Below are positions 1 to 64,000 of a stretch of 64,000 bases of DNA, one piece after another. The notes under the pieces were generated by a model. The model saw only the letters and a list, made by a program, of their open reading frames with translations, was not told where the DNA came from and searched no databases. The position numbers and the translations under genes were made by a program. Numbering within the stretch: position 1 is the stretch's first letter; each line of letters opens with the position of its first letter. The DNA is from Oscillatoria sp. FACHB-1407 (lineage in GTDB: Bacteria > Cyanobacteriota > Cyanobacteriia > Elainellales > Elainellaceae), in contig NZ_JACJSA010000004.1 in the NCBI RefSeq assembly GCF_014697545.1, positions 1-64,000 on the forward strand, given 5' to 3'.

Positions 1-57
1 TTTTGAAAGGGGTGAAGGGGTGAAACCCCTTCTTGGGGGCGAAGCCCCCAAACCCCC
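1..57. repeat. GC-rich hairpin repeat, family H, left-edge copy
   Basis: A run of short complementary G and C blocks (GGGGTGAAACCCC, then TTGGGGGCGAAGCCCCCAA) folds into consecutive hairpins. The same architecture recurs at 9076-9130, 14098-14145 and 49434-49489. The copy may begin outside the window. It is non-coding. Confidence 0.55.
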
Positions 58-254
58 TACATTGCAGAACTTTGTGTTCGCAACACTAGTCTGCTCAACC
101 CGCCCGTATATGTTGCGGATTCTCATAAATCCACGATCCTTAGCTCGTGCGCCCTGGTTGAACCTGTCTTGAGGATAGGTCGTGTTTTCTGTAATTGCCT
201 GAGTGGTCGTGGTAGTAGCCAAAAGCAATCCAACGTATTGGATGGTCATCATTT

Positions 255-1220
255 ATGTTGATGTTATCGGTAAGCCCCTACGCCGGAGACACTGATTTAC
301 AGGCGATCGCAGACTTGCTCAATTACTGTGCAACGGTCGATCAGCTTGATCAGTACTCCACTCCCGCTGAGTTGCAGCTTGAGTTTAACGACCCCCTGTT
401 AGACCAGAGTCGCGACTTGCAGCTATGGCGTGATACAACAGGTCGATTAATTGGGTTCGCACAAATCTGGATGCCCCAGTCAGTCACAGATGTAGATGGT
501 TGGCTGTGGTTTCGAGTCCACCCAGACGCACGAGGTAGTCAGATCGAAACAGATATGATTGCCTGGGGTGAGCGGCGACTGCGGGAGATCGGACGAAATA
601 AAGGAGTAACAGTTCACTTGCGATCGGGTTGTCGTAGCGACCAGAGTTATGTGATTCAACTCCTGGAAAAATCGGGTTTCTCAGTCGATCGCCAATTTCT
701 CACGATGATGAAGTCGTTGATCCCACCGATTCCGACTCCAAAGATCGTAGAGGGATTTACGCTCCGTCCGTCTCAGGGACGGACTGATGCAACCGCCTGG
801 GTCGAGATGTATAACCAATCCTTTGTCGATCATTGGAACCATCACCCCTTGACTGTCGAGGAGCACTGCTATTGGCTGGAGAATGATCCCAACTATCGCC
901 CAGAACTGGATCTCGTGGCGATCGCCCCCGATGGAACGTTTGCGGCATTTTGTTCCTGTCACATTGATCGCGAGTACAACAGTCATCACGGTTGTAATGA
1001 AGGGTGGATTGGTCGGTTGGGAACTCGGCGAGGCTTTCGCCGTATGGGGTTAGGGCGCGCCATGTTGCTAGCGGGAATGCAGCGACTTTGGGAAGCCGGA
1101 ATTGACACCGTAAAATTGGGGGTCGATACACAAAACCCTAACCAGGCGTTGCATCTGTATGAGTCGGTTGGGTTTCGACAGCTACACATGCGGTTGTCCT
1201 ATGTCAAACCGTTAACTTAA
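255..1220 (+). CDS. GNAT family N-acetyltransferase (two-domain)
   Basis: The protein is 321 residues long, about twice the size of a single GNAT domain. The C-terminal half carries the acetyl-CoA-binding motif A (RRMGLGRAML, about residues 261-270) followed by a typical closing segment (NPNQALHLYESVGFR). The N-terminal half looks like a second, weaker GNAT fold, with LIGFAQIWMPQ as a central strand and a C-terminal SGF motif near residue 140. Tandem GNAT proteins of this type acylate small molecules or peptides; the substrate cannot be told from sequence. ATG 255 is used; an in-frame ATG at 261 is an alternative. The gene stands alone and converges on ndhJ across a repeat and a hairpin terminator. 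Confidence 0.85.
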   Translation: MLMLSVSPYAGDTDLQAIADLLNYCATVDQLDQYSTPAELQLEFNDPLLDQSRDLQLWRDTTGRLIGFAQIWMPQSVTDVDGWLWFRVHPDARGSQIETDMIAWGERRLREIGRNKGVTVHLRSGCRSDQSYVIQLLEKSGFSVDRQFLTMMKSLIPPIPTPKIVEGFTLRPSQGRTDATAWVEMYNQSFVDHWNHHPLTVEEHCYWLENDPNYRPELDLVAIAPDGTFAAFCSCHIDREYNSHHGCNEGWIGRLGTRRGFRRMGLGRAMLLAGMQRLWEAGIDTVKLGVDTQNPNQALHLYESVGFRQLHMRLSYVKPLT

Positions 1221-1223
1221 GAC

Positions 1224-1390
1224 AACGTCAGTTCGGTTTAAGAGCCCGGCGAATGAATTTGCGGCTACTAGAGCGAAGTTTGCCGACGCGGACTCCGGAA
1301 AAGGCAGGATTTGACGAACCGACGCAGGTCGGCTTTGCTCCGATAGCGGCGGTTTTAATCGCCGAAATCCTTATCCCGAATTCACGTTAA
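1224..1390. repeat. MITE-like repeat, family A, full copy
   Basis: This is a 167-bp non-coding element, nearly identical to 49225-49390. It has imperfect terminal inverted repeats (AACGTCAGTTCGG at the left, CGAATTCACGTT at the right) and a string of internal palindromes (GCGAATGAATTTGC, GCCGACGCGGAC, GACGAACCGACGCAGGTC, GGCGGTTTTAATCGCC). It carries no transposase. Related fragments lie at 16376-16530, 18805-18872 and 21293-21425. Confidence 0.7.
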
Positions 1391-1393
1391 AAC

Positions 1394-1426
1394 AAATCCC
1401 CGAGCTTTCAACAAGTCGGGGATTTT
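1394..1426. terminator. Bidirectional hairpin terminator between GNAT gene and ndhJ
   Basis: The stem AAATCCCCG (plus CTT after one mismatch) pairs with AAG and CGGGGATTT across a 5-base loop. On the minus strand it is followed by TTTGTTTT, and on the plus strand by TTTT. It sits between convergent genes and probably ends both ndhCKJ and GNAT transcripts. Confidence 0.7.
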
Positions 1427-1445
1427 GAGCAGTATGCGAGACAGT

Positions 1446-1985
1446 TTAGTAAGCGTCTTGTAGCTCGTAAAAGTCTGGAGAGATGTAGTCTTTGCGGAGT
1501 GGATAGCCAACCCAATCTTCTGGCATCAGAATACGTTTGAGGTTGGGATGCCCTTCGTAGACGATCCCGTACATATCGTAGCTCTCACGTTCTTGCCAGT
1601 CTGCCGCTTTCCAGATCCAGTAGACCGAAGGAACACGCGGGTCTTCACGGGGTAAGAAAACCTTGATCCGAACTTCCTCAGGGCGATCGGCATTGTCGCT
1701 GACCTTGGTCAGGTGATAGATGCTAACCAATTCAGCACCTGGTCCAACGTCATAGGCAGCCTGACACTGCAAATAGTTGAAACCGTAGGCGTAAAGAGCG
1801 GTTGCAAACGGGATCAAGAAGTCGCGATCGACCTTCAACACCTCGATGCCACTGTGATCGAGTTCCAAAAATTCGTGCTCAAAACCATTTTCAGTGAGCC
1901 AACGGGAGGTTTTGCCTGCTTCAACGACCCCTGTACCCCCACTGGGTGCGAGAGACGATTCTTGATTTGAGGTTTCTTCAGCCAC
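1446..1985 (-). CDS. ndhJ: NAD(P)H-quinone oxidoreductase subunit J
   Basis: NdhJ is the 30-kDa-type (NuoC-like) subunit of the hydrophilic arm of cyanobacterial NDH-1. This complex takes electrons from ferredoxin to plastoquinone in cyclic and respiratory flow at the thylakoid. The 179-residue length is normal. The C-terminal signature of the family is visible ([34 protein letters not shown] and onward to [18 protein letters not shown]). The chosen start is a GTG at 1985, eight bases upstream of the ndhK stop, so the genes overlap and are probably translationally coupled. It is the last gene of ndhC-ndhK-ndhJ. The first 30 residues are Ser/Gly/Glu-rich and less conserved. Confidence 0.97.
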
Positions 1986-2700
1986 GATCGACAGCCTCCT
2001 TCGTGCGAGTTTCTTCTAATGCGGGAGAAACAGGTAGACCCATTGCCTCCATCAGTTCTTTGGGAGGTGCCTGACGAGTTTCGGACTGTAAGTATTTGCC
2101 TGTCAGAATGTCTGGGGTGGGGGTCAGCTTGTGCGATCGCGTGTAATACCGATGCGTTTGTCCAAACGAGCCACGTTCTTGAACAGCCTCATTCGAAATT
2201 TTCTTCCGCAACTTGACAATGGCATCAATGATGGCTTCTGGGCGAGGGGGACAACCGGGAATGTAGACATCAACCGGGATTAGTTTGTCTACCCCACGTA
2301 CAGCAGTTGGGGAATCTGAGCTAAACATACCGCCTGTAATGGTGCAGGCTCCCATTGCAATAACGTATTTCGGATCCGGCATCTGCTCATACAACCGCAC
2401 CAGAGCTGGAGCCATTTTCATGGTGATCGTGCCTGCGGTGATGATTAGATCAGCTTGACGAGGGCTGGATCGGGGAATCAGACCAAAGCGATCGAAGTCA
2501 AAGCGAGAGCCGATCAGGGCTGCAAACTCAATGAAGCAGCAGGCAGTTCCATACAACAGAGGCCAGAGGCTGGAGAGACGTGCCCAGTTATGCAAGTCAT
2601 CAACGGTTGTCAGGATGACGTTTTCTGACAAATCTTGAGTGACCTCAGGTCGCCCTATTGGACTAATAATGCCATCTTGAGTAACGGGGTTCATGACCAT
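1978..2700 (-). CDS. ndhK: NAD(P)H-quinone oxidoreductase subunit K
   Basis: NdhK is the PSST/NuoB-type subunit, which binds the iron-sulfur cluster next to the quinone site of NDH-1. Cluster ligands are visible: the adjacent cysteines of [11 protein letters not shown], the cysteine of [11 protein letters not shown], and that of [11 protein letters not shown]. The reading frame is open from 2721, but the start at 2700 (MVMNPVTQ) is preferred. An AAAGGAG Shine-Dalgarno lies 7 bases before it, and the 2721 start would bury that site and overlap ndhC by 31 bases. ATG 2694 overlaps the ndhC stop as ATGA and is a second possibility. The start at 2700 gives 240 residues. It is the middle gene of the ndhCKJ operon. 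Confidence 0.97.
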
Positions 2701-3053
2701 TCCAAGGCTCCTTTCCGCCAAGCGTAAACAAGACCGACGACCAAAATTGCGATAAAGATCAGGGCTTCAATAAACGCCAACAACCCCAACTGGTTGAAGG
2801 CAACTGCCCAGGGATAAAGAAACACGGTTTCTACGTCGAAGATGACGAAAACCAGAGCAAACATATAGTAGCGAATGTTGAACTGAATCCAAGCCCCGCC
2901 AATGGGTTCCATTCCCGATTCGTAGGTCAAGCGTCGCTCTACTCCTTTGCGATGGGGAGATAGGAGGTAAGCCGTGCCCAGGGCTAAAACGGGAACTAGG
3001 GCGCAGATCAGTAGAAAGCCTAAAAGGTATTCGTAGCCGCTAAGAACAAACAC
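2691..3053 (-). CDS. ndhC: NAD(P)H-quinone oxidoreductase subunit 3 (C)
   Basis: NdhC is a small membrane subunit (NuoA-like) of the NDH-1 proton-pumping arm in the thylakoid membrane. It has 120 residues with three hydrophobic helices (about 8-30, 65-85 and 93-113). The family signatures [20 protein letters not shown] and [15 protein letters not shown] are intact, including the acidic residues at the quinone-site loop. Translation starts at a GTG at 3053 ([13 protein letters not shown]), which matches the usual N-terminus of the family. It is the promoter-proximal gene of ndhCKJ. The promoter should lie in the 132-bp gap to the TamB-like gene. Confidence 0.97.
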
Positions 3054-3185
3054 AGTTATGTCGCCGCTTGAAGGTGGTTAAATCGTAAATCGTAGTCAAA
3101 CCTCTAATAATGTTACTCTTTTTTCACACTATCTGAAAATGCTGGATATTGAAGTCGCTCAGGTGAGTCCATAGAGCCGGATCTA

Positions 3186-6100
3186 TTAGAACCGTCTTTC
3201 AAACTCCAGTACGGCGCGATTGTCACCGGAGAGGTTAGTAGAACCCCGCAATAAAAATTCTTCGCTGAGGCGATAACGTACGTTAAATTGGGTTGGAACG
3301 TCTCCCGTCAAGATCTGAACGACCGATGTGGAGAGATTATCGGTGATATCTACTCCAAGCTCGGCTGCCAGACCAAAGGTTGAGGCTTGATCTTCATCAA
3401 CGGTAGTCGTGGGAAAGAGGCGGAATTCGCTTAAGCCAAGGGCATTGCCAACAATGTTTTGCACGTTAGTGAGCAGGGCTGATCCTGCCAGGTTGGCGAT
3501 CGCCAGGGTGCTATCTCCCTGTCCCAGTGTGTTGATAAAACTACCACCCAACAGTGCAATGATTTCGTTTTCGCTGCGTCGGGGGCTACTGGTGAGTTCC
3601 AAATTATCAAACAGCTCGCTCGCTTGTCCACGAACACTCGCTTGCACTCTGACGGTTTGAAATGCCCCGAAATCTCCTACTGGGACATCGGCGATTTCGG
3701 ATTGAGCATAGGGAGCGGCTGTTTGGAAGACGGCTGGGGCACGGGTCACTTCGATGACCGAGGTGCTGAGGCGGACATCAATAAACGGGTCAAGACCCTG
3801 ACTGGGGTTAAAAATGGCTCGGCTATCGTATCCACGCGCCAGATTAAACTGCGTTGTAAATAAGTTGACCTGTCCGCTCCGCAGGCGAATGACCCCTTTA
3901 GGACGTAGATCTCCAACGGTGCCGTTGATCAAAAGATCGCCAGCTGCCACAAAATTCAGAATGGGTTCACGGGTAATCAACAAGCGATCGCCAAGGGTTA
4001 ACCGCAAATTATTTAATTGCGGAGGAACGGTTGCCAGTCCCTGATTTGTCTCTGATGGGGATGCAGTATCAGAGGGGACAGCTGCTTGTGAGTTGTCAGG
4101 TAAGAAGACACGCCCATCACTGAGGGTAATGTTGCCACCGATGCGAGGTGCTAGAGCTGTTCCTGTGAGAATAACTTGCCCATTAACACCCCCGTCATAG
4201 ATGCCCTTAAGATTGAGTTCTAAACCTGTAAGGCTAACGGTGAGGGGTTGTGGCGGAGCAGGTCCATCGGCTGGAGGGTTAGAGCTAATGGGTCTAAAGA
4301 TAGGTAACACCCCTTCTGCCAGAACTTGCCCATCACTGAACTGCCCCCGTAAGGTTTCGACTTGAATGCGATCGGTATCAAATACGATCGTGCCATTGAC
4401 ATTGGTTAGCGGTTCTGGCAACGCCTGTGCTGAAAACTGAGCGTTGGTGAAAATAGCGATTCCTCTGGCTCGGGGTTGAGAAAGGGTGCCATCAACCCGG
4501 AGTTCTACGTCTCCTCCTCCTCCATCCCACACCAACTGACGGCGAGTGAGTAGGTTCAACAGAGCGAGTCCTTCATCCTCAACATCGACATTTAACTCGA
4601 TGTTCTCACCGGGATTAATGCTCTCGTCTATGAACGCAAAGCGGTAGGGAATGCTGCCACTAAAGGTTAGCGGTTGCGGTTCTTCGACCACGACTCTGCC
4701 ATCAAAGCGCAATCGGGCATTGTTATAGCCGAATAGGGTGCTTGCCTCTTGTACAGTTGTGCGGTTGAGGGTTGCGTCAGTGACTCTGATTTCTCCGTCA
4801 ACTTGTGGGTTTTGTTGGCTGCCCGCCAACGTGGCGATCGCATTTAAGTTGCCCGTCAGATCGACGGGTAGCTCAAAGAAGTCGCGCAGTGCTTCCACTG
4901 GAACGTTTTGTGCCTGGAGTTGCCCATTTTGTTGATCACCCCCAATCTGCCCAGAAAAAGCCAGAAAAGCTGAACCGGGTTGGTTGATGCAGGCAGCGGG
5001 GATGGCAGGGGCAGTTGGTTCGCCGCCCGGAGTTACAATGCCTGGAGTTGCATTGCCTGACGTGGCATTGTCTGGAGTTGTGCTAACCGGAGTGGCAGAT
5101 TGGTTTCTGGAGAGGGGATTGATGTTGCGATATCTCAACCCTTGGAGTCGGAAAGGCAGCAGAGTCAGCACTCCGTTAGCCAATTCTCCGTCTACAATGA
5201 CGCAATCAATCCCGTATCGTGTCCACGTCCATTCCTGACCCAAGATATTGAAATCGGCGACTAACCCGGTTTGGGGAGTGCTGGACACAGTAATACTGCC
5301 TGTAAAGGAACCCTGCAAATCCCGCAAGTCGGGCAGATTGGAGGCTGCTTCCTCCGCTTCTTCCTGTTGCTCTAGAAGAGCCACAATTTCAGAATAACGC
5401 CGTAGTTGGTTGAGAATCGTGTCGCCAAAGGTGTCGATCGCCACGGTATCCAGTACCCCGGCCCCATAGGCGGTGGGTGCCTCAATGCCTCGACCCAGAT
5501 CTTCTAACTCAAACCACTGAAATGCGGTCAGAATGTCCTGAATATTGCCATTGGTGATATTGATGGTGCTTTCAAATTGGGGGGCTGCACCGGGTCGAAA
5601 GCGAGTAGTACCAATCTCATAGACACTGTCACCTCGACGAAATTCCCCTCGGTTGATGGTTGCTACCCCATCTTCGTACCGAAACTGCCCGGTGAACTCG
5701 TTGGCTTGTCCACGCACTGTATTGGCGTTGATATATCCCAACGCAGGACGAGCGATCGCCACGGTTCCCACCACGGTTGGGTTGTTGAGGTTTGCCAGAT
5801 TGATGTCAAAGGTGCCATTGGCTAGACCTCGGACTTCGCCAAACCCTGCACCACCACTCAGGTTGAGCGTTTCCAGGGGCAGATTGCGAACGACCACATT
5901 CAGCGTATTGCCTCGCCCAACGCCTTCAGCAAAGAGGTTGCCATCCTCAATGCCGTATTGCTGTGCCACCAGTTCGTTTTCTTGGCGCACCAAGAAGTAG
6001 GTGGGGCGGTTAGTGCCGTCTAACCGGGCGATCAGTTGATCTTCGCTACCTGCCACATTCAGGTTTAACCCACGCCCCCCAGCGTAACTAAACGTCCCTC

Positions 6101-8222
6101 GTAGCGGTGACTCAAATCGTAAATCATTGACTGCTAACTGCTCTAACCCCAACCGTCCATCCACCACCGGAGCCGCCGGAGAGCCTGTCAAGCGACCGTT
6201 AAAGTCGGCTTGTCCTCGCAGTTGAAATTGCTGTGGCACTGGAATTGGCAAATCCGCCACGTTATAGTCTTGCAAATTGACATTGAGGTTTAAGCCAGTC
6301 AGAGCAGGTGCGCCTGCGCCCTGTAATTGCGCCAATAGGAACCCGTCTGCTCGAAAGCCGGGAGCCGTCGCTTGGCGTACTAAGATGCGATCGCCATTCC
6401 AGGTAATGGCAGCGGTCAGGGGTCGTTCTAATAGCGACACCCCTTCTGAAAAGCGCACCTGTCCCTCAGCGCGTACCCCGGCAGGGTTGAGTTGGGCTAA
6501 ACTGCCGGACAAGCGCAAGTCACCGCTAAATAGCCCCCGTAATTCTTGCGAAAACTCATTGAGGCGAATGTTAGCGGCATTGACCACTGCCTGCCACCGT
6601 CCATCAGCGATCTGGGCACTGGCAGTTGCCGTACCACCCGCTATGCTGAGACGAGTATTTTCAAAGCGGGTAATGCCCTGGGTAATGACAATGTCGCCTT
6701 GCCCTGGATAGGTAGCGTTGGGTGCTTGCCATTGCACCGTCGCTTGAAAGTTATCGGTTGGTCCGGTTACCTCAACATCAGCTGCTAGACGACCCAACGT
6801 AATATTTGGGGAATTGACTCCATAAGGACGGGCGATCGCATCTCCCGGTAAGTCTCGCGCTTGAAAGGCAAAGTCCAACCCCCCCTGATCGCCAAAAGCT
6901 AACTGACCTCCCCCCGTGATGCTTCCCCCTTCAGTGGGTGTGACGTTGATCGTCTCAAACGTCAGAGCACGGGGTGTGAGATTAAATCGTGTCTGTACAT
7001 CTGAAACGTTGATGCGATCGACTCGTACGATGCCATTGTTGGAGGCAGTCCCGGTGATCAGGGGTTCATTTAGTGCTCCGGTTAAACGCAAGTCTGCATT
7101 CAAAGCACCGCTAGCGGGAATAGGCAGATTGAGATCAAAAGTTTTGAGCAGATCATTGACTGAAACCGATCGCACTCGTGCTGCCAGATTGTAGCCGTTC
7201 TGGATGTGCAGAGTGCCACTGGCTTCTGCTGGAATCAGTCCATATCGTGCCCGTACATTCTCCAGAGCGATCACCTGCCCATCAAACCGCAGTTGCCCGT
7301 TTGCCTGGGTAAAGCGATTTGGCACATTCACAATAATGGCACTGACATCTTGAAACCGAGCCACACCCTGAAAAGCGAGCGGTTCATCGGGCAGCAGTCG
7401 TACCTCTAAGTTAGCTGCCAACCGTCCTTCCTGCAAAATTAACGGTAGGGGCAATAGAGAACTGGCATCTGCCGCAGACAAATTCTGTCCCATCACCACC
7501 AAATTGGTCTGCTCAGTGTTGAGATTCGCCTCTCCCCGCAGCCGCAAATCTCCGCCTGTCAGCAAGCCAGTGGTGATGTCAAAGGCAACTCGTCTGTTGC
7601 GTTCGCTAAAGTTTGCCCCACCGTTGACCCCTTGCAAGGTGACCTGGCGTTTTGTTGTTTCTTCAAAACCAGCGGGTTCTCCTGACTCAGCCGTCAACTG
7701 TGGAGCAGGTTCTAATACCACCGTCCCATTCTGAATCCGAACCACATTCAGTTCGGTTCTGATGAACCCTTCTCCTTCCTCGGCTTGCAGTTGGGTGGTG
7801 ATCCAGGCTCCCTCTTCATCCTGGTCAACAAAGATCACTGGATTTATCAGATTGAGACTGAGGCGCAAAGTCCGCGTCCAGAGCAGTTCCAGCAAGTTGA
7901 ATTCGACCTCAATGGCTTCCAGAGTCACTTCGTCGCGATCGGTCGCGGTGGGTGGCAACTCCGACGGTCCAAACACCAACCCCCCCAAAGAAACCTGTTC
8001 CACTTCCCCCAGATTGATAGGACGATTGAGAGTTTGCCCCAAGTTTTGTTCAATTAGGGGAGCTAAATCGTTATTGATAAATAGCCATGCTTGACGGGCA
8101 CCAATCACGCCACCGACAAAAGCAACGGCACCGACCCCCAGCCCAACCCGAACCCAAAGTCTGCGTCGATGGCGGTTAGCTGTGGGTCTGGGTTCTCCCT
8201 CTGGGGTTGGAGAATTGGTCAT
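3186..8222 (-). CDS. tamB: TamB/TIC236-like translocation and assembly module protein
   Basis: This 1678-residue protein resembles bacterial TamB and plant TIC236, which bridge the inner membrane to the outer-membrane Omp85 protein and support outer-membrane insertion or lipid transfer. An N-terminal membrane anchor (about residues 24-46) follows a basic stretch. The rest is a very long series of beta-strand repeats (GxLRLxG, LxNVxGxxxF, VxVxGxL and similar). The C-terminal DUF490/TamB domain (about 1370-1678) ends in GSTNLSGDNRAVLEFERRF. A low-complexity Thr/Pro segment lies near residues 1000-1075, where the family often has a disordered linker. It is monocistronic and read away from the DUF3110 gene. 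The start is ATG 8222. Whether it works in envelope biogenesis or lipid transport here is inferred from the family. Confidence 0.9.
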   Translation of the reverse strand: MTNSPTPEGEPRPTANRHRRRLWVRVGLGVGAVAFVGGVIGARQAWLFINNDLAPLIEQNLGQTLNRPINLGEVEQVSLGGLVFGPSELPPTATDRDEVTLEAIEVEFNLLELLWTRTLRLSLNLINPVIFVDQDEEGAWITTQLQAEEGEGFIRTELNVVRIQNGTVVLEPAPQLTAESGEPAGFEETTKRQVTLQGVNGGANFSERNRRVAFDITTGLLTGGDLRLRGEANLNTEQTNLVVMGQNLSAADASSLLPLPLILQEGRLAANLEVRLLPDEPLAFQGVARFQDVSAIIVNVPNRFTQANGQLRFDGQVIALENVRARYGLIPAEASGTLHIQNGYNLAARVRSVSVNDLLKTFDLNLPIPASGALNADLRLTGALNEPLITGTASNNGIVRVDRINVSDVQTRFNLTPRALTFETINVTPTEGGSITGGGQLAFGDQGGLDFAFQARDLPGDAIARPYGVNSPNITLGRLAADVEVTGPTDNFQATVQWQAPNATYPGQGDIVITQGITRFENTRLSIAGGTATASAQIADGRWQAVVNAANIRLNEFSQELRGLFSGDLRLSGSLAQLNPAGVRAEGQVRFSEGVSLLERPLTAAITWNGDRILVRQATAPGFRADGFLLAQLQGAGAPALTGLNLNVNLQDYNVADLPIPVPQQFQLRGQADFNGRLTGSPAAPVVDGRLGLEQLAVNDLRFESPLRGTFSYAGGRGLNLNVAGSEDQLIARLDGTNRPTYFLVRQENELVAQQYGIEDGNLFAEGVGRGNTLNVVVRNLPLETLNLSGGAGFGEVRGLANGTFDINLANLNNPTVVGTVAIARPALGYINANTVRGQANEFTGQFRYEDGVATINRGEFRRGDSVYEIGTTRFRPGAAPQFESTINITNGNIQDILTAFQWFELEDLGRGIEAPTAYGAGVLDTVAIDTFGDTILNQLRRYSEIVALLEQQEEAEEAASNLPDLRDLQGSFTGSITVSSTPQTGLVADFNILGQEWTWTRYGIDCVIVDGELANGVLTLLPFRLQGLRYRNINPLSRNQSATPVSTTPDNATSGNATPGIVTPGGEPTAPAIPAACINQPGSAFLAFSGQIGGDQQNGQLQAQNVPVEALRDFFELPVDLTGNLNAIATLAGSQQNPQVDGEIRVTDATLNRTTVQEASTLFGYNNARLRFDGRVVVEEPQPLTFSGSIPYRFAFIDESINPGENIELNVDVEDEGLALLNLLTRRQLVWDGGGGDVELRVDGTLSQPRARGIAIFTNAQFSAQALPEPLTNVNGTIVFDTDRIQVETLRGQFSDGQVLAEGVLPIFRPISSNPPADGPAPPQPLTVSLTGLELNLKGIYDGGVNGQVILTGTALAPRIGGNITLSDGRVFLPDNSQAAVPSDTASPSETNQGLATVPPQLNNLRLTLGDRLLITREPILNFVAAGDLLINGTVGDLRPKGVIRLRSGQVNLFTTQFNLARGYDSRAIFNPSQGLDPFIDVRLSTSVIEVTRAPAVFQTAAPYAQSEIADVPVGDFGAFQTVRVQASVRGQASELFDNLELTSSPRRSENEIIALLGGSFINTLGQGDSTLAIANLAGSALLTNVQNIVGNALGLSEFRLFPTTTVDEDQASTFGLAAELGVDITDNLSTSVVQILTGDVPTQFNVRYRLSEEFLLRGSTNLSGDNRAVLEFERRF

Positions 8223-8386
8223 ACTACCCTCACACTCTCACCGAAAAGACTATAACCGATTAAATTTAGTCTGCTGCAAGCACTTAATGAAGTCAGCATT
8301 TTATATTGAATGATGCGTACCGATCCCCATTAGGATAGACGCAGTACGATTGCTGCAATGTTTCGCGAATTCATAAGTTTTGACCT

Positions 8387-8773
8387 ATGCGTGTGTTTGT
8401 TCTGCTGTTTAATGCCCGAACCGATAATGAGGGAATCCATACGTTAAAAGTGGGCGATCGCAATGTGGTTTTGATGTTTGAAACCGAAGATGATGCCATT
8501 CGCTTTGGTCTGATGCTAGAGGCTCAAGATATGGGTAGCCCTACCGTTGAAGCGTTTGAATCAGAAGAAATCGAAGAGTTTTGTGAAAGTGCCAATTATG
8601 AATGCCAGATTGTACCCGATGGCATGTTGGCTGTGCCTCCTGAAACCAATGTGGAACAAACGGATTGGCAGGCTGACGCAAAGCGATCGCCCCAATCGGA
8701 GCCTGACGAATCATCCGATTTTTCCTCAAATGAGTTGGATGCCATTCGTAAGCGATTAGAAGGGCTACTGTAA
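8387..8773 (+). CDS. DUF3110 domain protein
   Basis: This 128-residue soluble protein matches the cyanobacteria- and plastid-specific DUF3110 family. The diagnostic N-terminus is visible: MRVFVLLFNARTDNEGIHTL, then VVLMFETEDDAIRFGLMLEAQD. The C-terminal 40 residues are Asp/Glu/Ser-rich and end in an ELDAIRKRLEGLL helix. The function of the family is unknown. The small alpha/beta core, about 75 residues, could be a regulatory or protein-interaction domain, but nothing in the sequence proves it. The start is ATG 8387, directly at the conserved N-terminus. The gene is divergent from the TamB-like gene, with 164 bp between the starts that must hold both promoters. Confidence 0.85.
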   Translation: MRVFVLLFNARTDNEGIHTLKVGDRNVVLMFETEDDAIRFGLMLEAQDMGSPTVEAFESEEIEEFCESANYECQIVPDGMLAVPPETNVEQTDWQADAKRSPQSEPDESSDFSSNELDAIRKRLEGLL

Positions 8774-8775
8774 GC

Positions 8776-8907
8776 GGTGTTGCTTAAGAGAGGGATGATT
8801 GTCCTGACGCAGACGTGAGCGAGACGTTCACACTCCCTCCAGGCAAATCGTTCCAACCAGTGCAAGCCTCTTGCTCACAACTCATTTATCCCCAAGTCAG
8901 CAACGTC
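8776..8907. mobile_element. MITE-like element, family B, diverged copy
   Basis: The element begins GGTGTTGCT and ends AGCAACGTC, an imperfect inverted pair. Inside are GTGAGCGAGACGTTCAC and GCAAGCCTCTTGCTCAC, the same internal blocks as in the clean copy at 25455-25578. No target duplication is recognisable here, which fits an older insertion. The rest of the gene-free stretch 8774-9155 holds a family H repeat and nothing else recognised. Confidence 0.5.
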
Positions 8908-9075
8908 GTGTAATCGAAATTGCATCGGATTGCAGATTAAATGAAGATGAGGTGGGTGTCCTCACCCAGTTGGGCTACGTGAGATTCACCTTCATCCTTC
9001 TCCACCGCTTTGTTCCTGTTTTCCTTTTCTCTCTTCATATAGCGATCGTCACATCAGTCAGGACATTGAAAATCG

Positions 9076-9130
9076 AAGGGGTGTGGGGCTGCGCGCCCCT
9101 GGCCAGAGGTTTCACCCCTGCACCCCGTCC
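9076..9130 (+). repeat. GC-rich hairpin repeat, family H
   Basis: AAGGGGTGTGGGG, then CTGCGCGCCCC, then AGAGGTTTCACCCCTGCACCCC forms nested hairpins. It closely matches 49434-49489. Similarity to that copy continues about 20 bases further right, into CTAATC...GCTATA, ending just before the stop of the gene at 9156. Confidence 0.6.
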
Positions 9131-9155
9131 TAATCCAAGTGACTACGGCTATACT

Positions 9156-10187
9156 TTACGGCGTGGTTGCCTGTTGCAGTCTCCGTTGGGCGTAACTGAG
9201 ATTGCGCTGATACTCAGTAATTTTTTGCTGGGCGGCGGCATAGTTCCCATCTGTTGCAGGGACGCTTCCCAACAGAGCGATCGCCTGTTGCCATTCAGAG
9301 ACAACCGTATTCCATTGCGATCGCGTCGTGGCATTTTGGGTATTGACCGCTGCTGAGTAACCAACCTGGAGTGCCTGCTGGAACGGTGGTGCAGACGCGG
9401 TGGGACTGGTTGCGGTTGGTGCAGGGCTGGTGGTTGCAACTGGCGCAGGGGAAGCTGTAGCAGCAGGAGAAGCAGGAGTTGCGGGGCTGACAGGGGAAGC
9501 TGGGGAAGTCGGGGTTGCAGCGACGGGAGTAGGAGATGTTGTAGGAGAGGCGGCAGGACTGGCAGGTACGGCAGGAGAGGTAGCTGGATCGGTCGCAGGG
9601 GTAGGAGATGCTGCTGCTGGGGTGGGAGATTCTGCAACAGGTTGGGGCGATCGCGTGCTCCGGCTCAAAATAAAGACCACAGCCGCAAACCCAACCAGAG
9701 CGGCAATCACCATCATCGGAATCACTTTCCAGTTTTGGCTGACAAATGATCCAAAACCCGGTTTCTTCTCAACTACTGCGTCCGATTCGTTGTAGAGGTC
9801 GGCATCGACATCAGGCATCGATGGAACAATTTCGTCAGCCGCAGGTAATGGAGTCTCAATTGGCGGCAAATCTGGCACGGCTGCATAGGGCTGGAGAAAA
9901 ATATCTTGCTCCCAAACGGGTGTTACTTTGCCAGTTTGTACCCCGTAAATCCTAATCTGTTTGATTGCGTCCACGCCCAAATTCGTTACGCCCTTCTGAA
10001 TAAACTCGACCAGGCTGGGCTGATTGGGCACTTGTTGTGACTCCAGGGCAACCTGCAAACAACCATCCTCTAGGGTTGCCGTTGCCGTGACCCCCTTGGG
10101 TTGCAAGTGACGATTCATGAGGGAGGCGATCGCCGTTGCATCTCCCTGTTTTGCAAGCTCTAGAAGATTGGGTTGGGACGCAGTCAT
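9156..10187 (-). CDS. Conserved cyanobacterial membrane protein with Pro/Ala-rich linker
   Basis: The family has no assigned function. Three parts are visible in the 343 residues. Residues 1-100 form a small alpha/beta domain (LAKQGDATAIASLMNRHLQPKG..., ending in an IKQIRIYG strand) that I recognise as common at the N-terminus of cyanobacterial proteins. A single membrane helix lies at about 153-175 (VIPMMVIAALVGFAAVVFIL). After it come about 100 residues made almost only of Pro, Ala, Thr and Ser, and then a helical C-terminal domain of about 75 residues (WQQAIALLGSVPATDGNYAAAQQKITEYQRNLSYAQ), probably TPR-like. A Pro/Ala-rich spacer after a membrane anchor suggests the C-terminal domain is held away from the membrane in the periplasm or lumen. 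The start is ATG 10187. Confidence 0.75.
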   Translation of the reverse strand: MTASQPNLLELAKQGDATAIASLMNRHLQPKGVTATATLEDGCLQVALESQQVPNQPSLVEFIQKGVTNLGVDAIKQIRIYGVQTGKVTPVWEQDIFLQPYAAVPDLPPIETPLPAADEIVPSMPDVDADLYNESDAVVEKKPGFGSFVSQNWKVIPMMVIAALVGFAAVVFILSRSTRSPQPVAESPTPAAASPTPATDPATSPAVPASPAASPTTSPTPVAATPTSPASPVSPATPASPAATASPAPVATTSPAPTATSPTASAPPFQQALQVGYSAAVNTQNATTRSQWNTVVSEWQQAIALLGSVPATDGNYAAAQQKITEYQRNLSYAQRRLQQATTP

Positions 10188-10250
10188 GACCTTAGATAGA
10201 TGAAATTATAGAGGAGTGCTGTAAAGTTTACCTCTTAGGATACTCCGCCA

Positions 10251-11423
10251 TTAGTGAATTTCCATAAATTCAGCCATCCGCTTGACAGCAATTTTAAGAA
10301 TCTCTGGTTCATGCACTAAGGCAAATCGCAAATAGCCTTCGCCTGATTTACCAAATCCTGCTCCTGGAGCAACAGCAACTCCGGTCGCTTCTACTAATTG
10401 CGTGCAGAATTTTATTGAATCTGCCACCCAGGGTTCTGGAAGTTTTGCCCAGACGTACATCGTTGCAGTCGGGGTAGGCACCTGCCAACCGATCTCATGG
10501 AGAGCGGTAATAAAGGCATCGCGTCGTTGCCGAAACGTTTCGATCACCGCCTGAACCCCCTCTTGAGATTGGGTTAGAGCCGCGATCGCCCCATTCAAAA
10601 TGCCGCGATATTGGTTAAAATCAACGGCTGCTTTGACCTGCCGCAACGCTCGAATCAGGTCAGCATTGCCGATGGCATATCCCACTCGAAATCCGCCCAT
10701 GTTGTAAGACTTCGACATGGTAAAAAATTCGATGGAGACGCTTTTGTCAGGGTCAGCCTGTAATACAGAGACAGGAGCCTCTCCCTCAAAATACAGGTCC
10801 GCATACGGAAAGTCGTGGACTAACACCAGGTTGTGCTGCTGACAGAAAGCCACGGCTTTTTGAAAGAACGAGAGGGGGGCGATCGCGGTTGTGGGGTTAT
10901 GGGGATAACTCAACACCATCATGCGCGACTGCGCCAACACATGGGGTGGAATCTCCTCAAACACTGGCAGAAAGTTGTGCTCTGCCCGGAGTGGCATGGG
11001 GTAAATTTGCCCACTGGCAAGATAAACCCCACCCGCATGGGAGGGATAGCCCGGATCTTGTAATAGAGCAAAATCCCCCGGATTGAGCACTGCCAGCGGC
11101 AAGTGAGCGGTTCCCTCCTGTGACCCAATCAGGGGCAACACCTCTGTTTCTGGATCAACTGCAACGCCAAATTTCTGGGTGTACCACTGGGCAGCCGCCT
11201 GCCGAAACGATCGCGTGCCGTGGAAAAGGAGGTATCCGTGTGTGCTGGAATCAGCTAACGAGTGGGCGATCGCTTCTAACACATGGGGTGGAGTCGGCAG
11301 GTCAGATGACCCCAGCGATAAATCGATCACGTCTCGCCCCACCGCTCTCGCTCTTGCCTTGGCGCGATCCATATCGGCAAAGACATTAGCTTGAAGCGGT
11401 TCTAATCGGTTTGCAAATTGCAT
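10251..11423 (-). CDS. PLP-dependent class I/II aminotransferase (LL-diaminopimelate aminotransferase-like)
   Basis: This is a fold-type I aminotransferase of 390 residues. The PLP lysine is in SKSYNMGGFRVGYAIG. Other landmarks are DLSLGSSDLPTPPHVLEAIA at the N-terminus, PYPSH-like LLQDPGYPSHAGG, SYPHNPTTA and DFPYADLYFEG. The pattern (SLGSSD, PGYPSH) is that of the aspartate/LL-diaminopimelate aminotransferase group used in lysine and peptidoglycan synthesis, but the precise substrate is uncertain. The frame is open to a TTG at 11438; ATG 11423 (MQFANRLEPL) is preferred because GAGG lies 5 bases upstream of it. A thioredoxin gene ends 50 bp upstream on the same strand, so the two may be co-transcribed. 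Confidence 0.85.
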   Translation of the reverse strand: MQFANRLEPLQANVFADMDRAKARARAVGRDVIDLSLGSSDLPTPPHVLEAIAHSLADSSTHGYLLFHGTRSFRQAAAQWYTQKFGVAVDPETEVLPLIGSQEGTAHLPLAVLNPGDFALLQDPGYPSHAGGVYLASGQIYPMPLRAEHNFLPVFEEIPPHVLAQSRMMVLSYPHNPTTAIAPLSFFQKAVAFCQQHNLVLVHDFPYADLYFEGEAPVSVLQADPDKSVSIEFFTMSKSYNMGGFRVGYAIGNADLIRALRQVKAAVDFNQYRGILNGAIAALTQSQEGVQAVIETFRQRRDAFITALHEIGWQVPTPTATMYVWAKLPEPWVADSIKFCTQLVEATGVAVAPGAGFGKSGEGYLRFALVHEPEILKIAVKRMAEFMEIH

Positions 11424-11473
11424 AGATGCCTCATTCAACGAATGCCCACAGCGCAGGGCTTAGTGACACTCCA

Positions 11474-11809
11474 CTACACCGCTGCTAACTGTTGAGCCAA
11501 CAGTTCTTCGAGCTTTTGTTTGTTAATTGCACCCTCAACGGTTTCAACGGGTTCGCCATCTTTAAACATGACTAACGCCGGAACCCCCTGGACTTTACAA
11601 CGAGCCACACTTTCGGGGTTGGGGTCAACTTCCATTTTGACAACTTTTAGGCGATCGCCGTAATGGTTGGCTGCCCAGGTAATCGCTGGCGACATTAAAC
11701 GACAAGGTCCACACCAGGGTGCCCAAAAGTAAACTAAGACGGGCTGTTTTGCATCCAGCACTTCGGTCGAAAACTCGGAATCGGTGAGATCAAAAACAAC
11801 GCTACTCAT
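11474..11809 (-). CDS. Thioredoxin
   Basis: This 111-residue single-domain thioredoxin has the canonical active site WAPWCGPCRLMSP (about residues 30-42) and the cis-proline loop GVPALVMF. It reduces disulfides in target enzymes, with electrons from NADPH- or ferredoxin-thioredoxin reductase. It is distinct from the y-type paralogue at 27150. The gene is followed 50 bp downstream by the aminotransferase on the same strand. The start is ATG 11809 (MSSVVFDLTDSEF). I cannot say with confidence whether it is the m-type or x-type cyanobacterial thioredoxin. Confidence 0.93.
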   Translation of the reverse strand: MSSVVFDLTDSEFSTEVLDAKQPVLVYFWAPWCGPCRLMSPAITWAANHYGDRLKVVKMEVDPNPESVARCKVQGVPALVMFKDGEPVETVEGAINKQKLEELLAQQLAAV

Positions 11810-12096
11810 GGAAGAAAATCACTCTTGAGATCACAACACTGGAATCAAATCGTTAAACGAAATTAACCCGTTACTTTGAACTTGATATCTCTAGCTTACC
11901 TGTCTTGATTGCTCAAACACTCGAAGATCTGGTGTCTTTGTTATTTCGCTTTTCTAGGTGAGCAATAGGGTTCTTCTATTTCCATAGATAGACGCGATCG
12001 CGGCTCACTTCCGGCAGACTGGTCAACACCATTTTGTGAATTGTCAAGTTGCATTAATTTGTGTAAACAGCAAAATGCACTTGCTTATGTCGTGTG

Positions 12097-12738
12097 ATGG
12101 TGCGATCGCGGTGGTTATCAGAATGCATCTTTGCTATGAGAACAGTTAGTCTAGAATCTCTTACATCAATTTCTCGTCTGGTAAGAGAAGAAATCTTACG
12201 GGGGTACGTTCAAGAATCCTGTATTGCCACCAGCAAACTGTTGCTGCAAGTGCTCCACGAACTGGGAATTCAAGCTCGCCCTATTCCCAATACTGTGCTT
12301 GTGATGAATCAACCCTATGCAGCCAACGTCAATCGAATTGGGCGATTGCCTCAAGGGAAAGAGCTAGAAACCTGGAGCAAACAAGATAATTCTTATTCAG
12401 TCGGGTTAGGGTTTGGTATGGGCAGTCCCGATCGATGGACGGGGCACCTGGGTATTTTGGTTACGATCGCTAACTCCAACCTACTCATTGATGCCTCAGT
12501 AGATCAGGTGAATTCTCCAAAACGGTTGCTCGCTATCGAACCACCCGTCATTGCTCCCGTACCGGAGCAATTTGCCACCAGAGAGGCAAGTGTGATGGTC
12601 GAGCAGAATCAGTGCCTTTTGATATACACCTCAAAACCGGGGAATGATAGCTTTCGACAAACCCCTGCGTGGATGCATTCCTTCGCTCCCAAAATCATCC
12701 TGGAGCGGGCAGGATTGCTCAACCCAGTCCAGGTTTAG
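12097..12738 (+). CDS. Transglutaminase-like / papain-fold hypothetical protein
   Basis: I do not recognise a named family. The 213-residue protein has an arrangement typical of the transglutaminase/arylamine N-acetyltransferase cysteine-enzyme fold. A cysteine sits at the start of a helix (ESCIATSKLLLQVLHELGI, about residue 43), a histidine starts a strand (TGHLGILVTI) and an aspartate follows in the next strand (NLLIDASVDQV). The order Cys-His-Asp and the phrase LLQVLHELGIQARPIPN fit that fold. The substrate is unknown. Start choice is open: GTG 12094, ATG 12097 or ATG 12136 (MRTVSLES); none has a clear Shine-Dalgarno site. The gene stands alone and converges on vipp1. Confidence 0.55.
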   Translation: MVRSRWLSECIFAMRTVSLESLTSISRLVREEILRGYVQESCIATSKLLLQVLHELGIQARPIPNTVLVMNQPYAANVNRIGRLPQGKELETWSKQDNSYSVGLGFGMGSPDRWTGHLGILVTIANSNLLIDASVDQVNSPKRLLAIEPPVIAPVPEQFATREASVMVEQNQCLLIYTSKPGNDSFRQTPAWMHSFAPKIILERAGLLNPVQV

Positions 12739-12758
12739 AAGAGTAGAGCGGTAAGGGC

Positions 12759-12797
12759 GTAGAAGAGTGTTGAATCTTTATTCCTCCACTCCTCTAC
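12759..12797. terminator. Hairpin between convergent genes
   Basis: GTAGAAGAGTG pairs with CACTCCTCTAC (10 of 11 positions) across a 17-base loop, and a T5 run follows at 12806. It lies between the transglutaminase-like gene and vipp1 and may terminate both. The stem is part of the purine/pyrimidine-rich filler seen in many gaps of this window. Confidence 0.4.
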
Positions 12798-12809
12798 TCC
12801 TCCACCTTT

Positions 12810-13613
12810 TTAGAGGTTGTCTAACTGAGTTTTAAGAGCTTCTAATTCTGCATCTACTGCTGCATCTTTAGGAGCGGTTGTACCAGATGTTGTGCCCGAT
12901 GAGGCAGGTTGCGCTGCGGGAGTGCCGGGGAGTTGAGCTTGGTTGGCGGAGCCTCCACCCAATAATTGCTGTTTCATCGCTTCGAGTTCAGCATCGACAT
13001 CGCTACCCGATTCCAAAGCGGCAAATTGGCTCTCCAGATCAGCACCTGCCAACTCAGCAACCGCTTGAGAGCGGGCTTCCATTTGCAGCACTTTTTCTTC
13101 CATACGCTCAAAGGCTGCCATCGCACTGCTGGTGCCCATGCTATTTACCGTGCTTTGCAACTGCTCATTTGCCTTGGCTGCACTGGCGCGTGCCTTCAGC
13201 ATATCCTTCTTGGTTTTAGCTTCAGCAATCTTGCCTTCTAACGCAATCAAATTGCGCTTCAACGTATCAACCGTTGTTGTCTGCTGGTCGAGTTGTGCTT
13301 TAAGGGCAGTTGCGGTTTCCAGTTGAACCTTGCGGCGGCTAAGAGCCTCTCGTGCTAAGTTCTCATCTCCTTTTTGGAGAGCGAGTTGTGCTCTTTGCTG
13401 CCAGTTGTTGGCTTCCGATTGAGTTTGATTGTATTGCTGTTGGACTCGCTTTTGGCTAGCGATCGCACTTGCCACAGCCTGACGCAACTGAATCAGGTCT
13501 TCCTGCATGTCAATCAGAGCTTGCTCCAGGATTTTCTCTGGATCTTCGGCAGAGCTAACAGCAGCGTTGAGGTTAGAGCGAACGACTCGGCTAACACGGT
13601 CAAATAGTCCCAT
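12810..13613 (-). CDS. vipp1: Vesicle-inducing protein in plastids / IM30 (PspA family)
   Basis: Vipp1 (IM30) is an ESCRT-III-like protein that assembles into rings and rods on membranes and is needed for thylakoid formation and membrane repair. This 267-residue protein begins with the amphipathic helix MGLFDRVSRVVRSNLNA and continues as long coiled-coil helices (about 25-215). It differs from plain PspA by a C-terminal extension. A Gly/Thr/Ser/Pro linker leads to the conserved tip DAELEALKTQLDNL, which is characteristic of Vipp1 and duplicates the motif DAELEAMKQQLL just before the linker. The start is ATG 13613. No partner genes adjoin it. A gene-poor stretch of about 580 bp separates it from ftsH. 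Confidence 0.93.
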   Translation of the reverse strand: MGLFDRVSRVVRSNLNAAVSSAEDPEKILEQALIDMQEDLIQLRQAVASAIASQKRVQQQYNQTQSEANNWQQRAQLALQKGDENLAREALSRRKVQLETATALKAQLDQQTTTVDTLKRNLIALEGKIAEAKTKKDMLKARASAAKANEQLQSTVNSMGTSSAMAAFERMEEKVLQMEARSQAVAELAGADLESQFAALESGSDVDAELEAMKQQLLGGGSANQAQLPGTPAAQPASSGTTSGTTAPKDAAVDAELEALKTQLDNL

Positions 13614-14196
13614 GACTCTATCTTTCCTTTTGGGGTGTAAGAGAGGTAGCAGCGATAGACTCTGTAAATAGCCTATCCCTTGATTCAGCGTAGAGGTGAA
13701 CCGGAATGGCTAATGTCAACAGTCTTAACACATCTCCAGTTTAGTCAGAAAACAAGGATGACGGATGAAGGATAAAGGATGAAAAAAGAAATTATAGCTT
13801 TGGTCAGAAAGCTTAGGACGAAGCTAGTGGCCTAACCCCTGTGCTGGAGGGGCTTTCTGACTCGCCTTCGCCCCATCAAATGTAGCTAAGGCTATTGATT
13901 TATAGCGAAAGGTAGAGAGGGTGGAGGGGGTTAGAGGAGTAGAGCGGCAGAGGGGTAGGGGCTTCAGGACTGGTGGCGATCGCCGAAACAAAAAAGGATG
14001 AAGGAATGCTTTTCAGCCTTTGTCCTTCATCCTTTAGCCTTTAATTTTCCTGACAATACCTTGGTACAACTCTTCGTAAATCAGGGTAGGAATTTAGGTG
14101 CAGGGGTGGAACCCCTGGATGGGGACGCAGCCCCCACAGCCCTGGTTTTATTTCCAAACCCTATCCGTGAATAGCAGCACTTAGTCGTATCTCTTC
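13614..14196. other. Gene-free stretch between vipp1 and ftsH
   Basis: No coding region was recognised. It contains purine-rich filler (repeats of GGATGAAGGATAAAGG type near 13757-13785 and 13995-14045), a segment at 13857-13907 that recurs at 53951-53996 (CTGACTCGCC, then ATCAAATGT, then a GGCTAT block), and a family H hairpin repeat at 14098-14145. The upstream side presumably holds the vipp1 promoter. Confidence 0.6.
14098..14145 (-). repeat. GC-rich hairpin repeat, family H, inverted copy
   Basis: GTGCAGGGGTGGAACCCCTG, then ATGGGGACGCAGCCCC is the reverse complement of the arrangement at 49434-49489. The two inner hairpins are intact. Confidence 0.6.
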
Positions 14197-16083
14197 CTAA
14201 AGCTGCGGCACGTAGCGGTCTTTCTCAGGAACAGTCGTGTATTCCGCTACAATCTGCCGGAACTCCTCTCCATCAATCGATTCCTTTTCGATTAGCAGGT
14301 CAACCAGGCGATCGACAACAACTCGATTTTCACGAACCAGGCGACAAGCCTCGTCGTAACACCGTTCAACGATGGAACGTACCTGAGCATCAATGCGAGC
14401 AGCGATCTCTTCGGAGTACTCAGAACGAGTCATCCAGTCACGCCCCAAGAAGACTTCACCTGTTTGGCTCTCCAGCGACAGAGGACCGAGGTCAGACATA
14501 CCAAATCGAGTTACCATCTGACGCGCCATGGAGGTGACTTGCTGCAAGTCATTGCCTGCACCTGTAGTTACTTCAGCATCACCGAAGATCACATGCTCTG
14601 CTGCACGTCCGCCCAACGCTCCCGTAATGCGAGCCATGATTTGCGCACGAGAGATCAAGCCCTGATCTTCGTTAGGGATGAACCAGGTCAACCCCTGAGC
14701 CTGCCCACGAGGAATCAGCGTTACCTTTTGAACCGGGTCATGATCCTTCAACAACGTACCGACGATCGCATGTCCCAGTTCGTGGTAAGCGATCAGACGC
14801 TTGCTCTTACTGTCTACCAGCGGAGTGCCCTCCATACCGGCAACCACGCGATCGATCGCATCATCGATTTCCAACATGGTGATGGCATCTTTGCGGCGAC
14901 GAGCCGTGAGAATAGCCGCTTCGTTTAACAGGTTAGCCAGATCCGCTCCAGTGAAACCCGGAGTCCGACGAGCGATCGCCTCTAGCGACACCTCTTGAGC
15001 CAACTTTTTGTTGCGGGCGTGAACCTGCAATACTTCCAAGCGACCTTTGATATCGGGAGCGTCTACCGTGACCTGGCGGTCAAAGCGACCCGGACGCAAC
15101 AAGGCAGAATCGAGTACATCAGGACGGTTGGTTGCTGCGATGATGATGATTCCGGTATTGCCCTCAAAACCATCCATCTCAGTCAGGAGTTGGTTGAGGG
15201 TTTGTTCCCGCTCGTCGTTACCACCGCCAATTCCTGCGCCCCGTTGCCGACCAACCGCGTCAATTTCATCGATAAAGATGATGCAGGGAGCATTTTCCTT
15301 CGCTTTCTTGAACAGGTCACGAACGCGAGACGCACCTACACCCACAAACATTTCCACGAATTCAGAACCCGAAATGCTGAAGAAAGGAACGCCTGCTTCA
15401 CCCGCGATCGCCTTGGCAAGTAACGTCTTACCCGTTCCAGGAGGACCGACTAACAACACCCCTTTGGGAATCTTGGCACCTACTGCTGTAAATCGCTCTG
15501 GCTTCTTCAAGAAGGTGACTACTTCTTGCAATTCTTCTTTGGCTTCTTCGATGCCTGCGACGTCATCAAACTTCACGCCTGTTTTGGCTTCCATCGAGAA
15601 TCTTGCCCTCGACTTACCAAAGTTCATCGCCTGACCAGGACCACCGGGCACATTGCTAGAACGGCGGAACAGGAAGAATAAGCCACCAATCAGTAACACT
15701 GGGAAGATGAGATTGCCCAACACACCCCAAATGGCTCCATCATTGCGAGGAGGATGGAAATCCAAACTAATTCCCTCTTTGCGTAGACGGGTCACCAGAT
15801 CGGGCAGATTACCAGGTAAATCGACTCGCAAACGCTGGATTCGATTATCTAGCTCTGGATCAACTGCTTCGACGATGGCAGTGCGTCCACCGTCATATAG
15901 ATCAACGCTGGTCACACGATGGGCGTCCAGATATTCCCAAAACCGTCCATAGGTCATCCGGGTGCTAGCCGTATTGCGTCCCATGTCCATGGGGGATGAG
16001 GAGAATGCGCTTTGCCAGAAGAAAAAGCCAATGACCAGGGCTGGCAATGTCCAGAGCAGGATAACTCTCCAGGAAAATTTCAT
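14197..16083 (-). CDS. ftsH: ATP-dependent zinc metalloprotease FtsH (FtsH2-type)
   Basis: This membrane-anchored AAA+ protease of 628 residues has two N-terminal membrane helices (about 7-25 and 121-139), Walker A GPPGTGKT (213-220), Walker B IIFIDEID, the arginine-finger region RPGRFDRQ, and the zinc site HELGH (434-438). The N-terminal phrases [21 protein letters not shown] and the overall sequence match what I know of Synechocystis FtsH2. That protein forms hetero-hexamers with FtsH3 and degrades photodamaged photosystem II D1 protein. The zinc motif has Leu where FtsH2 usually has Val or Ala, a conservative change. The gene is alone, with an AT-rich upstream region of over 290 bp. The start is ATG 16083. 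Confidence 0.95.
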
Positions 16084-16748
16084 AACGTCAAATTGCCTCT
16101 AGATACAGCAGCAGTTAATAAGCCAGCAAGACACGCTTGCCTTAATTCTTAAACTTTTCACTCATAAACGTCTGGCATCATGTTTGCCAGATGTTCTAAT
16201 GCTAGCCTTCAATTTATGGAAGTATGTCCACCAAAGACCAGATAGGGAAGTTCCTTTTCTGAGAAAGAATCTTAATCAAATTTAACTTAATTACTGAGAT
16301 CAGAGCAACTTATTGATAATCAGGGGTTTAGTTTCTGTAACTCCATGACAACGCTACTCTGCAAACACAGAGGCATCAGTGGGCAAAACTCGTATGAATG
16401 CGCGGCTATCAGAGCCAAGCCCGCTGATGCGAATGCCGGAAGATGCGGGCTTTGATGAACTGATGCAGGTCGGTTTTGTTCCTATCGCTGCTGTTTTGAC
16501 CGCCAAAATCCTGATTGGTCACGTCAAGTTAGAAACCTGTATCCGTCAGGGGAACTGTAGGGTAATCATCTAAGACACTCGGTCAAGTCGCAGTATGGAA
16601 AAGTCGCGATCGCGATGGGACGTTCCTGGTCTGCATAAGCAAGCTTCCGATTGAGGAATTGCCCCACATGACTCGGTTGATCCGGTAGAATGGCTTGTCA
16701 TGTTAACAAGTGCAACGTTTTTCATCCCACAGGCAATAAACCGACTGC
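16084..16748. other. Divergent gap between ftsH and the UPF0718 permease gene
   Basis: The ftsH-proximal 290 bp is AT-rich and should carry the ftsH promoter. The middle holds a diverged family A repeat (16376-16530). The last 130 bp lead into the permease gene. A 64-residue open frame at 16379-16573 lies within the repeat and is not considered a gene. Confidence 0.55.
16376..16530. repeat. MITE-like repeat, family A, diverged copy
   Basis: It matches family A in order and spacing: AGAGCCAAGCCCGC, GATGCGAATGCCGG, GATGAACTGATGCAGGTCGG, TTTTGTTCCTATCGCTGC, TTTTGACCGCC, AAAATCCTGAT, then CACGTCA. Left and right ends are eroded. Confidence 0.55.
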
Positions 16749-17780
16749 ATGACCAAACTCAACAACGCCTTAACCTTATTTTTTAGCTTGCTTGTCGAGG
16801 CAATGCCGTTTTTGTTATTGGGAGTGCTGTTTTCAAGTGTGTTGCTGCTGTTTGTGGATGAGCGCAAGTTAGTTGCACTAGTTCCTAAAAACCCTGCTCT
16901 GGCAGCCCTCTCAGGAAGTTTAATTGGTTGTTTGTTTCCAGTTTGTGAGTGTGGCAATGTGCCTGTGGCGCGACGGCTATTGGTGCAGGGTGCTCCGTCT
17001 GCGATGGCGATCGGCTTTTTGTTGGCGGCTCCTACGGTCAACCCCATTGTCTTTTGGGCGACCTACACTGCCTTTCGCGACCAACCCGAAATCGTGTTTT
17101 TGCGATTGGGTTGTTCACTGTTGATTGCGACGATTATCGGCTGGATCTTTAGTGCTCAGGTTGATCTGCGTCCGTTGATGCAACCAGCGATCGCCCGGAT
17201 GATGCCTGCGCCGCTCAAGCCTTCCAAGCCTTCTGGATATGTGGGCGATGGACCTGTGCCAGAGTTGCTGCAACCGGGCACCTTTTTGTTGGGGCAGTCG
17301 GGTCAACCGCTGCGCTTTGATGGCTTGCTCCAGTCCAGTGCGGTTAGCAGTTCGGTGTTGTCAAAGCCTCTGGCTGTGCGCTTTCAGCTGATGCTGGAAA
17401 ATATTTTGCAGGAACTGCGAGAACTGGGTGGAGTACTGATAATTGGGGCAGCGATCGCCTCTATTTTGCAGGTCACCATTCCCCGTGAATGGGTGCTGGG
17501 CTTAGGGCAAGATCAAATTACATCCATCCTGGCAATGATGTTGCTGGCAACAATTGTGTCGATTTGCTCCACAGTGGATGCCTTTTTTGCCCTATCGTTT
17601 GCCTCGATTTTTACGACCGGGTCACTGCTCGCCTTTTTGGTGTTTGGACCCATGATTGACCTGAAAAACATTGCCTTACTCCTCTCGATTTTTAGAGGAC
17701 GGGCGATCGTGTATCTGTTTGCGATCGCGGGTCAACTCACCTTTGTGTTGGCATTGCTTGTAAATATTTACCTGAGTTGA
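16749..17780 (+). CDS. UPF0718 (DUF318) membrane permease
   Basis: This 343-residue polytopic membrane protein has about eight helices. It belongs to the UPF0718/YraQ-type permease family. The signature is present early: GSLIGCLFPVCECGNVPVARR, with two cysteines in a CECG context, then GAPSAMAIGFLLAAPTVNPIV. A matching second half (STVDAFFALSFASIF, FLVFGPMIDLKNI) suggests an internal two-fold arrangement. The family is often linked to metal-stress regulons, but the substrate is not established. The partner protein gene (TIGR03943 family) starts 58 bp downstream, the standard pairing. The start is ATG 16749 (MTKLNNALTLFFSL). Confidence 0.88.
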   Translation: MTKLNNALTLFFSLLVEAMPFLLLGVLFSSVLLLFVDERKLVALVPKNPALAALSGSLIGCLFPVCECGNVPVARRLLVQGAPSAMAIGFLLAAPTVNPIVFWATYTAFRDQPEIVFLRLGCSLLIATIIGWIFSAQVDLRPLMQPAIARMMPAPLKPSKPSGYVGDGPVPELLQPGTFLLGQSGQPLRFDGLLQSSAVSSSVLSKPLAVRFQLMLENILQELRELGGVLIIGAAIASILQVTIPREWVLGLGQDQITSILAMMLLATIVSICSTVDAFFALSFASIFTTGSLLAFLVFGPMIDLKNIALLLSIFRGRAIVYLFAIAGQLTFVLALLVNIYLS

Positions 17781-17837
17781 GGGGTTGCCGCTCATCTCAA
17801 CTGTTACTGCACCTCTATTTCAGCGTATTAAATCTCT

Positions 17838-18635
17838 ATGGCTACTCGATCACGACGCTCCAAACCATTCCGCTTACAAGATTTGGGTAATGTGTCCTGG
17901 CTGTTGTGGCTAGATATCACGGCAATTTTGGCATGGGGAGTGCTGCTGCTGAAATATTGGCTTACCAACAAACTCAACATCTTGTTGCACCCTGACTACA
18001 TGTGGTTAGCCTACTCCACGGGAGCTTTTTTCCTGGTATTAGCAGGGCTGCGAACCTGGCAGGTGGTTCAACTCAGTCGATCGCACGGCATCAGTGGGTC
18101 AACACTACAACACTTCTCGCTGTTACCTCGCCGTTGGAGCGCAGGGATATTGCTCGTGGTGGCATTGTTGGGATTGGTCTTTACGCCAGAACCCTTTGCC
18201 AGTGAGACGGCTCTGGCGCGGGGAGTGACCGATACTCTGACGATGACGCGATCGCGCCCGCAGGCATTTCGGGGGGGGACGCAACCGGGAGAGCGATCGC
18301 TCATCGAGTGGGTGCGAACCTTGAATGTGTATCCAGAGCCTGACGCTTACAAAGGTCAGGATGTCAACGTTGAGGGATTTGTGATTGCCTCACCTGATCT
18401 GCCCAGTGGCTATTTCACGATCGCCCGATTTGTGATTACCTGTTGTGCGGCAGATGTTTATCCTGTGGGGTTGCCTGTCAAGTTGGGTGAAGGGCAAACG
18501 TCTTATCCTTCTGATACCTGGTTACGAGTACAGGGCAAGATGACCACTGAAACCCTCAACAATCAACGTCAATTGGTGATTGCTGCTACTCAGCTTGAGC
18601 AGATTGAGGAACCGGAGAATCCTTACGATTACTAG
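17838..18635 (+). CDS. TIGR03943 family protein, partner of UPF0718 permease
   Basis: This 265-residue membrane protein is of the TIGR03943 (YcgQ-like, DUF1980) family, which is encoded next to UPF0718 permeases. Four hydrophobic segments span roughly residues 18-120 (WLLWLDITAILAWGVLLL, WLAYSTGAFFLVLAGL, AGILLVVALLGLVF). The soluble C-terminal half carries the family motif with paired cysteines, FVITCCAADVYPVGLPV, followed by an OB-like beta region (TWLRVQGKMT). The CCAAD motif could bind a metal; this is inference. The two genes form an operon. Downstream lie heptamer arrays and truncated repeats. Confidence 0.85.
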   Translation: MATRSRRSKPFRLQDLGNVSWLLWLDITAILAWGVLLLKYWLTNKLNILLHPDYMWLAYSTGAFFLVLAGLRTWQVVQLSRSHGISGSTLQHFSLLPRRWSAGILLVVALLGLVFTPEPFASETALARGVTDTLTMTRSRPQAFRGGTQPGERSLIEWVRTLNVYPEPDAYKGQDVNVEGFVIASPDLPSGYFTIARFVITCCAADVYPVGLPVKLGEGQTSYPSDTWLRVQGKMTTETLNNQRQLVIAATQLEQIEEPENPYDY

Positions 18636-18640
18636 AGGTT

Positions 18641-18710
18641 AGTAGTTAATAGTCAATAGTCAATAGTCAATAGTTAATAGTCAATAGTTAATAGTTAATA
18701 GTTAATAGTG
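18641..18710. repeat. Heptanucleotide tandem array (TAGTTAA / TAGTCAA)
   Basis: About ten tandem 7-bp units alternate between TAGTTAA and TAGTCAA directly after the TIGR03943 gene. This is the short tandemly repeated repetitive (STRR) type described in cyanobacteria. It does not code. Confidence 0.85.
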
Positions 18711-18749
18711 GTGAGTACCTGGGGCAGTTGCAGTTAAAAGTTAGGGTAG

Positions 18750-18797
18750 TGCGAGCATCTTGCTCGTGCCGTGAGCGAGACACTCACACCGGCAATC
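18750..18797. repeat. Fragment of family B element
   Basis: GTGCGAGCATCTTGCTCGTG and GTGAGCGAGACACTCAC are the two internal hairpins of the family B element at 25455-25578, here in the opposite order and without the terminal inverted repeats. Confidence 0.5.
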
Positions 18798-18804
18798 CTA
18801 AAAA

Positions 18805-18872
18805 TAACGTCAGTTCGGTTTAAGAGCCTGGCGAATGAATTCGCGGCTACCAGAGCGAAGTCCGCCGATGCA
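18805..18872 (+). repeat. MITE-like repeat, family A, truncated copy
   Basis: The first 68 bp of the family A element are present (TAACGTCAGTTCGGTTTAAG, GCGAATGAATTCGC, AGAGCGAAGTCCGCCGATGC). The right half is missing, replaced by unrelated sequence leading into the heptamer array. Confidence 0.65.
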
Positions 18873-18896
18873 CTGGTGCTGGGCTAGTAGCAAGGA

Positions 18897-19133
18897 GCCA
18901 TTGACCACTGACCACCAACCACTAGCCACTAACCATTAACCATTGACCATTGACCACTAACCATTGACCATTGACCACTAACCACTAGCCACCAACCACT
19001 AGCCACTAACCATTAACCATTGACCATTGACCACTAACCACTAGCCACCAACCACTAGCCACTAACCATTAACCATTGACCATTGACCACTAACCATTGA
19101 CCATTGACCACTAACCATTGACCATTGACCATT
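18897..19133. repeat. Heptanucleotide tandem array (ACCATTA / ACCATTG / ACCACTA)
   Basis: About 34 consecutive 7-bp units drawn from ACCATTA, ACCATTG, ACCACTA, ACCACTG and GCCACTA/GCCACCA. Units are ordered into higher-order blocks, so whole runs of 6-10 units repeat. It ends 66 bp before the start of cbiG-cobJ. The array at 31191-31397 is the same unit on the opposite strand. Confidence 0.9.
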
Positions 19134-19199
19134 TAACGATTGCAACCTACAGAACGTGTCAAAGGTGCAACTTAAATCGATAATGAATTCTGTTCTAAG

Positions 19200-21122
19200 T
19201 TGTCACGTTTTATATTGTCATTGTTATTCCAATCCTTTCAGCCGATTGCCGCGATCGCCACTACTCCAAGCGGTGCCAGGGTTCTCGCATCCTTCTGCCA
19301 ATCCGCAGATGCCGTGTTGTGGGTGCCTGAGGCGATCGCTCCTCAACTTGCCGATCTGCCAACCGATTCGCTGCAAGTCAAGTTTTATTCAGGTTCCCTG
19401 CGAGAGCACTTAGCTGCCCTTTGGGGTGAACACCGTAGCTTTGTGTTTAGTCTGGCGACAGGGGCTGTGGTGCGGTTGGTTGCGCCGTTGTTGCAGGACA
19501 AAGCCACTGACCCAGCGGTGGTCGTGGTGGATGCTGAGCATGCGATTAGTTTGTGCGGTGGGCATCAAGCTGGAGCCGATCGCTTGACGAGGGCGATCGC
19601 CCTGCATTTGGGGATAGCTCCTGTGTTAACAGGGGGTTCCCATGAACTGGGTCTATCGGGAATCGATGTCTTGGGAGTGCCCTTTGGATGGCAACAGGGC
19701 AACGGGGATTGGACGGGGGTTAGTGCGGCGATCGCCCGACGAGAGCCTGTTCAGGTGATTCAGGAGGCAGGCTCAACGCTATGGCAAGCTCATTTGCCCG
19801 CTGATCACCCTTTTCAGTTTGGCTTTCCAGAGTTCAATGCCACGGTCAAAGAAGTGTTAACAGAGCCAAAAGCCCGTGTGTGGATTAGTGCCATCCAGCG
19901 GCGATTTGCTCCGGAGTCCAATATGCCACGAGTGCAGTGGCACCCCCGTGTGTTGTGGATCGGTGTTGGATGTGAGCGGGGAACGTCTCAAACAGTGATT
20001 GATACGGCAATTCGACAAGTTTTACAAAGCAACCATCTGGCAGAAGGGGCGATCGCTGGGGTAGCAACCATTGACCTCAAAGCGGATGAAGTGGGTCTGG
20101 TGGCGTGGTGTCGCGATCGCCAGGTTCCCCTCAAATGCTACTCAGCAGAGGCACTGCGGGAGGTCAAAGTGCCGAATCCATCCGCTGTGGTTGAAGCAGA
20201 GGTTGGCACCCCCAGCGTTGCTGAAGCGGCAGCTTTGTTAGCGGCTCAAGCCTTGAGTGAGGATGATGTCATGTTGCGAGTACCGAAAAAGGTGGCTCGC
20301 CTGGAGGGAGAACCGGGAGCCGTCACCGTGGCGATCGCTCAGGCTGAGCAGGAATTCATTGGTCACTCCGGCAAGCTGTGGCTGATTGGCACTGGCCCCG
20401 GACAACTGGATCAAATGACTCCAGCGGCTCAAACGGCTGTTTCTCAAGCTGATGCGGTGATTGGCTATGGTTTGTACATTGATCTGATTCGTCCGCTGCT
20501 CCGCCCTGGGCAAATCATCGAAGCTCTGCCTATCACTCAAGAACGGCAACGGGCACAACGGGCGATCGCACTGGCGCAATGGGGACTCACGGTTGCGGTT
20601 GTGTCATCGGGTGACTCCGGGATCTATGGCATGGCAGGGCTGGTTCTCGAAGAATTGCAGGCCAAGGGTTGGGATGGTCAAACCCCTGAAATTCAGGTAT
20701 TTCCAGGAATCACGGCTCTGCAAGCGGCTGCTTCTCGTGTAGGTACGCCCTTAATGCATGACTTCTGTGCGATTAGCCTGAGTGATTTGTTGACTCCCTG
20801 GGATGTCATTGAAAAACGGCTCACAGCCGCTGCTGCCGCTGATTTCGTTACAGCCCTCTACAACCCACGGTCACAAACCCGCACCCAACAAATCGCGATC
20901 GCGCAACAGATCTTCCTGCAACACCGCGATCCCCAGACGCCTGTGGCGATCGTCCGGTCGGCATACCGCCCTGATGAACAGATTCAGCTTACGACGTTAG
21001 AGAAGCTACTGGATACACCGATCGATATGCTGACGACCGTCCTGATTGGCAATCAGAGTACCCGTGCCCATGCCAACTGGATGATTACACCGAGGGGGTA
21101 TTTGGGGAAGAGAGAAGAGTGA
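19200..21122 (+). CDS. cobJ: CbiG-CobJ fusion: cobalt-precorrin-5A hydrolase / precorrin-3B C17-methyltransferase
   Basis: This 640-residue bifunctional enzyme acts in corrin ring synthesis. Residues 1-370 are CbiG-like (FQPIAAIATTPSGARVL, DAEHAISLCGGHQAGADRLT, then the CbiG C-domain LWIGVGCERGTSQTVID). CbiG opens the lactone of cobalt-precorrin-5A. Residues 390-640 are a CobJ/CbiH SAM methyltransferase (KLWLIGTGPGQLDQMTPAA, SSGDSGIYGMAGL, FPGITALQAAASRVGTPLMHDFC, NPRSQTRTQQI). That half methylates C17 and contracts the ring. The fusion is known in cyanobacteria. No ATG or GTG lies before the conserved N-terminus; the best start is TTG 19200, so translation initiation may be weak. The gene is isolated from other cob genes and sits 66 bp after a heptamer array, so its promoter must overlap the end of that array or lie upstream of it. 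Confidence 0.93.
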   Translation: MSRFILSLLFQSFQPIAAIATTPSGARVLASFCQSADAVLWVPEAIAPQLADLPTDSLQVKFYSGSLREHLAALWGEHRSFVFSLATGAVVRLVAPLLQDKATDPAVVVVDAEHAISLCGGHQAGADRLTRAIALHLGIAPVLTGGSHELGLSGIDVLGVPFGWQQGNGDWTGVSAAIARREPVQVIQEAGSTLWQAHLPADHPFQFGFPEFNATVKEVLTEPKARVWISAIQRRFAPESNMPRVQWHPRVLWIGVGCERGTSQTVIDTAIRQVLQSNHLAEGAIAGVATIDLKADEVGLVAWCRDRQVPLKCYSAEALREVKVPNPSAVVEAEVGTPSVAEAAALLAAQALSEDDVMLRVPKKVARLEGEPGAVTVAIAQAEQEFIGHSGKLWLIGTGPGQLDQMTPAAQTAVSQADAVIGYGLYIDLIRPLLRPGQIIEALPITQERQRAQRAIALAQWGLTVAVVSSGDSGIYGMAGLVLEELQAKGWDGQTPEIQVFPGITALQAAASRVGTPLMHDFCAISLSDLLTPWDVIEKRLTAAAAADFVTALYNPRSQTRTQQIAIAQQIFLQHRDPQTPVAIVRSAYRPDEQIQLTTLEKLLDTPIDMLTTVLIGNQSTRAHANWMITPRGYLGKREE

Positions 21123-21292
21123 AAAAAGAAGAAAGAAGAGGCATAAAAGGATGAATGATTAAGGATAAGAGAGGGGGGAGTAAGAGGGGAAAATAACTGG
21201 AGCGATGGCACTCAGGAATTACATTTCTAATCAAAATGAGGGTATGTCCTGACTGCCTGACAAATCTTTGATGCTTGGCGATTGAAAGCGCA

Positions 21293-21425
21293 GACTTCGG
21301 CGTGAGCTCAGTCGAACGCTATAAGAGCAAAACCCACCGACGCGGGTTACAGAAAACCTGGATGCATCCAGTCCACGCTGGTGGACTTCGATCGGATAGG
21401 CGCGAATTCCATTCGCCAGCCACAG
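21293..21425 (-). repeat. MITE-like repeat, family A, inverted diverged copy
   Basis: Read on the minus strand it follows family A order: CTGGCGAATGGAATTCGCGC, GATCGAAGTCCACCAGCG, TGGACTGGATGCATCC, CCGCGTCGGTGGGTTTTGCTC, TATAGCG. It is the most diverged copy. Confidence 0.5.
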
Positions 21426-21527
21426 CAGGGAATATCAAGGGTTTCAGAACTTTTGTCAGTCAATCAGGTGTATGTCCAGAATTTTTGGGGGTATGTCAAT
21501 TGATGTCAATTAAAGTGTGTCTATCAC

Positions 21528-21596
21528 CCTTTCCATCCGTCCGCGACTAAAGTGCGGGCTAACTGGCAAAGTCCATCGAAATGGACTAAAACTCTC
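21528..21596 (+). repeat. Dispersed repeat, family C
   Basis: CCGCGACTAAAGTGCGGGCT forms a short hairpin, then GCAAAGTCCATCGAAATGGACT forms a second. The same order occurs inverted at 23648-23713. Confidence 0.5.
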
Positions 21597-21856
21597 TTCT
21601 TTCACTCCCCTACTCCCCACGCATATTCCCTTTCATTCTTCTTTTTTCTCCTCTTCTTTATTTCTCTTCACCTCATTGGGTGACGCGAAAGTGAGTCAGA
21701 TGGAGGAAGGTAGGCAATTGTAGTCTGTCCTACCGTAAGAGTAATTGATTGGAAATATACCGAAGCGTCTAGAGCGTGCTGCTGGTAGTGCCAATCCAAT
21801 CAGGAACCGTTTGATACTGGGAAATATGTTTTGTGGCACTAGCGAGGGAAACGGAT

Positions 21857-23257
21857 ATGGTGTGGCAAAAGGCTAATCTTGGAATTCAATATTGCCTGAG
21901 CCGATTTGAACAGTTAAAGCCCCCTTTTGAATCAGCAGATTACCGAGCGTGGAAACTTCGATTTTTGCGCGATCGCCTCAAGTTGTGTTTGTGGCTTGCG
22001 TTCATTTGTCTGTTAACTTTTATTGTTCGAGATATTTACGATGCCGTCTATCCCATGCAAGAGATGGCGGATTTGCCCCAGGAATTCAAACGCTTGTTTC
22101 CACTGGTCAATGGGGTAATGGCGGTGTCGTTGCTAAGCTGCTTGGTGTTGCTTAGAACTCGATGGGGTAAGCGTCATCCCAATGTCATCTTCTTGAGCTT
22201 GTCATGGTCGATTACTCTCGTGCCTCAGATCATCATGACCCTGTGGGGCTATCCCTGTCCTGAGGTCTTGAGTTGGTCACTCGTTTTTTTGACCCAAGCA
22301 ACGTTGATCCCGGTGCGGTGGTGGTTGCATCTGGTGTCACAAGTGGGAGCGATCGCCTACTACCTCACTGTGTATCCTTTGTTGGGTCTTACCACAACTG
22401 TTGAAGGCGACCCGATCTATAGTTCATCAATATTTTTATACCTATTCTGGTTCTGCTTAATTTGTGATTTAGCGGTTTTTCTGTATGAGCGGTTGCAACG
22501 GACTGAGTTTGAGTCTCAACGGGAGTTGCAGGTGTTTCTCAATACGGTGACCCACGATTTGAGAACGCCTGTGATGGGAGCATCTATGGTCTTGCAAAGC
22601 TTGCTCAAAACACCTGATGAGCGAATCACAGTCAATCGTTACATGCTGGAACGGATGTTGCAGGGCAGCGATCGCCAGATGAGTTTGTTGAACTCCCTGT
22701 TAGAAGCTCACTCCTGTGAGGTACACAGCTTTTTGCTACAACGTGAAGCCGTTCAGCTCAATCAGTTGCTACAGAATACCCTGGCTGAAATGGAACCCCT
22801 GCTCACGAAGAATGAAGTGACCCTGACAAACAAAATTCGAGACGATTTGCCAGCGATTCAGGTTGACCCGGTACAAATTGCGCGAGTCTTCAATAATTTG
22901 ATCTCCAACGCCATTAAGCACAACCCTCCAGGCATTCAACTCACCCTCGATGCCAGAGTAGACGGCAAGTCCCTTCGCTGTTCAGTCCAGGACAACGGTG
23001 TTGGCATGACCTTTCAGCAATCGCGTCAGTTATTTGACCTCTACGTCAAAGGTCGTCGCGCCCGCTATTTACCTGGTTTGGGTTTGGGGCTGCACCTTTG
23101 CAAGCAGATCATCACCGCTCATGGTGGGCGAATTGGGGTTACGAGTGCGCCCAATGCCGGAGCAAATTTCTGGTTTACTTTGCCATTAGTCTCTAAGAGT
23201 AGCGATCGCCTTCTCATTAACCAAAATAGCTCGGCGCATTTCCCACCTTCCATTTGA
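21857..23257 (+). CDS. Membrane-bound sensor histidine kinase
   Basis: This 466-residue kinase has an N-terminal membrane domain of about six helices (residues 40-220: LCLWLAFICLLTFIVRDIYDA, LFPLVNGVMAVSLLSCLVLL, VIFLSLSWSITLVPQIIMTLW and others). A HisKA region follows with the phospho-acceptor in FLNTVTHDLRTPVMGAS. The HATPase domain has N-box NNLISNAIKHN, G1 VQDNGVGM and G2 GLGLGLHL. No receiver domain is fused and no response regulator adjoins, so it is an orphan; the signal is unknown. The frame is open from GTG 21833; ATG 21857 is preferred (GAGGGA lies 8 bases upstream). The last 40 bases overlap the 3' end of a decayed thioredoxin-family gene on the other strand, so the current C-terminus (after LPLVSKSSDRL) may be a recent extension. 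Confidence 0.88.
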   Translation: MVWQKANLGIQYCLSRFEQLKPPFESADYRAWKLRFLRDRLKLCLWLAFICLLTFIVRDIYDAVYPMQEMADLPQEFKRLFPLVNGVMAVSLLSCLVLLRTRWGKRHPNVIFLSLSWSITLVPQIIMTLWGYPCPEVLSWSLVFLTQATLIPVRWWLHLVSQVGAIAYYLTVYPLLGLTTTVEGDPIYSSSIFLYLFWFCLICDLAVFLYERLQRTEFESQRELQVFLNTVTHDLRTPVMGASMVLQSLLKTPDERITVNRYMLERMLQGSDRQMSLLNSLLEAHSCEVHSFLLQREAVQLNQLLQNTLAEMEPLLTKNEVTLTNKIRDDLPAIQVDPVQIARVFNNLISNAIKHNPPGIQLTLDARVDGKSLRCSVQDNGVGMTFQQSRQLFDLYVKGRRARYLPGLGLGLHLCKQIITAHGGRIGVTSAPNAGANFWFTLPLVSKSSDRLLINQNSSAHFPPSI

Positions 23258-23648
23258 TGTTGCACCCGATACTGGTTTTTTGATCCGGAGAAAGCGGTTG
23301 ATCTGCCAGAACTGCATCGATCACCTCTCGCAGGTCTTGCCCGCGACAGACTCATGGTTGCTGAGGCGACTGCTGTCCAATTGCCCGCGATACGCTAAGC
23401 GGCGATCGCCATCCAACACAAAGAAATCAGGGGTGCAGGCGACGGTATACGCTTTAGCCACAGTTTGGCTCTCGTCATACCCAACCGATTGACTGGCATA
23501 GTCCTACCCCAGTTTTGCCAATTGGTCTTGAACCTGTTTAGCGAACGGACAGTGGCGACAGATGAGCATGACTAACAATGCCTTTTTGCCAGCAAAGGTC
23601 GCCCGTGAGATCGCTCCACCCGACACTACATCGGGTAGTTGAAGTGGA
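23217..23648 (-). pseudogene. Decayed thioredoxin-family (peroxiredoxin-like) gene
   Basis: Reading the minus strand gives a recognisable protein broken in several places. LPDVVSGGAISRATFAGKK leads into LLVMLICRHCPFAKQVQDQL, then a TAG stop (AKLG*DYAS). Next comes an apparent internal deletion joining to YDESQTVAKAYTVACTPDFF and VLDGDRRLAYRGQLDSSRLS. A frameshift follows near 23340, after which DLREVIDAVLADQPLSPDQK and TSIGCNIKWKVGNAPSYFG continue to a stop at 23217-23219. Intact relatives, as I recall them, are about 190 residues with a short N-terminus before SLPDVVSG. That N-terminus is missing, and a family C repeat (23648-23713) sits exactly there. The 3' end overlaps the convergent histidine kinase gene by 41 bp. 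The gene is dead by stop, deletion, frameshift and loss of start. Confidence 0.82.
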
Positions 23649-23713
23649 CTGAAAACCTCTCCTAGTTTGCTTTAGCAGACTTCACCCATTAACCCGCACT
23701 TTAGTCGCGGGCG
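23648..23713 (-). repeat. Dispersed repeat, family C, at the broken 5' end of the pseudogene
   Basis: On the minus strand CCGCGACTAAAGTGCGGGTT is followed by GTGAAGTCTGCTAAAGCAAAC and TTTTCAGTCCACTTC. It is the inverted counterpart of 21528-21596. It abuts the first surviving codons of the decayed thioredoxin-family gene. Confidence 0.5.
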
Positions 23714-23828
23714 AGGTTGAGCGAAAGCAAAGCCCATCTTGACACAAGATTCAGGACACACCCTTTGCAACCTGAAATAGCTCTATTCCTATCCTTTATC
23801 GGTTATCCTTTCCTTTTCATCCTTTCGT

Positions 23829-24917
23829 CTAAAACAACTCACACTGCCCATGATGGCGCAGCAGGTGATCGCACAGTACGAGTGCCACCATCGATTCCAC
23901 CATCGGGACAGCCCGTGGTAGAACGCAGGGATCATGTCGCCCTTTGGCTGCCAGAACGGTTTCTTCCCCTTCTTTGGTGACGGTGCGTTGCTCCTTACGA
24001 ATCGTAGCCGTGGGTTTGAAGGCTACCCGCAAAATAATGTTCTCACCGTTAGAAATGCCGCCCTGAATCCCGCCAGAACGGTTGGTCACAGTGCGGATCT
24101 CACCCTGCTCATCAATGTAAAACTCATCGTTGTGCTCAATTCCGGTCATTAGCGTTCCGGCAAAACCAGAGCCAATCTCAAAGCCTTTGCTCGCCGGAAG
24201 AGACATCACTCCTTTCGCCAGATCTGCCTCTAACTTGTCAAACACGGGTTCACCCAAACCTTTTGGAACCGATCGCGCAACACATTCCACCACACCTCCG
24301 ACCGAATCGCCCGATCGCCCAATTTGTTCAATTAGCTCAATCATGCGATCGGCACACTCCGCATCGGGGCAGCGCACAATATTGCTCTCAACCTGCTCCA
24401 GAGTGACGATGTTGGGGTCAACGACGCCTTCTAAATCTTTGATGCGCTTAACATAGCCGATAATCTCAACACCTGCGACCTGCTTGAGAATCTTTTTGGC
24501 GATCGCCCCTGCTGCAACTCGTCCAATCGTCTCCCGTGCCGAGGAACGCCCGCCCCCCTGCCAGTTGCGAATGCCATACTTGGCATCGTAAGTCGCATCT
24601 GCGTGAGAGGGGCGATATTTTTGTGCCATCTCGTCGTAGTCCTGCGATCGCGCATCCTTATTGCGAACCAGAAGGGCGATCGGCGTTCCCAACGTTTTGC
24701 CCTCAAAGATACCAGAGAGAATCTCGCACTTGTCTTCTTCTTTGCGGGGGGTGGTGATTTTGCTCTGCCCCGGACGACGGCGATCAAGTTCAAACTGAAT
24801 CTCGTCAAGAGAAATCTCTAATCGCGGTGGGCAGCCGTCAATCACAACACCCACCCCACCGCCGTGGGATTCACCAAAGGTGGTTACTCGAAATAAATGC
24901 CCAAATGTACTACCCAT
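23829..24917 (-). CDS. aroC: Chorismate synthase
   Basis: AroC converts 5-enolpyruvylshikimate-3-phosphate to chorismate, the last shikimate-pathway step feeding aromatic amino acids, quinones and folate. It needs reduced FMN. The 362-residue length is normal. Family signatures are intact: [19 protein letters not shown] near the N-terminus, [54 protein letters not shown] and the closing [19 protein letters not shown]. The start is ATG 24917. No other aro genes adjoin it. Upstream, 139 bp separate it from a frameshifted small gene on the plus strand. Confidence 0.97.
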
Positions 24918-25056
24918 GCGCTTTGTTCTGCTACGTCGCTGTTGATCTATTATCGGGGGCGATTACCCCTTTGGGAAACAGCGAAGCAGAGGAAACAATC
25001 GTGTCCTCCCACTTCCTCATCCTCCATAGAAAGGTTGGCAAATCGAAGTAAATAAG

Positions 25057-25390
25057 GTGTGGGCTAAACAGTTAGAAGGACAAACAGTAGTGGAGTTACA
25101 GGCTGATGAACCTTTTACAACTGAACGATTGTTGATTGGAAATTTTGACTCCGCCTTATTAGTAATTAAGACCGCAATTAAACAAGTTAATTTAGGAAAG
25201 CAGAGATGGGTTTCTCCCAGGGTCGTTATTCATCACATTAGCCTATATTGAAGGAGGGTTAAGCCCTGTTGAAAAACGACTTTTTTATGAACTTGCCGCT
25301 TCAGCTAACTCTTTCGATGTAAGGGTTTGGGAAGGAAGTGAACTTTCAAACATGCAGGTTGTGGAGTTGTTTCGATCCAGGGCTTCCTAA
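25057..25390 (+). pseudogene. Frameshifted small protein gene, YjaA-like
   Basis: Frame one runs from GTG 25057 (MWAKQLEGQTVVELQADEP, then FTTERLLIGNFDSALLVIKT and AIKQVNLGKQRWVSPRVVIH) to a stop near 25249. At about 25236-25240 the reading shifts by one base into LAYIEGGLSPVEKRLFYELA, ASANSFDVRVWEGSELSNMQ, VVELFRSRAS and a stop at 25388-25390. The joined product of about 110 residues resembles what I recall of the E. coli YjaA protein, with RLLI-NF, VVI and EGGLS-VE-R in the same order. One extra base near the CATCACATTAG stretch would explain the break. It could be a real pseudogene, a sequencing error or programmed frameshifting. The function of the family is poorly known. Confidence 0.6.
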
Positions 25391-25445
25391 CACCTCTGTG
25401 CTAGAGACCAGTAAGCATGGTCTAGCAATCACGCTGCATACAGAA

Positions 25446-25587
25446 CGAATAAGCGGCGTTGCTGAAATGACAAATGATACGTAAATTCCCAACGTGAGCG
25501 AGACGCTCACTCTATCGGGATCATCACAAGGGAGTGCGAGCATCTTGCTCGCGATTTCATATCCTCAATCAGCAACGCCCGAATAAG
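25446..25587. mobile_element. MITE, family B, intact copy with 9-bp target duplication
   Basis: The 124-bp element (25455-25578) starts GGCGTTGCTGA and ends TCAGCAACGCC, perfect 11-bp terminal inverted repeats. It is flanked on both sides by CGAATAAGC (25446-25454 and 25579-25587), a 9-bp target-site duplication. Inside are the hairpins GTGAGCGAGACGCTCAC and GTGCGAGCATCTTGCTCGCG. It is too short for a transposase, so it must have been moved in trans. The 9-bp duplication and short inverted repeats would fit an IS4- or IS5-type transposase, but that is inference. Confidence 0.85.
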
Positions 25588-25626
25588 CTATCGTGAGATC
25601 GCACAAGTATCTGCGTCCGGTGAGCG

Positions 25627-26223
25627 TTATTCAGCGTCAGCAAAAATCGTTTGAAGTGAAAGCTCAAATCCAGGGAGTACTGATTCTCCAGACAGAGTAT
25701 TGGGAAATTGCGCGATCGCCTCTACTGCCTGGTTGGGTCGGTAAATCTCGACTGTTTTAGTTTTGGGGTCAATCAACCAACCTAAACGACAGCCATTGTC
25801 GAGATATTCTTGCATTTTGGCGCGAGTCTCATCAATATCATCGGTTTCAGAGAGTAGCTCCAGAACGAAATCTGGGCAGAGCGGCGCAAATCCTCTACGT
25901 TGTTCAGGTGTGAGCGCATTCCAGCGTTCTTGTTTGACCCAGGAGACATCAAGCGATCGCGTTGCTCCATTGGGTAAGCGGAACCCAGTAGAGGAGTCAA
26001 AGACCTTACCAAGCTGAGTCTGACGGTTCCAAATACCGAAATCGGTTGTCAGTTCGGCATTTCGATTGCCGCCTTCGCTTCCAGTCGGTGACATAACGAT
26101 TAACTTTCCTTGGGCAGTACGTTCCATCCGTAGATCAGGATTTGCCGCAACAAATTGACGGAATTGTTCCTCCGTCACTGTTAGACCGTGGGGCACTTTG
26201 ACCGATAGGGAACTGCTCACCAT
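25627..26223 (-). CDS. Uma2 family endonuclease (DUF820)
   Basis: This 198-residue protein belongs to the Uma2/DUF820 family, a PD-(D/E)xK-fold nuclease family greatly expanded in cyanobacteria. Visible landmarks are EQFRQFVAANPDLRMERTAQG, LIVMSPTGSEGG, TRSLDVSWVKQERW, PDFVLELLSETDDIDETRAKM, QEYLDNGCRLGWLIDP and the closing VEIYRPN. The acidic pair in the LDVSWV and PDFVLELLS strands and the downstream RAKMQEYL helix correspond to the predicted catalytic core. Biological targets are unknown; members are often scattered near mobile or repeated sequence, as here beside a MITE. The start is ATG 26223. Confidence 0.9.
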   Translation of the reverse strand: MVSSSLSVKVPHGLTVTEEQFRQFVAANPDLRMERTAQGKLIVMSPTGSEGGNRNAELTTDFGIWNRQTQLGKVFDSSTGFRLPNGATRSLDVSWVKQERWNALTPEQRRGFAPLCPDFVLELLSETDDIDETRAKMQEYLDNGCRLGWLIDPKTKTVEIYRPNQAVEAIAQFPNTLSGESVLPGFELSLQTIFADAE

Positions 26224-26281
26224 ACGCTGAAGCCCTCTGCATCAAGCGATCGATATTTAATTGTGGACAATTTTGCACGGA

Positions 26282-27040
<759 letters not shown>

Positions 27041-27149
27041 TTAATATCCTTGGGCGATCGCTAGATAATATTAAGCCATTTGTGGCACCCCAGTTGAACC
27101 GAAAAATTTGCACTAGGATCGAGCTACAGTCCTTTAACCCTCTAGTGCT

Positions 27150-27467
27150 ATGGCAGTCAAAAAAGAGTACGGCAGCTTTCAAGAAATGATTGCAGAATCG
27201 GATATGCCTCTGCTGATTGACTTTTATGCTCCCTGGTGTGGACCCTGCCAACTGATGGCAAAGATTTTGGAGCAAGTGAATGCCCAACTGAAGGATAGAC
27301 TCCGGGTCGTGAAGATTAACACGGATAACTATCCCGACCTGGCGACTCAGTATCAGGTGTACGCCCTACCGACGTTGGTTTTGTTTAAGCAGGGTCAACC
27401 CGTCGATCGCATTGAAGGGGTACTGCAAGCTGACCAATTGATTCAACACTTGCAGGCGTTGGTTTAG
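27150..27467 (+). CDS. trxQ: Thioredoxin, y-type (TrxQ-like)
   Basis: This 105-residue thioredoxin has active site FYAPWCGPCQLMAKI and cis-proline loop ALPTLVLFKQGQPVDRIEGV. The sequence around KKEYGSFQEMIAESDMPLL and KINTDNYPDLATQYQVYALPT matches what I know of cyanobacterial TrxQ, the y-type, which is linked to peroxiredoxin reduction and oxidative-stress defence. The symbol is assigned by resemblance. It is one of two intact thioredoxins in the window. The start is ATG 27150 and the promoter is shared with divergent fabG. Confidence 0.88.
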   Translation: MAVKKEYGSFQEMIAESDMPLLIDFYAPWCGPCQLMAKILEQVNAQLKDRLRVVKINTDNYPDLATQYQVYALPTLVLFKQGQPVDRIEGVLQADQLIQHLQALV

Positions 27468-27699
27468 GCTTGTGGGGGTGGATGGTGGGCGATCGCAAAT
27501 TGATTTAGCTCTGAGTGTAGTAAAGCCTATCCTTAGGGAACTTTAATAGAAGCCTCGTCAAAATTTAACCCAAGGAATATAGGCAGAGCGATAGAATTAC
27601 CTTTATGATTCTGTAGCTTATGCTACGGTTTGGGTTGTTCTAGATTCACACTCAGCTTAAATCTTTCAACTTAAATCTCTATCTACCCGATCTCCGACA

Positions 27700-27849
27700 A
27701 TGCAAACGAATTCAAGACAGAGCCAACAAAACACCTCCTCAGATAACACCACGCCCATCAACAACGACAATTTCAACTTTGATATGTGGGCAAAAGAAGT
27801 TAAACGACAGATGATTGCATCCCTGAAAAAGCGGGATTACGAAGATTAG
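27700..27849 (+). CDS. Conserved small cyanobacterial protein, 49 residues
   Basis: A short gene from ATG 27700 to TAG 27847-27849. The N-terminal half is Gln/Asn/Ser/Thr-rich and probably disordered (MQTNSRQSQQNTSSDN). The C-terminal half is a charged helix, FDMWAKEVKRQMIASLKKRD. I recognise the pattern F-x-WA-x-x-V-x-x-Q-M-x-x-x-L from small unnamed proteins of other cyanobacteria. No function is known. It lies 45 bp before the VOC protein gene on the same strand and may be co-transcribed. The preceding 230 bp show no gene. Confidence 0.65.
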   Translation: MQTNSRQSQQNTSSDNTTPINNDNFNFDMWAKEVKRQMIASLKKRDYED

Positions 27850-27894
27850 AGTGGCTACGCTATTCTGATAGCTAACCCAGTCAATCTTTGTGCT

Positions 27895-28362
27895 ATGGTT
27901 AGCTTCCCTTCACACGGCCAACAAACTCAACCACTCCTCTCAACGGGAATGCTGCGCTGCGTCCACCACATTGCGTTGAATGTGAAAGACCTGCAAGCAT
28001 CCCGTTATTTTTATGGAACTGTTTTGGGATTGAGAGAGTTACAAGGTGATGAAGTACCAGAGACGCTTAAAGCCTTGTTTGAGGCAGGCGAAGCAGCCAA
28101 CTTTGTGACTCCTGACGGAACGGTGATTGATCTATTTTGGAAGCCCGACTTAGAGCCGCCTCATCCCGATCCGGAGCAAAGTTTTACCCGGATGAGTCAT
28201 CTGGCATTTGATATTGAGCCGCACCTATTTGATCAAGCTGTTGAGGTGATTCGGGCGAATCAGATTCCGCTCGATCACGGACCTGTGAGTCGTCCGACAG
28301 GTCGAGGAATTTACTTCTACGACCCAGACGGCTTACTAGTTGAGATTCGCTGTGACCCATAG
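27895..28362 (+). CDS. VOC superfamily (glyoxalase/dioxygenase-like) protein
   Basis: This 155-residue protein has one full vicinal-oxygen-chelate module pair. The first half opens MLRCVHHIALNVKDLQASRYFYGTVLGLREL, with a metal-ligand histidine in HHIAL. The second carries SHLAFDIEPHLFDQAVEVI and the C-terminal GRGIYFYDPDGLLVEIRCD with the usual glutamate ligand. Such enzymes use a divalent metal for isomerase, lyase or dioxygenase chemistry; the reaction is not predictable. The first 15 residues before MLRC are poorly conserved, so ATG 27943 is an alternative start to ATG 27895. The gene is followed by two strong palindromes. Confidence 0.85.
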   Translation: MVSFPSHGQQTQPLLSTGMLRCVHHIALNVKDLQASRYFYGTVLGLRELQGDEVPETLKALFEAGEAANFVTPDGTVIDLFWKPDLEPPHPDPEQSFTRMSHLAFDIEPHLFDQAVEVIRANQIPLDHGPVSRPTGRGIYFYDPDGLLVEIRCDP

Positions 28363-28390
28363 CTGTGACCCCCAACAAACAGCAATTGAG

Positions 28391-28484
28391 GGGGACGCGA
28401 TTAATCGCGTCCCCGGATCTAAGTCAGACCCTTTACATAGCTAGTAATCTTTAGGAGGAATGCGATTAATCGCGTCTCTCCTAA
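28391..28484. terminator. Tandem palindromes between convergent genes
   Basis: There are two palindromes. 28391-28414 is a perfect 24-bp inverted repeat centred on GCGATTAATCGC with GGGGAC/GTCCCC arms. 28451-28484 has the same GCGATTAATCGC core with outer arms TTAGGAG/CTCCTAA. A core fragment also occurs near 36052. They probably act as bidirectional transcription stops for the VOC gene and the small ParM-partner gene, but they are also a dispersed repeat. Confidence 0.6.
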
Positions 28485-28495
28485 AACCCATTTTT

Positions 28496-28771
28496 CTACA
28501 TCGCCAGCAGATCATCTAGGGCATCAAGGGCTTCGCACCCATTCTGTGTCCACTGTTGGGCTGTGGTTTGGACGTGCTGGACAATCGCCCCAGTACCGGG
28601 AAAACGAGAGGGATTCTCGTCAAAGCGATCGCGCCCATGCAGGTACTCATCGGAATAGCGGCGAAACACGGCTTCCACAGCGGCACGGGCATTCTTTAAG
28701 CCCCACTCAGCGGCGATTTGCTCGGCTTTTTCGATTACATCCTGGCTGAGCCTTACTTTGTTGTCATACAT
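28496..28771 (-). CDS. Small protein encoded after ParM-like gene, possible ParR-like adaptor
   Basis: This 91-residue protein overlaps the end of the actin-like gene by 19 bp, so translation is probably coupled. The N-terminal part, VRLSQDVIEKAEQIAAEWGL, KNARAAVEAVFRRY, looks like a ribbon-helix-helix DNA-binding domain: a beta strand followed by two helices, with an NARAAVEAVF second helix. The C-terminal half is helical (VQHVQTTAQQWTQNGCEALDALDDLL). Position and size match the adaptor (ParR/StbB) of actin-type partition systems, which bind the centromere and the filament end. Sequence identity to known ParR was not recognised, so the role is inferred from context. Confidence 0.65.
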   Translation of the reverse strand: MYDNKVRLSQDVIEKAEQIAAEWGLKNARAAVEAVFRRYSDEYLHGRDRFDENPSRFPGTGAIVQHVQTTAQQWTQNGCEALDALDDLLAM

Positions 28772-29775
28772 AGCTGTACATCCGTCGAAAGAAGAAACAA
28801 ACCACGCACGTTGGCGAATTGAGGATCACCCATCACCGCAAATAGCTTGCGACCTGCTAACCGTTCAGAGATCAGGTGAGTGCTGCCCCCTGTCACCAAG
28901 AATCGGGTCACTCGTGCCATGTAGGGGGTGTATTGTGCTTTTACCGTTTGGAAGATGCCTTTGAACCAGGGTTCGAGGTGCTCATCCAACCAGCCACTCC
29001 AGGAAATCCCTGTGTCAGCGTAGGTATGCTCCACCCGGAAGCCATCCATCACCAGACTGGGGTCAGCGGTGGTTCCCAAAGCATTGGTGAGGCGTTTGTC
29101 AAAGCTGATGGAAGTGGCTAATTCGTAAGCACCGCCCCGATCCATCACGTTTTCATCAATCACTTCGCCTTCTGCATCGACTAAGCGAGTTAGCCAGGTG
29201 CCACCACCGATATCAATGACAATCGTGTAGCCACCATCGGGAATCAGTCCCATCTGTTTGGCATAACGGTAGGCACCCATGCCTTCTCGCTCGACCTCAA
29301 CCCGTTCGACCATGACGCGATAATCGATGTCATTGCGTTTGAATTCGTGCATTCCCAACAGTTGCTTGCGGATTGCTTCGTCGTTTTTGTTGGGTTCTGG
29401 GGTGCTGGCGTAGAGGTGCATGGCAAACTCGGTCGAGCCATTCCAGGGTTCTAGGCAAGCGTAGAGGTGTAAGCGAGACAACTCCACTTTATTTTCAATA
29501 ACCGTTTGTTGTTGGCGTCTGTATTTATAAGCCTGAGCACCAAAGTGATAGCGAGTGCCGTCGGGTAGCTCAATTAAGGGAGATGCATCGGTGTAGCGAA
29601 CGGGATCGCGTCCTTGAGGTAGTTGATAGCGCACCGAGCGAATTGCTTTAGGATGCCCTGTGCCATCGTAAAACTTGAGGTCGTAGTTGCCTGCATCCAG
29701 GGCTAACACGCGAGTTGTCGCTGAACTAATGCTAGAGTCTTTACTAGGTCTTCGTTGTCTGGTAGCTGTAGTCAT
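28753..29775 (-). CDS. parM: ParM/StbA family actin-like ATPase
   Basis: This 340-residue protein has an actin-fold ATPase pattern: phosphate-1 loop VLALDAGNYDLKFYDG (about 24-39), phosphate-2 loop IVIDIGGGTWLT and adenosine motif FLVTGGSTHLI. Length and motif spacing match ParM/StbA proteins, which polymerise to push plasmid copies apart. The N-terminal 20 residues (Thr/Arg/Ser-rich) are extra. The downstream gene overlaps it and may encode the adaptor. Upstream, a palindrome overlaps a likely -10 element, consistent with self-regulation. The gene lies among clear chromosomal genes (acsF, fabG). It could therefore be a plasmid-derived remnant or a chromosomal actin-like protein with a cellular role; the sequence does not decide. 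Confidence 0.82.
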   Translation of the reverse strand: MTTATRQRRPSKDSSISSATTRVLALDAGNYDLKFYDGTGHPKAIRSVRYQLPQGRDPVRYTDASPLIELPDGTRYHFGAQAYKYRRQQQTVIENKVELSRLHLYACLEPWNGSTEFAMHLYASTPEPNKNDEAIRKQLLGMHEFKRNDIDYRVMVERVEVEREGMGAYRYAKQMGLIPDGGYTIVIDIGGGTWLTRLVDAEGEVIDENVMDRGGAYELATSISFDKRLTNALGTTADPSLVMDGFRVEHTYADTGISWSGWLDEHLEPWFKGIFQTVKAQYTPYMARVTRFLVTGGSTHLISERLAGRKLFAVMGDPQFANVRGLFLLSTDVQLCMTTK

Positions 29776-29795
29776 ATCGCTCCCTTTGGATACGT

Positions 29796-29831
29796 TTGTA
29801 CAAGTTTGTCCCCACTAGTACCCTTGTACTA
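29796..29831 (-). promoter_or_regulatory. Palindromic operator/promoter region of the parM-like operon
   Basis: TTGTACAA (29796-29803) and the perfect inverted repeat TAGTAC-CCTT-GTACTA (29816-29831) share the half-site TTGTAC/GTAC. On the minus strand a TATAGT -10-like hexamer (29828-29833) overlaps the palindrome. No good -35 was found. An operator or centromere-like site for the small partner protein is plausible. Confidence 0.45.
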
Positions 29832-30054
29832 TAACATCCAAATTCTGTCTAGAGAAGAGGTGCGAAAACATTTTGATTTGTTACGAAAACTGACGCTGTG
29901 TTGCAACTCTTAACACGCTGACGTATTCCTACGCTCTAGAGATTGGTAGACTTGATGACGAAGAAGACGGTGCGATCGCCTTTGCACAAGTAGCAATGCA
30001 ACTGTGCTGGCAACGCCAATTTAACAGCAGACGTAGAAACGCATAAGAACTGCA

Positions 30055-31131
30055 ATGGTAGATTCCCTCAAAAAGCCTAATTTTGAAGAAATGCAACCGG
30101 GAGTTAAAGTCCCGGCGAAAGAAACAATTCTGACTCCCCGTTTCTACACAACGGATTTCGACGAGATGGCGCAAATGGACATCTCGGTGAATGAAGATGA
30201 ACTGCGGGCGATTTTAGAAGAGTTTCGCGCCGACTATAACCGTCATCACTTCGTTCGAGATGACGAGTTCCAACAATCCTGGGATCACATCGATGGTGAA
30301 ACTCGACGCCTCTTTGTTGAATTTTTAGAGCGTTCTTGTACAGCAGAGTTCTCTGGATTTCTGCTTTACAAGGAGTTGGGTCGTCGTCTCAAAGACAAAA
30401 GCCCTTTGCTGGCAGAGTGCTTTAACCTCATGTCGCGCGATGAAGCTCGTCATGCAGGCTTCCTAAACAAAGCTCTGTCCGATTTCAACTTGTCTTTGGA
30501 CTTGGGCTTCTTAACCAAGAGCCGCAGCTACACCTTCTTCAAGCCGAAGTTTATTTTCTACGCGACTTATCTTTCTGAGAAGATTGGGTACTGGCGTTAC
30601 ATCACCATCTATCGCCACCTCGAATCTCACCCCGAAAATCGCGTCTACCCTATCTTCCGGTTCTTTGAGAACTGGTGTCAGGACGAAAACCGCCATGGTG
30701 ACTTCTTCGATGCCATCATGCAGGCGCAGCCTCAGTTTTTGAATGACTGGAAAGCGAAGCTGTGGAGTCGCTTCTTCCTGTTGTCGGTGTTTGCCACAAT
30801 GTATCTGAACGACTTGCAGCGATCGGGCTTCTATGCGTCGTTGGGTCTAGATGCGCGGGAGTACGACATCCACGTGATTCGTAAGACCAACGAAACGTCA
30901 GCGAAGGTCTTCCCGGTGATTCTCAATGTCGATCACCCTGACTTCTTCAGATTGTTGGATCGCTCGGCAGAGGCTAACCAAAAACTGGCGGCGATTTCTG
31001 AGTCTAAAGCACCTAAATTCGTTCAGTTCTTCCAGAAGTTGCCCTCAATTGCGTCGATCGGTGCTAATCTGGTTCGGCTTTACTTCATGAAGCCAATCGA
31101 AGCTGCCACGACTCAAGGCAAAGCTCGTTAA
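30055..31131 (+). CDS. acsF: Magnesium-protoporphyrin IX monomethyl ester oxidative cyclase (aerobic)
   Basis: AcsF (ChlA) is the oxygen-dependent di-iron enzyme that forms the isocyclic E ring of chlorophyll, making divinyl protochlorophyllide. The 358-residue protein shows the carboxylate-bridged di-iron ligands: Glu in [12 protein letters not shown] (about 91-101), DEARH (129-133) and DENRH (210-214). The overall sequence ([40 protein letters not shown]) matches the cyanobacterial family. Some cyanobacteria carry two versions for high and low oxygen; this one cannot be assigned by eye. The start is ATG 30055, and a strong hairpin terminator follows. It is divergent from the parM-like gene. 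Confidence 0.97.
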
Positions 31132-31156
31132 TATACCTATCCACCCCTCAGGTGTG

Positions 31157-31187
31157 GCGGTTCTGTGTATGGCAGAGCCGCTTTTTT
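31157..31187 (+). terminator. Rho-independent terminator of acsF
   Basis: GCGGTTCTG pairs with CAGAGCCGC (nine pairs, one G-U) around a 7-base loop, followed by TTTTTT. It begins 26 bp after the acsF stop. Confidence 0.85.
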
Positions 31188-31190
31188 GTG

Positions 31191-31397
31191 TGGTCAGTGG
31201 TTGATGGTCAATGGTTAATGGTCAGTGGTTAATGGTCAATGGTTAATGGTCAATGGTTAATGGTCAGTGGTTAATGGTTAATGGTTAATGGTTAATGGTT
31301 AATGGTCAGTGGTCAGTGGTTAATGGTCAATGGTCAATGGTTAATGGTCAATGGTCAATGGTTAATGATCAATGGTTAATGGTCAGTGGTCAGTGGC
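31191..31397. repeat. Heptanucleotide tandem array (TGGTTAA / TGGTCAA / TGGTCAG)
   Basis: About 29 consecutive 7-bp units of TGGTTAA, TGGTCAA and TGGTCAG type start immediately after the acsF terminator. This is the reverse-complement orientation of the 18897-19133 array. Open frames across it (MVNGQWS repeats) are artefacts of the 7-bp period. The remaining 125 bp to the next gene show nothing recognised. Confidence 0.9.
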
Positions 31398-31523
31398 TGG
31401 ATGAGTTAATGCATAGAGCCGTGATATTTGGGCAGTTGCTATTGAGCAAGTCACAAAACATATTTGTCGAATGCTACGTCCTTGTGAGCGTAGGTTATAT
31501 GTTGTGGTAGAGAGGCGTGAAGA

Positions 31524-32351
31524 ATGCGGGATTGGAGATTGAAAGTGCCCATGATAAAGCTTGAGACTCGATCTGCGACTTCTTTAAAAAATCGCAGATC
31601 TGGGTTAGTGGGTTTTGGTGTAGCAGCATTTGGGTTAAGCTTTGGGGCGATCGCCAATGCCACTCCAGTTCCAGAGCTAGAAGCGGTGGGTGTTTCAGAC
31701 TCTGCGACTGACCTGGCTCAGGCTGCTCCCAATCCCTCCCCTGCTCCGACAGTTGAACCCCTCGATATTGCGCCAGAGGTGATCGAAGATAGCCCAGTGC
31801 TGCAACGCTGGCTAGAGGAAGTGCCCGATGTGCGATCGCAAATGCGTCACGATCCTGCCTTTCGCACACGAGTCCGATTGGGCTATACCGAGTTGCCTTC
31901 TACAGAACCGGATGGCGGAGTCTATGTTGGGGTTGAAGATGTGTTTTTGGGGCGTACAGGTTTAACCGTTAGTGGTGAGTATCAACGAGCTTTGGAGGGC
32001 GATCGCCAATCCTATGGAGGTGACTTGCGGTATTACGTGCGACCTCTGGGCAGTTCGATTAATGTTGCTCCTCTGGTAGGCTATCGCCATCTAGAAACCG
32101 ATGAGTATACGACTGAAGGGGTTAATGTTGGGTTGCGGTTGATGCTGGCACTCTCTCGGACTGGAGCCGCAGATGTCTCTTTGAGTCAAAGCTGGGTTGA
32201 TCCAGGGGGTGAGAGTGAAGTTGGGTTAACGACTCTTTCGTTTGGCTATGCCGTCACGCGCAATCTGCGAGTTTCGACCGATATTCAGCGGCAAAACGCC
32301 GCAGAGGACAAAGATAGCCGTTTTGGGATTGGTTTGGAATGGATGTTTTAA
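31524..32351 (+). CDS. Predicted outer-membrane beta-barrel protein
   Basis: I recognise no named family. The 275-residue protein has an N-terminal export signal: a basic stretch (SLKNRRSG), then a hydrophobic core VGFGVAAFGLSFGAIANA, with likely cleavage after ANA or ATP. A Pro/Ala-rich mature N-terminus follows. From about residue 115 on there are alternating amphipathic strands (GVYVGVEDVFLG, GLTVSGEYQRAL, YGGDLRYYVRPLG, NVGLRLMLALS, LRVSTDIQRQ). The chain ends in FGIGLEWMF, and a terminal aromatic residue is the usual barrel-assembly signal. A small outer-membrane barrel is the best reading. ATG 31524 has GAGAGG 8 bases upstream; ATG 31551 is an alternative. Confidence 0.6.
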   Translation: MRDWRLKVPMIKLETRSATSLKNRRSGLVGFGVAAFGLSFGAIANATPVPELEAVGVSDSATDLAQAAPNPSPAPTVEPLDIAPEVIEDSPVLQRWLEEVPDVRSQMRHDPAFRTRVRLGYTELPSTEPDGGVYVGVEDVFLGRTGLTVSGEYQRALEGDRQSYGGDLRYYVRPLGSSINVAPLVGYRHLETDEYTTEGVNVGLRLMLALSRTGAADVSLSQSWVDPGGESEVGLTTLSFGYAVTRNLRVSTDIQRQNAAEDKDSRFGIGLEWMF

Positions 32352-32440
32352 TGCAGGACAGGGGCGAAGCATTTGGTAAATAGGTTTTGCAACACCACTA
32401 CAAATATGTTTCCGAATGCTTTAGCCCTACACAAAAAAGC

Positions 32441-32635
32441 AAAAAAAATTGCCTGACCCTATAAGCCCCCAAGGTCAGGCAACCGTACCTGTAAAAACGC
32501 TTTCCTAATCAAAGAACTAAACGACTTAATTGCCCCCTAGTCGTCAGTTCATTTGAATGCGTTCTCCAGAAGTGATCTCATTGTCATCTGTCAGAGGGCT
32601 TAGAAGCCTGACGAAATCTACTGAATTTCAAGCTT
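32441..32635 (-). ncRNA. Candidate structured non-coding RNA with intrinsic terminator
   Basis: Three structures follow each other on the minus strand. The first is a hairpin, GTCAGGCTT paired with AAGCC and CTGAC (32590-32612). The second is a long stem-loop in which AACGC pairs with GCGTT on the outside and AACT-ACGACT pairs with AGTCGT-AGTT on the inside, with an AGGGGGCAATTA loop. The third is a 10-bp stem, TTGCCTGACC/GGTCAGGCAA (32449-32482), followed by T8, a textbook terminator. A promoter-like pair lies just upstream. Length about 195 nt. It matches no RNA family I can name; 6S RNA has similar length but was not recognised by sequence. It could instead be a distant terminator region of gcvP. 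Confidence 0.45.
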
Positions 32636-32641
32636 TCTCAC

Positions 32642-32670
32642 ATTAAAGATTGGAAGAAAAAGTCAGTAAA
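32642..32670 (-). promoter_or_regulatory. Promoter-like sequence for the candidate RNA
   Basis: On the minus strand TTTACT (32670-32665), a 17-base spacer, then TTTAAT (32647-32642) resembles a sigma-70-type -35/-10 pair. Transcription would start near 32635. Confidence 0.4.
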
Positions 32671-32821
32671 TTTACTTTTGCAAAAAGGACAAAAGAAGAA
32701 AGAAAAAAGAAGATGGAATGAGGAAAACCAGAGAGGGAAGAGAGAAGAGAGAAAAAAGAATAAAGAAGAGAGAAAAGACCCGCTTCTCGCTTTTCAGTCC
32801 TCAGTCTTCCTTTTCCCCGGC

Positions 32822-35800
32822 TTACTCCTCATAGGCATCCATCGGTAGGCAAGAGCACACCAGATTGCGATCGCCATAGGCATTGTCAATCCGTCCGACG
32901 CTTGCCCAGAACTTGTTCTCGCGTGTCCATTGGGTGGGATAGGCGGCGTGATGACGTGAGTAGGGATGATCCCACTCATCAGCCATGAGGTTAGCTGCTG
33001 TATGGGGTGCGTTCTTGAGCAGGTTATCCTGGCGATCGACCTTGCCCTCCTCAATTTCCCGAATTTCGTTGCGAATCGCAATCATGGCATCACAGAAGCG
33101 ATCGAGTTCCTGTCTCGATTCGCTTTCGGTAGGTTCCACCATCACGGTTCCGGCAACGGGCCAAGATACGGTCGGGGGATGGAAGCCGTAGTCAATCAAT
33201 CGCTTGGCGATGTCATCGACCTCAATGCCAACGGACTTTTTAAACTGCCGCAGGTCGAGGATACATTCATGCGCCACCAAACCATTTTTGCCCTTGTAGA
33301 GGATGGGGTAGTGTTCCTCCAGGCGTTTGGCGATGTAGTTGGCGTTGAGAATGGCAACCTGCGTGGCTCTGGTCAAGCCCTCGGTACCCATCAGCGCGAT
33401 GTACATCCAGGAGATTGGGAGGATACAACCGCTACCCCAGGGAGCCGAGGAAACCGCCCCAATGCGGGAGGTTTGGGGAGTCGCTCCGTCCAGGTTAACG
33501 ACGACGTGACCGGGGAGGAACGGCACGAGGTGCGCTGCAACGCCGATGGGGCCCATGCCAGGACCACCGCCCCCATGAGGAATGCAGAAGGTTTTGTGGA
33601 GGTTGAGGTGACAGACATCCGCACCAAAATCTCCGGGACGGCACAAGCCGACTTGAGCGTTAAGGTTTGCTCCATCCATGTAGACTTGCCCACCGTGTTC
33701 GTGGACGATCGCACAAATTTCTTGAATGGCTTCTTCAAACACCCCATGCGTGGAGGGATAAGTCACCATCAAAGCCGAGAGGCGATCGCTGTGTTTCTCA
33801 GCTTTGGCTTTGAGGTCAGCGACATCGATATTGCCTTCGTCATCACAAGCAACCGCGACGACTTTCATCCCCGCCATTACCGCACTGGCGGGATTCGTAC
33901 CATGAGCCGATTGGGGAATCAGGCAGACATTCCGGTGTCCTTCGCCCCGCTGTTCGTGATAGCGACGAATCACTAACAACCCGGTGTACTCACCCTGAGA
34001 GCCTGCATTAGGTTGGAGCGAAATAGCCGCAAATCCGGTAATCTCTGCCAGCCAAGCCTCTAACTGCTGGAACAGAATCTGGTAGCCCTGCGCTTGCTCC
34101 AGCGGAGCAAAGGGGTGAATTTGGGTGAATTCTGCCCAGGTAACCGGCACCATCTCCGAGGTGGCGTTGAGCTTCATCGTGCAGGAACCCAGCGGAATCA
34201 TTGCCGTTGTCAGGGAGAGATCCTTCGCCTGCAAGCGATGAATATATCGCAGCAACTCCGTTTCTGACTGGTAGGTGTTGAATACTGGATGGGTGAGATA
34301 GGGAGTTGTGCGCGTCAGGGATGCAGGCAGCTTCTCGGATGCAGTGGCTAAATCATCCAGGGTAAAGGGCAAGCGAGAGGTCGCTGAGCCACCGTTGGTG
34401 TAGCCACCGACGAACAGGTTGAGCAGATCGAGCACATCTTGAGGGCGAGTGGTTTCATCTAGTGAGATGCCGATCGCACTTGTACCCAGAGGACGCAGGT
34501 TAATTTGCTGCGCGATCGCTCGGTTCAAAATCTCCGTCTGGCGATCGCCCACATCAACCCGCAGTGTGTCGAAGTAAGCATCTGTTCCCAGCGTGTAGCC
34601 CAAGCGTTGCAAGCCTTCTGCCAACAGCGTGGTCAACTGATGAATGCGGGTAGCAATGCGCTTTAAGCCTGTGGGTCCATGGTAGACAGCATACATCCCT
34701 GCCATCACCGCTAACAGAACTTGAGCGGTACAGATGTTGCTCGTGGCAGTTTCGCGGCGGATATGTTGTTCGCGGGTTTGCAATGCTAAGCGCAGAGCGG
34801 GATGCCCTGCCGTGTCTTTGGAGACGCCGACCAACCGTCCGGGAATTTGTCGTTTGTAGTCCAACTTGGTGGCAAAGTAAGCGGCATGAGGTCCACCGTA
34901 GCCAAGCGGTACGCCAAAGCGTTGCGTGTTGCCCACGACGATATCTGCGCCAAACTCACCGGGAGGGGTGAGCAGGGTCAGACTGAGCAGATCGGCAGCA
35001 ACGGTGACGAGTGCCCCAGCAGCATGGGCGCGATCGATGAAGGCTTTGTAGTCATAAATTGCCCCATCGGTGGCAGGGTATTGCAGCAGTGCGCCAAAGA
35101 TGGGTTGGTCAAATTCGGTAGTGCGATGGTCGCCGATGATGACTTGAATGCCTAGCGGTTCGGCACGGGTTTGGATCACATCGATCGTCTGAGGGTGGCA
35201 GGCATCGGATACCCAAAACGCGGTCGCTTTGCCCTTGTGTAAGCCAAAGCTCATGGTCATGGCTTCAGCAGCGGCAGTGCCTTCATCTAACAGGGAGGCG
35301 TTGGCGATCTCCATCCCGGTCAGGTCGATCACCATCGTCTGAAAGTTGAGTAACGCTTCTAACCGTCCCTGAGAAATTTCGGGTTGGTAAGGCGTGTATT
35401 GGGTATACCAACCGGGGTTCTCCAGAATGTTGCGCTGAATCACAGGAGGCGTGATGCAGTTGGCGTAGCCCATGCCGATGAAAGAACGGAAGATCTGGTT
35501 TTTGGAGGCGATCGCCTTCAACTCCATTAAGCTCTCGTATTCGCTCTGCCCTTTCCCAAGTTGTAGAGGCTGCTTGACGCGAATCGCTTGAGGAACTGCC
35601 TTATCAATCAAATCATCCAGGTTAGTCAAACCCAACACATTCAACATCTGTTGAATATCACCCTCGCTGGGTCCGATGTGACGACGTTGAAAATCGTCTT
35701 GAGGGGCAAGGTCGCTGGCAACAGACGATGTGGGCGATCGCCGAGCCACGAGCGGAGTTTGAGTGGATGCAGTACTAACCGTTGATTCAGCAACAGTTGA

Positions 35801-35863
35801 GCCTTGAGCACCACCGTGATAATCAGACGAATGGTGTGGGTAAGCAGAGAGATCTGATGACAT
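32822..35863 (-). CDS. gcvP: Glycine dehydrogenase (aminomethyl-transferring), P-protein
   Basis: GcvP is the PLP-dependent decarboxylating subunit of the glycine cleavage system. It passes the aminomethyl group of glycine to the lipoyl arm of GcvH and works in photorespiratory glycine recycling and one-carbon supply. The length of 1013 residues corresponds to the fused (alpha plus beta) homodimeric form. The PLP lysine is in [20 protein letters not shown] (about residue 757). Other landmarks are [20 protein letters not shown] in the N-terminal half and [20 protein letters not shown] in the second half. The first 50 residues are a Ser/Thr-rich extension. gcvH lies 214 bp upstream on the same strand, so the two are probably co-expressed; gcvT is not in the window. 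Confidence 0.97.
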
Positions 35864-36077
35864 AGCAAGTTCTATAACGGAACGTTAAACCAAAAAAGAG
35901 AAGCGTACTCGTTCTGACTATTTTGCAATATTTTGCAACAAATGGTCAGTAGCCCTTTAGACAGGCTCGCTTCTCTTTAAGGGGATGAGGTGATGGGATA
36001 GAGGAGTGATGGGGTAATGGAGGGATAGAGTACTCCCTTACTCTCCTTACAGAGGATTAATCGCGCCTCTCCCTTCC

Positions 36078-36467
36078 TTACTCTCCTTCGACTTGAGCAC
36101 GATATTCGTCTGCTGAGAGTGCGTCTTCCAAATCACCAGGGTCATTGACTCTAACTCGTAACAGCCATCCTTCACCGTAGGGGTCTTCTGCCAGTTGTTC
36201 AGGGTTATCTAAAATCGGTTCATTACGCTCGACCACCGTTCCCGTGATAGGGGAATTCAAATCTTCAACGGCTTTAACCGACTCAACCGTGCCAAACTTT
36301 TCACCTTTCTCAACAGCATCTCCCACCTCTGGTAGCTCCAGAAATACGATGTCGCCTAATTGATCAACTGCAAAAGCACTGATACCGACAGTGGCGATTT
36401 CGCCTTCTAATCGGGCATATTCATGAGAATCCAAATATTTCAAATCATCCGGGTAGTCAAAAGCCAT
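36078..36467 (-). CDS. gcvH: Glycine cleavage system H protein
   Basis: GcvH is the small lipoyl carrier that shuttles the aminomethyl intermediate between P-, T- and L-proteins. The 129-residue length is normal. The lipoylation lysine sits in [19 protein letters not shown] (Lys65). Conserved surroundings ([39 protein letters not shown]) and the C-terminal [20 protein letters not shown] are intact. The start is ATG 36467. It precedes gcvP on the same strand with a 214-bp spacer that includes filler and a fragment of the GCGATTAATCGC repeat. Confidence 0.97.
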
Positions 36468-36546
36468 AGGAGTCCTCGTTGGGGCAATATGCGTGGCAAT
36501 GCAATTATCGTCAATAATGGGCTAATTTTGACAAACTAACGCATGA

Positions 36547-39500
36547 CTAAAGACTCAAGCTGAGGGCAAGGGGTTCTGCCAGCTTTTGGTAGGTGCTAGT
36601 CATGAGTGTGCCAAGATAGCGGCGGAAGTGGTTCCACTGATCGTAGTTGAGACGGTAGGTCTGACTGCCCTGTTTGGAGAACAGTGGAGCGGATAACAGC
36701 AGCCGATAGTCGGGGTTTTGAGCCGATTCGCGAGTGAGTAAATAGGCGTATTTCTCAGTTGGCACCAGACCGGGGGGAAGCTGCCCTTCGAGCAGCGACA
36801 GAATTTGTTGATGACAGACCTGAGTGTTGATGCCGCGCCGCTCTAGCAGTTGCATCACTGCGCCCACGGATAACGGTTGATCTGGGAATGCTCGCAACAG
36901 TTCCAGGAGGAGGAAATAAGGGCTGTATTGTTGTCGTGCCAGATCAAGGACGTTGGGGTGGAGGGGGAGTGTGGCTAGCCCATAGGCGACCCGACTACAG
37001 ACTGGCAGACAGTCGCTGAAGGGCGACGAAGCCCGATCGCCCCCATAGGTATCTTGCAGAATTGTGGCATTGGGGAACTTTTGCGGTAACCAACGGGCGA
37101 TCGCCGCTAGAGATGCGGTGCCTCCGGTACAGACCACCTGATTGATATTCAACGCGGCTGTTCCGGTTTGGTTGAGCAGAGCGTTTAGCTCACGATTGAG
37201 CCGTTGAATGTAGGGCAAAAAGATACTGCTTGCCAGATCCTGACGGGCGATCGCCACCTGTTGATCGCCCAATTGCAAGACAAAGCGATCCTGCTGTTGT
37301 AGCACTAGCTTTAAGTGTCTTGCCGCTTCTAGCAACCCTTGCCCCAGAGGGGAACTGGTCAACCGTTGTTGCAATGCAAACCGATTTTGTACATCCGGTT
37401 CACCCACCAGTGGAAAGGACAGATTGTCTAAGCCCAAATTGCGCCAAATGGATTCATTAGCGGGGTCTGCTTCATTGGGTTGCCAATTCCATCCATCCAC
37501 AAACCTGCCTGATTTAGCCCCATTCCCGGAGCCAAATGTGTAGTTCAATGGGGTATTGTCACCCGATGCATTAGCCTGGGGCGATCGCTTGAGCCACGCC
37601 GGATAGATTAAGTGACAGATGATGTCTTGATCGAGGGCATTGCCTGCATAGGGCAAGCTGCGGAGGTAAAAGTCTTGATAGCTAAGAGTTTGTAGATCGC
37701 GGGGAAGATTGACCAACGCCATATCTGTGACAGTTGCTCCGGCATTGATTATCAGCGTTGCTCCCTCCCACTCCATATCCTCTAGATCGGGGTTGGCGAC
37801 CCCCTGAGGCAATTTTAAGGGGCGGGCATCGGCACTCGGCAACTCAGACAAGAGCGTGGCGATCGCATCTTCGACCACAAAGATTTGGTCAGGGCGGTTG
37901 ACCAGATGAGCCCCCAAAATGGCTTCCCGGATATTAAAGCTATAGGTGTCAGCCCATCCTACAGGGCAACCCACGATAACCCCCGCCAGTTGTCGGAGGG
38001 CAGTTTGAAAGGTATTTTGCTCCAGACCCAACGCAGCACAAGTCGGCGCAGATGCATCTGCTGCTTCTATCTCGCTGATACTCAGCGTCGATAACAGAGT
38101 GCGCACTGCCTGGTGAACGGCACTCAACGACAAGGGTTGGCTTGACCACTGCAACACGGGTTCCCACTGAGCCGTCTCTGGGGAGTAATGGGGAATGCCA
38201 ACGTTGAGATAAGGCTTAAAGTCTCGCAACAACTGCTTAGCCGAGTCAACCATGATCGAAGGGTGCCCAGAGCCTTGATGGGCAGCGGGAAAGGTCACCG
38301 CGACCAAATTGTTTTGCCCCATGAAATCCATGGCAAAGTCAGGCGTTGAGGCAGGTCGATTGAGCGAAGACAGATAGACGAGTGTCGGCAGTCGGAATTG
38401 TTGTTGGGTTGATGGTTCTGTTGACCAATACAGGGGATACAGCTCTAAGGTTACGCGATTGAGCAGGACGGCTGAAATGCCGGTCGTACCAAAATCAACG
38501 CCGAGATACCAGACTTTGGGAGTTGCCTTCGCTTGAGTGAAGGGTGGGGGAGGTGAAAATTCCTCACTGGCGAAGTCAGTTTCTAACAGAGCTTTTAGCT
38601 CCTGAGCATCAATGCCCAAATCTTCAGACAACTCCAGTAGCTCGGAGGCTTGCAGGTCATCCGTTCTCAGGTCGCTGGTGGGAGTTAGAGAAGGAATTGA
38701 CGATTCTGAGCCTAGCTCATCCAACTCCAGATCATCTAACTCCAGGTCGTCTAACTCCAACCCGTCCAATTCCAGTTCGTCTAGTTCCGGTAAGGATGCA
38801 GTGACGTCTGGTTCCGGGGCGACTGGCTCTGGGGCGATCGCTGTCTCCAGGGTGGGAGCATCGGTTTCTGGGGTATCAACCCTCGGAACATCAACATCTG
38901 GAGAGGTTGGCGTTGACGGTATTACCTCAGGAAACTCCAGCAGAGACGTTTCGAGGGCAGTTTCGGTGACTGGATGTTCAGCCGTTAGATGGTCAAGGAC
39001 GAGATTGTCAGTCTCTGTTACGTCTGATGTGGTTGCCAGGTCGGGTACCCGATCGGCGGTTGGTAAATCTGCTGCTGAGCGATCGAGCGGTTGATCGATA
39101 AAGAGAAAATCTAGATCATCGGGTACATCGGGTGCATCGGGCAAAGCGAACTCATCTGTATCACCCATTGCCTCTTGACCTGCAAGCAAATCCCGATCAG
39201 AGCGGTTGTCAGACTCGTTGTCTAAGGCAAGTGCAGCCAGGTCTAGGCTAGCGTCTGAACCGCTGTCATCTAAACTCGACTGGCTTGGTGTTGATGAGAT
39301 AGCTCCAATTTCCAACCTGGAACCAGGGTCGGCGATCGCCTCAGAACTGGTTCCGGCAACGGATTCAGAATTCGTTTCTGAGGCTAGGGTCTTTTTTTTT
39401 TCAATGTCCTCAGCTGTTGCCAGGTCATTAGTCGGGAGTTCTGATCCCAATTCTGGAGGCAAGGGTGGAGCCTGTCCTAAATCGCCAAATGCTCCCTCTA

Positions 39501-42500
39501 GTGTCCAATCTTCCGATTCAGGTTGAAATGTTGGCGTGCTTGAACCCATAGCAAGACTGGGCGCGTCTTCAAAGAGACTTTCGGCTAACCCTTCGAGGGT
39601 AAAGGCATTGGCTTCACCAGATAACGTTTCGATCGATGTATCTCTGGCGATCGCCTCATCAGGGGCAGGGGCGTCTACCGCAGGAGATGGACTAGAAGGC
39701 AAATCTACAGCCGCAATGTCGATGGGCACTTCACCACCAAACAAGTCATCCAGGAGAGGCATCTCTTCAGACGAGGCAGTTGGAGGAGTGAGGGCATCGT
39801 CAACCGTAGCAGGTAACGGAGGCACTGTGACAAACACATCGTCCAGCGTCGCATCGTCATCCAGCGGAATCGACACGGAGGGGAGGGCTGTATCGGTTGC
39901 TAAAAGAGCTGCCGATGCAGGTGGCAGGGACTCCACTGGAGATGGTGGCTCAGTCGGTGGCTCAGCTGGAGCATCGATAGATTCTGCCAAGAACAAGTCA
40001 TCCAACATCACCTCAGAGGGGGCAGGCTCAACTGGCGCGTCAGTGGCTTCTGAGGAAAATAGTTCATTCAACAACTCCGGAGACAGGGAGTTGATGAGGG
40101 GTTGGTTCGAGGATTCAGCTTCAGAGGCGACATCGTCACCCAAGGGTTGCTCTAGCGGTGGTGCCTCATCTCTATCTTCAGTTGTGCCTGCAACAGGCTG
40201 ATCTGAAAACAGAGTGTCCAGAAAAGCTGTTTCTTGAATGAGAGGATTGACAGGCTCAGCCGTGAGATCTTCTGGAGCATCCGCTTCTGAAACAGGTGCC
40301 CCGGCAAACAAACTGTCGAGGAGTGCTTCGTCTGTCAGTGAATCAGGCGGTAAGTCTGGAGTCCCTGACTCATCAAACGAGAAGTCTTGCAGGTCTGGGG
40401 ACAGCTCAAACAGGTCATTGTTGTTGGTTTCAGAGGGCTGTTCTGGAGTGTTAAAGAGTTCCTCTGGAGTCGTTTCTGGAGAGACAACTGGGTCAGCAGC
40501 CGTGGTCAAGTTATCCAACAAGCTCTGCCAATCGGTCGGTGGCTCAGTGGTAATCGGTTGATCGGCATCAACCTCAAAGTCGTTGATCCCAAAGTCGCTT
40601 TCTTCCGTTACCTGTGAAGGCTCCTCTGATGCAATCTCGTCAAACAAGTCAACGGGAGGTTGCAACTCTTCATCCAACAGAGATGCGTCGTATTGAGGAG
40701 GCTGGGGGTGATCTGAGATGTCGTCAACAGGGTCATCGTGGAATGACGACAGGAGATCCGCTTCTGACAGGTCAAGATCCGGCAAGTCTGATAGCTGGTC
40801 AGGCTCTAACAGGTCAGGTTCCAGCAGATCTGACTCTGGGGAGGCGTCACCAAACTGATCCTCTAGATTGGAAAGATCGTTGGTGAGTTGGCTCAGAATG
40901 GTGTCACCCAAATCGACCGGAGCGTCAGGTGTTAGATCCTCCTCGGATACCAGCAGGATTTCATCCGGGGCAGCGGGCACAAAGGTATCTTCATCGAAGG
41001 CAAGACCTGCTACATCATCAGAGATCTCGGCTGGGTCGATAGCAGACTCCGATTTAGGGGCTGTGATCAGGTCAGACAGGCTAGTGATGACATCGACATC
41101 GTTAGGAATGCCGCTATCGGAGCTAACCTCGTCTTGCCAACCGCTGACGCTATCACCAACAGCTAATGACTCCAGAGCTAATGACTCTCCCAGCAGGTTT
41201 TCCAGGGGGTCAGTCGAGGATTGGTCAATCTCATCCTCTGCGGCAGTGATGCCTGTACCGTGAGCAGGGTCAGCCAGACCGCCAAATAGCTCGTCTACCA
41301 GGGCTTCAGAGCCTTCTGTAAGGGGTGGCTCAAACTCTGTCTCTACCGATGGTTCAAGGGGCGATCGCTCTGATTCTACGATTGGCTCAAACGTTTCCAA
41401 CTCAGAAAAGTCCAGCCTAGAGGTATCTTCAGCAATACCTGCAACACTATCTTGTTCAACTGAGTCAAGTGATTCTTGCCCCGCATCTGCAACATGCTGA
41501 TCAACGGGTTCCACATCGGGGTCTGATGGGTCAGCTTGAATTGCCGTAGACCCAAATAAGCTCTCATAGAGTTCGCTCATTTCATCGTCATATCCCTCCT
41601 GGTCGGGGGAGATGATGACGGGTTCAGTGTTTGTCGTCTCGGTGGATGATCCAGGCTCATCAGACTGCAACTCAGCACTCAATTGGTTGAGTAAGTCAAG
41701 GGTTGAATCTCCCTCTAGCTCTGGCTCAACAAACATCTCTCCTTCTGCGAAATCGACAGCGGAATCCAGGTCAGCTTCCAGTTGAGCGATGTCATCATCA
41801 CTGACCTGAAACGAGGTCAACGGTTGATCGACCTGGAAGAAGGTGATGTCATCATCCACCTCAAATGCCGGGAAGCCTGGATTAGCTGATTCGCTGACAG
41901 TTGTTGGTAATTGCTCCAGGTCTAAATTGTCGAGATCGATATCGTCCAGATTAATCGCCGTTGGAGCAGGTGGTTGAATCGACGTGGTTGGCGGTTGAAT
42001 GATGGTGGCAGGCTCGTCTGACTGAAGTTCATTCAACAGCAGATCGATCGGATCGTTAGATGCAGGGTCTGCATCCTCCGTCACAGGTGCCATATCCAGC
42101 ACAAAGGGTGATCCTTGCGTTATTTGGGAAGGAGTGCGCTCATCCTCTGGAGTGGTCACCGCAGGCAAAGGACGACCTGTTGCTGCCCAGTCGGTTGTTT
42201 GCAGTGAAGACTGTAAGTATGTTGATGCCTCTCGACCCAGTTGTTGCGCCAAACGATTGACCAACGCCGCAAACATCGCTTCGCCCTGTTGACCCAGGTT
42301 ATGCATCTTATCTAGACCCTGGCTCAACGAGTCTTGATAGCTTTGAATGTTGCTTTGTAGCGACTCAAAAATGACTCGCAGCGTCGAGTCGAGCTTGAGC
42401 AACAGTTGATCCGATTGAGATTGCAGAGTTTGGATCTGCTCTAGTCGCTGTTGCGCACTGAGCACAGGTTGATAGGAGACTCCAGTTTCGGGATGCACCT

Positions 42501-43086
42501 CGGTTGTCAGTGGCGTACTGCCCAGCAATGCCCGCTCCTGGGCTGATTGTGCCTCTAGACTGGCAACCATTTGAGCGACCTGCCCAGTCAGATTCTCCTG
42601 CAATCGCCCCATGAGGGACTGCAAAAACTCAGTAATAATTTGTTGTTGACTTTGGGCGGGAGGTAATGCCTGTTGACGTTGTGCCTCTAGCATTCGCACT
42701 TCTTGCAATAGAGCCTCTCGTTGGAGCTGCAATTGCTCCACGTCATTTCGCAGGGGCTGCATTACGTTGGCACGCAGGTAGCTCATCTCTTGCAACACTG
42801 CTTGCAGAACCTGCTGAGCCGACTCAACTGCTGGGGCTTGCCCTTGAGGATAGGCGAGATTGTAAGCCAGTGGGCTGCTGGGCAACGCTGGACTACCCGG
42901 TTCAGGAATGTCTTGCTGAAGCGAAAGAAGATACCTGCGAGTTTGTTCTAGAACCTGACGTTGTTGATCAGCATCACCTGCCATGACCCACGGTAAGCGT
43001 GGACTTGGCTTGCTTAATACTTCATCAATCTCATTAATCAGTGCTTGAATTTGAGCTTTATGAGAAGTCACGATAAAAGTTCCCAA
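36547..43086 (-). CDS. Giant acidic protein with C-terminal Hsp70/actin-like ATPase domain
   Basis: I cannot name this 2179-residue protein. Residues 1-330 are helical, Gln-rich coiled coil (LRNDVEQLQLQREALLQEVR, QMVASLEAQSAQERALL). Residues 330-1520 are strongly acidic, Pro/Ser/Thr-rich and probably disordered. They are punctuated by at least seven short hydrophobic motifs of LLDxLF type (near 507, 600, 923, 957, 1007, 1027, 1113, 1170) and an LELDDLELDDLELDEL repeat near 1440. Residues 1524-2000 are an Hsp70/actin-type ATPase: phosphate-1 YLGVDFGTTGISAVLL, a phosphate-2-like TLIINAGATVTDMALV, and adenosine motif NQVVCTGGTASLAAIA. The last 170 residues could include a winged-helix-like domain. 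No membrane segment or signal peptide is present. The start is ATG 43086. It stands alone between gcvH and a UPF0182 gene. Confidence 0.8.
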   Translation of the reverse strand: MGTFIVTSHKAQIQALINEIDEVLSKPSPRLPWVMAGDADQQRQVLEQTRRYLLSLQQDIPEPGSPALPSSPLAYNLAYPQGQAPAVESAQQVLQAVLQEMSYLRANVMQPLRNDVEQLQLQREALLQEVRMLEAQRQQALPPAQSQQQIITEFLQSLMGRLQENLTGQVAQMVASLEAQSAQERALLGSTPLTTEVHPETGVSYQPVLSAQQRLEQIQTLQSQSDQLLLKLDSTLRVIFESLQSNIQSYQDSLSQGLDKMHNLGQQGEAMFAALVNRLAQQLGREASTYLQSSLQTTDWAATGRPLPAVTTPEDERTPSQITQGSPFVLDMAPVTEDADPASNDPIDLLLNELQSDEPATIIQPPTTSIQPPAPTAINLDDIDLDNLDLEQLPTTVSESANPGFPAFEVDDDITFFQVDQPLTSFQVSDDDIAQLEADLDSAVDFAEGEMFVEPELEGDSTLDLLNQLSAELQSDEPGSSTETTNTEPVIISPDQEGYDDEMSELYESLFGSTAIQADPSDPDVEPVDQHVADAGQESLDSVEQDSVAGIAEDTSRLDFSELETFEPIVESERSPLEPSVETEFEPPLTEGSEALVDELFGGLADPAHGTGITAAEDEIDQSSTDPLENLLGESLALESLAVGDSVSGWQDEVSSDSGIPNDVDVITSLSDLITAPKSESAIDPAEISDDVAGLAFDEDTFVPAAPDEILLVSEEDLTPDAPVDLGDTILSQLTNDLSNLEDQFGDASPESDLLEPDLLEPDQLSDLPDLDLSEADLLSSFHDDPVDDISDHPQPPQYDASLLDEELQPPVDLFDEIASEEPSQVTEESDFGINDFEVDADQPITTEPPTDWQSLLDNLTTAADPVVSPETTPEELFNTPEQPSETNNNDLFELSPDLQDFSFDESGTPDLPPDSLTDEALLDSLFAGAPVSEADAPEDLTAEPVNPLIQETAFLDTLFSDQPVAGTTEDRDEAPPLEQPLGDDVASEAESSNQPLINSLSPELLNELFSSEATDAPVEPAPSEVMLDDLFLAESIDAPAEPPTEPPSPVESLPPASAALLATDTALPSVSIPLDDDATLDDVFVTVPPLPATVDDALTPPTASSEEMPLLDDLFGGEVPIDIAAVDLPSSPSPAVDAPAPDEAIARDTSIETLSGEANAFTLEGLAESLFEDAPSLAMGSSTPTFQPESEDWTLEGAFGDLGQAPPLPPELGSELPTNDLATAEDIEKKKTLASETNSESVAGTSSEAIADPGSRLEIGAISSTPSQSSLDDSGSDASLDLAALALDNESDNRSDRDLLAGQEAMGDTDEFALPDAPDVPDDLDFLFIDQPLDRSAADLPTADRVPDLATTSDVTETDNLVLDHLTAEHPVTETALETSLLEFPEVIPSTPTSPDVDVPRVDTPETDAPTLETAIAPEPVAPEPDVTASLPELDELELDGLELDDLELDDLELDELGSESSIPSLTPTSDLRTDDLQASELLELSEDLGIDAQELKALLETDFASEEFSPPPPFTQAKATPKVWYLGVDFGTTGISAVLLNRVTLELYPLYWSTEPSTQQQFRLPTLVYLSSLNRPASTPDFAMDFMGQNNLVAVTFPAAHQGSGHPSIMVDSAKQLLRDFKPYLNVGIPHYSPETAQWEPVLQWSSQPLSLSAVHQAVRTLLSTLSISEIEAADASAPTCAALGLEQNTFQTALRQLAGVIVGCPVGWADTYSFNIREAILGAHLVNRPDQIFVVEDAIATLLSELPSADARPLKLPQGVANPDLEDMEWEGATLIINAGATVTDMALVNLPRDLQTLSYQDFYLRSLPYAGNALDQDIICHLIYPAWLKRSPQANASGDNTPLNYTFGSGNGAKSGRFVDGWNWQPNEADPANESIWRNLGLDNLSFPLVGEPDVQNRFALQQRLTSSPLGQGLLEAARHLKLVLQQQDRFVLQLGDQQVAIARQDLASSIFLPYIQRLNRELNALLNQTGTAALNINQVVCTGGTASLAAIARWLPQKFPNATILQDTYGGDRASSPFSDCLPVCSRVAYGLATLPLHPNVLDLARQQYSPYFLLLELLRAFPDQPLSVGAVMQLLERRGINTQVCHQQILSLLEGQLPPGLVPTEKYAYLLTRESAQNPDYRLLLSAPLFSKQGSQTYRLNYDQWNHFRRYLGTLMTSTYQKLAEPLALSLSL

Positions 43087-43596
43087 CGATAAAGCCTTGC
43101 AAAGATATAGATGCTGAAATGCAAAGGCTGCTACTGCTTAAATATTAATTTGGTTTTTCCACATGGGATTCAAATTTAGCCTTACATTACCCTTTTTATT
43201 AGATTTTTAGTGTAGTTTTTTTGAGTGATTTCGGCTTTGAATGAAATCTTATCAAAACTGGCAAGGGATCAGTCAATTTTATGTCAGATGTCAATCTTTA
43301 AGATAAAGAATGGAGAGTGCTCTGATGTTTAAAGCCGTGCATTTAAAGAAGTGATTCAGATAATTCTCGGTGTTTGACCAGTCATTTGCGATGACCTGTA
43401 GGAGCGACTGCTTTGCATTGCCCAATTGTTTTGTAGGAGAAAGGTTGTGTCAGATTCTCCTAGCTTCTGCTCTAATCAAAATGTTAGCAAAGCCGTGAAA
43501 GTTGTCACAATTGAGGCATATGATTTGGTTTCTCCTGTGTTTTGCTTGCTTCTGTGTTGGATGCACCTGACTTAAGCCTGGGACTGCATTAAGCCT
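43087..43596. other. Divergent AT-rich gap between the giant-protein gene and UPF0182 gene
   Basis: 510 bp without a gene, AT-rich (runs such as TTTTTATTAGATTTTTAGTG), with no dispersed repeat of the families seen elsewhere. It must contain both promoters and long leaders. No motif could be assigned. Confidence 0.5.
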
Positions 43597-46593
43597 ATGA
43601 CTGTTGGACAGCGATCGCCTTCTCGGTTTCGATTTGTGAAGTGGTTTGCCCCACTCATGGGGGTTCTGCTGCTATTGAATGTAGCCAGTTTTTGGGTGGC
43701 TGAGAGGTTTTGGTTTCAAGAAGTGGGTTACACCGCCATCTTTAACCGTCGCTTCGTCACCCAAACTCTCCTGGCCGTAATCGTTTTTGGGGTGAGTTTG
43801 GGCTTGTTGGGGAGCCATTTGGCGATCGCTATCCAGCAGTCCAGGCATGGTTCCCCTGGTACACGCACTCAGACCTCGAGTGGTTCTCTACGGCTGCGGT
43901 GGCTGCTGCTGATCGGGCTGGGGTTGAGTGGCTTGATGGTGATGCTATTGTTCTATCACGCTCAGATTGCGGCGAGGTATTGGCGTCCTGATTGGAGCCC
44001 TGCGTTCATGCCTGATACCGTTCCAGCGTGGTTTAGCCCAGACGCTGTGTGGCAGATGTTGCAACCCCTGCCAACTCTGGGAAGCGGGCAGTGGGGGTGG
44101 GTTGCGTTGTTGGTTGGAGGGGCGATCGCCCTGTTGATTTACCCTCGTGTGTTGTTAAGCGGCATTGCGCTGGCAGCCAGTTTTGGGTTTGCGCTAATTG
44201 TCTCAAACCATTGGGCGACGGTGTTAGCCGCGATTTACAGAACACCCTTTGGGCAGGTTGATCCAGCCTTTCAGCAAGAGATTAGCTTTTTTGTGTTTTC
44301 GCTGCCAGTATGGCAGTTGTTGAGCTTTTGGCTAGTCGGGTTGTTTGCGTTGGCGTTGTGCTCCGTCAGCTTGCTCTATTTCCTGGCAGCCAATAGCCTC
44401 AGCGAAGGTGAGTTTCGGGGGTTTTCTGAAGCCCAATATCGCCATTTGTTAACGGTTGGGGGGTGTCTCTTGTGGGCGATCGCCCTGAGTCACTGGCTCG
44501 ATCGCTACAACTTGCTCTATTCCGATCGGGGCGCGGTCTATGGTGCCAGCTATACGAATATCGCTGTGGATTTACCGGGGCGGTTGGTGTTGGCGGGTAT
44601 GGCGATTGGGTTGGGGGCGATCGCACTTTGGTCGGGTATGTTGAACCGTAAACCCCTGCTCAAACCTCCGGCTAAGCCTCCGACTCGGCTCAGCCTTCGC
44701 AAGACTGCTCGTGCTCATAGCCCCCGGTTTTATCCAGAGCGGTTCTGGCTTTATGGAGTGGGGTTGTATGTGGGGCTGTGGGCGATCGCCACATTCGTAT
44801 TGCCACTGGCGGTGCAGCGATTGGTGGTGCAACCCAATGAGTTGAGTCTAGAGCGACCCTACATTCTACGGACACTAGCCGCGACTCGGCAGGCGTTTAA
44901 CCTGGAGCCGATTGATACCGCTACCTTTAACCCGCAGTATGTGCTCAACGAAGAGGCACTGCAACGAAATCGCCTCACTATTGACAATATTCGGTTATGG
45001 GATACGCGCCCACTCCTGGAGAGCAATCGCCAGCTTCAGCGAATCCGTCCCTACTATGAATTTCCCGATGCTGATATCGATCGCTATACCCTGCCCATGG
45101 GAAATGGCACCACGATGCAACAGCAGGTATTGATCTCGGCGCGTGAGTTGGACTATCGATCGGTTCCCACAGAGGCGCAAACCTGGGTTAATCAACATTT
45201 GATTTACACCCATGGCTATGGGTTTACCCTCAGCCCGGTCAATACGGCAGGAGAAGGTGGCTTACCCGATTACTTCATTCAGGGCATTGAGCAGACCATC
45301 ACCGACGAGCGGATTCGAGCGGTTGTGCCCGTCAGTGATCCGCAGATTTATTATGGCGAAATTACTGACAACTATGTCATGACGGGGACTCGCATTCAGG
45401 AGTTGGACTATCCCAGTGGTAGCGATAACGTCTACAACACCTATGACGGTTTTGGGGGCGTTAGACTGGGCAATTTCTGGCAGCGACTGCTCTACGCTAA
45501 ACATATGCGCGATTGGCGAATTCTCCTGGCAGACAGCCTGACCCCTCAAACTCGCCTGTTGTTTCGACGGCAAATTGTTGATCGAGTCAGGGCGATCGCC
45601 CCTTTCCTGCGCTATGACGCTGATCCCTACCTTGTGGTCGCTAACGCCGATGGAGCCGAAACGATGATGAGTCGTAGACAGGATGGGGTTAACGCCAGCA
45701 CAGCCGCTCCTCATTATCTGTACTGGATCTTGGATGCTTACACCACCAGCGATCGCTATCCCTATTCCGATCCCGGTGAAAACGAATTCAACTACATCCG
45801 CAACTCTGTCAAAGTGGTGATTGATGCCTATCACGGCTCCGTTAACTTCTTTGTTGCAGATTGGTCTGACCCTATCGTGCAAACCTGGAATCGGGCTTTT
45901 CCTGGGATGCTGCAATCGCTTGACCAGTTGCCCGCTGCCCTACACAGTCACATCCGCTACCCCGAAGACCTGTATCGGGTGCAATCTAACCAACTCATGG
46001 TCTACCACATGACCGATCCCCAGGTGTTTTATAACCGGGAAGACCAGTGGCGTGCCCCCAACGAGATTTATGGCGATGAGCAGCAATTGGTAGAACCTTA
46101 CTATCTGATCATGAAGCTCCCGGCAGGCAGCAGCGAGGAGTTCATCTTGTTTCGTCCTTACACCCCGGCGCAACGCACCAACTTGATAGCATGGCTCGCC
46201 GCCCGCTCTGATGGTGAGAACTACGGCAAAATGCTGCTCTATCGTTTTCCTAAGCAGGAGTTAGTCTATGGTCCAGAACAGCTAGAAGCCCGCATCAACC
46301 AAGACCCCGTTATCTCTCAGCAGATTTCTTTGTGGAATCGGCGTGGCTCACGAGCCTTGCAGGGTAACCTGTTGGTGATCCCAATTGAGCGATCGCTGTT
46401 GTACGTTGAACCCCTCTATCTAGAGGCTGAACAAAATCGTCTGCCCATTCTGGCGCGGGTTATTGTTGCCTATGGCGATCGCATTACCATGGCAGAAACC
46501 CTGGAACAGGCTCTCGATGCGGTCTTCGCATCCGACGCACCAGAGACGCCCGCGATTATTCGTCCTCTAGAGGAAGACGTGGTAGAACCGTAG
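43597..46593 (+). CDS. UPF0182 family membrane protein
   Basis: This 998-residue protein of the UPF0182 (COG1615) family has an unknown role. The N-terminal 420 residues carry about seven membrane helices (WFAPLMGVLLLLNVASFWVAE, LLAVIVFGVSLGLLGSHLAIA, WLLLIGLGLSGLMVMLLFYHA, WGWVALLVGGAIALLIYPRV, LLSFWLVGLFALALCSVSLL and others). The early family signature is WFQEVGYTAIFNRRFVTQTLL. The C-terminal 580 residues are a large extracytoplasmic domain with the conserved patterns NIRLWDTRPLLESNRQLQ, NRLPILARVIVAYGDRITM and AETLEQALDAVF. The start is ATG 43597. It converges with a PAS-domain gene 11 bp beyond its stop. Confidence 0.92.
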   Translation: MTVGQRSPSRFRFVKWFAPLMGVLLLLNVASFWVAERFWFQEVGYTAIFNRRFVTQTLLAVIVFGVSLGLLGSHLAIAIQQSRHGSPGTRTQTSSGSLRLRWLLLIGLGLSGLMVMLLFYHAQIAARYWRPDWSPAFMPDTVPAWFSPDAVWQMLQPLPTLGSGQWGWVALLVGGAIALLIYPRVLLSGIALAASFGFALIVSNHWATVLAAIYRTPFGQVDPAFQQEISFFVFSLPVWQLLSFWLVGLFALALCSVSLLYFLAANSLSEGEFRGFSEAQYRHLLTVGGCLLWAIALSHWLDRYNLLYSDRGAVYGASYTNIAVDLPGRLVLAGMAIGLGAIALWSGMLNRKPLLKPPAKPPTRLSLRKTARAHSPRFYPERFWLYGVGLYVGLWAIATFVLPLAVQRLVVQPNELSLERPYILRTLAATRQAFNLEPIDTATFNPQYVLNEEALQRNRLTIDNIRLWDTRPLLESNRQLQRIRPYYEFPDADIDRYTLPMGNGTTMQQQVLISARELDYRSVPTEAQTWVNQHLIYTHGYGFTLSPVNTAGEGGLPDYFIQGIEQTITDERIRAVVPVSDPQIYYGEITDNYVMTGTRIQELDYPSGSDNVYNTYDGFGGVRLGNFWQRLLYAKHMRDWRILLADSLTPQTRLLFRRQIVDRVRAIAPFLRYDADPYLVVANADGAETMMSRRQDGVNASTAAPHYLYWILDAYTTSDRYPYSDPGENEFNYIRNSVKVVIDAYHGSVNFFVADWSDPIVQTWNRAFPGMLQSLDQLPAALHSHIRYPEDLYRVQSNQLMVYHMTDPQVFYNREDQWRAPNEIYGDEQQLVEPYYLIMKLPAGSSEEFILFRPYTPAQRTNLIAWLAARSDGENYGKMLLYRFPKQELVYGPEQLEARINQDPVISQQISLWNRRGSRALQGNLLVIPIERSLLYVEPLYLEAEQNRLPILARVIVAYGDRITMAETLEQALDAVFASDAPETPAIIRPLEEDVVEP

Positions 46594-46603
46594 AGAGCAG
46601 GGG

Positions 46604-47746
46604 TTAGATTGACCCTCTTACCGCCTGACGCAACTGCTGAAAAAAGTCCGTTTCGGTGATCTCTGCGACCTGCGCTTCCACTTCGGTAAAGTCAATATCA
46701 AACTGCAATAACTCCAACTGCTGCCGCAGCCATTCTTCCTGTTGTTTGCGGCGGGTGATATCAACGTTTGTCCCTTCGTAATACAACAACTGACCCACAC
46801 TATTGCGAATGGCACGCGACGACTCCGACACCCAAATCACCCGACCATCACAGCGGTAGACTTGATATTCAAAGTCAACCACCTCGCCCTGTGCCTCAAT
46901 TTGCTCTAAAAATATCTGGCGGCAACTGGGATCAACATAGATCTGCTTGGCAATGTCAGTGACCTGCACCATCATCTCCTCTGCGGAACGGTAGCCATAG
47001 ATCCGTGCCATGGATGGGTTGACCTTGAGATAGCGTCCCTCAAAGGTGCTTTGAAAGATGCCCTCGATCGCATTCTCAAAGATGCCGCGATAGGTTGCTT
47101 CGGCGATCCGCAACGAGTCCTCCATCTGTTTGCGATCGCTGATATCGCATAACGCACTCAAAAACGTCAGTTCCCCGTTAAACATAAACGGTCGCAACGA
47201 CAGTACAACCCACAACAAAGAACTATCCTGGCGTTTGAGCTGCAATTCATAATTCTGGACATAACCCTGTTGAGCAAAGATAGCCAAAATTTGCTGACGA
47301 TCCTCGGGATTCCAATAAAAATCCGAGGTTTTGCGCCCAATGAGGTCGGTCAGAGCTAAACCAAACGTAGTCGTAGTAATCGCGTTAGCATACAAAATCG
47401 TGCCATCTAAAACGTTAGAAATCAGAACGGGCAACGGTGTCGCCTCGGCAATCAAGCGAAATTGCTCCTCACTTTGACGCAAAATATCGTCCGTTTGAGC
47501 GTTAAACGCCGCTTCAACCGCTTCTGAGTGCTGGGTTGTCGTTTCCAATAACCCCTCCAGACTCACTTTGTCTTGCCGCAATGATTCGATTGTGGCATCT
47601 GAATGGGTAATCGCCCTGGTTAACAAGCTCTCTAGATCTGCTTTTTCTCGTTGGAGCGTTTCTACCCTCTGGGTGAGTTGCCCAATTTGCAACTTTAATC
47701 TTGCGACTTCTAAGACAAACTGCTCTTTTGAGACTTCGTCTGACAT
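46604..47746 (-). CDS. PAS-domain protein without output domain
   Basis: This 380-residue protein consists of an N-terminal coiled coil (about 1-90, repeated LE-LL patterns, including two related blocks LESLLTRAITHSDATIESL and LEGLLETTTQHSEAVEAAF) and two PAS/PAC modules. PAS1 is about 92-210 (FRLIAEATPLPVLISNVLDG, ALCDISDRKQMEDSLRIAE). PAS2 is about 215-340 (IFENAIEGIFQSTFEGRYL, YYEGTNVDITRRKQQEEWL). The tail (DFTEVEAQVAEITETDFFQQ) is a family-specific motif I recognise from cyanobacterial PAS/cyclase proteins. No kinase, cyclase, GGDEF or receiver is attached. It may therefore act as a sensing adaptor or be the severed sensory half of such an enzyme. The start is ATG 47746. Confidence 0.85.
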   Translation of the reverse strand: MSDEVSKEQFVLEVARLKLQIGQLTQRVETLQREKADLESLLTRAITHSDATIESLRQDKVSLEGLLETTTQHSEAVEAAFNAQTDDILRQSEEQFRLIAEATPLPVLISNVLDGTILYANAITTTTFGLALTDLIGRKTSDFYWNPEDRQQILAIFAQQGYVQNYELQLKRQDSSLLWVVLSLRPFMFNGELTFLSALCDISDRKQMEDSLRIAEATYRGIFENAIEGIFQSTFEGRYLKVNPSMARIYGYRSAEEMMVQVTDIAKQIYVDPSCRQIFLEQIEAQGEVVDFEYQVYRCDGRVIWVSESSRAIRNSVGQLLYYEGTNVDITRRKQQEEWLRQQLELLQFDIDFTEVEAQVAEITETDFFQQLRQAVRGSI

Positions 47747-47844
47747 ACGACCTACGCAGCAAATAATGCGGTTACAAGCATAATAGAATCTTTTCCGCCT
47801 TGCTAGATGAGCGTATTGCTTCTTAGACCTCTTTTAGTTCAACG

Positions 47845-49005
47845 TCAGGCATCATCTGCCCGGTCAATGGGTGGCAATGCCTCAGTTGGGATGGGTGCAG
47901 CAGTAATATCTGGCTCAACGATCGCCCCACTGGAGGAATTGTCCTGAGCAACCGATGCCGGAACTGTTTCCAAACGGTCATTGCCCCACTTGTCCAAAAT
48001 ATCTTTGACTAATGCCTCTTCGATCCAGGTCTTTGCCACAACCGTTAACGGCAACGCCAGCAATAACCCCAAAAAACCAAAGAAACTGGCAAAGAAAATC
48101 TGAGCCGCCAGAGTCAATGCTGGGAGCAAAGACACCTGTTGTTGCATCACGGTCGGCGTTAAATAATATGCTTCAATCTGCTGGATGATCAGATAAAGCC
48201 CAATCACAAACAATGCCTTCCAGGGTGCATCCAGCAGAGCCACCGTCAGCGGAAAGACAATACTGAGGGTAGGACCAATGTTGGGAATGAAGTTCAACAA
48301 CCCTGCTAGCAGTGCGTGCGCCAGGATGAATTCAATTTGCAAGACCCACAATCCGATAAAGCTGAGTAATGCGACAAAAGAAGAACTAATCAGCAACCCG
48401 CTGATCCAGTTCCCTAAAGACACCTCGCATTTCACCAGGATCTCGTCGGCGCGGCGGCGATAAAACGAGGGAAATAGTTTGAGGAAGGTAAAGCGATAAG
48501 CCGTTGGGTTCGCTAACAACATGATGGTGAGCACAATCACCACTAGCAACTCCAACAGTGCGTTGAGTGAGTTGGAAAAGAACTCGAAGAAGTTCCCCAA
48601 AATATTTCTTACTAAAGGCTGAAGCTGCTGGGTCAAAGAAGTCAGGTCAGTAGGCAACTCTAAAATAGGAAACCAGGGAGGTCTTTGCTCGATAAACTGT
48701 TCGAGTCGGAAGGAAATCTCAGTTACTGCTTCGGGCAAAAGCCGCACTAGCTGCAAAAACTGATCGATAAATGGCGGTACGATCAGCCCCAAAAACAACA
48801 ACATCACCACGACAACAATGCTCAACGCCAATGGCACTGCTGCTCGTCGAGACATCCCAGATTTTTGCAATCGTCTTGCTAAGCTGTTGAGTGCTGTTGC
48901 TAACACCACCGCCGCAAATACCAACAACAGCATTTGCCGAATTTGCCACAGGACGACCAATGCAATTACCAGGCACAGAAATCCTAGCCACTGACCCAAC
49001 TTCAC
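47845..49005 (-). CDS. AI-2E family transporter (PerM/YdiK-like)
   Basis: This 386-residue polytopic membrane protein has about seven to eight helices and the family pattern: LGFLCLVIALVVLWQIRQML and LLVFAAVVLATALNSLARRL at the N-terminus, then LIVPPFIDQFLQLVRLLPEA, ALLAGLLNFIPNIGPTLSIV and the C-terminal FFGFLGLLLALPLTVVAKTW. The central soluble loop between helices 3 and 4 is typical. Members have been linked to autoinducer-2 export or to Na+/H+ exchange; no specific substrate can be inferred. The C-terminal 50 residues are a Pro/Ala-rich cytoplasmic tail. The start is ATG 49005. Confidence 0.9.
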   Translation of the reverse strand: MKLGQWLGFLCLVIALVVLWQIRQMLLLVFAAVVLATALNSLARRLQKSGMSRRAAVPLALSIVVVVMLLFLGLIVPPFIDQFLQLVRLLPEAVTEISFRLEQFIEQRPPWFPILELPTDLTSLTQQLQPLVRNILGNFFEFFSNSLNALLELLVVIVLTIMLLANPTAYRFTFLKLFPSFYRRRADEILVKCEVSLGNWISGLLISSSFVALLSFIGLWVLQIEFILAHALLAGLLNFIPNIGPTLSIVFPLTVALLDAPWKALFVIGLYLIIQQIEAYYLTPTVMQQQVSLLPALTLAAQIFFASFFGFLGLLLALPLTVVAKTWIEEALVKDILDKWGNDRLETVPASVAQDNSSSGAIVEPDITAAPIPTEALPPIDRADDA

Positions 49006-49224
49006 ACGTTTAGCTCCTCACGCCTATATACAGCAGTCATCATTACGGTTGAAATCAGGGATATTTTGTAACTCAACTTGGTACCGTTTCCAAAACACTC
49101 CCCTGGTCTTACCCTTCTGACAAAAGATATACATCATCATATTCATCATCTAATGATGTATGGACGAAGGATATGCGACTACTGACTGTAGAGAGAGCAT
49201 CGCTGAAATTATACTCACATTAAA

Positions 49225-49390
49225 TAACGTCAGTTCGGTTTAAGAGCCCGGCGAATGAATTCGCGGCTACTAGGGCGAAGTCCGCCGACGCGGACTCCGG
49301 AAAATCAAGGTTTGACGAACCGACGCAGGTCGGTTTTGCTCCGATAGCGGCGGTTTTAACCGCCGAAATCCTGATCCCGAATCCACGTTA
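49225..49390. repeat. MITE-like repeat, family A, full copy
   Basis: 166 bp, about 90 percent identical by eye to 1224-1390. Ends TAACGTCAGTTCGG and CGAATCCACGTTA are imperfect inverted repeats. Internal palindromes include GCGAATGAATTCGC, GTCCGCCGACGCGGAC and GGCGGTTTTAACCGCC. It is flanked by TTAAA at the left and AATAT at the right; no convincing target duplication. Confidence 0.72.
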
Positions 49391-49433
49391 AATATATGCA
49401 TTCAATGCATAGCAATTGTCGAGACCGTTAATA

Positions 49434-49489
49434 CAAGGGGTTGTGGGGTCTGCGTCCCCAGCCAGGGGTTCCACCCCTGTACCCCTTTC
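49434..49489 (+). repeat. GC-rich hairpin repeat, family H
   Basis: AAGGGGTTGTGGGGTCTGCG, TCCCCAGCCAGGGGTTCCAC, CCCTGTACCCCTTT folds into two clear hairpins (GGGG...CCCC and CAGGGGTTCCACCCCTG). It is the best-preserved of four copies. Similarity to the copy at 9076 continues right to about 49513. Confidence 0.62.
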
Positions 49490-49756
49490 TAATCTTAGTG
49501 AGTCCTGCTATACAACCGTGTGTAAGTGGGTTCAGCACGGGAAGTTCCACCGCCACACCCCATACTTTACCCAGGTGAGTATCGCTATAGATCAGAACTG
49601 CAAGGTCAGGATATCAGGTCACGGGTTTTCAACTGGCAATCTCTCACTAGATTGACGCTAATGCCAAACAGTTCTTGTTAACTAAGATCTAGCGAATCGT
49701 CAGAATTGTCTGAAGCGATTGGCTTTAGCCCTAGTCCAACACTTCTGCTTTTAATA

Positions 49757-50335
49757 ATGCGGCTGATCGTTTTAACCCTGAAACCAATGATCGTTGGCAC
49801 CAATCATCTGTTTACGGTGAATTGGCGTGAGATTTTTACACCGAGTGTTTCACTCACTGAATTGTTTATCCGGGGATCACTGGTTTATCTGCTCCTGTTT
49901 GTTTTGCTGCGGTTTCTGCCTAACCGTCAAGTGGGAGCAGTCGGCATTGCCGACCTACTTGTGGTCATCCTGTTTGCCAATGCGGCGCAAAACGCCATGT
50001 CATCCGACTACACTTCCCTCACCGATGGGTTGATGCTAGTGGCAACTATCGTATTTTGGAACTACCTGCTGAATTGGTTGGGATTCAAGTTTCCTAAAAT
50101 CCAACGGCTGTTGAGTCCACCTCCGCTAATGCTGGTGAAGAACGGTCGGATGATTTATCGCAATATGCGGCGAGAGTTGATCACCGAAGGCGAGTTGATG
50201 CTGCAACTCCGCAAACAGGGCGTTGAGAAGCTCAATGAAGTCCGTATGGCATTCATGGAAGCCGATGGCAGTGTCAGCGTCATTACTCACAACACACCGA
50301 CGCATCCTGCCTCTAGACCACCAGTGTTAGGGTAA
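49757..50335 (+). CDS. DUF421 (YetF-type) membrane protein
   Basis: This protein of about 192 residues has two to three N-terminal membrane helices and a small cytoplasmic domain, the layout of DUF421/YetF proteins. The family pattern is seen in LTELFIRGSLVYLLLFVLLR, RQVGAVGIADLLVVILFANA, AQNAMSSDYTSLTDGLMLV, PPPLMLVKNGRMIYRNMRRE and LMLQLRKQGVEKLNEVRMAF, MEADGSVSVI. In spore-formers relatives affect envelope or germination; the role in cyanobacteria is unknown. The frame is open from TTG 49706; ATG 49757 is preferred, ATG 49787 also possible; no clear ribosome-binding site. It converges on ftsY with a 3-bp gap. Confidence 0.85.
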   Translation: MRLIVLTLKPMIVGTNHLFTVNWREIFTPSVSLTELFIRGSLVYLLLFVLLRFLPNRQVGAVGIADLLVVILFANAAQNAMSSDYTSLTDGLMLVATIVFWNYLLNWLGFKFPKIQRLLSPPPLMLVKNGRMIYRNMRRELITEGELMLQLRKQGVEKLNEVRMAFMEADGSVSVITHNTPTHPASRPPVLG

Positions 50336-50338
50336 ACC

Positions 50339-51925
50339 TCAACCGCTGAGGAGGGCTTCGACAAATTCATAACTTGAGAAGGGGCGCAGGTCTTCAATGC
50401 CTTCGCCTACCCCAATAAAGCGAATTGGCAATCCCAACTGCTGCACAACAGCGAGTGCGATTCCCCCTTTGGCGGTGCCATCTAGCTTAGTCAGGACAAC
50501 CCCACTTAACTGAGCCGCTTCTGAAAAAACTTCTGCCTGACGCAGACCGTTTTGTCCTAATGTGGCGTCTAATACCAGCAGAGACTCGATGTGAGCATTG
50601 GGAGCTTTTTTGTCGATAATGCGGCGAATCTTGCTCAACTCATCCATCAGGTTCTTCTTGTTCTGCAACCGTCCGGCGGTGTCAATTAATAGAAGTTCTG
50701 TATCACGGGCTTGAGCCGCTGTGATCGCATCAAACACCACCGCAGCGGGATCGGTGTTTTTGCCGGGGTTAGCAATCACCTCGACATTACTGCGATCGCC
50801 CCACACCTTCACCTGTTGTACCGCCGCTGCCCGAAAGGTATCGGCTGCCCCGATCAGACAGCGATAGCCTGATTTTTGAGCGATATGCGCCAACTTGCCA
50901 ATGGTGGTTGTCTTTCCGGCTCCATTCACCCCGGTAATCAGCCAAATGTTCAGCGTTTCCTTTTCGGGAGCAAAAGTGGGGTTGTAGGGTTTGCCGCCGG
51001 GGGTGTCTAACATACCGCGCAGAATTTCTTTCAGATACGCGATCGCTTGTTCCGGGGGCAATGCTTCCTGGCGTAAGCGATTCTGCAATGACTCGATAAT
51101 GAAATCAGTGGCTTCAACCCCAACATCGGCTTGCAATAGCAAGGATTCGATTTCGATGACCGCATCTTGATTAAGCGGTCCCTGACCAACGATCGCCCGC
51201 AACTGGTTCACCAGGCTACGACGGGTCTTGTCTAACCCCTGACGCAATCGCTTCAGCCAGGTAATTTCTTCGATGTCTACCTGATCGGGACGACGACCCT
51301 GAGCCGCCAACACCTGAGCAGACCAGACGAAGTTTTCATCCAATGGCAACTCAGGAACTGCATCAGAGGTTGTTGGTGCAGTTTGACGAGTTTCTGGTTC
51401 AGGCTCAACGATCGCCTCTGCCTTCAACCGCTCCAATCGTTCCTGCCGCTCAGCTTCAGCTTTCATCCAAAAGGGCAGGGCACTTTGTTCTGCTGCATTG
51501 GTTTCAGGAGAAGCCGTTGGCGATTGCTCCTCAGTCGCCTCTGGAGGGGTTGAGGTTGCGGGTTCCAAATCAGGTGCTACAACTTCTGAAGCGATCGCTG
51601 TTTCAGGTGTTTCCTCCGTTTCAACCATAGGCGAATCGGCTGTCACTGGTAGATCAGCAGGTGATGCTTCCGGCAGGTCAGGAGCCGCTTCAGTCGTAGT
51701 CGGCTCCGAAGGAGTGGAGGTCGCCGCTTCTGCCTGCTTTTTCTGAATATTTTTGTACGCTGCCTTTGCCCACTCTAAGTAGTTAGAGTCGATTGCTCCC
51801 TCCGTGGTGCCTGCCGCTTCAGTTGAGATATCGGTTGAGGTGGATGGTTGCTCTGATGGTTGGGTGTCAGAGTTGGCATCAGACGATGGAGGATTTTGGG
51901 GGCGGTTAAACCAGTTGAAAGACAT
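50339..51925 (-). CDS. ftsY: Signal recognition particle receptor FtsY
   Basis: FtsY is the SRP-receptor GTPase that docks SRP-ribosome complexes at the membrane for insertion of membrane proteins, here including thylakoid proteins. The 528 residues have an N-terminal acidic, Pro/Glu/Thr-rich region of about 190 residues, then an N-domain helical bundle (TWLKRLRQGLDKTRRSLVNQ) and a G-domain. The G-domain has G1 GVNGAGKTTTIGKLA (about 333-347), DTFRAAAVQQVKVW, G3 LLIDTAGRLQNKKNLMDEL and G4 LTKLDGTAKGGIALAV. The start is ATG 51925. nusB lies 93 bp upstream on the same strand, so the two may share a transcript. Confidence 0.97.
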   Translation of the reverse strand: MSFNWFNRPQNPPSSDANSDTQPSEQPSTSTDISTEAAGTTEGAIDSNYLEWAKAAYKNIQKKQAEAATSTPSEPTTTEAAPDLPEASPADLPVTADSPMVETEETPETAIASEVVAPDLEPATSTPPEATEEQSPTASPETNAAEQSALPFWMKAEAERQERLERLKAEAIVEPEPETRQTAPTTSDAVPELPLDENFVWSAQVLAAQGRRPDQVDIEEITWLKRLRQGLDKTRRSLVNQLRAIVGQGPLNQDAVIEIESLLLQADVGVEATDFIIESLQNRLRQEALPPEQAIAYLKEILRGMLDTPGGKPYNPTFAPEKETLNIWLITGVNGAGKTTTIGKLAHIAQKSGYRCLIGAADTFRAAAVQQVKVWGDRSNVEVIANPGKNTDPAAVVFDAITAAQARDTELLLIDTAGRLQNKKNLMDELSKIRRIIDKKAPNAHIESLLVLDATLGQNGLRQAEVFSEAAQLSGVVLTKLDGTAKGGIALAVVQQLGLPIRFIGVGEGIEDLRPFSSYEFVEALLSG

Positions 51926-52018
51926 CGAATTTTACTGTCGGACGGGGATTGAACTGCATGTTCAGGTCAGGTTAGGCTGAACTACCTCTACCATAAGCGT
52001 ACAAGGAGTTTGCTAACT

Positions 52019-52642
52019 TTAGATTTTTAAGGCATCGCTGACGCGCCGCAAAACTCCATTGATAAATCGATGCCCTTCTTCACCGCTATAGCGTTTGGCT
52101 AGCTCGACCGCTTCGTTAATCGCAACCTTATCGGGAGTGCCCAGATACAAAATCTCGGTCACCGCGATTCGCAAAATGTCCTGGTCAATCCGGGCGAGTC
52201 GCTCCAGCTTCCACTCCACCATATTCTCGCTGAGCACCCGATTAATCTCGTCCCGGTTGTTTTGCATGTAGGTAAGCAGATCGAGGGCATAGTCGCGCAC
52301 CTCCTGCTGATTTGCCAGTTGAATCAACTCAGGCAGTTCGATCGCCGTTCCTAAGCGATTGATTGCGGTTTGAGCCAGGTCGATCGATTCTTTAACCATG
52401 GCTCTGGCACTCCGCACATCAACGGCACGCGTCTCGCTACTCAACAGGCGATCGCTCCCCCGTTCTAGCTCTGCCGATGCAGTCTCCAACGTGTCTTGAA
52501 TTTCAGTTAGCAACGTCCGCACGGCTGCCAACAATAACTGCTGCAACTGCTGCGTTTGGAGCTTCTCAGTGTTACTAGATAATTGGCTGATACTCAAAAG
52601 AGCCAATTCACGGGCAATTCGACGGGCTTGCATAGTAGTCAA
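52019..52642 (-). CDS. nusB: Transcription antitermination factor NusB
   Basis: NusB binds boxA RNA together with NusE (S10) and protects rRNA transcripts from premature termination. At 207 residues it is longer than the 140-residue E. coli protein because cyanobacterial NusB carries a long inserted helical segment (about 35-105). The conserved core is clear: RIARELALLSISQLSS at the N-terminus and LERLARIDQDILRIAVTEIL, KVAINEAVELAKRYSGEEGH, RFINGVLRRVSD at the C-terminus. The start is taken at ATG 52642; ATG 52633 (MQARRIAREL) is three residues in. It precedes ftsY on the same strand. Confidence 0.95.
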   Translation of the reverse strand: MTTMQARRIARELALLSISQLSSNTEKLQTQQLQQLLLAAVRTLLTEIQDTLETASAELERGSDRLLSSETRAVDVRSARAMVKESIDLAQTAINRLGTAIELPELIQLANQQEVRDYALDLLTYMQNNRDEINRVLSENMVEWKLERLARIDQDILRIAVTEILYLGTPDKVAINEAVELAKRYSGEEGHRFINGVLRRVSDALKI

Positions 52643-52874
52643 ACGGGCAGCACAGACCCATTGATCCTAGCAGGAACGGGCGAACATCGGTAAGACGCGA
52701 CAGGAATTTGGAAACTAATCCTTGGGAGGTTGGGAGGGTGTGGAGGAGTGGGAGAGTGTTCCATTCTTCGTTTTGAGTTCTAGAATGGGATGCCTCACCG
52801 CAAAACTCAACATTCAAACCTCAAAATCTTTAATTTCATTCACTCTACCCCATCACTCCCGACTCCCTCATCTC

Positions 52875-53438
52875 ATGACTCCTCAAGACATTACAGATAC
52901 GCTGGAAACACTGTTTGATTTGCCTGTGCAGGTCAATGGCAGCGAATCGTGGCAGGTCGAAATCAATAACCTGCGATTGCTGGTGCTGCTATCGGAAGAT
53001 GGCTCATGGCTGCGATCGCTGATCTCGATTGCCTCGGCTGAAGATGCCCAACCCCATCTGGCGCAACTGATGGAAGCCAATTTTGATGAAACTCAGGAAA
53101 CTCGCTATGCCCTGTATGAAGGGGTGTTGTGGGGCGTATTTCAGCACAATTTTGAGAGCCTGACGACAGAAGACTTTCAAGCGGCGATCGCCCGTTTGGT
53201 CACGTTGCAACAACGGGGATTGTCCGTCAGTTTTGACCAGTTGGCGGAAACCCAGATCCGCCAAATTGTTCGGGCTGCTAAATTGCAAGGGCAGTCTCTA
53301 GAAACTACCCTGCAAACCCTCGATCGCTTTTATCGGGAAGGCGTTATGGGTGAAATTGATCAGAACGCCGAGCAACGACAAGCCGTCTTGGGGGCATGGC
53401 GTTATCAACTCGAACGCTTTTGGAACGAGGAGGGGTGA
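52875..53438 (+). CDS. Conserved cyanobacterial protein, CesT/YbjN-like fold suspected
   Basis: I do not recognise a named family with certainty. The 187-residue protein begins MTPQDITDTLETLFDLPVQV. The first 130 residues alternate helix and strand in a way that recalls type III secretion chaperone (CesT) and YbjN folds: an N-terminal helix, strands SWQVEINNLRLLVLLSEDG and LISIASAEDAQPHLAQLMEA, then YALYEGVLWGVFQHNFESLT. The last 55 residues are helical (SLETTLQTLDRFYREGVMGE). The open frame extends upstream to 52722, but the sequence before 52875 is low-complexity filler, so ATG 52875 is the likely start. The gene is divergent from nusB. Confidence 0.65.
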   Translation: MTPQDITDTLETLFDLPVQVNGSESWQVEINNLRLLVLLSEDGSWLRSLISIASAEDAQPHLAQLMEANFDETQETRYALYEGVLWGVFQHNFESLTTEDFQAAIARLVTLQQRGLSVSFDQLAETQIRQIVRAAKLQGQSLETTLQTLDRFYREGVMGEIDQNAEQRQAVLGAWRYQLERFWNEEG

Positions 53439-53536
53439 AAAGGGAAAAAGGATAAACAATGAAGGATTAAGGATGGAGGATAAAAGGCAGAGAACTGCCC
53501 TCGATTCCCCACTCCCTGCTCCCTACTCCCTACTCT

Positions 53537-53857
53537 TTAATACTCTAAAAACAACGTCTCAAAGGTGTCTGACGTGGGAGTGGGTCGAGCCACCAATTGA
53601 GGTGCATTGGGATCCTGTGGACTGGCGTTCCGCATTTGTTGAACGTTGCCCTCTAGCTGGTTAATGTGTTGATCCAAAATGGTAAGGCGATCGCAAATCT
53701 GCTGTCGTCGCTCATCCATGGTCTGCAACTCTTGCTGGAGGCGTTTCTTTTCAACAACGAGCTTATAGATATCCAGAAAAGCAGCAGCCTCTGATTTTTG
53801 CCGGGGCATGGTGCTAATTTTGGGGCGAATCTTGCCTCTAGCGGTATTACGACGCAT
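53537..53857 (-). CDS. Small coiled-coil protein of unknown function
   Basis: This protein of about 106 residues is basic at the start (MRRNTARGKIRPKISTMPRQ). It then forms one long coiled-coil helix (AAAFLDIYKLVVEKKRLQQE, LQTMDERRQQICDRLTILDQ, HINQLEGNVQQM) and ends in a Pro-rich tail, FETLFLEY. I recall the KSEAAAFLDIYKLVVEKKRLQQEL pattern from small conserved proteins of filamentous cyanobacteria, with no proven role. The frame also allows a TTG start at 53872 (MSNPPMRRN); ATG 53857 is used here. It converges on the gene ending at 53438, and the 98-bp gap is filler. Confidence 0.6.
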   Translation of the reverse strand: MRRNTARGKIRPKISTMPRQKSEAAAFLDIYKLVVEKKRLQQELQTMDERRQQICDRLTILDQHINQLEGNVQQMRNASPQDPNAPQLVARPTPTSDTFETLFLEY

Positions 53858-53950
53858 GGGGGGATTACTCAACTATTTTTCTCAGTATTCCCAAAATTTG
53901 GCTCATTCTCCGGATGGCAATTACAAATCAACAAAACTTAGAAATATGCT

Positions 53951-53996
53951 TCCTGACTCGCCTCCGCCTATCAAATGTGGCTACGGCTATAAAGCG
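53951..53996 (+). repeat. Short dispersed sequence shared with 13857-13907
   Basis: TCCTGACTCGCC, then CTATCAAATGTGGCTACGGC, then TATAAAGCG matches 13857-13907 in order with a few substitutions. It sits in the gap upstream of the coiled-coil protein gene. It is too short to classify. Confidence 0.4.
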
Positions 53997-54091
53997 AATG
54001 GGAGTGAGATAATCCCACTCCCATCGCAGTCAGCCTATTCACCTTTGAATGGGCTATTTTATCGGTAGATGCAATGGTGCATGGAAAGGCG

Positions 54092-54802
54092 TTAGCCCAC
54101 CAATCCAGATCGCAGAGCACGCACTGCGGCTTGTGTGCGGTCATCTGCACAAAGCTTATTTAAGATGTTGCGAACGTGGGTTTTAACAGTCCCAACGGTG
54201 ATGTAGAGTTTTTCAGCGATCGTGGCGTTGCTGCATCCTGCTACGATTAACTCTAGCACCTCTAGTTCCCGTTCAGTCAACGGGTAGGTTTCTAAAATTT
54301 GACTGTATTCAGGTGCAACAGCATCAATCGCCACAGTTGGCTTGACTTTTCCCTCGCCAACAGGTTGGCGAGCCTGCTTCAAAACCAGTCGGGCGATCGC
54401 CGGATCAATCCAGCTATGACCATCATTGGTAACATGAATGGCTTCAAGCAGGCGATCGAGGCTAACATCTTTCATGCAGTAAGAATCAGCACCAGCGGCA
54501 AAAGCTGCTAATACCGCATCTTCACTGTCGTTCAAGGTCAAAATTAAGATTTTTGTTTTAGAGTCTTCTGACTCAGATTGAAATTCTCTAAATTCGCGAG
54601 TTAACTCAATTCCATCAATATCAGGCAATCCGATATCGACGATGGCTACATCCGGTGCAGATGTCTGCAACAAATGCAAGCCCTCTGTGCCGTTAGCAGC
54701 CTCACCGACGACTTTTACGCCAACCTGTTGCTGTAGAGCGGTTCGCATTCCAACGCGAGTTAGATCATGATCTTCAATGAGGGCAACTTGAATTTCGCTC
54801 AT
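54092..54802 (-). CDS. NarL/FixJ family response regulator
   Basis: This 236-residue two-domain regulator has a receiver domain at 1-125 with acidic pocket EDHD, phospho-acceptor Asp in PDVAIVDIGLPDIDG, Thr/Ser at ILILTLNDSED and Lys in SYCMKDVS. The LuxR-type helix-turn-helix at about 170-230 reads LTERELEVLELIVAGCSNAT, IAEKLYITVGTVKTHVRNIL. The linker of about 40 residues is unremarkable. It is divergent from a PAS-containing histidine kinase, with 208 bp between the starts. That arrangement makes the kinase a good candidate partner and the shared promoter region a likely target. The start is ATG 54802. Confidence 0.93.
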   Translation of the reverse strand: MSEIQVALIEDHDLTRVGMRTALQQQVGVKVVGEAANGTEGLHLLQTSAPDVAIVDIGLPDIDGIELTREFREFQSESEDSKTKILILTLNDSEDAVLAAFAAGADSYCMKDVSLDRLLEAIHVTNDGHSWIDPAIARLVLKQARQPVGEGKVKPTVAIDAVAPEYSQILETYPLTERELEVLELIVAGCSNATIAEKLYITVGTVKTHVRNILNKLCADDRTQAAVRALRSGLVG

Positions 54803-55019
54803 GTTGTGTAGCTTCTATGACTTTATGACGATGGCAATTAGCGTTGATTAACCAACAATAATAAGGAGATAAATTTAATATACTGCCTTAGTTTAAAGTG
54901 CATATCCCTATAAAGGTAGAGGCAACGATTATTCCCTTCTCATCCTTTTTATATACACCGAATTGCAACAAATGGATTTTATATGATTTGAAGATTGGCT
55001 GGTTGGAGACGTGGATAGT

Positions 55020-56267
55020 ATGAATATGCCTCCCAGTCAACAATCTCAACCATCTCATTCAACAGATGCCCCCGGTAACTCACACCAACCGACCGCAGAG
55101 CCCCTAGAGTCTCAATTGTATACAGCCAAGTTGCAGATCGGGCAATTTTTGACCATATTTCCTGCGGCGGCGTGTATTGCTAATTCCGACGGAAAGATTA
55201 CAGATTGTAATCAAAAGTGGCTCGATTTAATGCTGGAGCAAAACGGTGCTTCGGGTGGAGAGATTGCTGCTAAACAATTGCTAGGCAGTGTTTGTGATTT
55301 GATTGGTTTCTCTGATCGCGATCGCTTCTTAAAGCACTGGCAGCAAGCAAATGAGTCGAAAAAAGAATTTAACTTTTCCTGTCAACATCCGCTCGTTAGC
55401 GGACAGACACAACATATACATCTCAAATTTGTCCCAACGGTAGAAAATGGTGTGGTGAAAGCCTGGATCGGGATTTGCCAACCGTTTTCGATTCACTCAT
55501 CCGATCACAACAGGTTGGGAAAGCCTGTGGCTTTAGAGGAGACGAACGCTCAACCTCAGGCTAAAGCTTCAATGGAAGGGCACTTCTTAAACATCATGTC
55601 CCATGAGTTGCGAACCCCACTCAACGCCATCCTGGGATTTTCGCAATTACTCCTGCGTCAACGCCAATCTTCACTAACCTTGACGCAGGCTGATATGGTA
55701 CAGCGCATCCTCAAAAATGCTTACCAATTGCTAACTCTGGTTGATGATGTTCTATGTTTGTCACAGTTAGAGGCGGGATATTTATCGTTGAAGGTCGAAA
55801 CCTTTGATATTGCTCAGGTGGTTTCAGCGGTGATTGATGAAGTCAAGGCTCAAGCCAACCGCCAACACATCGTACTCATCTCACAGCTAGAGGTCGCTAA
55901 TCCCTTAGTGGTGAACGATCTGAGTCGCCTCCGCCAATTGCTGCTGAAAGTGCTGTGTAATGCGATTAAATTTACCGAGTTGGGTGAGGTTCACATTACT
56001 CTGAGCGAGTTGTCGAGCGATCGCCTGTACTTGATGATTCGAGACACAGGTATTGGGATCAAGCAAGAAGACCTGCCATTGATCTTTGAGCGATTTCGCC
56101 AGGTTGATCAAACCATTGCACGGCGTTACTCTGGTGCTGGGCTAGGATTGGCGATCGCCCACAGGTTGGTCGAGCTAATGCAGGGCAGTATTACCATTAC
56201 CAGCGAACTCCAACAGGGAACAACGGTCATGATTGAGTTGCCTCGGCAGGTTCGTGCGTCAGGATAG
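55020..56267 (+). CDS. PAS-containing sensor histidine kinase
   Basis: This soluble kinase of 415 residues has no membrane segment. After a Ser/Gln-rich start comes a PAS domain (about 40-165, FLTIFPAAACIANSDGKITD, CNQKWLDLML). HisKA follows with the phospho-histidine in LNIMSHELRTPLNAILGFSQ. The HATPase domain has N-box LLKVLCNAIKFTE, G1 IRDTGIGI and G2 YSGAGLGLAIAHRLVELM. There is no receiver. It is divergent from a NarL-type regulator that may be its cognate partner. The open frame begins at GTG 55011; ATG 55020 is preferred because GGAG is only 2 bases from the GTG but 11 from the ATG. The signal is unknown; the PAS has no recognisable haem or flavin motif. Confidence 0.9.
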   Translation: MNMPPSQQSQPSHSTDAPGNSHQPTAEPLESQLYTAKLQIGQFLTIFPAAACIANSDGKITDCNQKWLDLMLEQNGASGGEIAAKQLLGSVCDLIGFSDRDRFLKHWQQANESKKEFNFSCQHPLVSGQTQHIHLKFVPTVENGVVKAWIGICQPFSIHSSDHNRLGKPVALEETNAQPQAKASMEGHFLNIMSHELRTPLNAILGFSQLLLRQRQSSLTLTQADMVQRILKNAYQLLTLVDDVLCLSQLEAGYLSLKVETFDIAQVVSAVIDEVKAQANRQHIVLISQLEVANPLVVNDLSRLRQLLLKVLCNAIKFTELGEVHITLSELSSDRLYLMIRDTGIGIKQEDLPLIFERFRQVDQTIARRYSGAGLGLAIAHRLVELMQGSITITSELQQGTTVMIELPRQVRASG

Positions 56268-56412
56268 TACGACAAAGCATTGCTTTCCGTAGACTACGGG
56301 GTTAAGTTTTGGATACAATCGACATCCGACTCTGATAAAACCTTGCTAAATCTGCCTGTGGCGCGACGCCTTGTCAGCCTCTCAGTGCTATTTCCGGAGG
56401 ACTACTGCTGTC

Positions 56413-57327
56413 ATGCATAACTTTTTGCCGATCGCCTACTTTCAAAATCAATTTGTTCCGTTTACAGATGCCAAGATTTCAGTTGCAACCCACGCACTGC
56501 ACTACGGCACTGCCGCCTTCGGTGGACTGAGAGGCATCCCCGATCCTCAAAACCCCAAGCAGATTTTGCTGTTCCGGCTCGATCGGCATTGTCAACGGCT
56601 CAGTAGTAGTGCCCGATTCCTCCACTTTGATCTGCCCGCTGATAAAATCCAGCAAATCATTACAGATTTTGTTCTCAAAAACCAGCCAACCACATCGTTT
56701 TACATCCGCCCGTTAGTTTACACCTCCGATTTAGGCATCTCTCCCCGGTTGCATAGCGTCGAAAAGGATTTCTTTGTCTATGGGTTAGAGTTGGGCGATT
56801 ACCTGTCCCCTCAAGGGGTCACCTGCCGCATTAGCTCGTGGTATCGCCAGGAAGATCGCAGTTTGCCACTACGGGGCAAGATTAGTGGGGCATACATTAC
56901 CTCGTCGCTAGCCAAAACGGAAGCGGTAGAGTCGGGATTTGATGAGGCGATTTTGATGAATTCTCAGGGCAAAGTGAGCGAAGCCTCTGGAATGAATGTC
57001 TTTATTGTGAGAAATGGAACCCTGGTCACACCTGGGTTTGAGCAAGATATCCTGGAAGGGATCACGCGAAACAGCATTTTGACGATCGCCAAGGATCTTG
57101 GCATCCCCACAGTGGAGCGAGCGATCGACAAGTCAGAGCTATTTATTGCCGATGAGGTGTTTCTCAGCGGTACAGCGGCTCGGATCACTCCCGTCAGTCG
57201 CATTGAGAATTATCAGTTTTCGAGCGATCGCCCCATCACTGAAAAACTACGGGATAAGCTCACTGCCATCACTGAAAACCGCGATCCCCAATACAAAGAT
57301 TGGGTTTTCACAATTCCGCTGAACTAA
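56413..57327 (+). CDS. ilvE: Branched-chain amino acid aminotransferase (class IV)
   Basis: This fold-type IV PLP aminotransferase performs the last step of valine, leucine and isoleucine synthesis. From ATG 56413 (MHNFLPIAYFQNQFVPF) the product is 304 residues, matching the family. Visible features: ATHALHYGTAAFGGLRG near the N-terminus, a lysine in LRGKISGAYITSSLAKTEA that fits the PLP position, GFDEAILMNSQGKVSEASGM, NVFIVRNGTLVTP, GITRNSILTIAKDLGIPTVE and ADEVFLSGTAARITPV. The frame is open to 56371, but those 14 residues precede the conserved start. Its stop overlaps that of the convergent methyltransferase gene by four bases. Confidence 0.93.
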   Translation: MHNFLPIAYFQNQFVPFTDAKISVATHALHYGTAAFGGLRGIPDPQNPKQILLFRLDRHCQRLSSSARFLHFDLPADKIQQIITDFVLKNQPTTSFYIRPLVYTSDLGISPRLHSVEKDFFVYGLELGDYLSPQGVTCRISSWYRQEDRSLPLRGKISGAYITSSLAKTEAVESGFDEAILMNSQGKVSEASGMNVFIVRNGTLVTPGFEQDILEGITRNSILTIAKDLGIPTVERAIDKSELFIADEVFLSGTAARITPVSRIENYQFSSDRPITEKLRDKLTAITENRDPQYKDWVFTIPLN

Positions 57328-58082
57328 GGGTTGATTCGTCCTGCTCTTAAATAAATCGCCCATTCAACGGTGCGGGGTGTTTTGCCCCATGCCTGTTGCA
57401 GTTCATCAGAGAAATGGGCGATCGCACCCCATCTCTGCTGTTCTGCCAGCAATTGGGTCGCTGACCAGGTGCTGACATAGCCTATGTATTGATCGACTGT
57501 CCATGCGGCTGTTCGTGTGAAGGACGGAGTGACCACTTCCTCAAACGGAAACGGGATCGTCCTGTATTCCTCATCGAGCAACTGTACCTGGGGTGGTTTA
57601 AAGGGTTGAATCATCTGGTCAAACTCCTTGAGCAACTGCTGCACCGTTTGTGGAGCCGTTGGCATGGCAGGCATCCCAGTCCCCCAAACGGCGATCGCTC
57701 CCTGAGGTTTTGCCACTCGTCGCACTTCTGTGTAGAACGCTTCCAGGTCGAACCAGTGCAGAGCTAATCCAACCGTAATCAGATCCATGGAGCGATCGGG
57801 CAAGCCACTATCACGAGCAGGAGCAACCGAGTAATGGATGCGATCGTGGGGAAAGGCATTGGCGATTTGGGTCGCGCTGGCATCAGTTGCATAAATCGTT
57901 TGAAAGTAGGGAGTCAAACCGATCGCTACCTGACCGTTGCCTGTCGCGCAATCCCATGCCGTTTTATGGTTAGTCGTGAGAGTTGCGAGATAGGCAAACA
58001 ACGCTTCTGGATAGTGGGGACGATATTTGGCATAGTCGCTCGCTTGCTTTGAAAAGTAATCCTTAAAGGATGAGGTTGCCAT
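57324..58082 (-). CDS. Class I SAM-dependent methyltransferase
   Basis: This 252-residue protein has a Rossmann-type methyltransferase core. Motif I is TAWDCATGNGQVAIGLTPYF (about 42-61), followed by an acidic strand end (YATDASATQIANAF), motif II-like SMDLITVGLALHWFDLEAFY and motif III-like VAKPQGAIAVWGTGM. The phrase FSKQASDYAKYRPHYPEALF at the N-terminus is typical of the group that includes trans-aconitate-type and small-molecule methyltransferases. The substrate is unknown. The start is ATG 58082. It is probably independent of rsmH, which ends 89 bp upstream on the same strand. Confidence 0.88.
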   Translation of the reverse strand: MATSSFKDYFSKQASDYAKYRPHYPEALFAYLATLTTNHKTAWDCATGNGQVAIGLTPYFQTIYATDASATQIANAFPHDRIHYSVAPARDSGLPDRSMDLITVGLALHWFDLEAFYTEVRRVAKPQGAIAVWGTGMPAMPTAPQTVQQLLKEFDQMIQPFKPPQVQLLDEEYRTIPFPFEEVVTPSFTRTAAWTVDQYIGYVSTWSATQLLAEQQRWGAIAHFSDELQQAWGKTPRTVEWAIYLRAGRINP

Positions 58083-58171
58083 AGTTCCAGGTTATGGGCT
58101 GCGATAGAGTGATGATATGCAGCAACTTGAAAACAGCTTACCCCTCGACATCATTTACAATCGCCTGCACA

Positions 58172-59068
58172 CTACTCCAGAGGCGATCGCACCGCAACAC
58201 GCAATTTAGCCGATCGCGCCCGTCCATTTTGCCGAATTTCTTTTTCAGTGGCTTCGATTGGTTTTTTGGTAATCACTTTCAGCAACTCTGAGCCTTTGAG
58301 AGCATGTTTGACGATGCGATCTTCCAGGCTATGAAAGCTGATGATCACAATTCGACCGCCTGGTTTGAGCCAGTGGGGAGCCTTCTGCAAAAAGGTTTCT
58401 AAGACCTCTAACTCTCGGTTTACGGCAATTCGTAAGGCTTGAAAGGTGCGTGTAGCGGGATGGATGCGCCCGTAACGATATTTGGGAGGAACGGCATGGG
58501 CGATCGCTTCCGCCAGTTCCGTAGTCGTCTCAAAGGGACGCTGTTGCACGATGCGACGGGCGATTTGCCGGGAGAGCCGCTCTTCCCCATAGGTGAAAAA
58601 AAGATTTGCCAGTTTGACCTCTTCCCAGGAGTTAATCACCTCTGCGGCTGTGAGGGATTGCGTCTGGTTCATTCGCATATCGAGGGGTGCCGTATGCCGA
58701 AAGCTAAAGCCGCGATCGCCAATGTCAAATTGCGCCGAACTCACCCCCAGATCTGTCAGGATGCCATCAAACTGTTGCTCGCCTGGGTCGTAATCGGCAA
58801 AGTTGGTGTGATGAAACTGAACGCGATCGCCATACTCCATTAACGTTGCACGAGCCGCTGCGATCGCCTGCTGGTCTTGATCCAGAGCAGTAATCCGCAC
58901 ATCCTCAGCCGCTTGCAAAATCAAGGAACTATGTCCACCGCCCCCCACCGTTGCATCCAGATAATGTCCTCCTGGCTGCACTGTCAGCCCTTCCACGACT
59001 TCCTGCGCCAACACAGGAATGTGACTAAACAGGTTTTCTTGTTCGGACTCAATTTCTGAAAAACTCAA
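58172..59068 (-). CDS. rsmH: 16S rRNA (cytosine(1402)-N(4))-methyltransferase
   Basis: RsmH (MraW) N4-methylates C1402 in the ribosomal P-site. The 298 residues show the family signature [40 protein letters not shown] (SAM motif I), [74 protein letters not shown] and [14 protein letters not shown] near the C-terminus. In many bacteria it heads the mra cell-wall cluster; here it is alone, as is usual in cyanobacteria. The start is ATG 59068. Confidence 0.96.
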
Positions 59069-59146
59069 CCGCTCAATTCCCTAAAACTTCATCAAACACC
59101 CTTTTAAGTAGAACAGATTTTTAGCTGCGTTGCAGATATTCTACCG

Positions 59147-59689
59147 CTATGAATCTGCTGAATTTAGTCGTCTATCTGGAAGAAGGGACAAGAGCAAAGT
59201 GCTAGATAAGTTAAAAATTCCTACTACTCCCCATATTGGGTGATATCCCTTTGCTTTAGCTAGAGAACAGCAAGCCAAAATCCAAAATACTGCCCAGATA
59301 AGTCCTAAAACTGTGAAGTAAGCATTGCTAGAAGGGATGACTTCACTGTGCACCAAGAGATCTGACAGCAATCTTGTACTGATGTGAACTATCACTGCAT
59401 TTGTAACGCGATCGAGTGCTTTTTGGGCATGGTCAGGATGTAGATTGCTGCCGTTTCTTTTACAGAGGATAATTGTACTGACTATGCTGAGTAGAAGGGC
59501 TACGGTAAGCAGAATAATTGTTTCGACTATTTCTTCATAGCCTTTGAGATCAACAAGTGTGCTGAAGTTTGAAAGAATTTTAGAAAACCTAATAAGTGTA
59601 ACGACCGTAGTATAGACGGCAATCAGTCTTAACATCCGCATCAATTTTACTTGACTGGTTGTAAGTTCTGGTGAGGGTGCAGAATTCAT
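59147..59689 (-). CDS. Small polytopic membrane protein of unknown function
   Basis: I do not recognise this 180-residue protein. It has four hydrophobic segments (about 20-40 LRLIAVYTTVVTLIRFS, 55-77 VETIILLTVALLLSIVSTII, 120-140 AYFTVLGLIWAVFWILACCS, 148-170 YHPIWGVVGIFNLSSTLLLS). The segment LAKAKGYHPIWGVVGIFNLS resembles the small repeat often seen in bacterial membrane proteins that scan as phospholipase-D-nuclease N-terminal-like or DUF4870-like helices; that link is weak. Its base composition is more AT-rich than that of its neighbours, with few HIP1 sites, which may point to recent acquisition. It lies 22 bp from the GUN4-like gene on the same strand. The start is ATG 59689. Confidence 0.65.
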   Translation of the reverse strand: MNSAPSPELTTSQVKLMRMLRLIAVYTTVVTLIRFSKILSNFSTLVDLKGYEEIVETIILLTVALLLSIVSTIILCKRNGSNLHPDHAQKALDRVTNAVIVHISTRLLSDLLVHSEVIPSSNAYFTVLGLIWAVFWILACCSLAKAKGYHPIWGVVGIFNLSSTLLLSLLPDRRLNSADS

Positions 59690-59711
59690 AACTTATAAGG
59701 ATTAAAAAGCT

Positions 59712-60479
59712 TTATAAACTGCATTGGGCAGTTCGGGCTGCAAACGGCTTGTAGGTGTAGGAGGTGCTAAAGCTATTGCCCCAGGACACGCCCCACGAGG
59801 GATAGTAGCCTTCCGGTGGGTTAGCTGGAGGAGAGGCGGGGATCGTTTGCCCTCTGCCCATTTGCTCTGGAATTCGGCTGACCTCTATGCGGATGCGTTG
59901 AGCCAGACAGCTTTGAAAACACTGGCTACCCTGACAGTTGTTCATACAGTCTCTCTGTGCCTCTTCTGGGCTCGGCAACTGGCGATCGCTCTCCACAATC
60001 TGCCGCTGTTTGCTGAAGCCAAACCGTCCCTCACTGACGCTTGCCCAGAGGCGATCGAGCGTCACCAGGTCGGTACAGGGGAATTGGCGAATATCGCTCA
60101 CTCGAAACAGTCTCAAGTCTTCAAAGAGGATGCGTCCCGTTTCCTGGTCGGCTGCTTCCCACTGATTACGTTGCAAGAGCGATCGCAGCGGTCGATAATC
60201 TACGTTTCTAACGGATGGCAGAGTTTCCAGAATGGTTTGATCAGTGGGTTTCTGAAGCAACCAGGCTGGGTTTTCAAACACGTAAGGATTGAGAGACAAT
60301 ACCCAGGCCAGCAGCATTCCAAACAAGCCAGCGATCGCGATCAGTCCTATCTGAGACAACCGCTTTCGAGAGGTTGGGTTGGCAGGCATCAAGGGCTTCC
60401 AGGCTGTCCCACAATGGGGACAATTGGGTTTGCCGTCAGAGAGATCGAATCCGGCACCGCATCGTCTGCATATTGGCAT
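59712..60479 (-). CDS. Zinc-ribbon, membrane-anchored GUN4-like protein
   Basis: The 255 residues contain three parts. An N-terminal zinc ribbon (MPICRRCGAGFDLSDGKPNC, PHCGTAW) has two CxxC pairs. One membrane helix follows at about 47-66 (IGLIAIAGLFGMLLAWVLS). A shortened GUN4-like domain starts near 90: YRPLRSLLQRNQWEAADQET, then FPCTDLVTLDRLWASVSEGR, FGFSKQR. The usual C-terminal part of GUN4 is replaced by a Cys-rich stretch (DCMNNCQGSQCFQSCLAQRI) and a Pro/Gly/Ser tail. GUN4 proper binds porphyrins and activates Mg-chelatase; the residues here are too diverged to assert that. The frame is open to 60593, but ATG 60479 precedes the zinc ribbon directly. It ends the lemA / M48 cluster. Confidence 0.75.
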   Translation of the reverse strand: MPICRRCGAGFDLSDGKPNCPHCGTAWKPLMPANPTSRKRLSQIGLIAIAGLFGMLLAWVLSLNPYVFENPAWLLQKPTDQTILETLPSVRNVDYRPLRSLLQRNQWEAADQETGRILFEDLRLFRVSDIRQFPCTDLVTLDRLWASVSEGRFGFSKQRQIVESDRQLPSPEEAQRDCMNNCQGSQCFQSCLAQRIRIEVSRIPEQMGRGQTIPASPPANPPEGYYPSWGVSWGNSFSTSYTYKPFAARTAQCSL

Positions 60480-60507
60480 GATGGTTTTAAGGGAGTAGAT
60501 GGATCGC

Positions 60508-62481
60508 CTACGGCATACTTCCTTTGATTTTGGTGGACTTACGACCGCGATAGTCCGGGCTGAGGAAGGATGGTAAGGCGCAATCGAGGGCAACGGCGAT
60601 CGCTCGCATCAATTCTGCCTCATGCAACGTCACATCATTATCGAGTAGCACCATGTAGGCACATGCCTCGATAATTGCCTGTTTCAGTTTGGGGCTAGCA
60701 GTTGCCAATCGATCCAGGCTCTTCTTCAACTCACCCATATTGCAAGCCGGTGGAAGCTCTGGCAGAGGGTTCTGTCCGGCTCCTGGCAAACGGTACACCC
60801 CAGCTTTGAAGGCATACATCGTGTCCTCCGGTTTCGGTTGCCCTACTTGGGCCAGTGCCGATAACACGAGCAAGCATTCCGACCAGATGGGCTTTAACGT
60901 GGAGTAACTTTCATCGGTGGGTTTGGGTTTCGAGAGGCGATATCCCAAAATTAGATACAGTGCATACTCCGACCATGACCAGCGTCCATCGACTTTTGCC
61001 AGTCCGGTTAAGGTCTTAAAAAGCTGCTGACATTGGCTCCCTGAGCCTTGACGCAGTGCCGGAACGGTTTCGTCGAGGAGGGCAAATCGCAGACGCGGAT
61101 CGATGTTAGCGATCGCCTGATGACACTCCAAAACTTCTTCAACCACGTCGGCGGATTCGGCTTGCTTGAGCCAGGTGGTTTGCAGTTCATTCAATGCCGA
61201 GTCTTCAAAGTCTAACGCCAGTGCCAGGGCGATCGCGGTTGCCCCTGCTGGATCGCGTAACCCTGCCCGAATGGAGCCAGGAACCTGAGCTAACCAGGCA
61301 GGTACGTTATCTGTAGCAGCCGACGTAGACCCTCTTGAGCCGGATACCTCTGGAGCGATCGCCCCAGAAGGGATGCTTTGAGTGGGTTGTGCTATCCCAG
61401 CAGCTAACCCCATGACAAGTTCGTTGCTGCCTGCTCCAGAGGTTACCCCAGAGGAGGGTTGAGCCTTAGCTGTGGAGGATGCAGTTGGGCGGGAGGGTTG
61501 GCTTCGATATTGTCCACCATACTTCTCCAGGCGACCAATACGCTGAGTCAGGGGGGGGTGAGTGGCGAAAATATCTCCCAAAAAGTTAAAACGAAGTGCC
61601 GTTCCAAAAAACAGATGACTGTTGGCTTCAGCATAGGGAGAATGTACCAGTGAGCTATGGCGATAGTTAGCAATTTTGCGGAGTGCCTCTGCGATGCCAG
61701 CAGGGTTGCGGGTGAACTGCACTGCCGATGCATCTGCCAGGAATTCTCGCTGCCGCGAAACAGCTGCTTTGATAATGCGTCCGCAGAGCATCCCAATGGA
61801 GCCAATGACAATCAGGGCTAAGCCAAACCACGCAAAGTTAAAGCCCTTTTCGTTGCGGGAACCCAGACGGTTCCAGCGAAATAAGATTCTGCCCAGAATA
61901 TAGATCAAAAGTAGACCGTGCAATAGCCCGACCAGCTTCAGGTTCAGCCGCATATCCCCGTTGAGGATGTGGCTGAATTCGTGACCAATCACACCCTGAA
62001 GCTCATCCCGCGTCAGTTCTTCGATCGCCCCTCGTGTTATCCCAATCACCGCATCCTTGGGCGTGTGTCCAGCCGCAAAGGCGTTGATCCCATACTCCTG
62101 ATCCAACACGTAAACCGGGGGAACGGGCATATTAGCGGCGATCGCCATTTCTTCAACCACGTTAAGAAGCTGCTGCTCTGCCGGATTTGCCATCTCAGGA
62201 ACTAGCAACTTGCCGCCCAAGTCTTTGGCGATCACCTTGCCGCCTGCCTTCAACAGACCTGCCTTGTACCAACTGCCCAACCCAACCACACCCGTTGTCA
62301 GGACGGCAGTCCAAAAGAAGAGTTCTGGCTGCCATACTGTAACCGAACTGCCTGTTACTCCAAATGCAATCAGAGCGGCTCCATAAATACACAGGACGAC
62401 GCAGATCAGCGACAAGATAAACAACCCAACTAACTGTTGGGTGTTGCGGCGAGCGCGATCTTGATGCTCAAAAAAGCTCAT
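60508..62481 (-). CDS. M48 family membrane metallopeptidase (HtpX-like) with C-terminal extension
   Basis: This 657-residue protein begins with two membrane helices (about 15-42 and 52-72). An M48 zinc peptidase domain follows: QEYGINAFAAGHTPKDAVIG, then GVIGHEFSHILNGDMR (HEFSH at 167-171), a further membrane pair around 180-230, and the third zinc ligand in REFLADASAVQFTRNPAGIA. After a Ser/Gly/Thr-rich linker near 330-395, a helical C-terminal domain of about 260 residues has no recognised family. HtpX-type proteases remove damaged membrane proteins. The gene is preceded by lemA (5 bp gap) and followed by the GUN4-like gene (28 bp), so the three look like an operon. The start is ATG 62481. 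Confidence 0.9.
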   Translation of the reverse strand: MSFFEHQDRARRNTQQLVGLFILSLICVVLCIYGAALIAFGVTGSSVTVWQPELFFWTAVLTTGVVGLGSWYKAGLLKAGGKVIAKDLGGKLLVPEMANPAEQQLLNVVEEMAIAANMPVPPVYVLDQEYGINAFAAGHTPKDAVIGITRGAIEELTRDELQGVIGHEFSHILNGDMRLNLKLVGLLHGLLLIYILGRILFRWNRLGSRNEKGFNFAWFGLALIVIGSIGMLCGRIIKAAVSRQREFLADASAVQFTRNPAGIAEALRKIANYRHSSLVHSPYAEANSHLFFGTALRFNFLGDIFATHPPLTQRIGRLEKYGGQYRSQPSRPTASSTAKAQPSSGVTSGAGSNELVMGLAAGIAQPTQSIPSGAIAPEVSGSRGSTSAATDNVPAWLAQVPGSIRAGLRDPAGATAIALALALDFEDSALNELQTTWLKQAESADVVEEVLECHQAIANIDPRLRFALLDETVPALRQGSGSQCQQLFKTLTGLAKVDGRWSWSEYALYLILGYRLSKPKPTDESYSTLKPIWSECLLVLSALAQVGQPKPEDTMYAFKAGVYRLPGAGQNPLPELPPACNMGELKKSLDRLATASPKLKQAIIEACAYMVLLDNDVTLHEAELMRAIAVALDCALPSFLSPDYRGRKSTKIKGSMP

Positions 62482-62486
62482 AGAAG

Positions 62487-63074
62487 TTAGAAGGAGACAC
62501 GAGGAGCATTTTTAACTTCAGGTGCCACGTCTTCTAGTAGGTCTGCCGGATTGAAGTTGAAGGAACCTGCAATCAAGTTACTGGGGAAGACTTCGCGCTT
62601 CGTGTTGTAGAGCGTAACTGCGTCGTTAAATGCCTGACGGGCAAAAGCAACCCGGTTTTCCGTGGAGGACAATTCTTCCATCACCCGTGTCATGGTCTGG
62701 TCTGCTTTCAGGTCGGGATAGGCTTCACTCAAAACCATTAACCGTCCCAGTGCTCCGGTTAAAGCGGCTTCTGCGGCTCCCAGTTGTTGCATGGCTTGCG
62801 GATCACCGGGATCGCGAGATGCCCGACCATTAGCACTCACAGCCGCATTCCGAGCCGCAATCACAGCTTCCAGGGTTTCCCGCTCGTGCTTCATGTACCC
62901 CTTCGCCGTTTCAACCAAATTGGGAATCAGGTCATATCGTCGCTGAAGTTGAACATCAATCTGCTTGTAGGCGTTTTTGTAGCGATTTCGCAGGGTGACA
63001 AGGCTGTTATACGCATTGATAACGATGAAGGCGAGTATCAACGCCAGCATCACGATAAAAATGAAGGCTCCCAT
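62487..63074 (-). CDS. lemA: LemA family protein
   Basis: This 195-residue protein has one N-terminal membrane helix (about 3-23, FIFIVMLALILAFIVINAYN) and a helical-bundle periplasmic domain. The family pattern is clear: YNSLVTLRNRYKNAYKQIDV, QLQRRYDLIPNLVETAKGYM, KHERETLEAVIAARNAA, LMVLSEAYPDLKADQTMTRV, MEELSSTENRVAFARQAFND, AVTLYNTKREVFPSNLIAG. LemA proteins occur next to M48 or TPM-domain proteins in many bacteria; their molecular role is unresolved. It heads the lemA / M48 / GUN4-like cluster, with the M48 start 5 bp after its stop. The start is ATG 63074. Confidence 0.95.
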   Translation of the reverse strand: MGAFIFIVMLALILAFIVINAYNSLVTLRNRYKNAYKQIDVQLQRRYDLIPNLVETAKGYMKHERETLEAVIAARNAAVSANGRASRDPGDPQAMQQLGAAEAALTGALGRLMVLSEAYPDLKADQTMTRVMEELSSTENRVAFARQAFNDAVTLYNTKREVFPSNLIAGSFNFNPADLLEDVAPEVKNAPRVSF

Positions 63075-63813
63075 AGGGTTGAGTCCTGTATATGAGGGGT
63101 AGGGTACGCTCTACTCAAAAAATACCCAACGCAACCCTAAAACTCCGCAATGAAGTTAGTCGCTCGCTAGAAAATTCATCAAAGGTTACCTCTATCCTCA
63201 GGAATATTTATATGTTCCAATCAGCAATCACGAGCAAAAAGCTGTTTCTCAGAATCGTGTTTAGGAAGGGGCGATCGCTGGACTACAGCAGTCATACAGC
63301 GATTTTTGGATAAGGAAACCATAGCTATGCAGTGTGAATGGGTGGATGGGTGGATGGGTGGATGGGCGTGGGTGGCTTATGCAAGGCGCAACCGCTGTAA
63401 GTTAATTGGGAAAACGGCTCTGTCTTAGTCACCAGTCATTTGTCATGAGTTATTGGGGTGTTAGACCCAAATAGCGAATGACCATTCACCTATACCCCTG
63501 CGGCTACGTTTTCTTATAAACCAACCACAATTGCTCTATCTCTGCTTCAGAGCTCGATCTCCTAAATATCAAGCCAACCTTATGATTGAGCTTTAGAATT
63601 CAAATCCTTACTCTAGTGCAGTCAGTACCTACCTTTCTGACCATCCATCCCTATAATTAATAAAGTGCAACACAAGACTATTTAATTGCCGATTTGCCGA
63701 GAGAGTCTTGAACTTGGAATTTTGTTGGAGACTGCCCCCCAGCCTCATAACAGACCCAGCCATCAAACGAAGTCGGTGCGGCTTACAGTTGTAAATCGGG
63801 AGACAGATCATCT
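63075..63813. other. Divergent gap between lemA and ndhH
   Basis: 739 bp with no gene recognised. A short direct repeat (GGATGGGTG, three to four units at 63337-63372) lies near the middle. The ndhH-proximal part should hold its promoter. No tRNA structure was found. The small open frames here lack any ribosome-binding site or recognisable protein. Confidence 0.5.
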
Positions 63814-64000
63814 ATGGCAATGATCGAAACCAAAACCGAGCCTATGGTGCTCAACATGGGTCCACACCACCCCTCAATGCACGGGGTGTTGCGTCTAATC
63901 GTCACATTGGATGGCGAAGACGTGGTGGACTGTGAGCCAGTCATTGGCTATTTGCACCGAGGCATGGAGAAGATCGCCGAAAACCGCACCAATATTATGT
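63814..64000 (+). CDS. ndhH: NAD(P)H-quinone oxidoreductase subunit H (5' part, cut by window end)
   Basis: NdhH is the 49-kDa-type (NuoD-like) subunit next to the quinone site of NDH-1, the complex whose C, K and J subunits are encoded at the other end of this window. Only the first 62 residues are present. From ATG 63814 they read [62 protein letters not shown]. The [13 protein letters not shown] and [19 protein letters not shown] blocks are diagnostic. The full protein should have about 394 residues. It is preceded by 739 bp without a gene and so begins its own transcript. Confidence 0.97.

Follow-up and report, generated by a model that had tools for sequence, protein, structure and literature searches.

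A conserved poly-A tract in a cyanobacterial gene may specify an acidic scaffold with and without an Hsp70-type domain

We analyzed a 64,000-nucleotide stretch of DNA from Oscillatoria sp. FACHB-1407, referred to here as the window. An open frame of 2179 codons is present at 36547-43086, as originally predicted, but it lies on the minus strand and its start is likely further in: many of the relatives align from residue 6-7, so that the GTG at 43071, giving a protein of 2174 aa, is the more likely start codon. The features of the locus are the following:

36547-43071, minus strand: whole gene, long form of 2174 aa, with a likely GTG start taken from the alignment of relatives
42172-43071, minus strand: helical, coiled-coil-like N-terminal domain, residues 6-305, kept in 36 aligned rows
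39402-42171, minus strand: acidic low-complexity linker before the tract, with conserved islands (from composition and conservation)
41551-41568, minus strand: YESLFG, residues 507-512, the conserved Y..LF(G) linker motif (from the recurrence of Y..LF)
39392-39401, minus strand: A10 tract, lying within the codons for E1229 K K K1232, the proposed slippage site (from a genome-wide run search)
39384-39386, minus strand: TAG in the ATPase+1 frame right after the tract, which would end the short form (d1 = 2)
38518-39390, minus strand: acidic linker after the tract, residues 1233-1523, exclusive to the long form (from ORF translation and frame analysis)
38717-38783, minus strand: 15-bp tandem repeat encoding LELDD repeats (from a repeat search)
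36550-38517, minus strand: predicted Hsp70-type nucleotide-binding domain with its C-terminal extension, residues 1524-2179 (from the model and fold comparison)
36550-36942, minus strand: C-terminal extension past the nucleotide-binding core, about residues 2049-2179 (from the secondary structure of the model; boundaries approximate)

The A10 tract, read on the coding strand from 39401 to 39392, is the key feature of the gene and had been overlooked in the original prediction.

A strong relative of the ATPase domain (E 1e-32 or better) was found in 81 of the 146 genomes of the class, by our own count from the search listing, and with the Hsp70-like fold described below this supports the view that a scaffold is joined to an Hsp70-type domain. 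None of the Pfam and NCBIfam models matched the window protein above cut-off, a whole-protein search of plasmids gave zero matches, and PDB sequence searches returned weak matches only. No publication on this scaffold-ATPase gene was found in the open-access literature, among the matches listed. The 60 loci fetched are a subset of the genomes with relatives, and as the loci are akin to one another the counts given here are not independent. A divergent CRP-family gene and a DUF2232 gene each recurred at 14 of 40 loci, with or without the tract; beyond this recurrence, the conserved neighbors of the 40 loci gave no functional pointer.

The N-terminal ~300 residues, first proposed to form a coiled coil, were predicted to be all-helical (model pLDDT 75), which agrees with that proposal, but the pTM was just 0.28. 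The proposed stretch of about 1200 residues of acidic low-complexity sequence is real, with 25% D+E and 2% K+R over residues 301-1520, and so is the LELDD repeat. The linker motifs fared less well. The strict pattern LL[DENSQT]xLF occurs three times in the window linker, so that the count of at least seven LLDxLF motifs holds only under a looser pattern, and 0 copies of strict LLDxLF were found in the other 68 linkers of a 69-linker set that includes the window. Compared with shuffled sequences, the window linker contains 12 LF dipeptides (5.3 expected) and 5 L[DE]xLF (0.1 expected); across the 69 linkers, the numbers were 218 LF (105 expected) and 20 L[DE]xLF (2.6 expected), the window supplying 5 of the 20. 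A Y..LF motif was present in 27 of 41 loci, where 1.1 occurrences were expected in all. The excess of LF weakly suggests that these motifs might act as repeated docking sites for a client, but the strict motif turned up only in the window, and a single-protein condensate tethered by LLDxLF was dropped as the main story for that reason. Linker length ranged from 213 to 1619 aa in the 69-linker set, in which some ORFs are cut or split; much of the linker would therefore be variable filler, but conserved islands remain within it.

The structure of the ATPase domain was predicted with a pLDDT of 83.8 and a pTM of 0.86. Foldseek assigned the model to the Hsp70-type fold (E 4.4e-13), fold comparison gave 9a5j (DnaK) at Z 20.3 and 5oby at Z 19.8 (337 residues, 3.6 A), and hhalign matched the domain to the DnaK of its own genome (E 4.4e-7). 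On the evidence of the model, the domain is a divergent Hsp70-type nucleotide-binding domain, followed by a C-terminal extension of about 130 residues. The Pfam model PF00012 gave no match to the window protein, nor to its locus in the search of its own genome, and matched 14 of 34 relatives with E values of 1 or lower (best 0.0016). In DnaK, residues D8, K70, E171, D194 and T199 have catalytic roles. The aligned positions are kept for D8 (39/39 rows), K70 (38/39) and E171 (E or D in 39/39), but the D194-aligned position is Asp in just 1 of 39 and 5 of 34 rows, and the T199-aligned position is T in just 3 of 39. The phosphate-1 and adenosine motifs claimed for the window domain were found, but its phosphate-2 motif has no residue aligned to D194. 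As this Asp is mostly missing, it is uncertain whether the domain functions as the ATPase switch that had been envisaged. Judged from the fold and the residues, loss of the D194 position suggests a head that would bind ATP and hydrolyze it slowly, acting as a clamp or switch and not as a foldase.

In many relatives, the scaffold and the ATPase resemble a pair of genes that adjoin at a tract of A9-A11; a single-protein reading overlooks that their two frames overlap and are linked by this slippery run. A tract of at least nine A with an open ATPase frame was found in 45 of 61 genomes, and in 40 of these 45 a stop lies no more than 4 codons away in the ATPase+1 frame (5 are without one), whereas, in 35 loci, 23% of the remaining linker positions have an equally near stop. 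The 16 genomes without a usable tract comprise 11 fused loci, 4 split loci and 1 without a scaffold read; the split locus L167, in which an A10 is present and the ATPase frame is broken, is counted among the 16. Among rows with at least eight A, a near stop was present in 41 of 62, five duplicate-genome rows having been removed and later-fetched copies still being counted. Of the 80 named loci, mostly Nostocales, 48 had no run of at least nine A and just 15 of the 32 others had a near stop, which indicates that two products are dispensable in some lineages; the majority of the Nostocales loci in this set are plain fusions.

In the 8.13-Mb genome of the window, the tract is the only run of at least ten A on either strand. 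An A10 lies inside this gene in 19 of 30 genomes searched; those 19 genomes contain 38 runs of at least ten A in total, 19 of them in this gene, which holds the sole run in 8 genomes (runs were placed in or outside the gene by hand from coordinates). In 226 kb of sequence from 40 loci, the 269 ORFs other than this gene contain two A8 and nothing longer. At the tract, 40 loci have an open scaffold frame together with an open ATPase frame; by default, 8 of them are fused, 23 split+1 and 9 split+2, counted from stop-to-stop frames and not from first-start ORFs. The near stop is present in 37 of the 40. Across the 32 split loci, the 3,668 codons of the ATPase frame between tract and domain contain 0 stops and 21% D+E, compared with 201 and 295 stops and 2% and 5% D+E in the other frames.

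Combined, the conserved tract, open frames, near stops and predicted fold provide a basis, at the level of sequence, for proposing that one gene probably encodes two proteins, the scaffold as the short form and a scaffold-ATPase as the long form, through homopolymer slippage that is likely performed by RNA polymerase. The N-terminal coiled coil, as a presumed oligomerizer, and the long acidic linker would form the scaffold. Slippage at the A9-A11 tract would give some transcripts one A more or one A less. In the ATPase+1 frame, translation would terminate within a few codons to give the short form; for the long form, the ribosome would read on through more acidic linker into the Hsp70-type domain. 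The genome-encoded default is the long form in the window, where slippage would yield the short one, and the reverse applies at split loci. A set share of the scaffold's subunits would then bear an ATP-binding head. Slippage by RNA polymerase is compatible with all three default frames, which favors this reading. More tentatively, and with rather less confidence than in the two products themselves, slippage instead of promoter control might set the fraction of scaffold subunits carrying the Hsp70-like ATP clamp, irrespective of the default frame, which could then flip among long, short and third frame, since a slippery tract would restore both products.

Programmed -1 ribosomal frameshifting on A-rich heptamers could also link the two frames, and A10 contains heptamers of the A_AAA_AAA and A_AAA_AAG types, which are described as shift sites in PMC3711429. 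A single -1 shift would reach the ATPase in 23 of the 32 split loci, but the 9 split+2 loci would require +1 or -2. Unusually stable RNA (z below -2) lies just downstream of the tract in 5 of 43 loci, namely the window (z -2.8) and four others; over the 43 loci, however, no shared RNA structure was found beside the tract and downstream structure was ordinary (mean z -0.51), and just 14 of 41 have a Shine-Dalgarno-like word upstream. We consider frameshifting unlikely.

Phase variation, in which replication slippage would alter tract length and cells would switch from one form to the other in the course of generations, appears improbable. Fused and split states do coexist, and on a tree from a 'quick' search the tract rows show 13 switches of the default-frame label, of which as many as 3 come from rows L048, L158 and L169, whose scaffold frame is unread or broken. 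The tree has 69 rows (61 genomes without L172, which was too short, and with 9 chosen named loci), and stops were accepted up to 8 codons away. In genus g19, the two loci differ in frame (L047 split+2, L078 split+1), but both tracts are A10, so that tract length alone cannot account for the difference. Genus g5 is by contrast constantly split+1 despite changes in the tract (L065 and L170 A11, L066 and L171 A10), and in genus g12 the frame is likewise split+1 in both L067 (A10) and L069 (A9). In the fifth g5 locus, L048, the scaffold frame terminates early. A near stop in one frame would, moreover, serve no clear purpose in a plain on/off switch.

Least probable of all is an ordinary two-gene operon, with an independently initiated ATPase and with tract and fusions incidental or due to sequencing indels: L056 and L072 have no tract and yet are split, their ATG-started ATPase overlapping the scaffold end by a few bases, and an ATG or GTG follows the tract in 22 of 32 split loci, where internal initiation could thus yield the ATPase, but 10 of the 32 have neither codon ahead of the domain (6 have no TTG either), the ATPase frame stays open, and its product acidic, all the way to the tract, tracts of such length are otherwise rare in these genomes, and both states occur in single-contig assemblies (L039, L045 and L052 split, L041 fused).

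The proposed slippage product was compared with known systems. It shares with Hsp70/DnaK the fold of the nucleotide-binding domain, the phosphate-1 Asp and the K70-aligned Lys, and differs in the lost D194- and T199-aligned residues, the missing Pfam HSP70 match and the fusion to an acidic coiled-coil scaffold. The fold also matches the non-canonical Hsp70s Ssz1 and Hsp110 (4gni, 2qxl, 6gfa), whose architecture is different; members of this group act with little hydrolysis. PilM, the actin-like pilus ATPase, is a weak match (PF11104 matched 25 of 34 members with E values of 1 or lower, the best being 1.3e-5), but the window member scored E 0.04 and 13.3 bits against a cut-off of 27, and no pilus genes were found among six neighbors of L132 and four window proteins. 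By analogy only, an acidic repetitive scaffold with an actin-fold ATPase resembles MamJ-MamK, an acidic repetitive protein acting with an actin-like filament, which are separate genes in another phylum.

The closest precedent for the tract is dnaX, in which poly-A transcriptional slippage gives short (gamma) and long (tau) proteins from one gene with an A9-A10 tract and near stops in Thermus thermophilus and Chlorobi, according to PMC3711429 and PMC5009743; the gene is a single ORF in Thermus and two ORFs in Chlorobi, and thus also a precedent for a changing default frame. It belongs to an unrelated family, whereas here a scaffold would be made with or without an Hsp70-like domain from three default frames in one phylum. 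In tssM of Citrobacter rodentium, transcriptional slippage at an A11 adjoining a stop similarly gives two length variants whose ratio matters (PMC4256274); there it concerns the C-terminal domain of a secretion-system protein, in the two species that the abstract mentions, and here an Hsp70-like domain and a tract present in many cyanobacterial families.

Poly-A slippage giving two products is therefore already known elsewhere, but a scaffold made with and without an Hsp70-like domain may be a cyanobacterial system undescribed so far. The locus offers an entry point to a protein whose domains, in the window copy, could be assigned to neither a Pfam nor an NCBIfam family above cut-off. If the proposal is true, whether mechanical gene calling reports this family as split or as fused depends on chance tract length, and the family would offer a testable case of transcriptional slippage retained across many cyanobacterial families, in which a conserved scaffold would be built in two forms with their ratio encoded in a homopolymer.

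The open reading frame of the original prediction (2179 codons, window 36547-43086) stood as to existence and coordinates and lies on the minus strand. Because many of the relatives' proteins begin, in the alignment, at residue 6 or 7 of this ORF, a GTG at position 43071 is the more likely start codon. Numbered from the first codon of the ORF, the encoded protein comprises:

Residues 6-305, minus strand: helical N-domain (predicted structure)
Between N-domain and Hsp70-type domain, minus strand: acidic linker (25% D+E, 2% K+R)
Residues 1524-2179, minus strand: Hsp70-type domain (sequence searches and predicted structure)

The model of the ATPase (pLDDT 83.8, pTM 0.86) has DnaK as its best structural match, and comparing its profile with the DnaK encoded in the same genome gave an E of 4.4e-7. 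The window protein gave no Pfam HSP70 match in the protein search or the own-genome search and for that reason is classed, on the predicted model, as Hsp70-like in fold only. Among the DnaK-aligned residues, D8 (39/39) and K70 (38/39) are kept and the E171 position is E or D; the D194 position is D in 1 of 39 rows and the T199 position T in 3 (5/34 and 6/34 in a wider alignment). Hydrolysis of ATP may be slow.

Searching 98 relatives with the ATPase region gave matches in 66. Of 146 genomes of the class, each at least 95% complete, 81 matched the profile with an E no higher than 1e-32; the weaker hits, with E from about 1e-12 upwards, appear to belong to another Hsp70-like protein, some 535 aa long. 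Two sets of loci were fetched, one of 60 and one of 80, the latter being the best 80 of 256 found. Scaffold and ATPase are two adjacent same-strand ORFs in 26 of the first 40 loci of the 60-locus set; by sequence, the window ORF is a fusion of the two. Other features of the window are:

28753-29775, minus strand: actin-like protein (Pfam ALP_N, E 3.7e-7)
28496-28771, minus strand: 91-aa protein directly after the ALP_N gene (19-nt overlap), no Pfam family; with it, looks like a chromosomal ParM/ParR-like pair
36078-36467 and 32822-35863, minus strand: gcvH- and gcvP-like ORFs (by eye) directly downstream; neighbour comparison found no family in common with other loci
18638-18709, 18898-19133 and 31191-31396: 7-bp tandem repeat arrays

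Among 40 loci of the 60-locus set, 14 have a neighbouring gene for a CRP-family regulator and 14 have one for a membrane protein with DUF2232 (e.g. L132:4511-7212). Most stand upstream in divergent orientation (13 and 11 instances, respectively). The two clusters cover 57 and 54 loci of the best 80 of 256, and the window has neither neighbour.

The split scaffold ORFs end alike: KK or KKK occurs in the last 40 residues of 25 of 26 (KKK in 19), followed within five residues by the stop in 19 of 26, and the window protein has the same EKKK internally. The DNA at the KKK junction is a run of 9-11 A's. A tract of at least nine A's with an open ATPase frame was found in 45 of 61 genomes, these being the window's and those of the 60-locus set (35 split, 8 fused, 2 without a scaffold read on the contig). 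The 16 scored without a usable tract were 11 fused, four split (L056, L072, L161 and L167, the last having an A10 with the ATPase frame broken) and one lacking a scaffold read (L053). In 40 of the 45 the tract is accompanied by an ATPase+1-frame stop no more than four codons away (absent in L062, L063, L158, L166 and L168), against a background of 23% at other linker positions in 35 loci.

Both the scaffold and the ATPase frame are open at the tract in 32 split loci. From there to the domain, the ATPase frame contains no stop in 3,668 codons (201 and 295 in the other frames) and 21% D+E (2% and 5%), a composition like that of the acidic linker. Since ten of these loci have no ATG or GTG in this interval (six also lack TTG), a change of frame would be the only evident route to the ATPase there; in the remaining 22, internal initiation is possible.

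Elsewhere in these genomes such tracts are rare. The window's 8.13-Mb genome has nine runs of at least nine A's on either strand, and the sole A10 is that of this gene. Among 30 genomes, 24 have any A10 and 19 have one within this gene; by hand assignment from coordinates, these 19 genomes place 19 of their 38 A10 runs in it, the sole run in eight. The other ORFs of 40 loci (269 ORFs, 226 kb) contain two A8 and nothing longer. Two A9 runs of the window's genome (L182, C1:38539; L189, C51:7797) lie in sense within open frames of 1054 and 799 codons and are possible further slippage sites.

We propose that RNA polymerase slips at the tract, adding or dropping A's. Loci open in both frames there comprise 8 fused, 23 split+1 and 9 split+2 (the scaffold frame of L048, L168 and L172 ends upstream); slippage would fit all these states, and two products made in this way are probable. 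A -1 ribosomal frameshift joining the frames is doubtful: it cannot join the nine split+2 loci, and the 43 loci examined share no RNA structure near the tract, z averaging +0.13 on the upstream and -0.51 on the downstream side, although downstream z falls below -2 in five, including the window (-2.8). A Shine-Dalgarno-like word precedes the tract in 14 of 41 loci. Phase variation, with the tract switching between forms, is very improbable: frame relation is constant while tract length varies in genera g5 (L065/L066/L170/L171) and g12 (L067/L069), and L047 and L078 of g19 differ in frame with A10 in both, patterns which argue against tract length alone as the switch, not against phase variation altogether.

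RNA polymerase slippage as a class of mechanism is already known. It has been described for dnaX of Thermus and Chlorobi (PMC3711429, PMC5009743), where a changing default frame, as in the tract loci here, has precedent, at 11 A's in Citrobacter tssM (PMC4256274), and in E. coli reporters, with 63, 40 and 10% frameshifting for cassettes of 11, 9 and 7 A's (PMC3711429). The open-access literature searched yielded no report on this protein family or on the breadth of the tract within it.

The original prediction suggested that LLDxLF-type motifs in the linker could dock a client. L[DE]xLF is enriched (20 against 2.6 expected over 69 linkers, 5 in the window) and LF twofold, the strict form having been seen in the window alone; Y..LF is present in 27 of 41 loci. 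Docking by these motifs is possible. The complete scaffold-and-clamp reading is a guess, with somewhat under even chances.

In a quickly built tree (69 rows, arbitrary root), presence of the tract changes 8 times and default frame 13 times among tract rows, up to 3 of these due to unread or broken scaffold frames. Among the best 80 of 256 loci, mostly Nostocales and kin, 48 lack a tract of at least nine A's (41 fused) and 15 of the 32 with one have the near stop, which indicates, from sequence, that constitutive fusion also exists, as does a plain two-gene form (L056, L072, L161). Ten fused Nostocales-type genes (L097, L098, L121, L124, L134, L135, L139, L145, L147, L152) have an A10 some 32 codons ahead of the ATPase and no near stop in either frame; this A10 may be a relic, a chance run or a site of another type; L094, L104, L108 and L126 (A8-A10) have the near stop. 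Two products are either not needed in all cyanobacteria or made otherwise.
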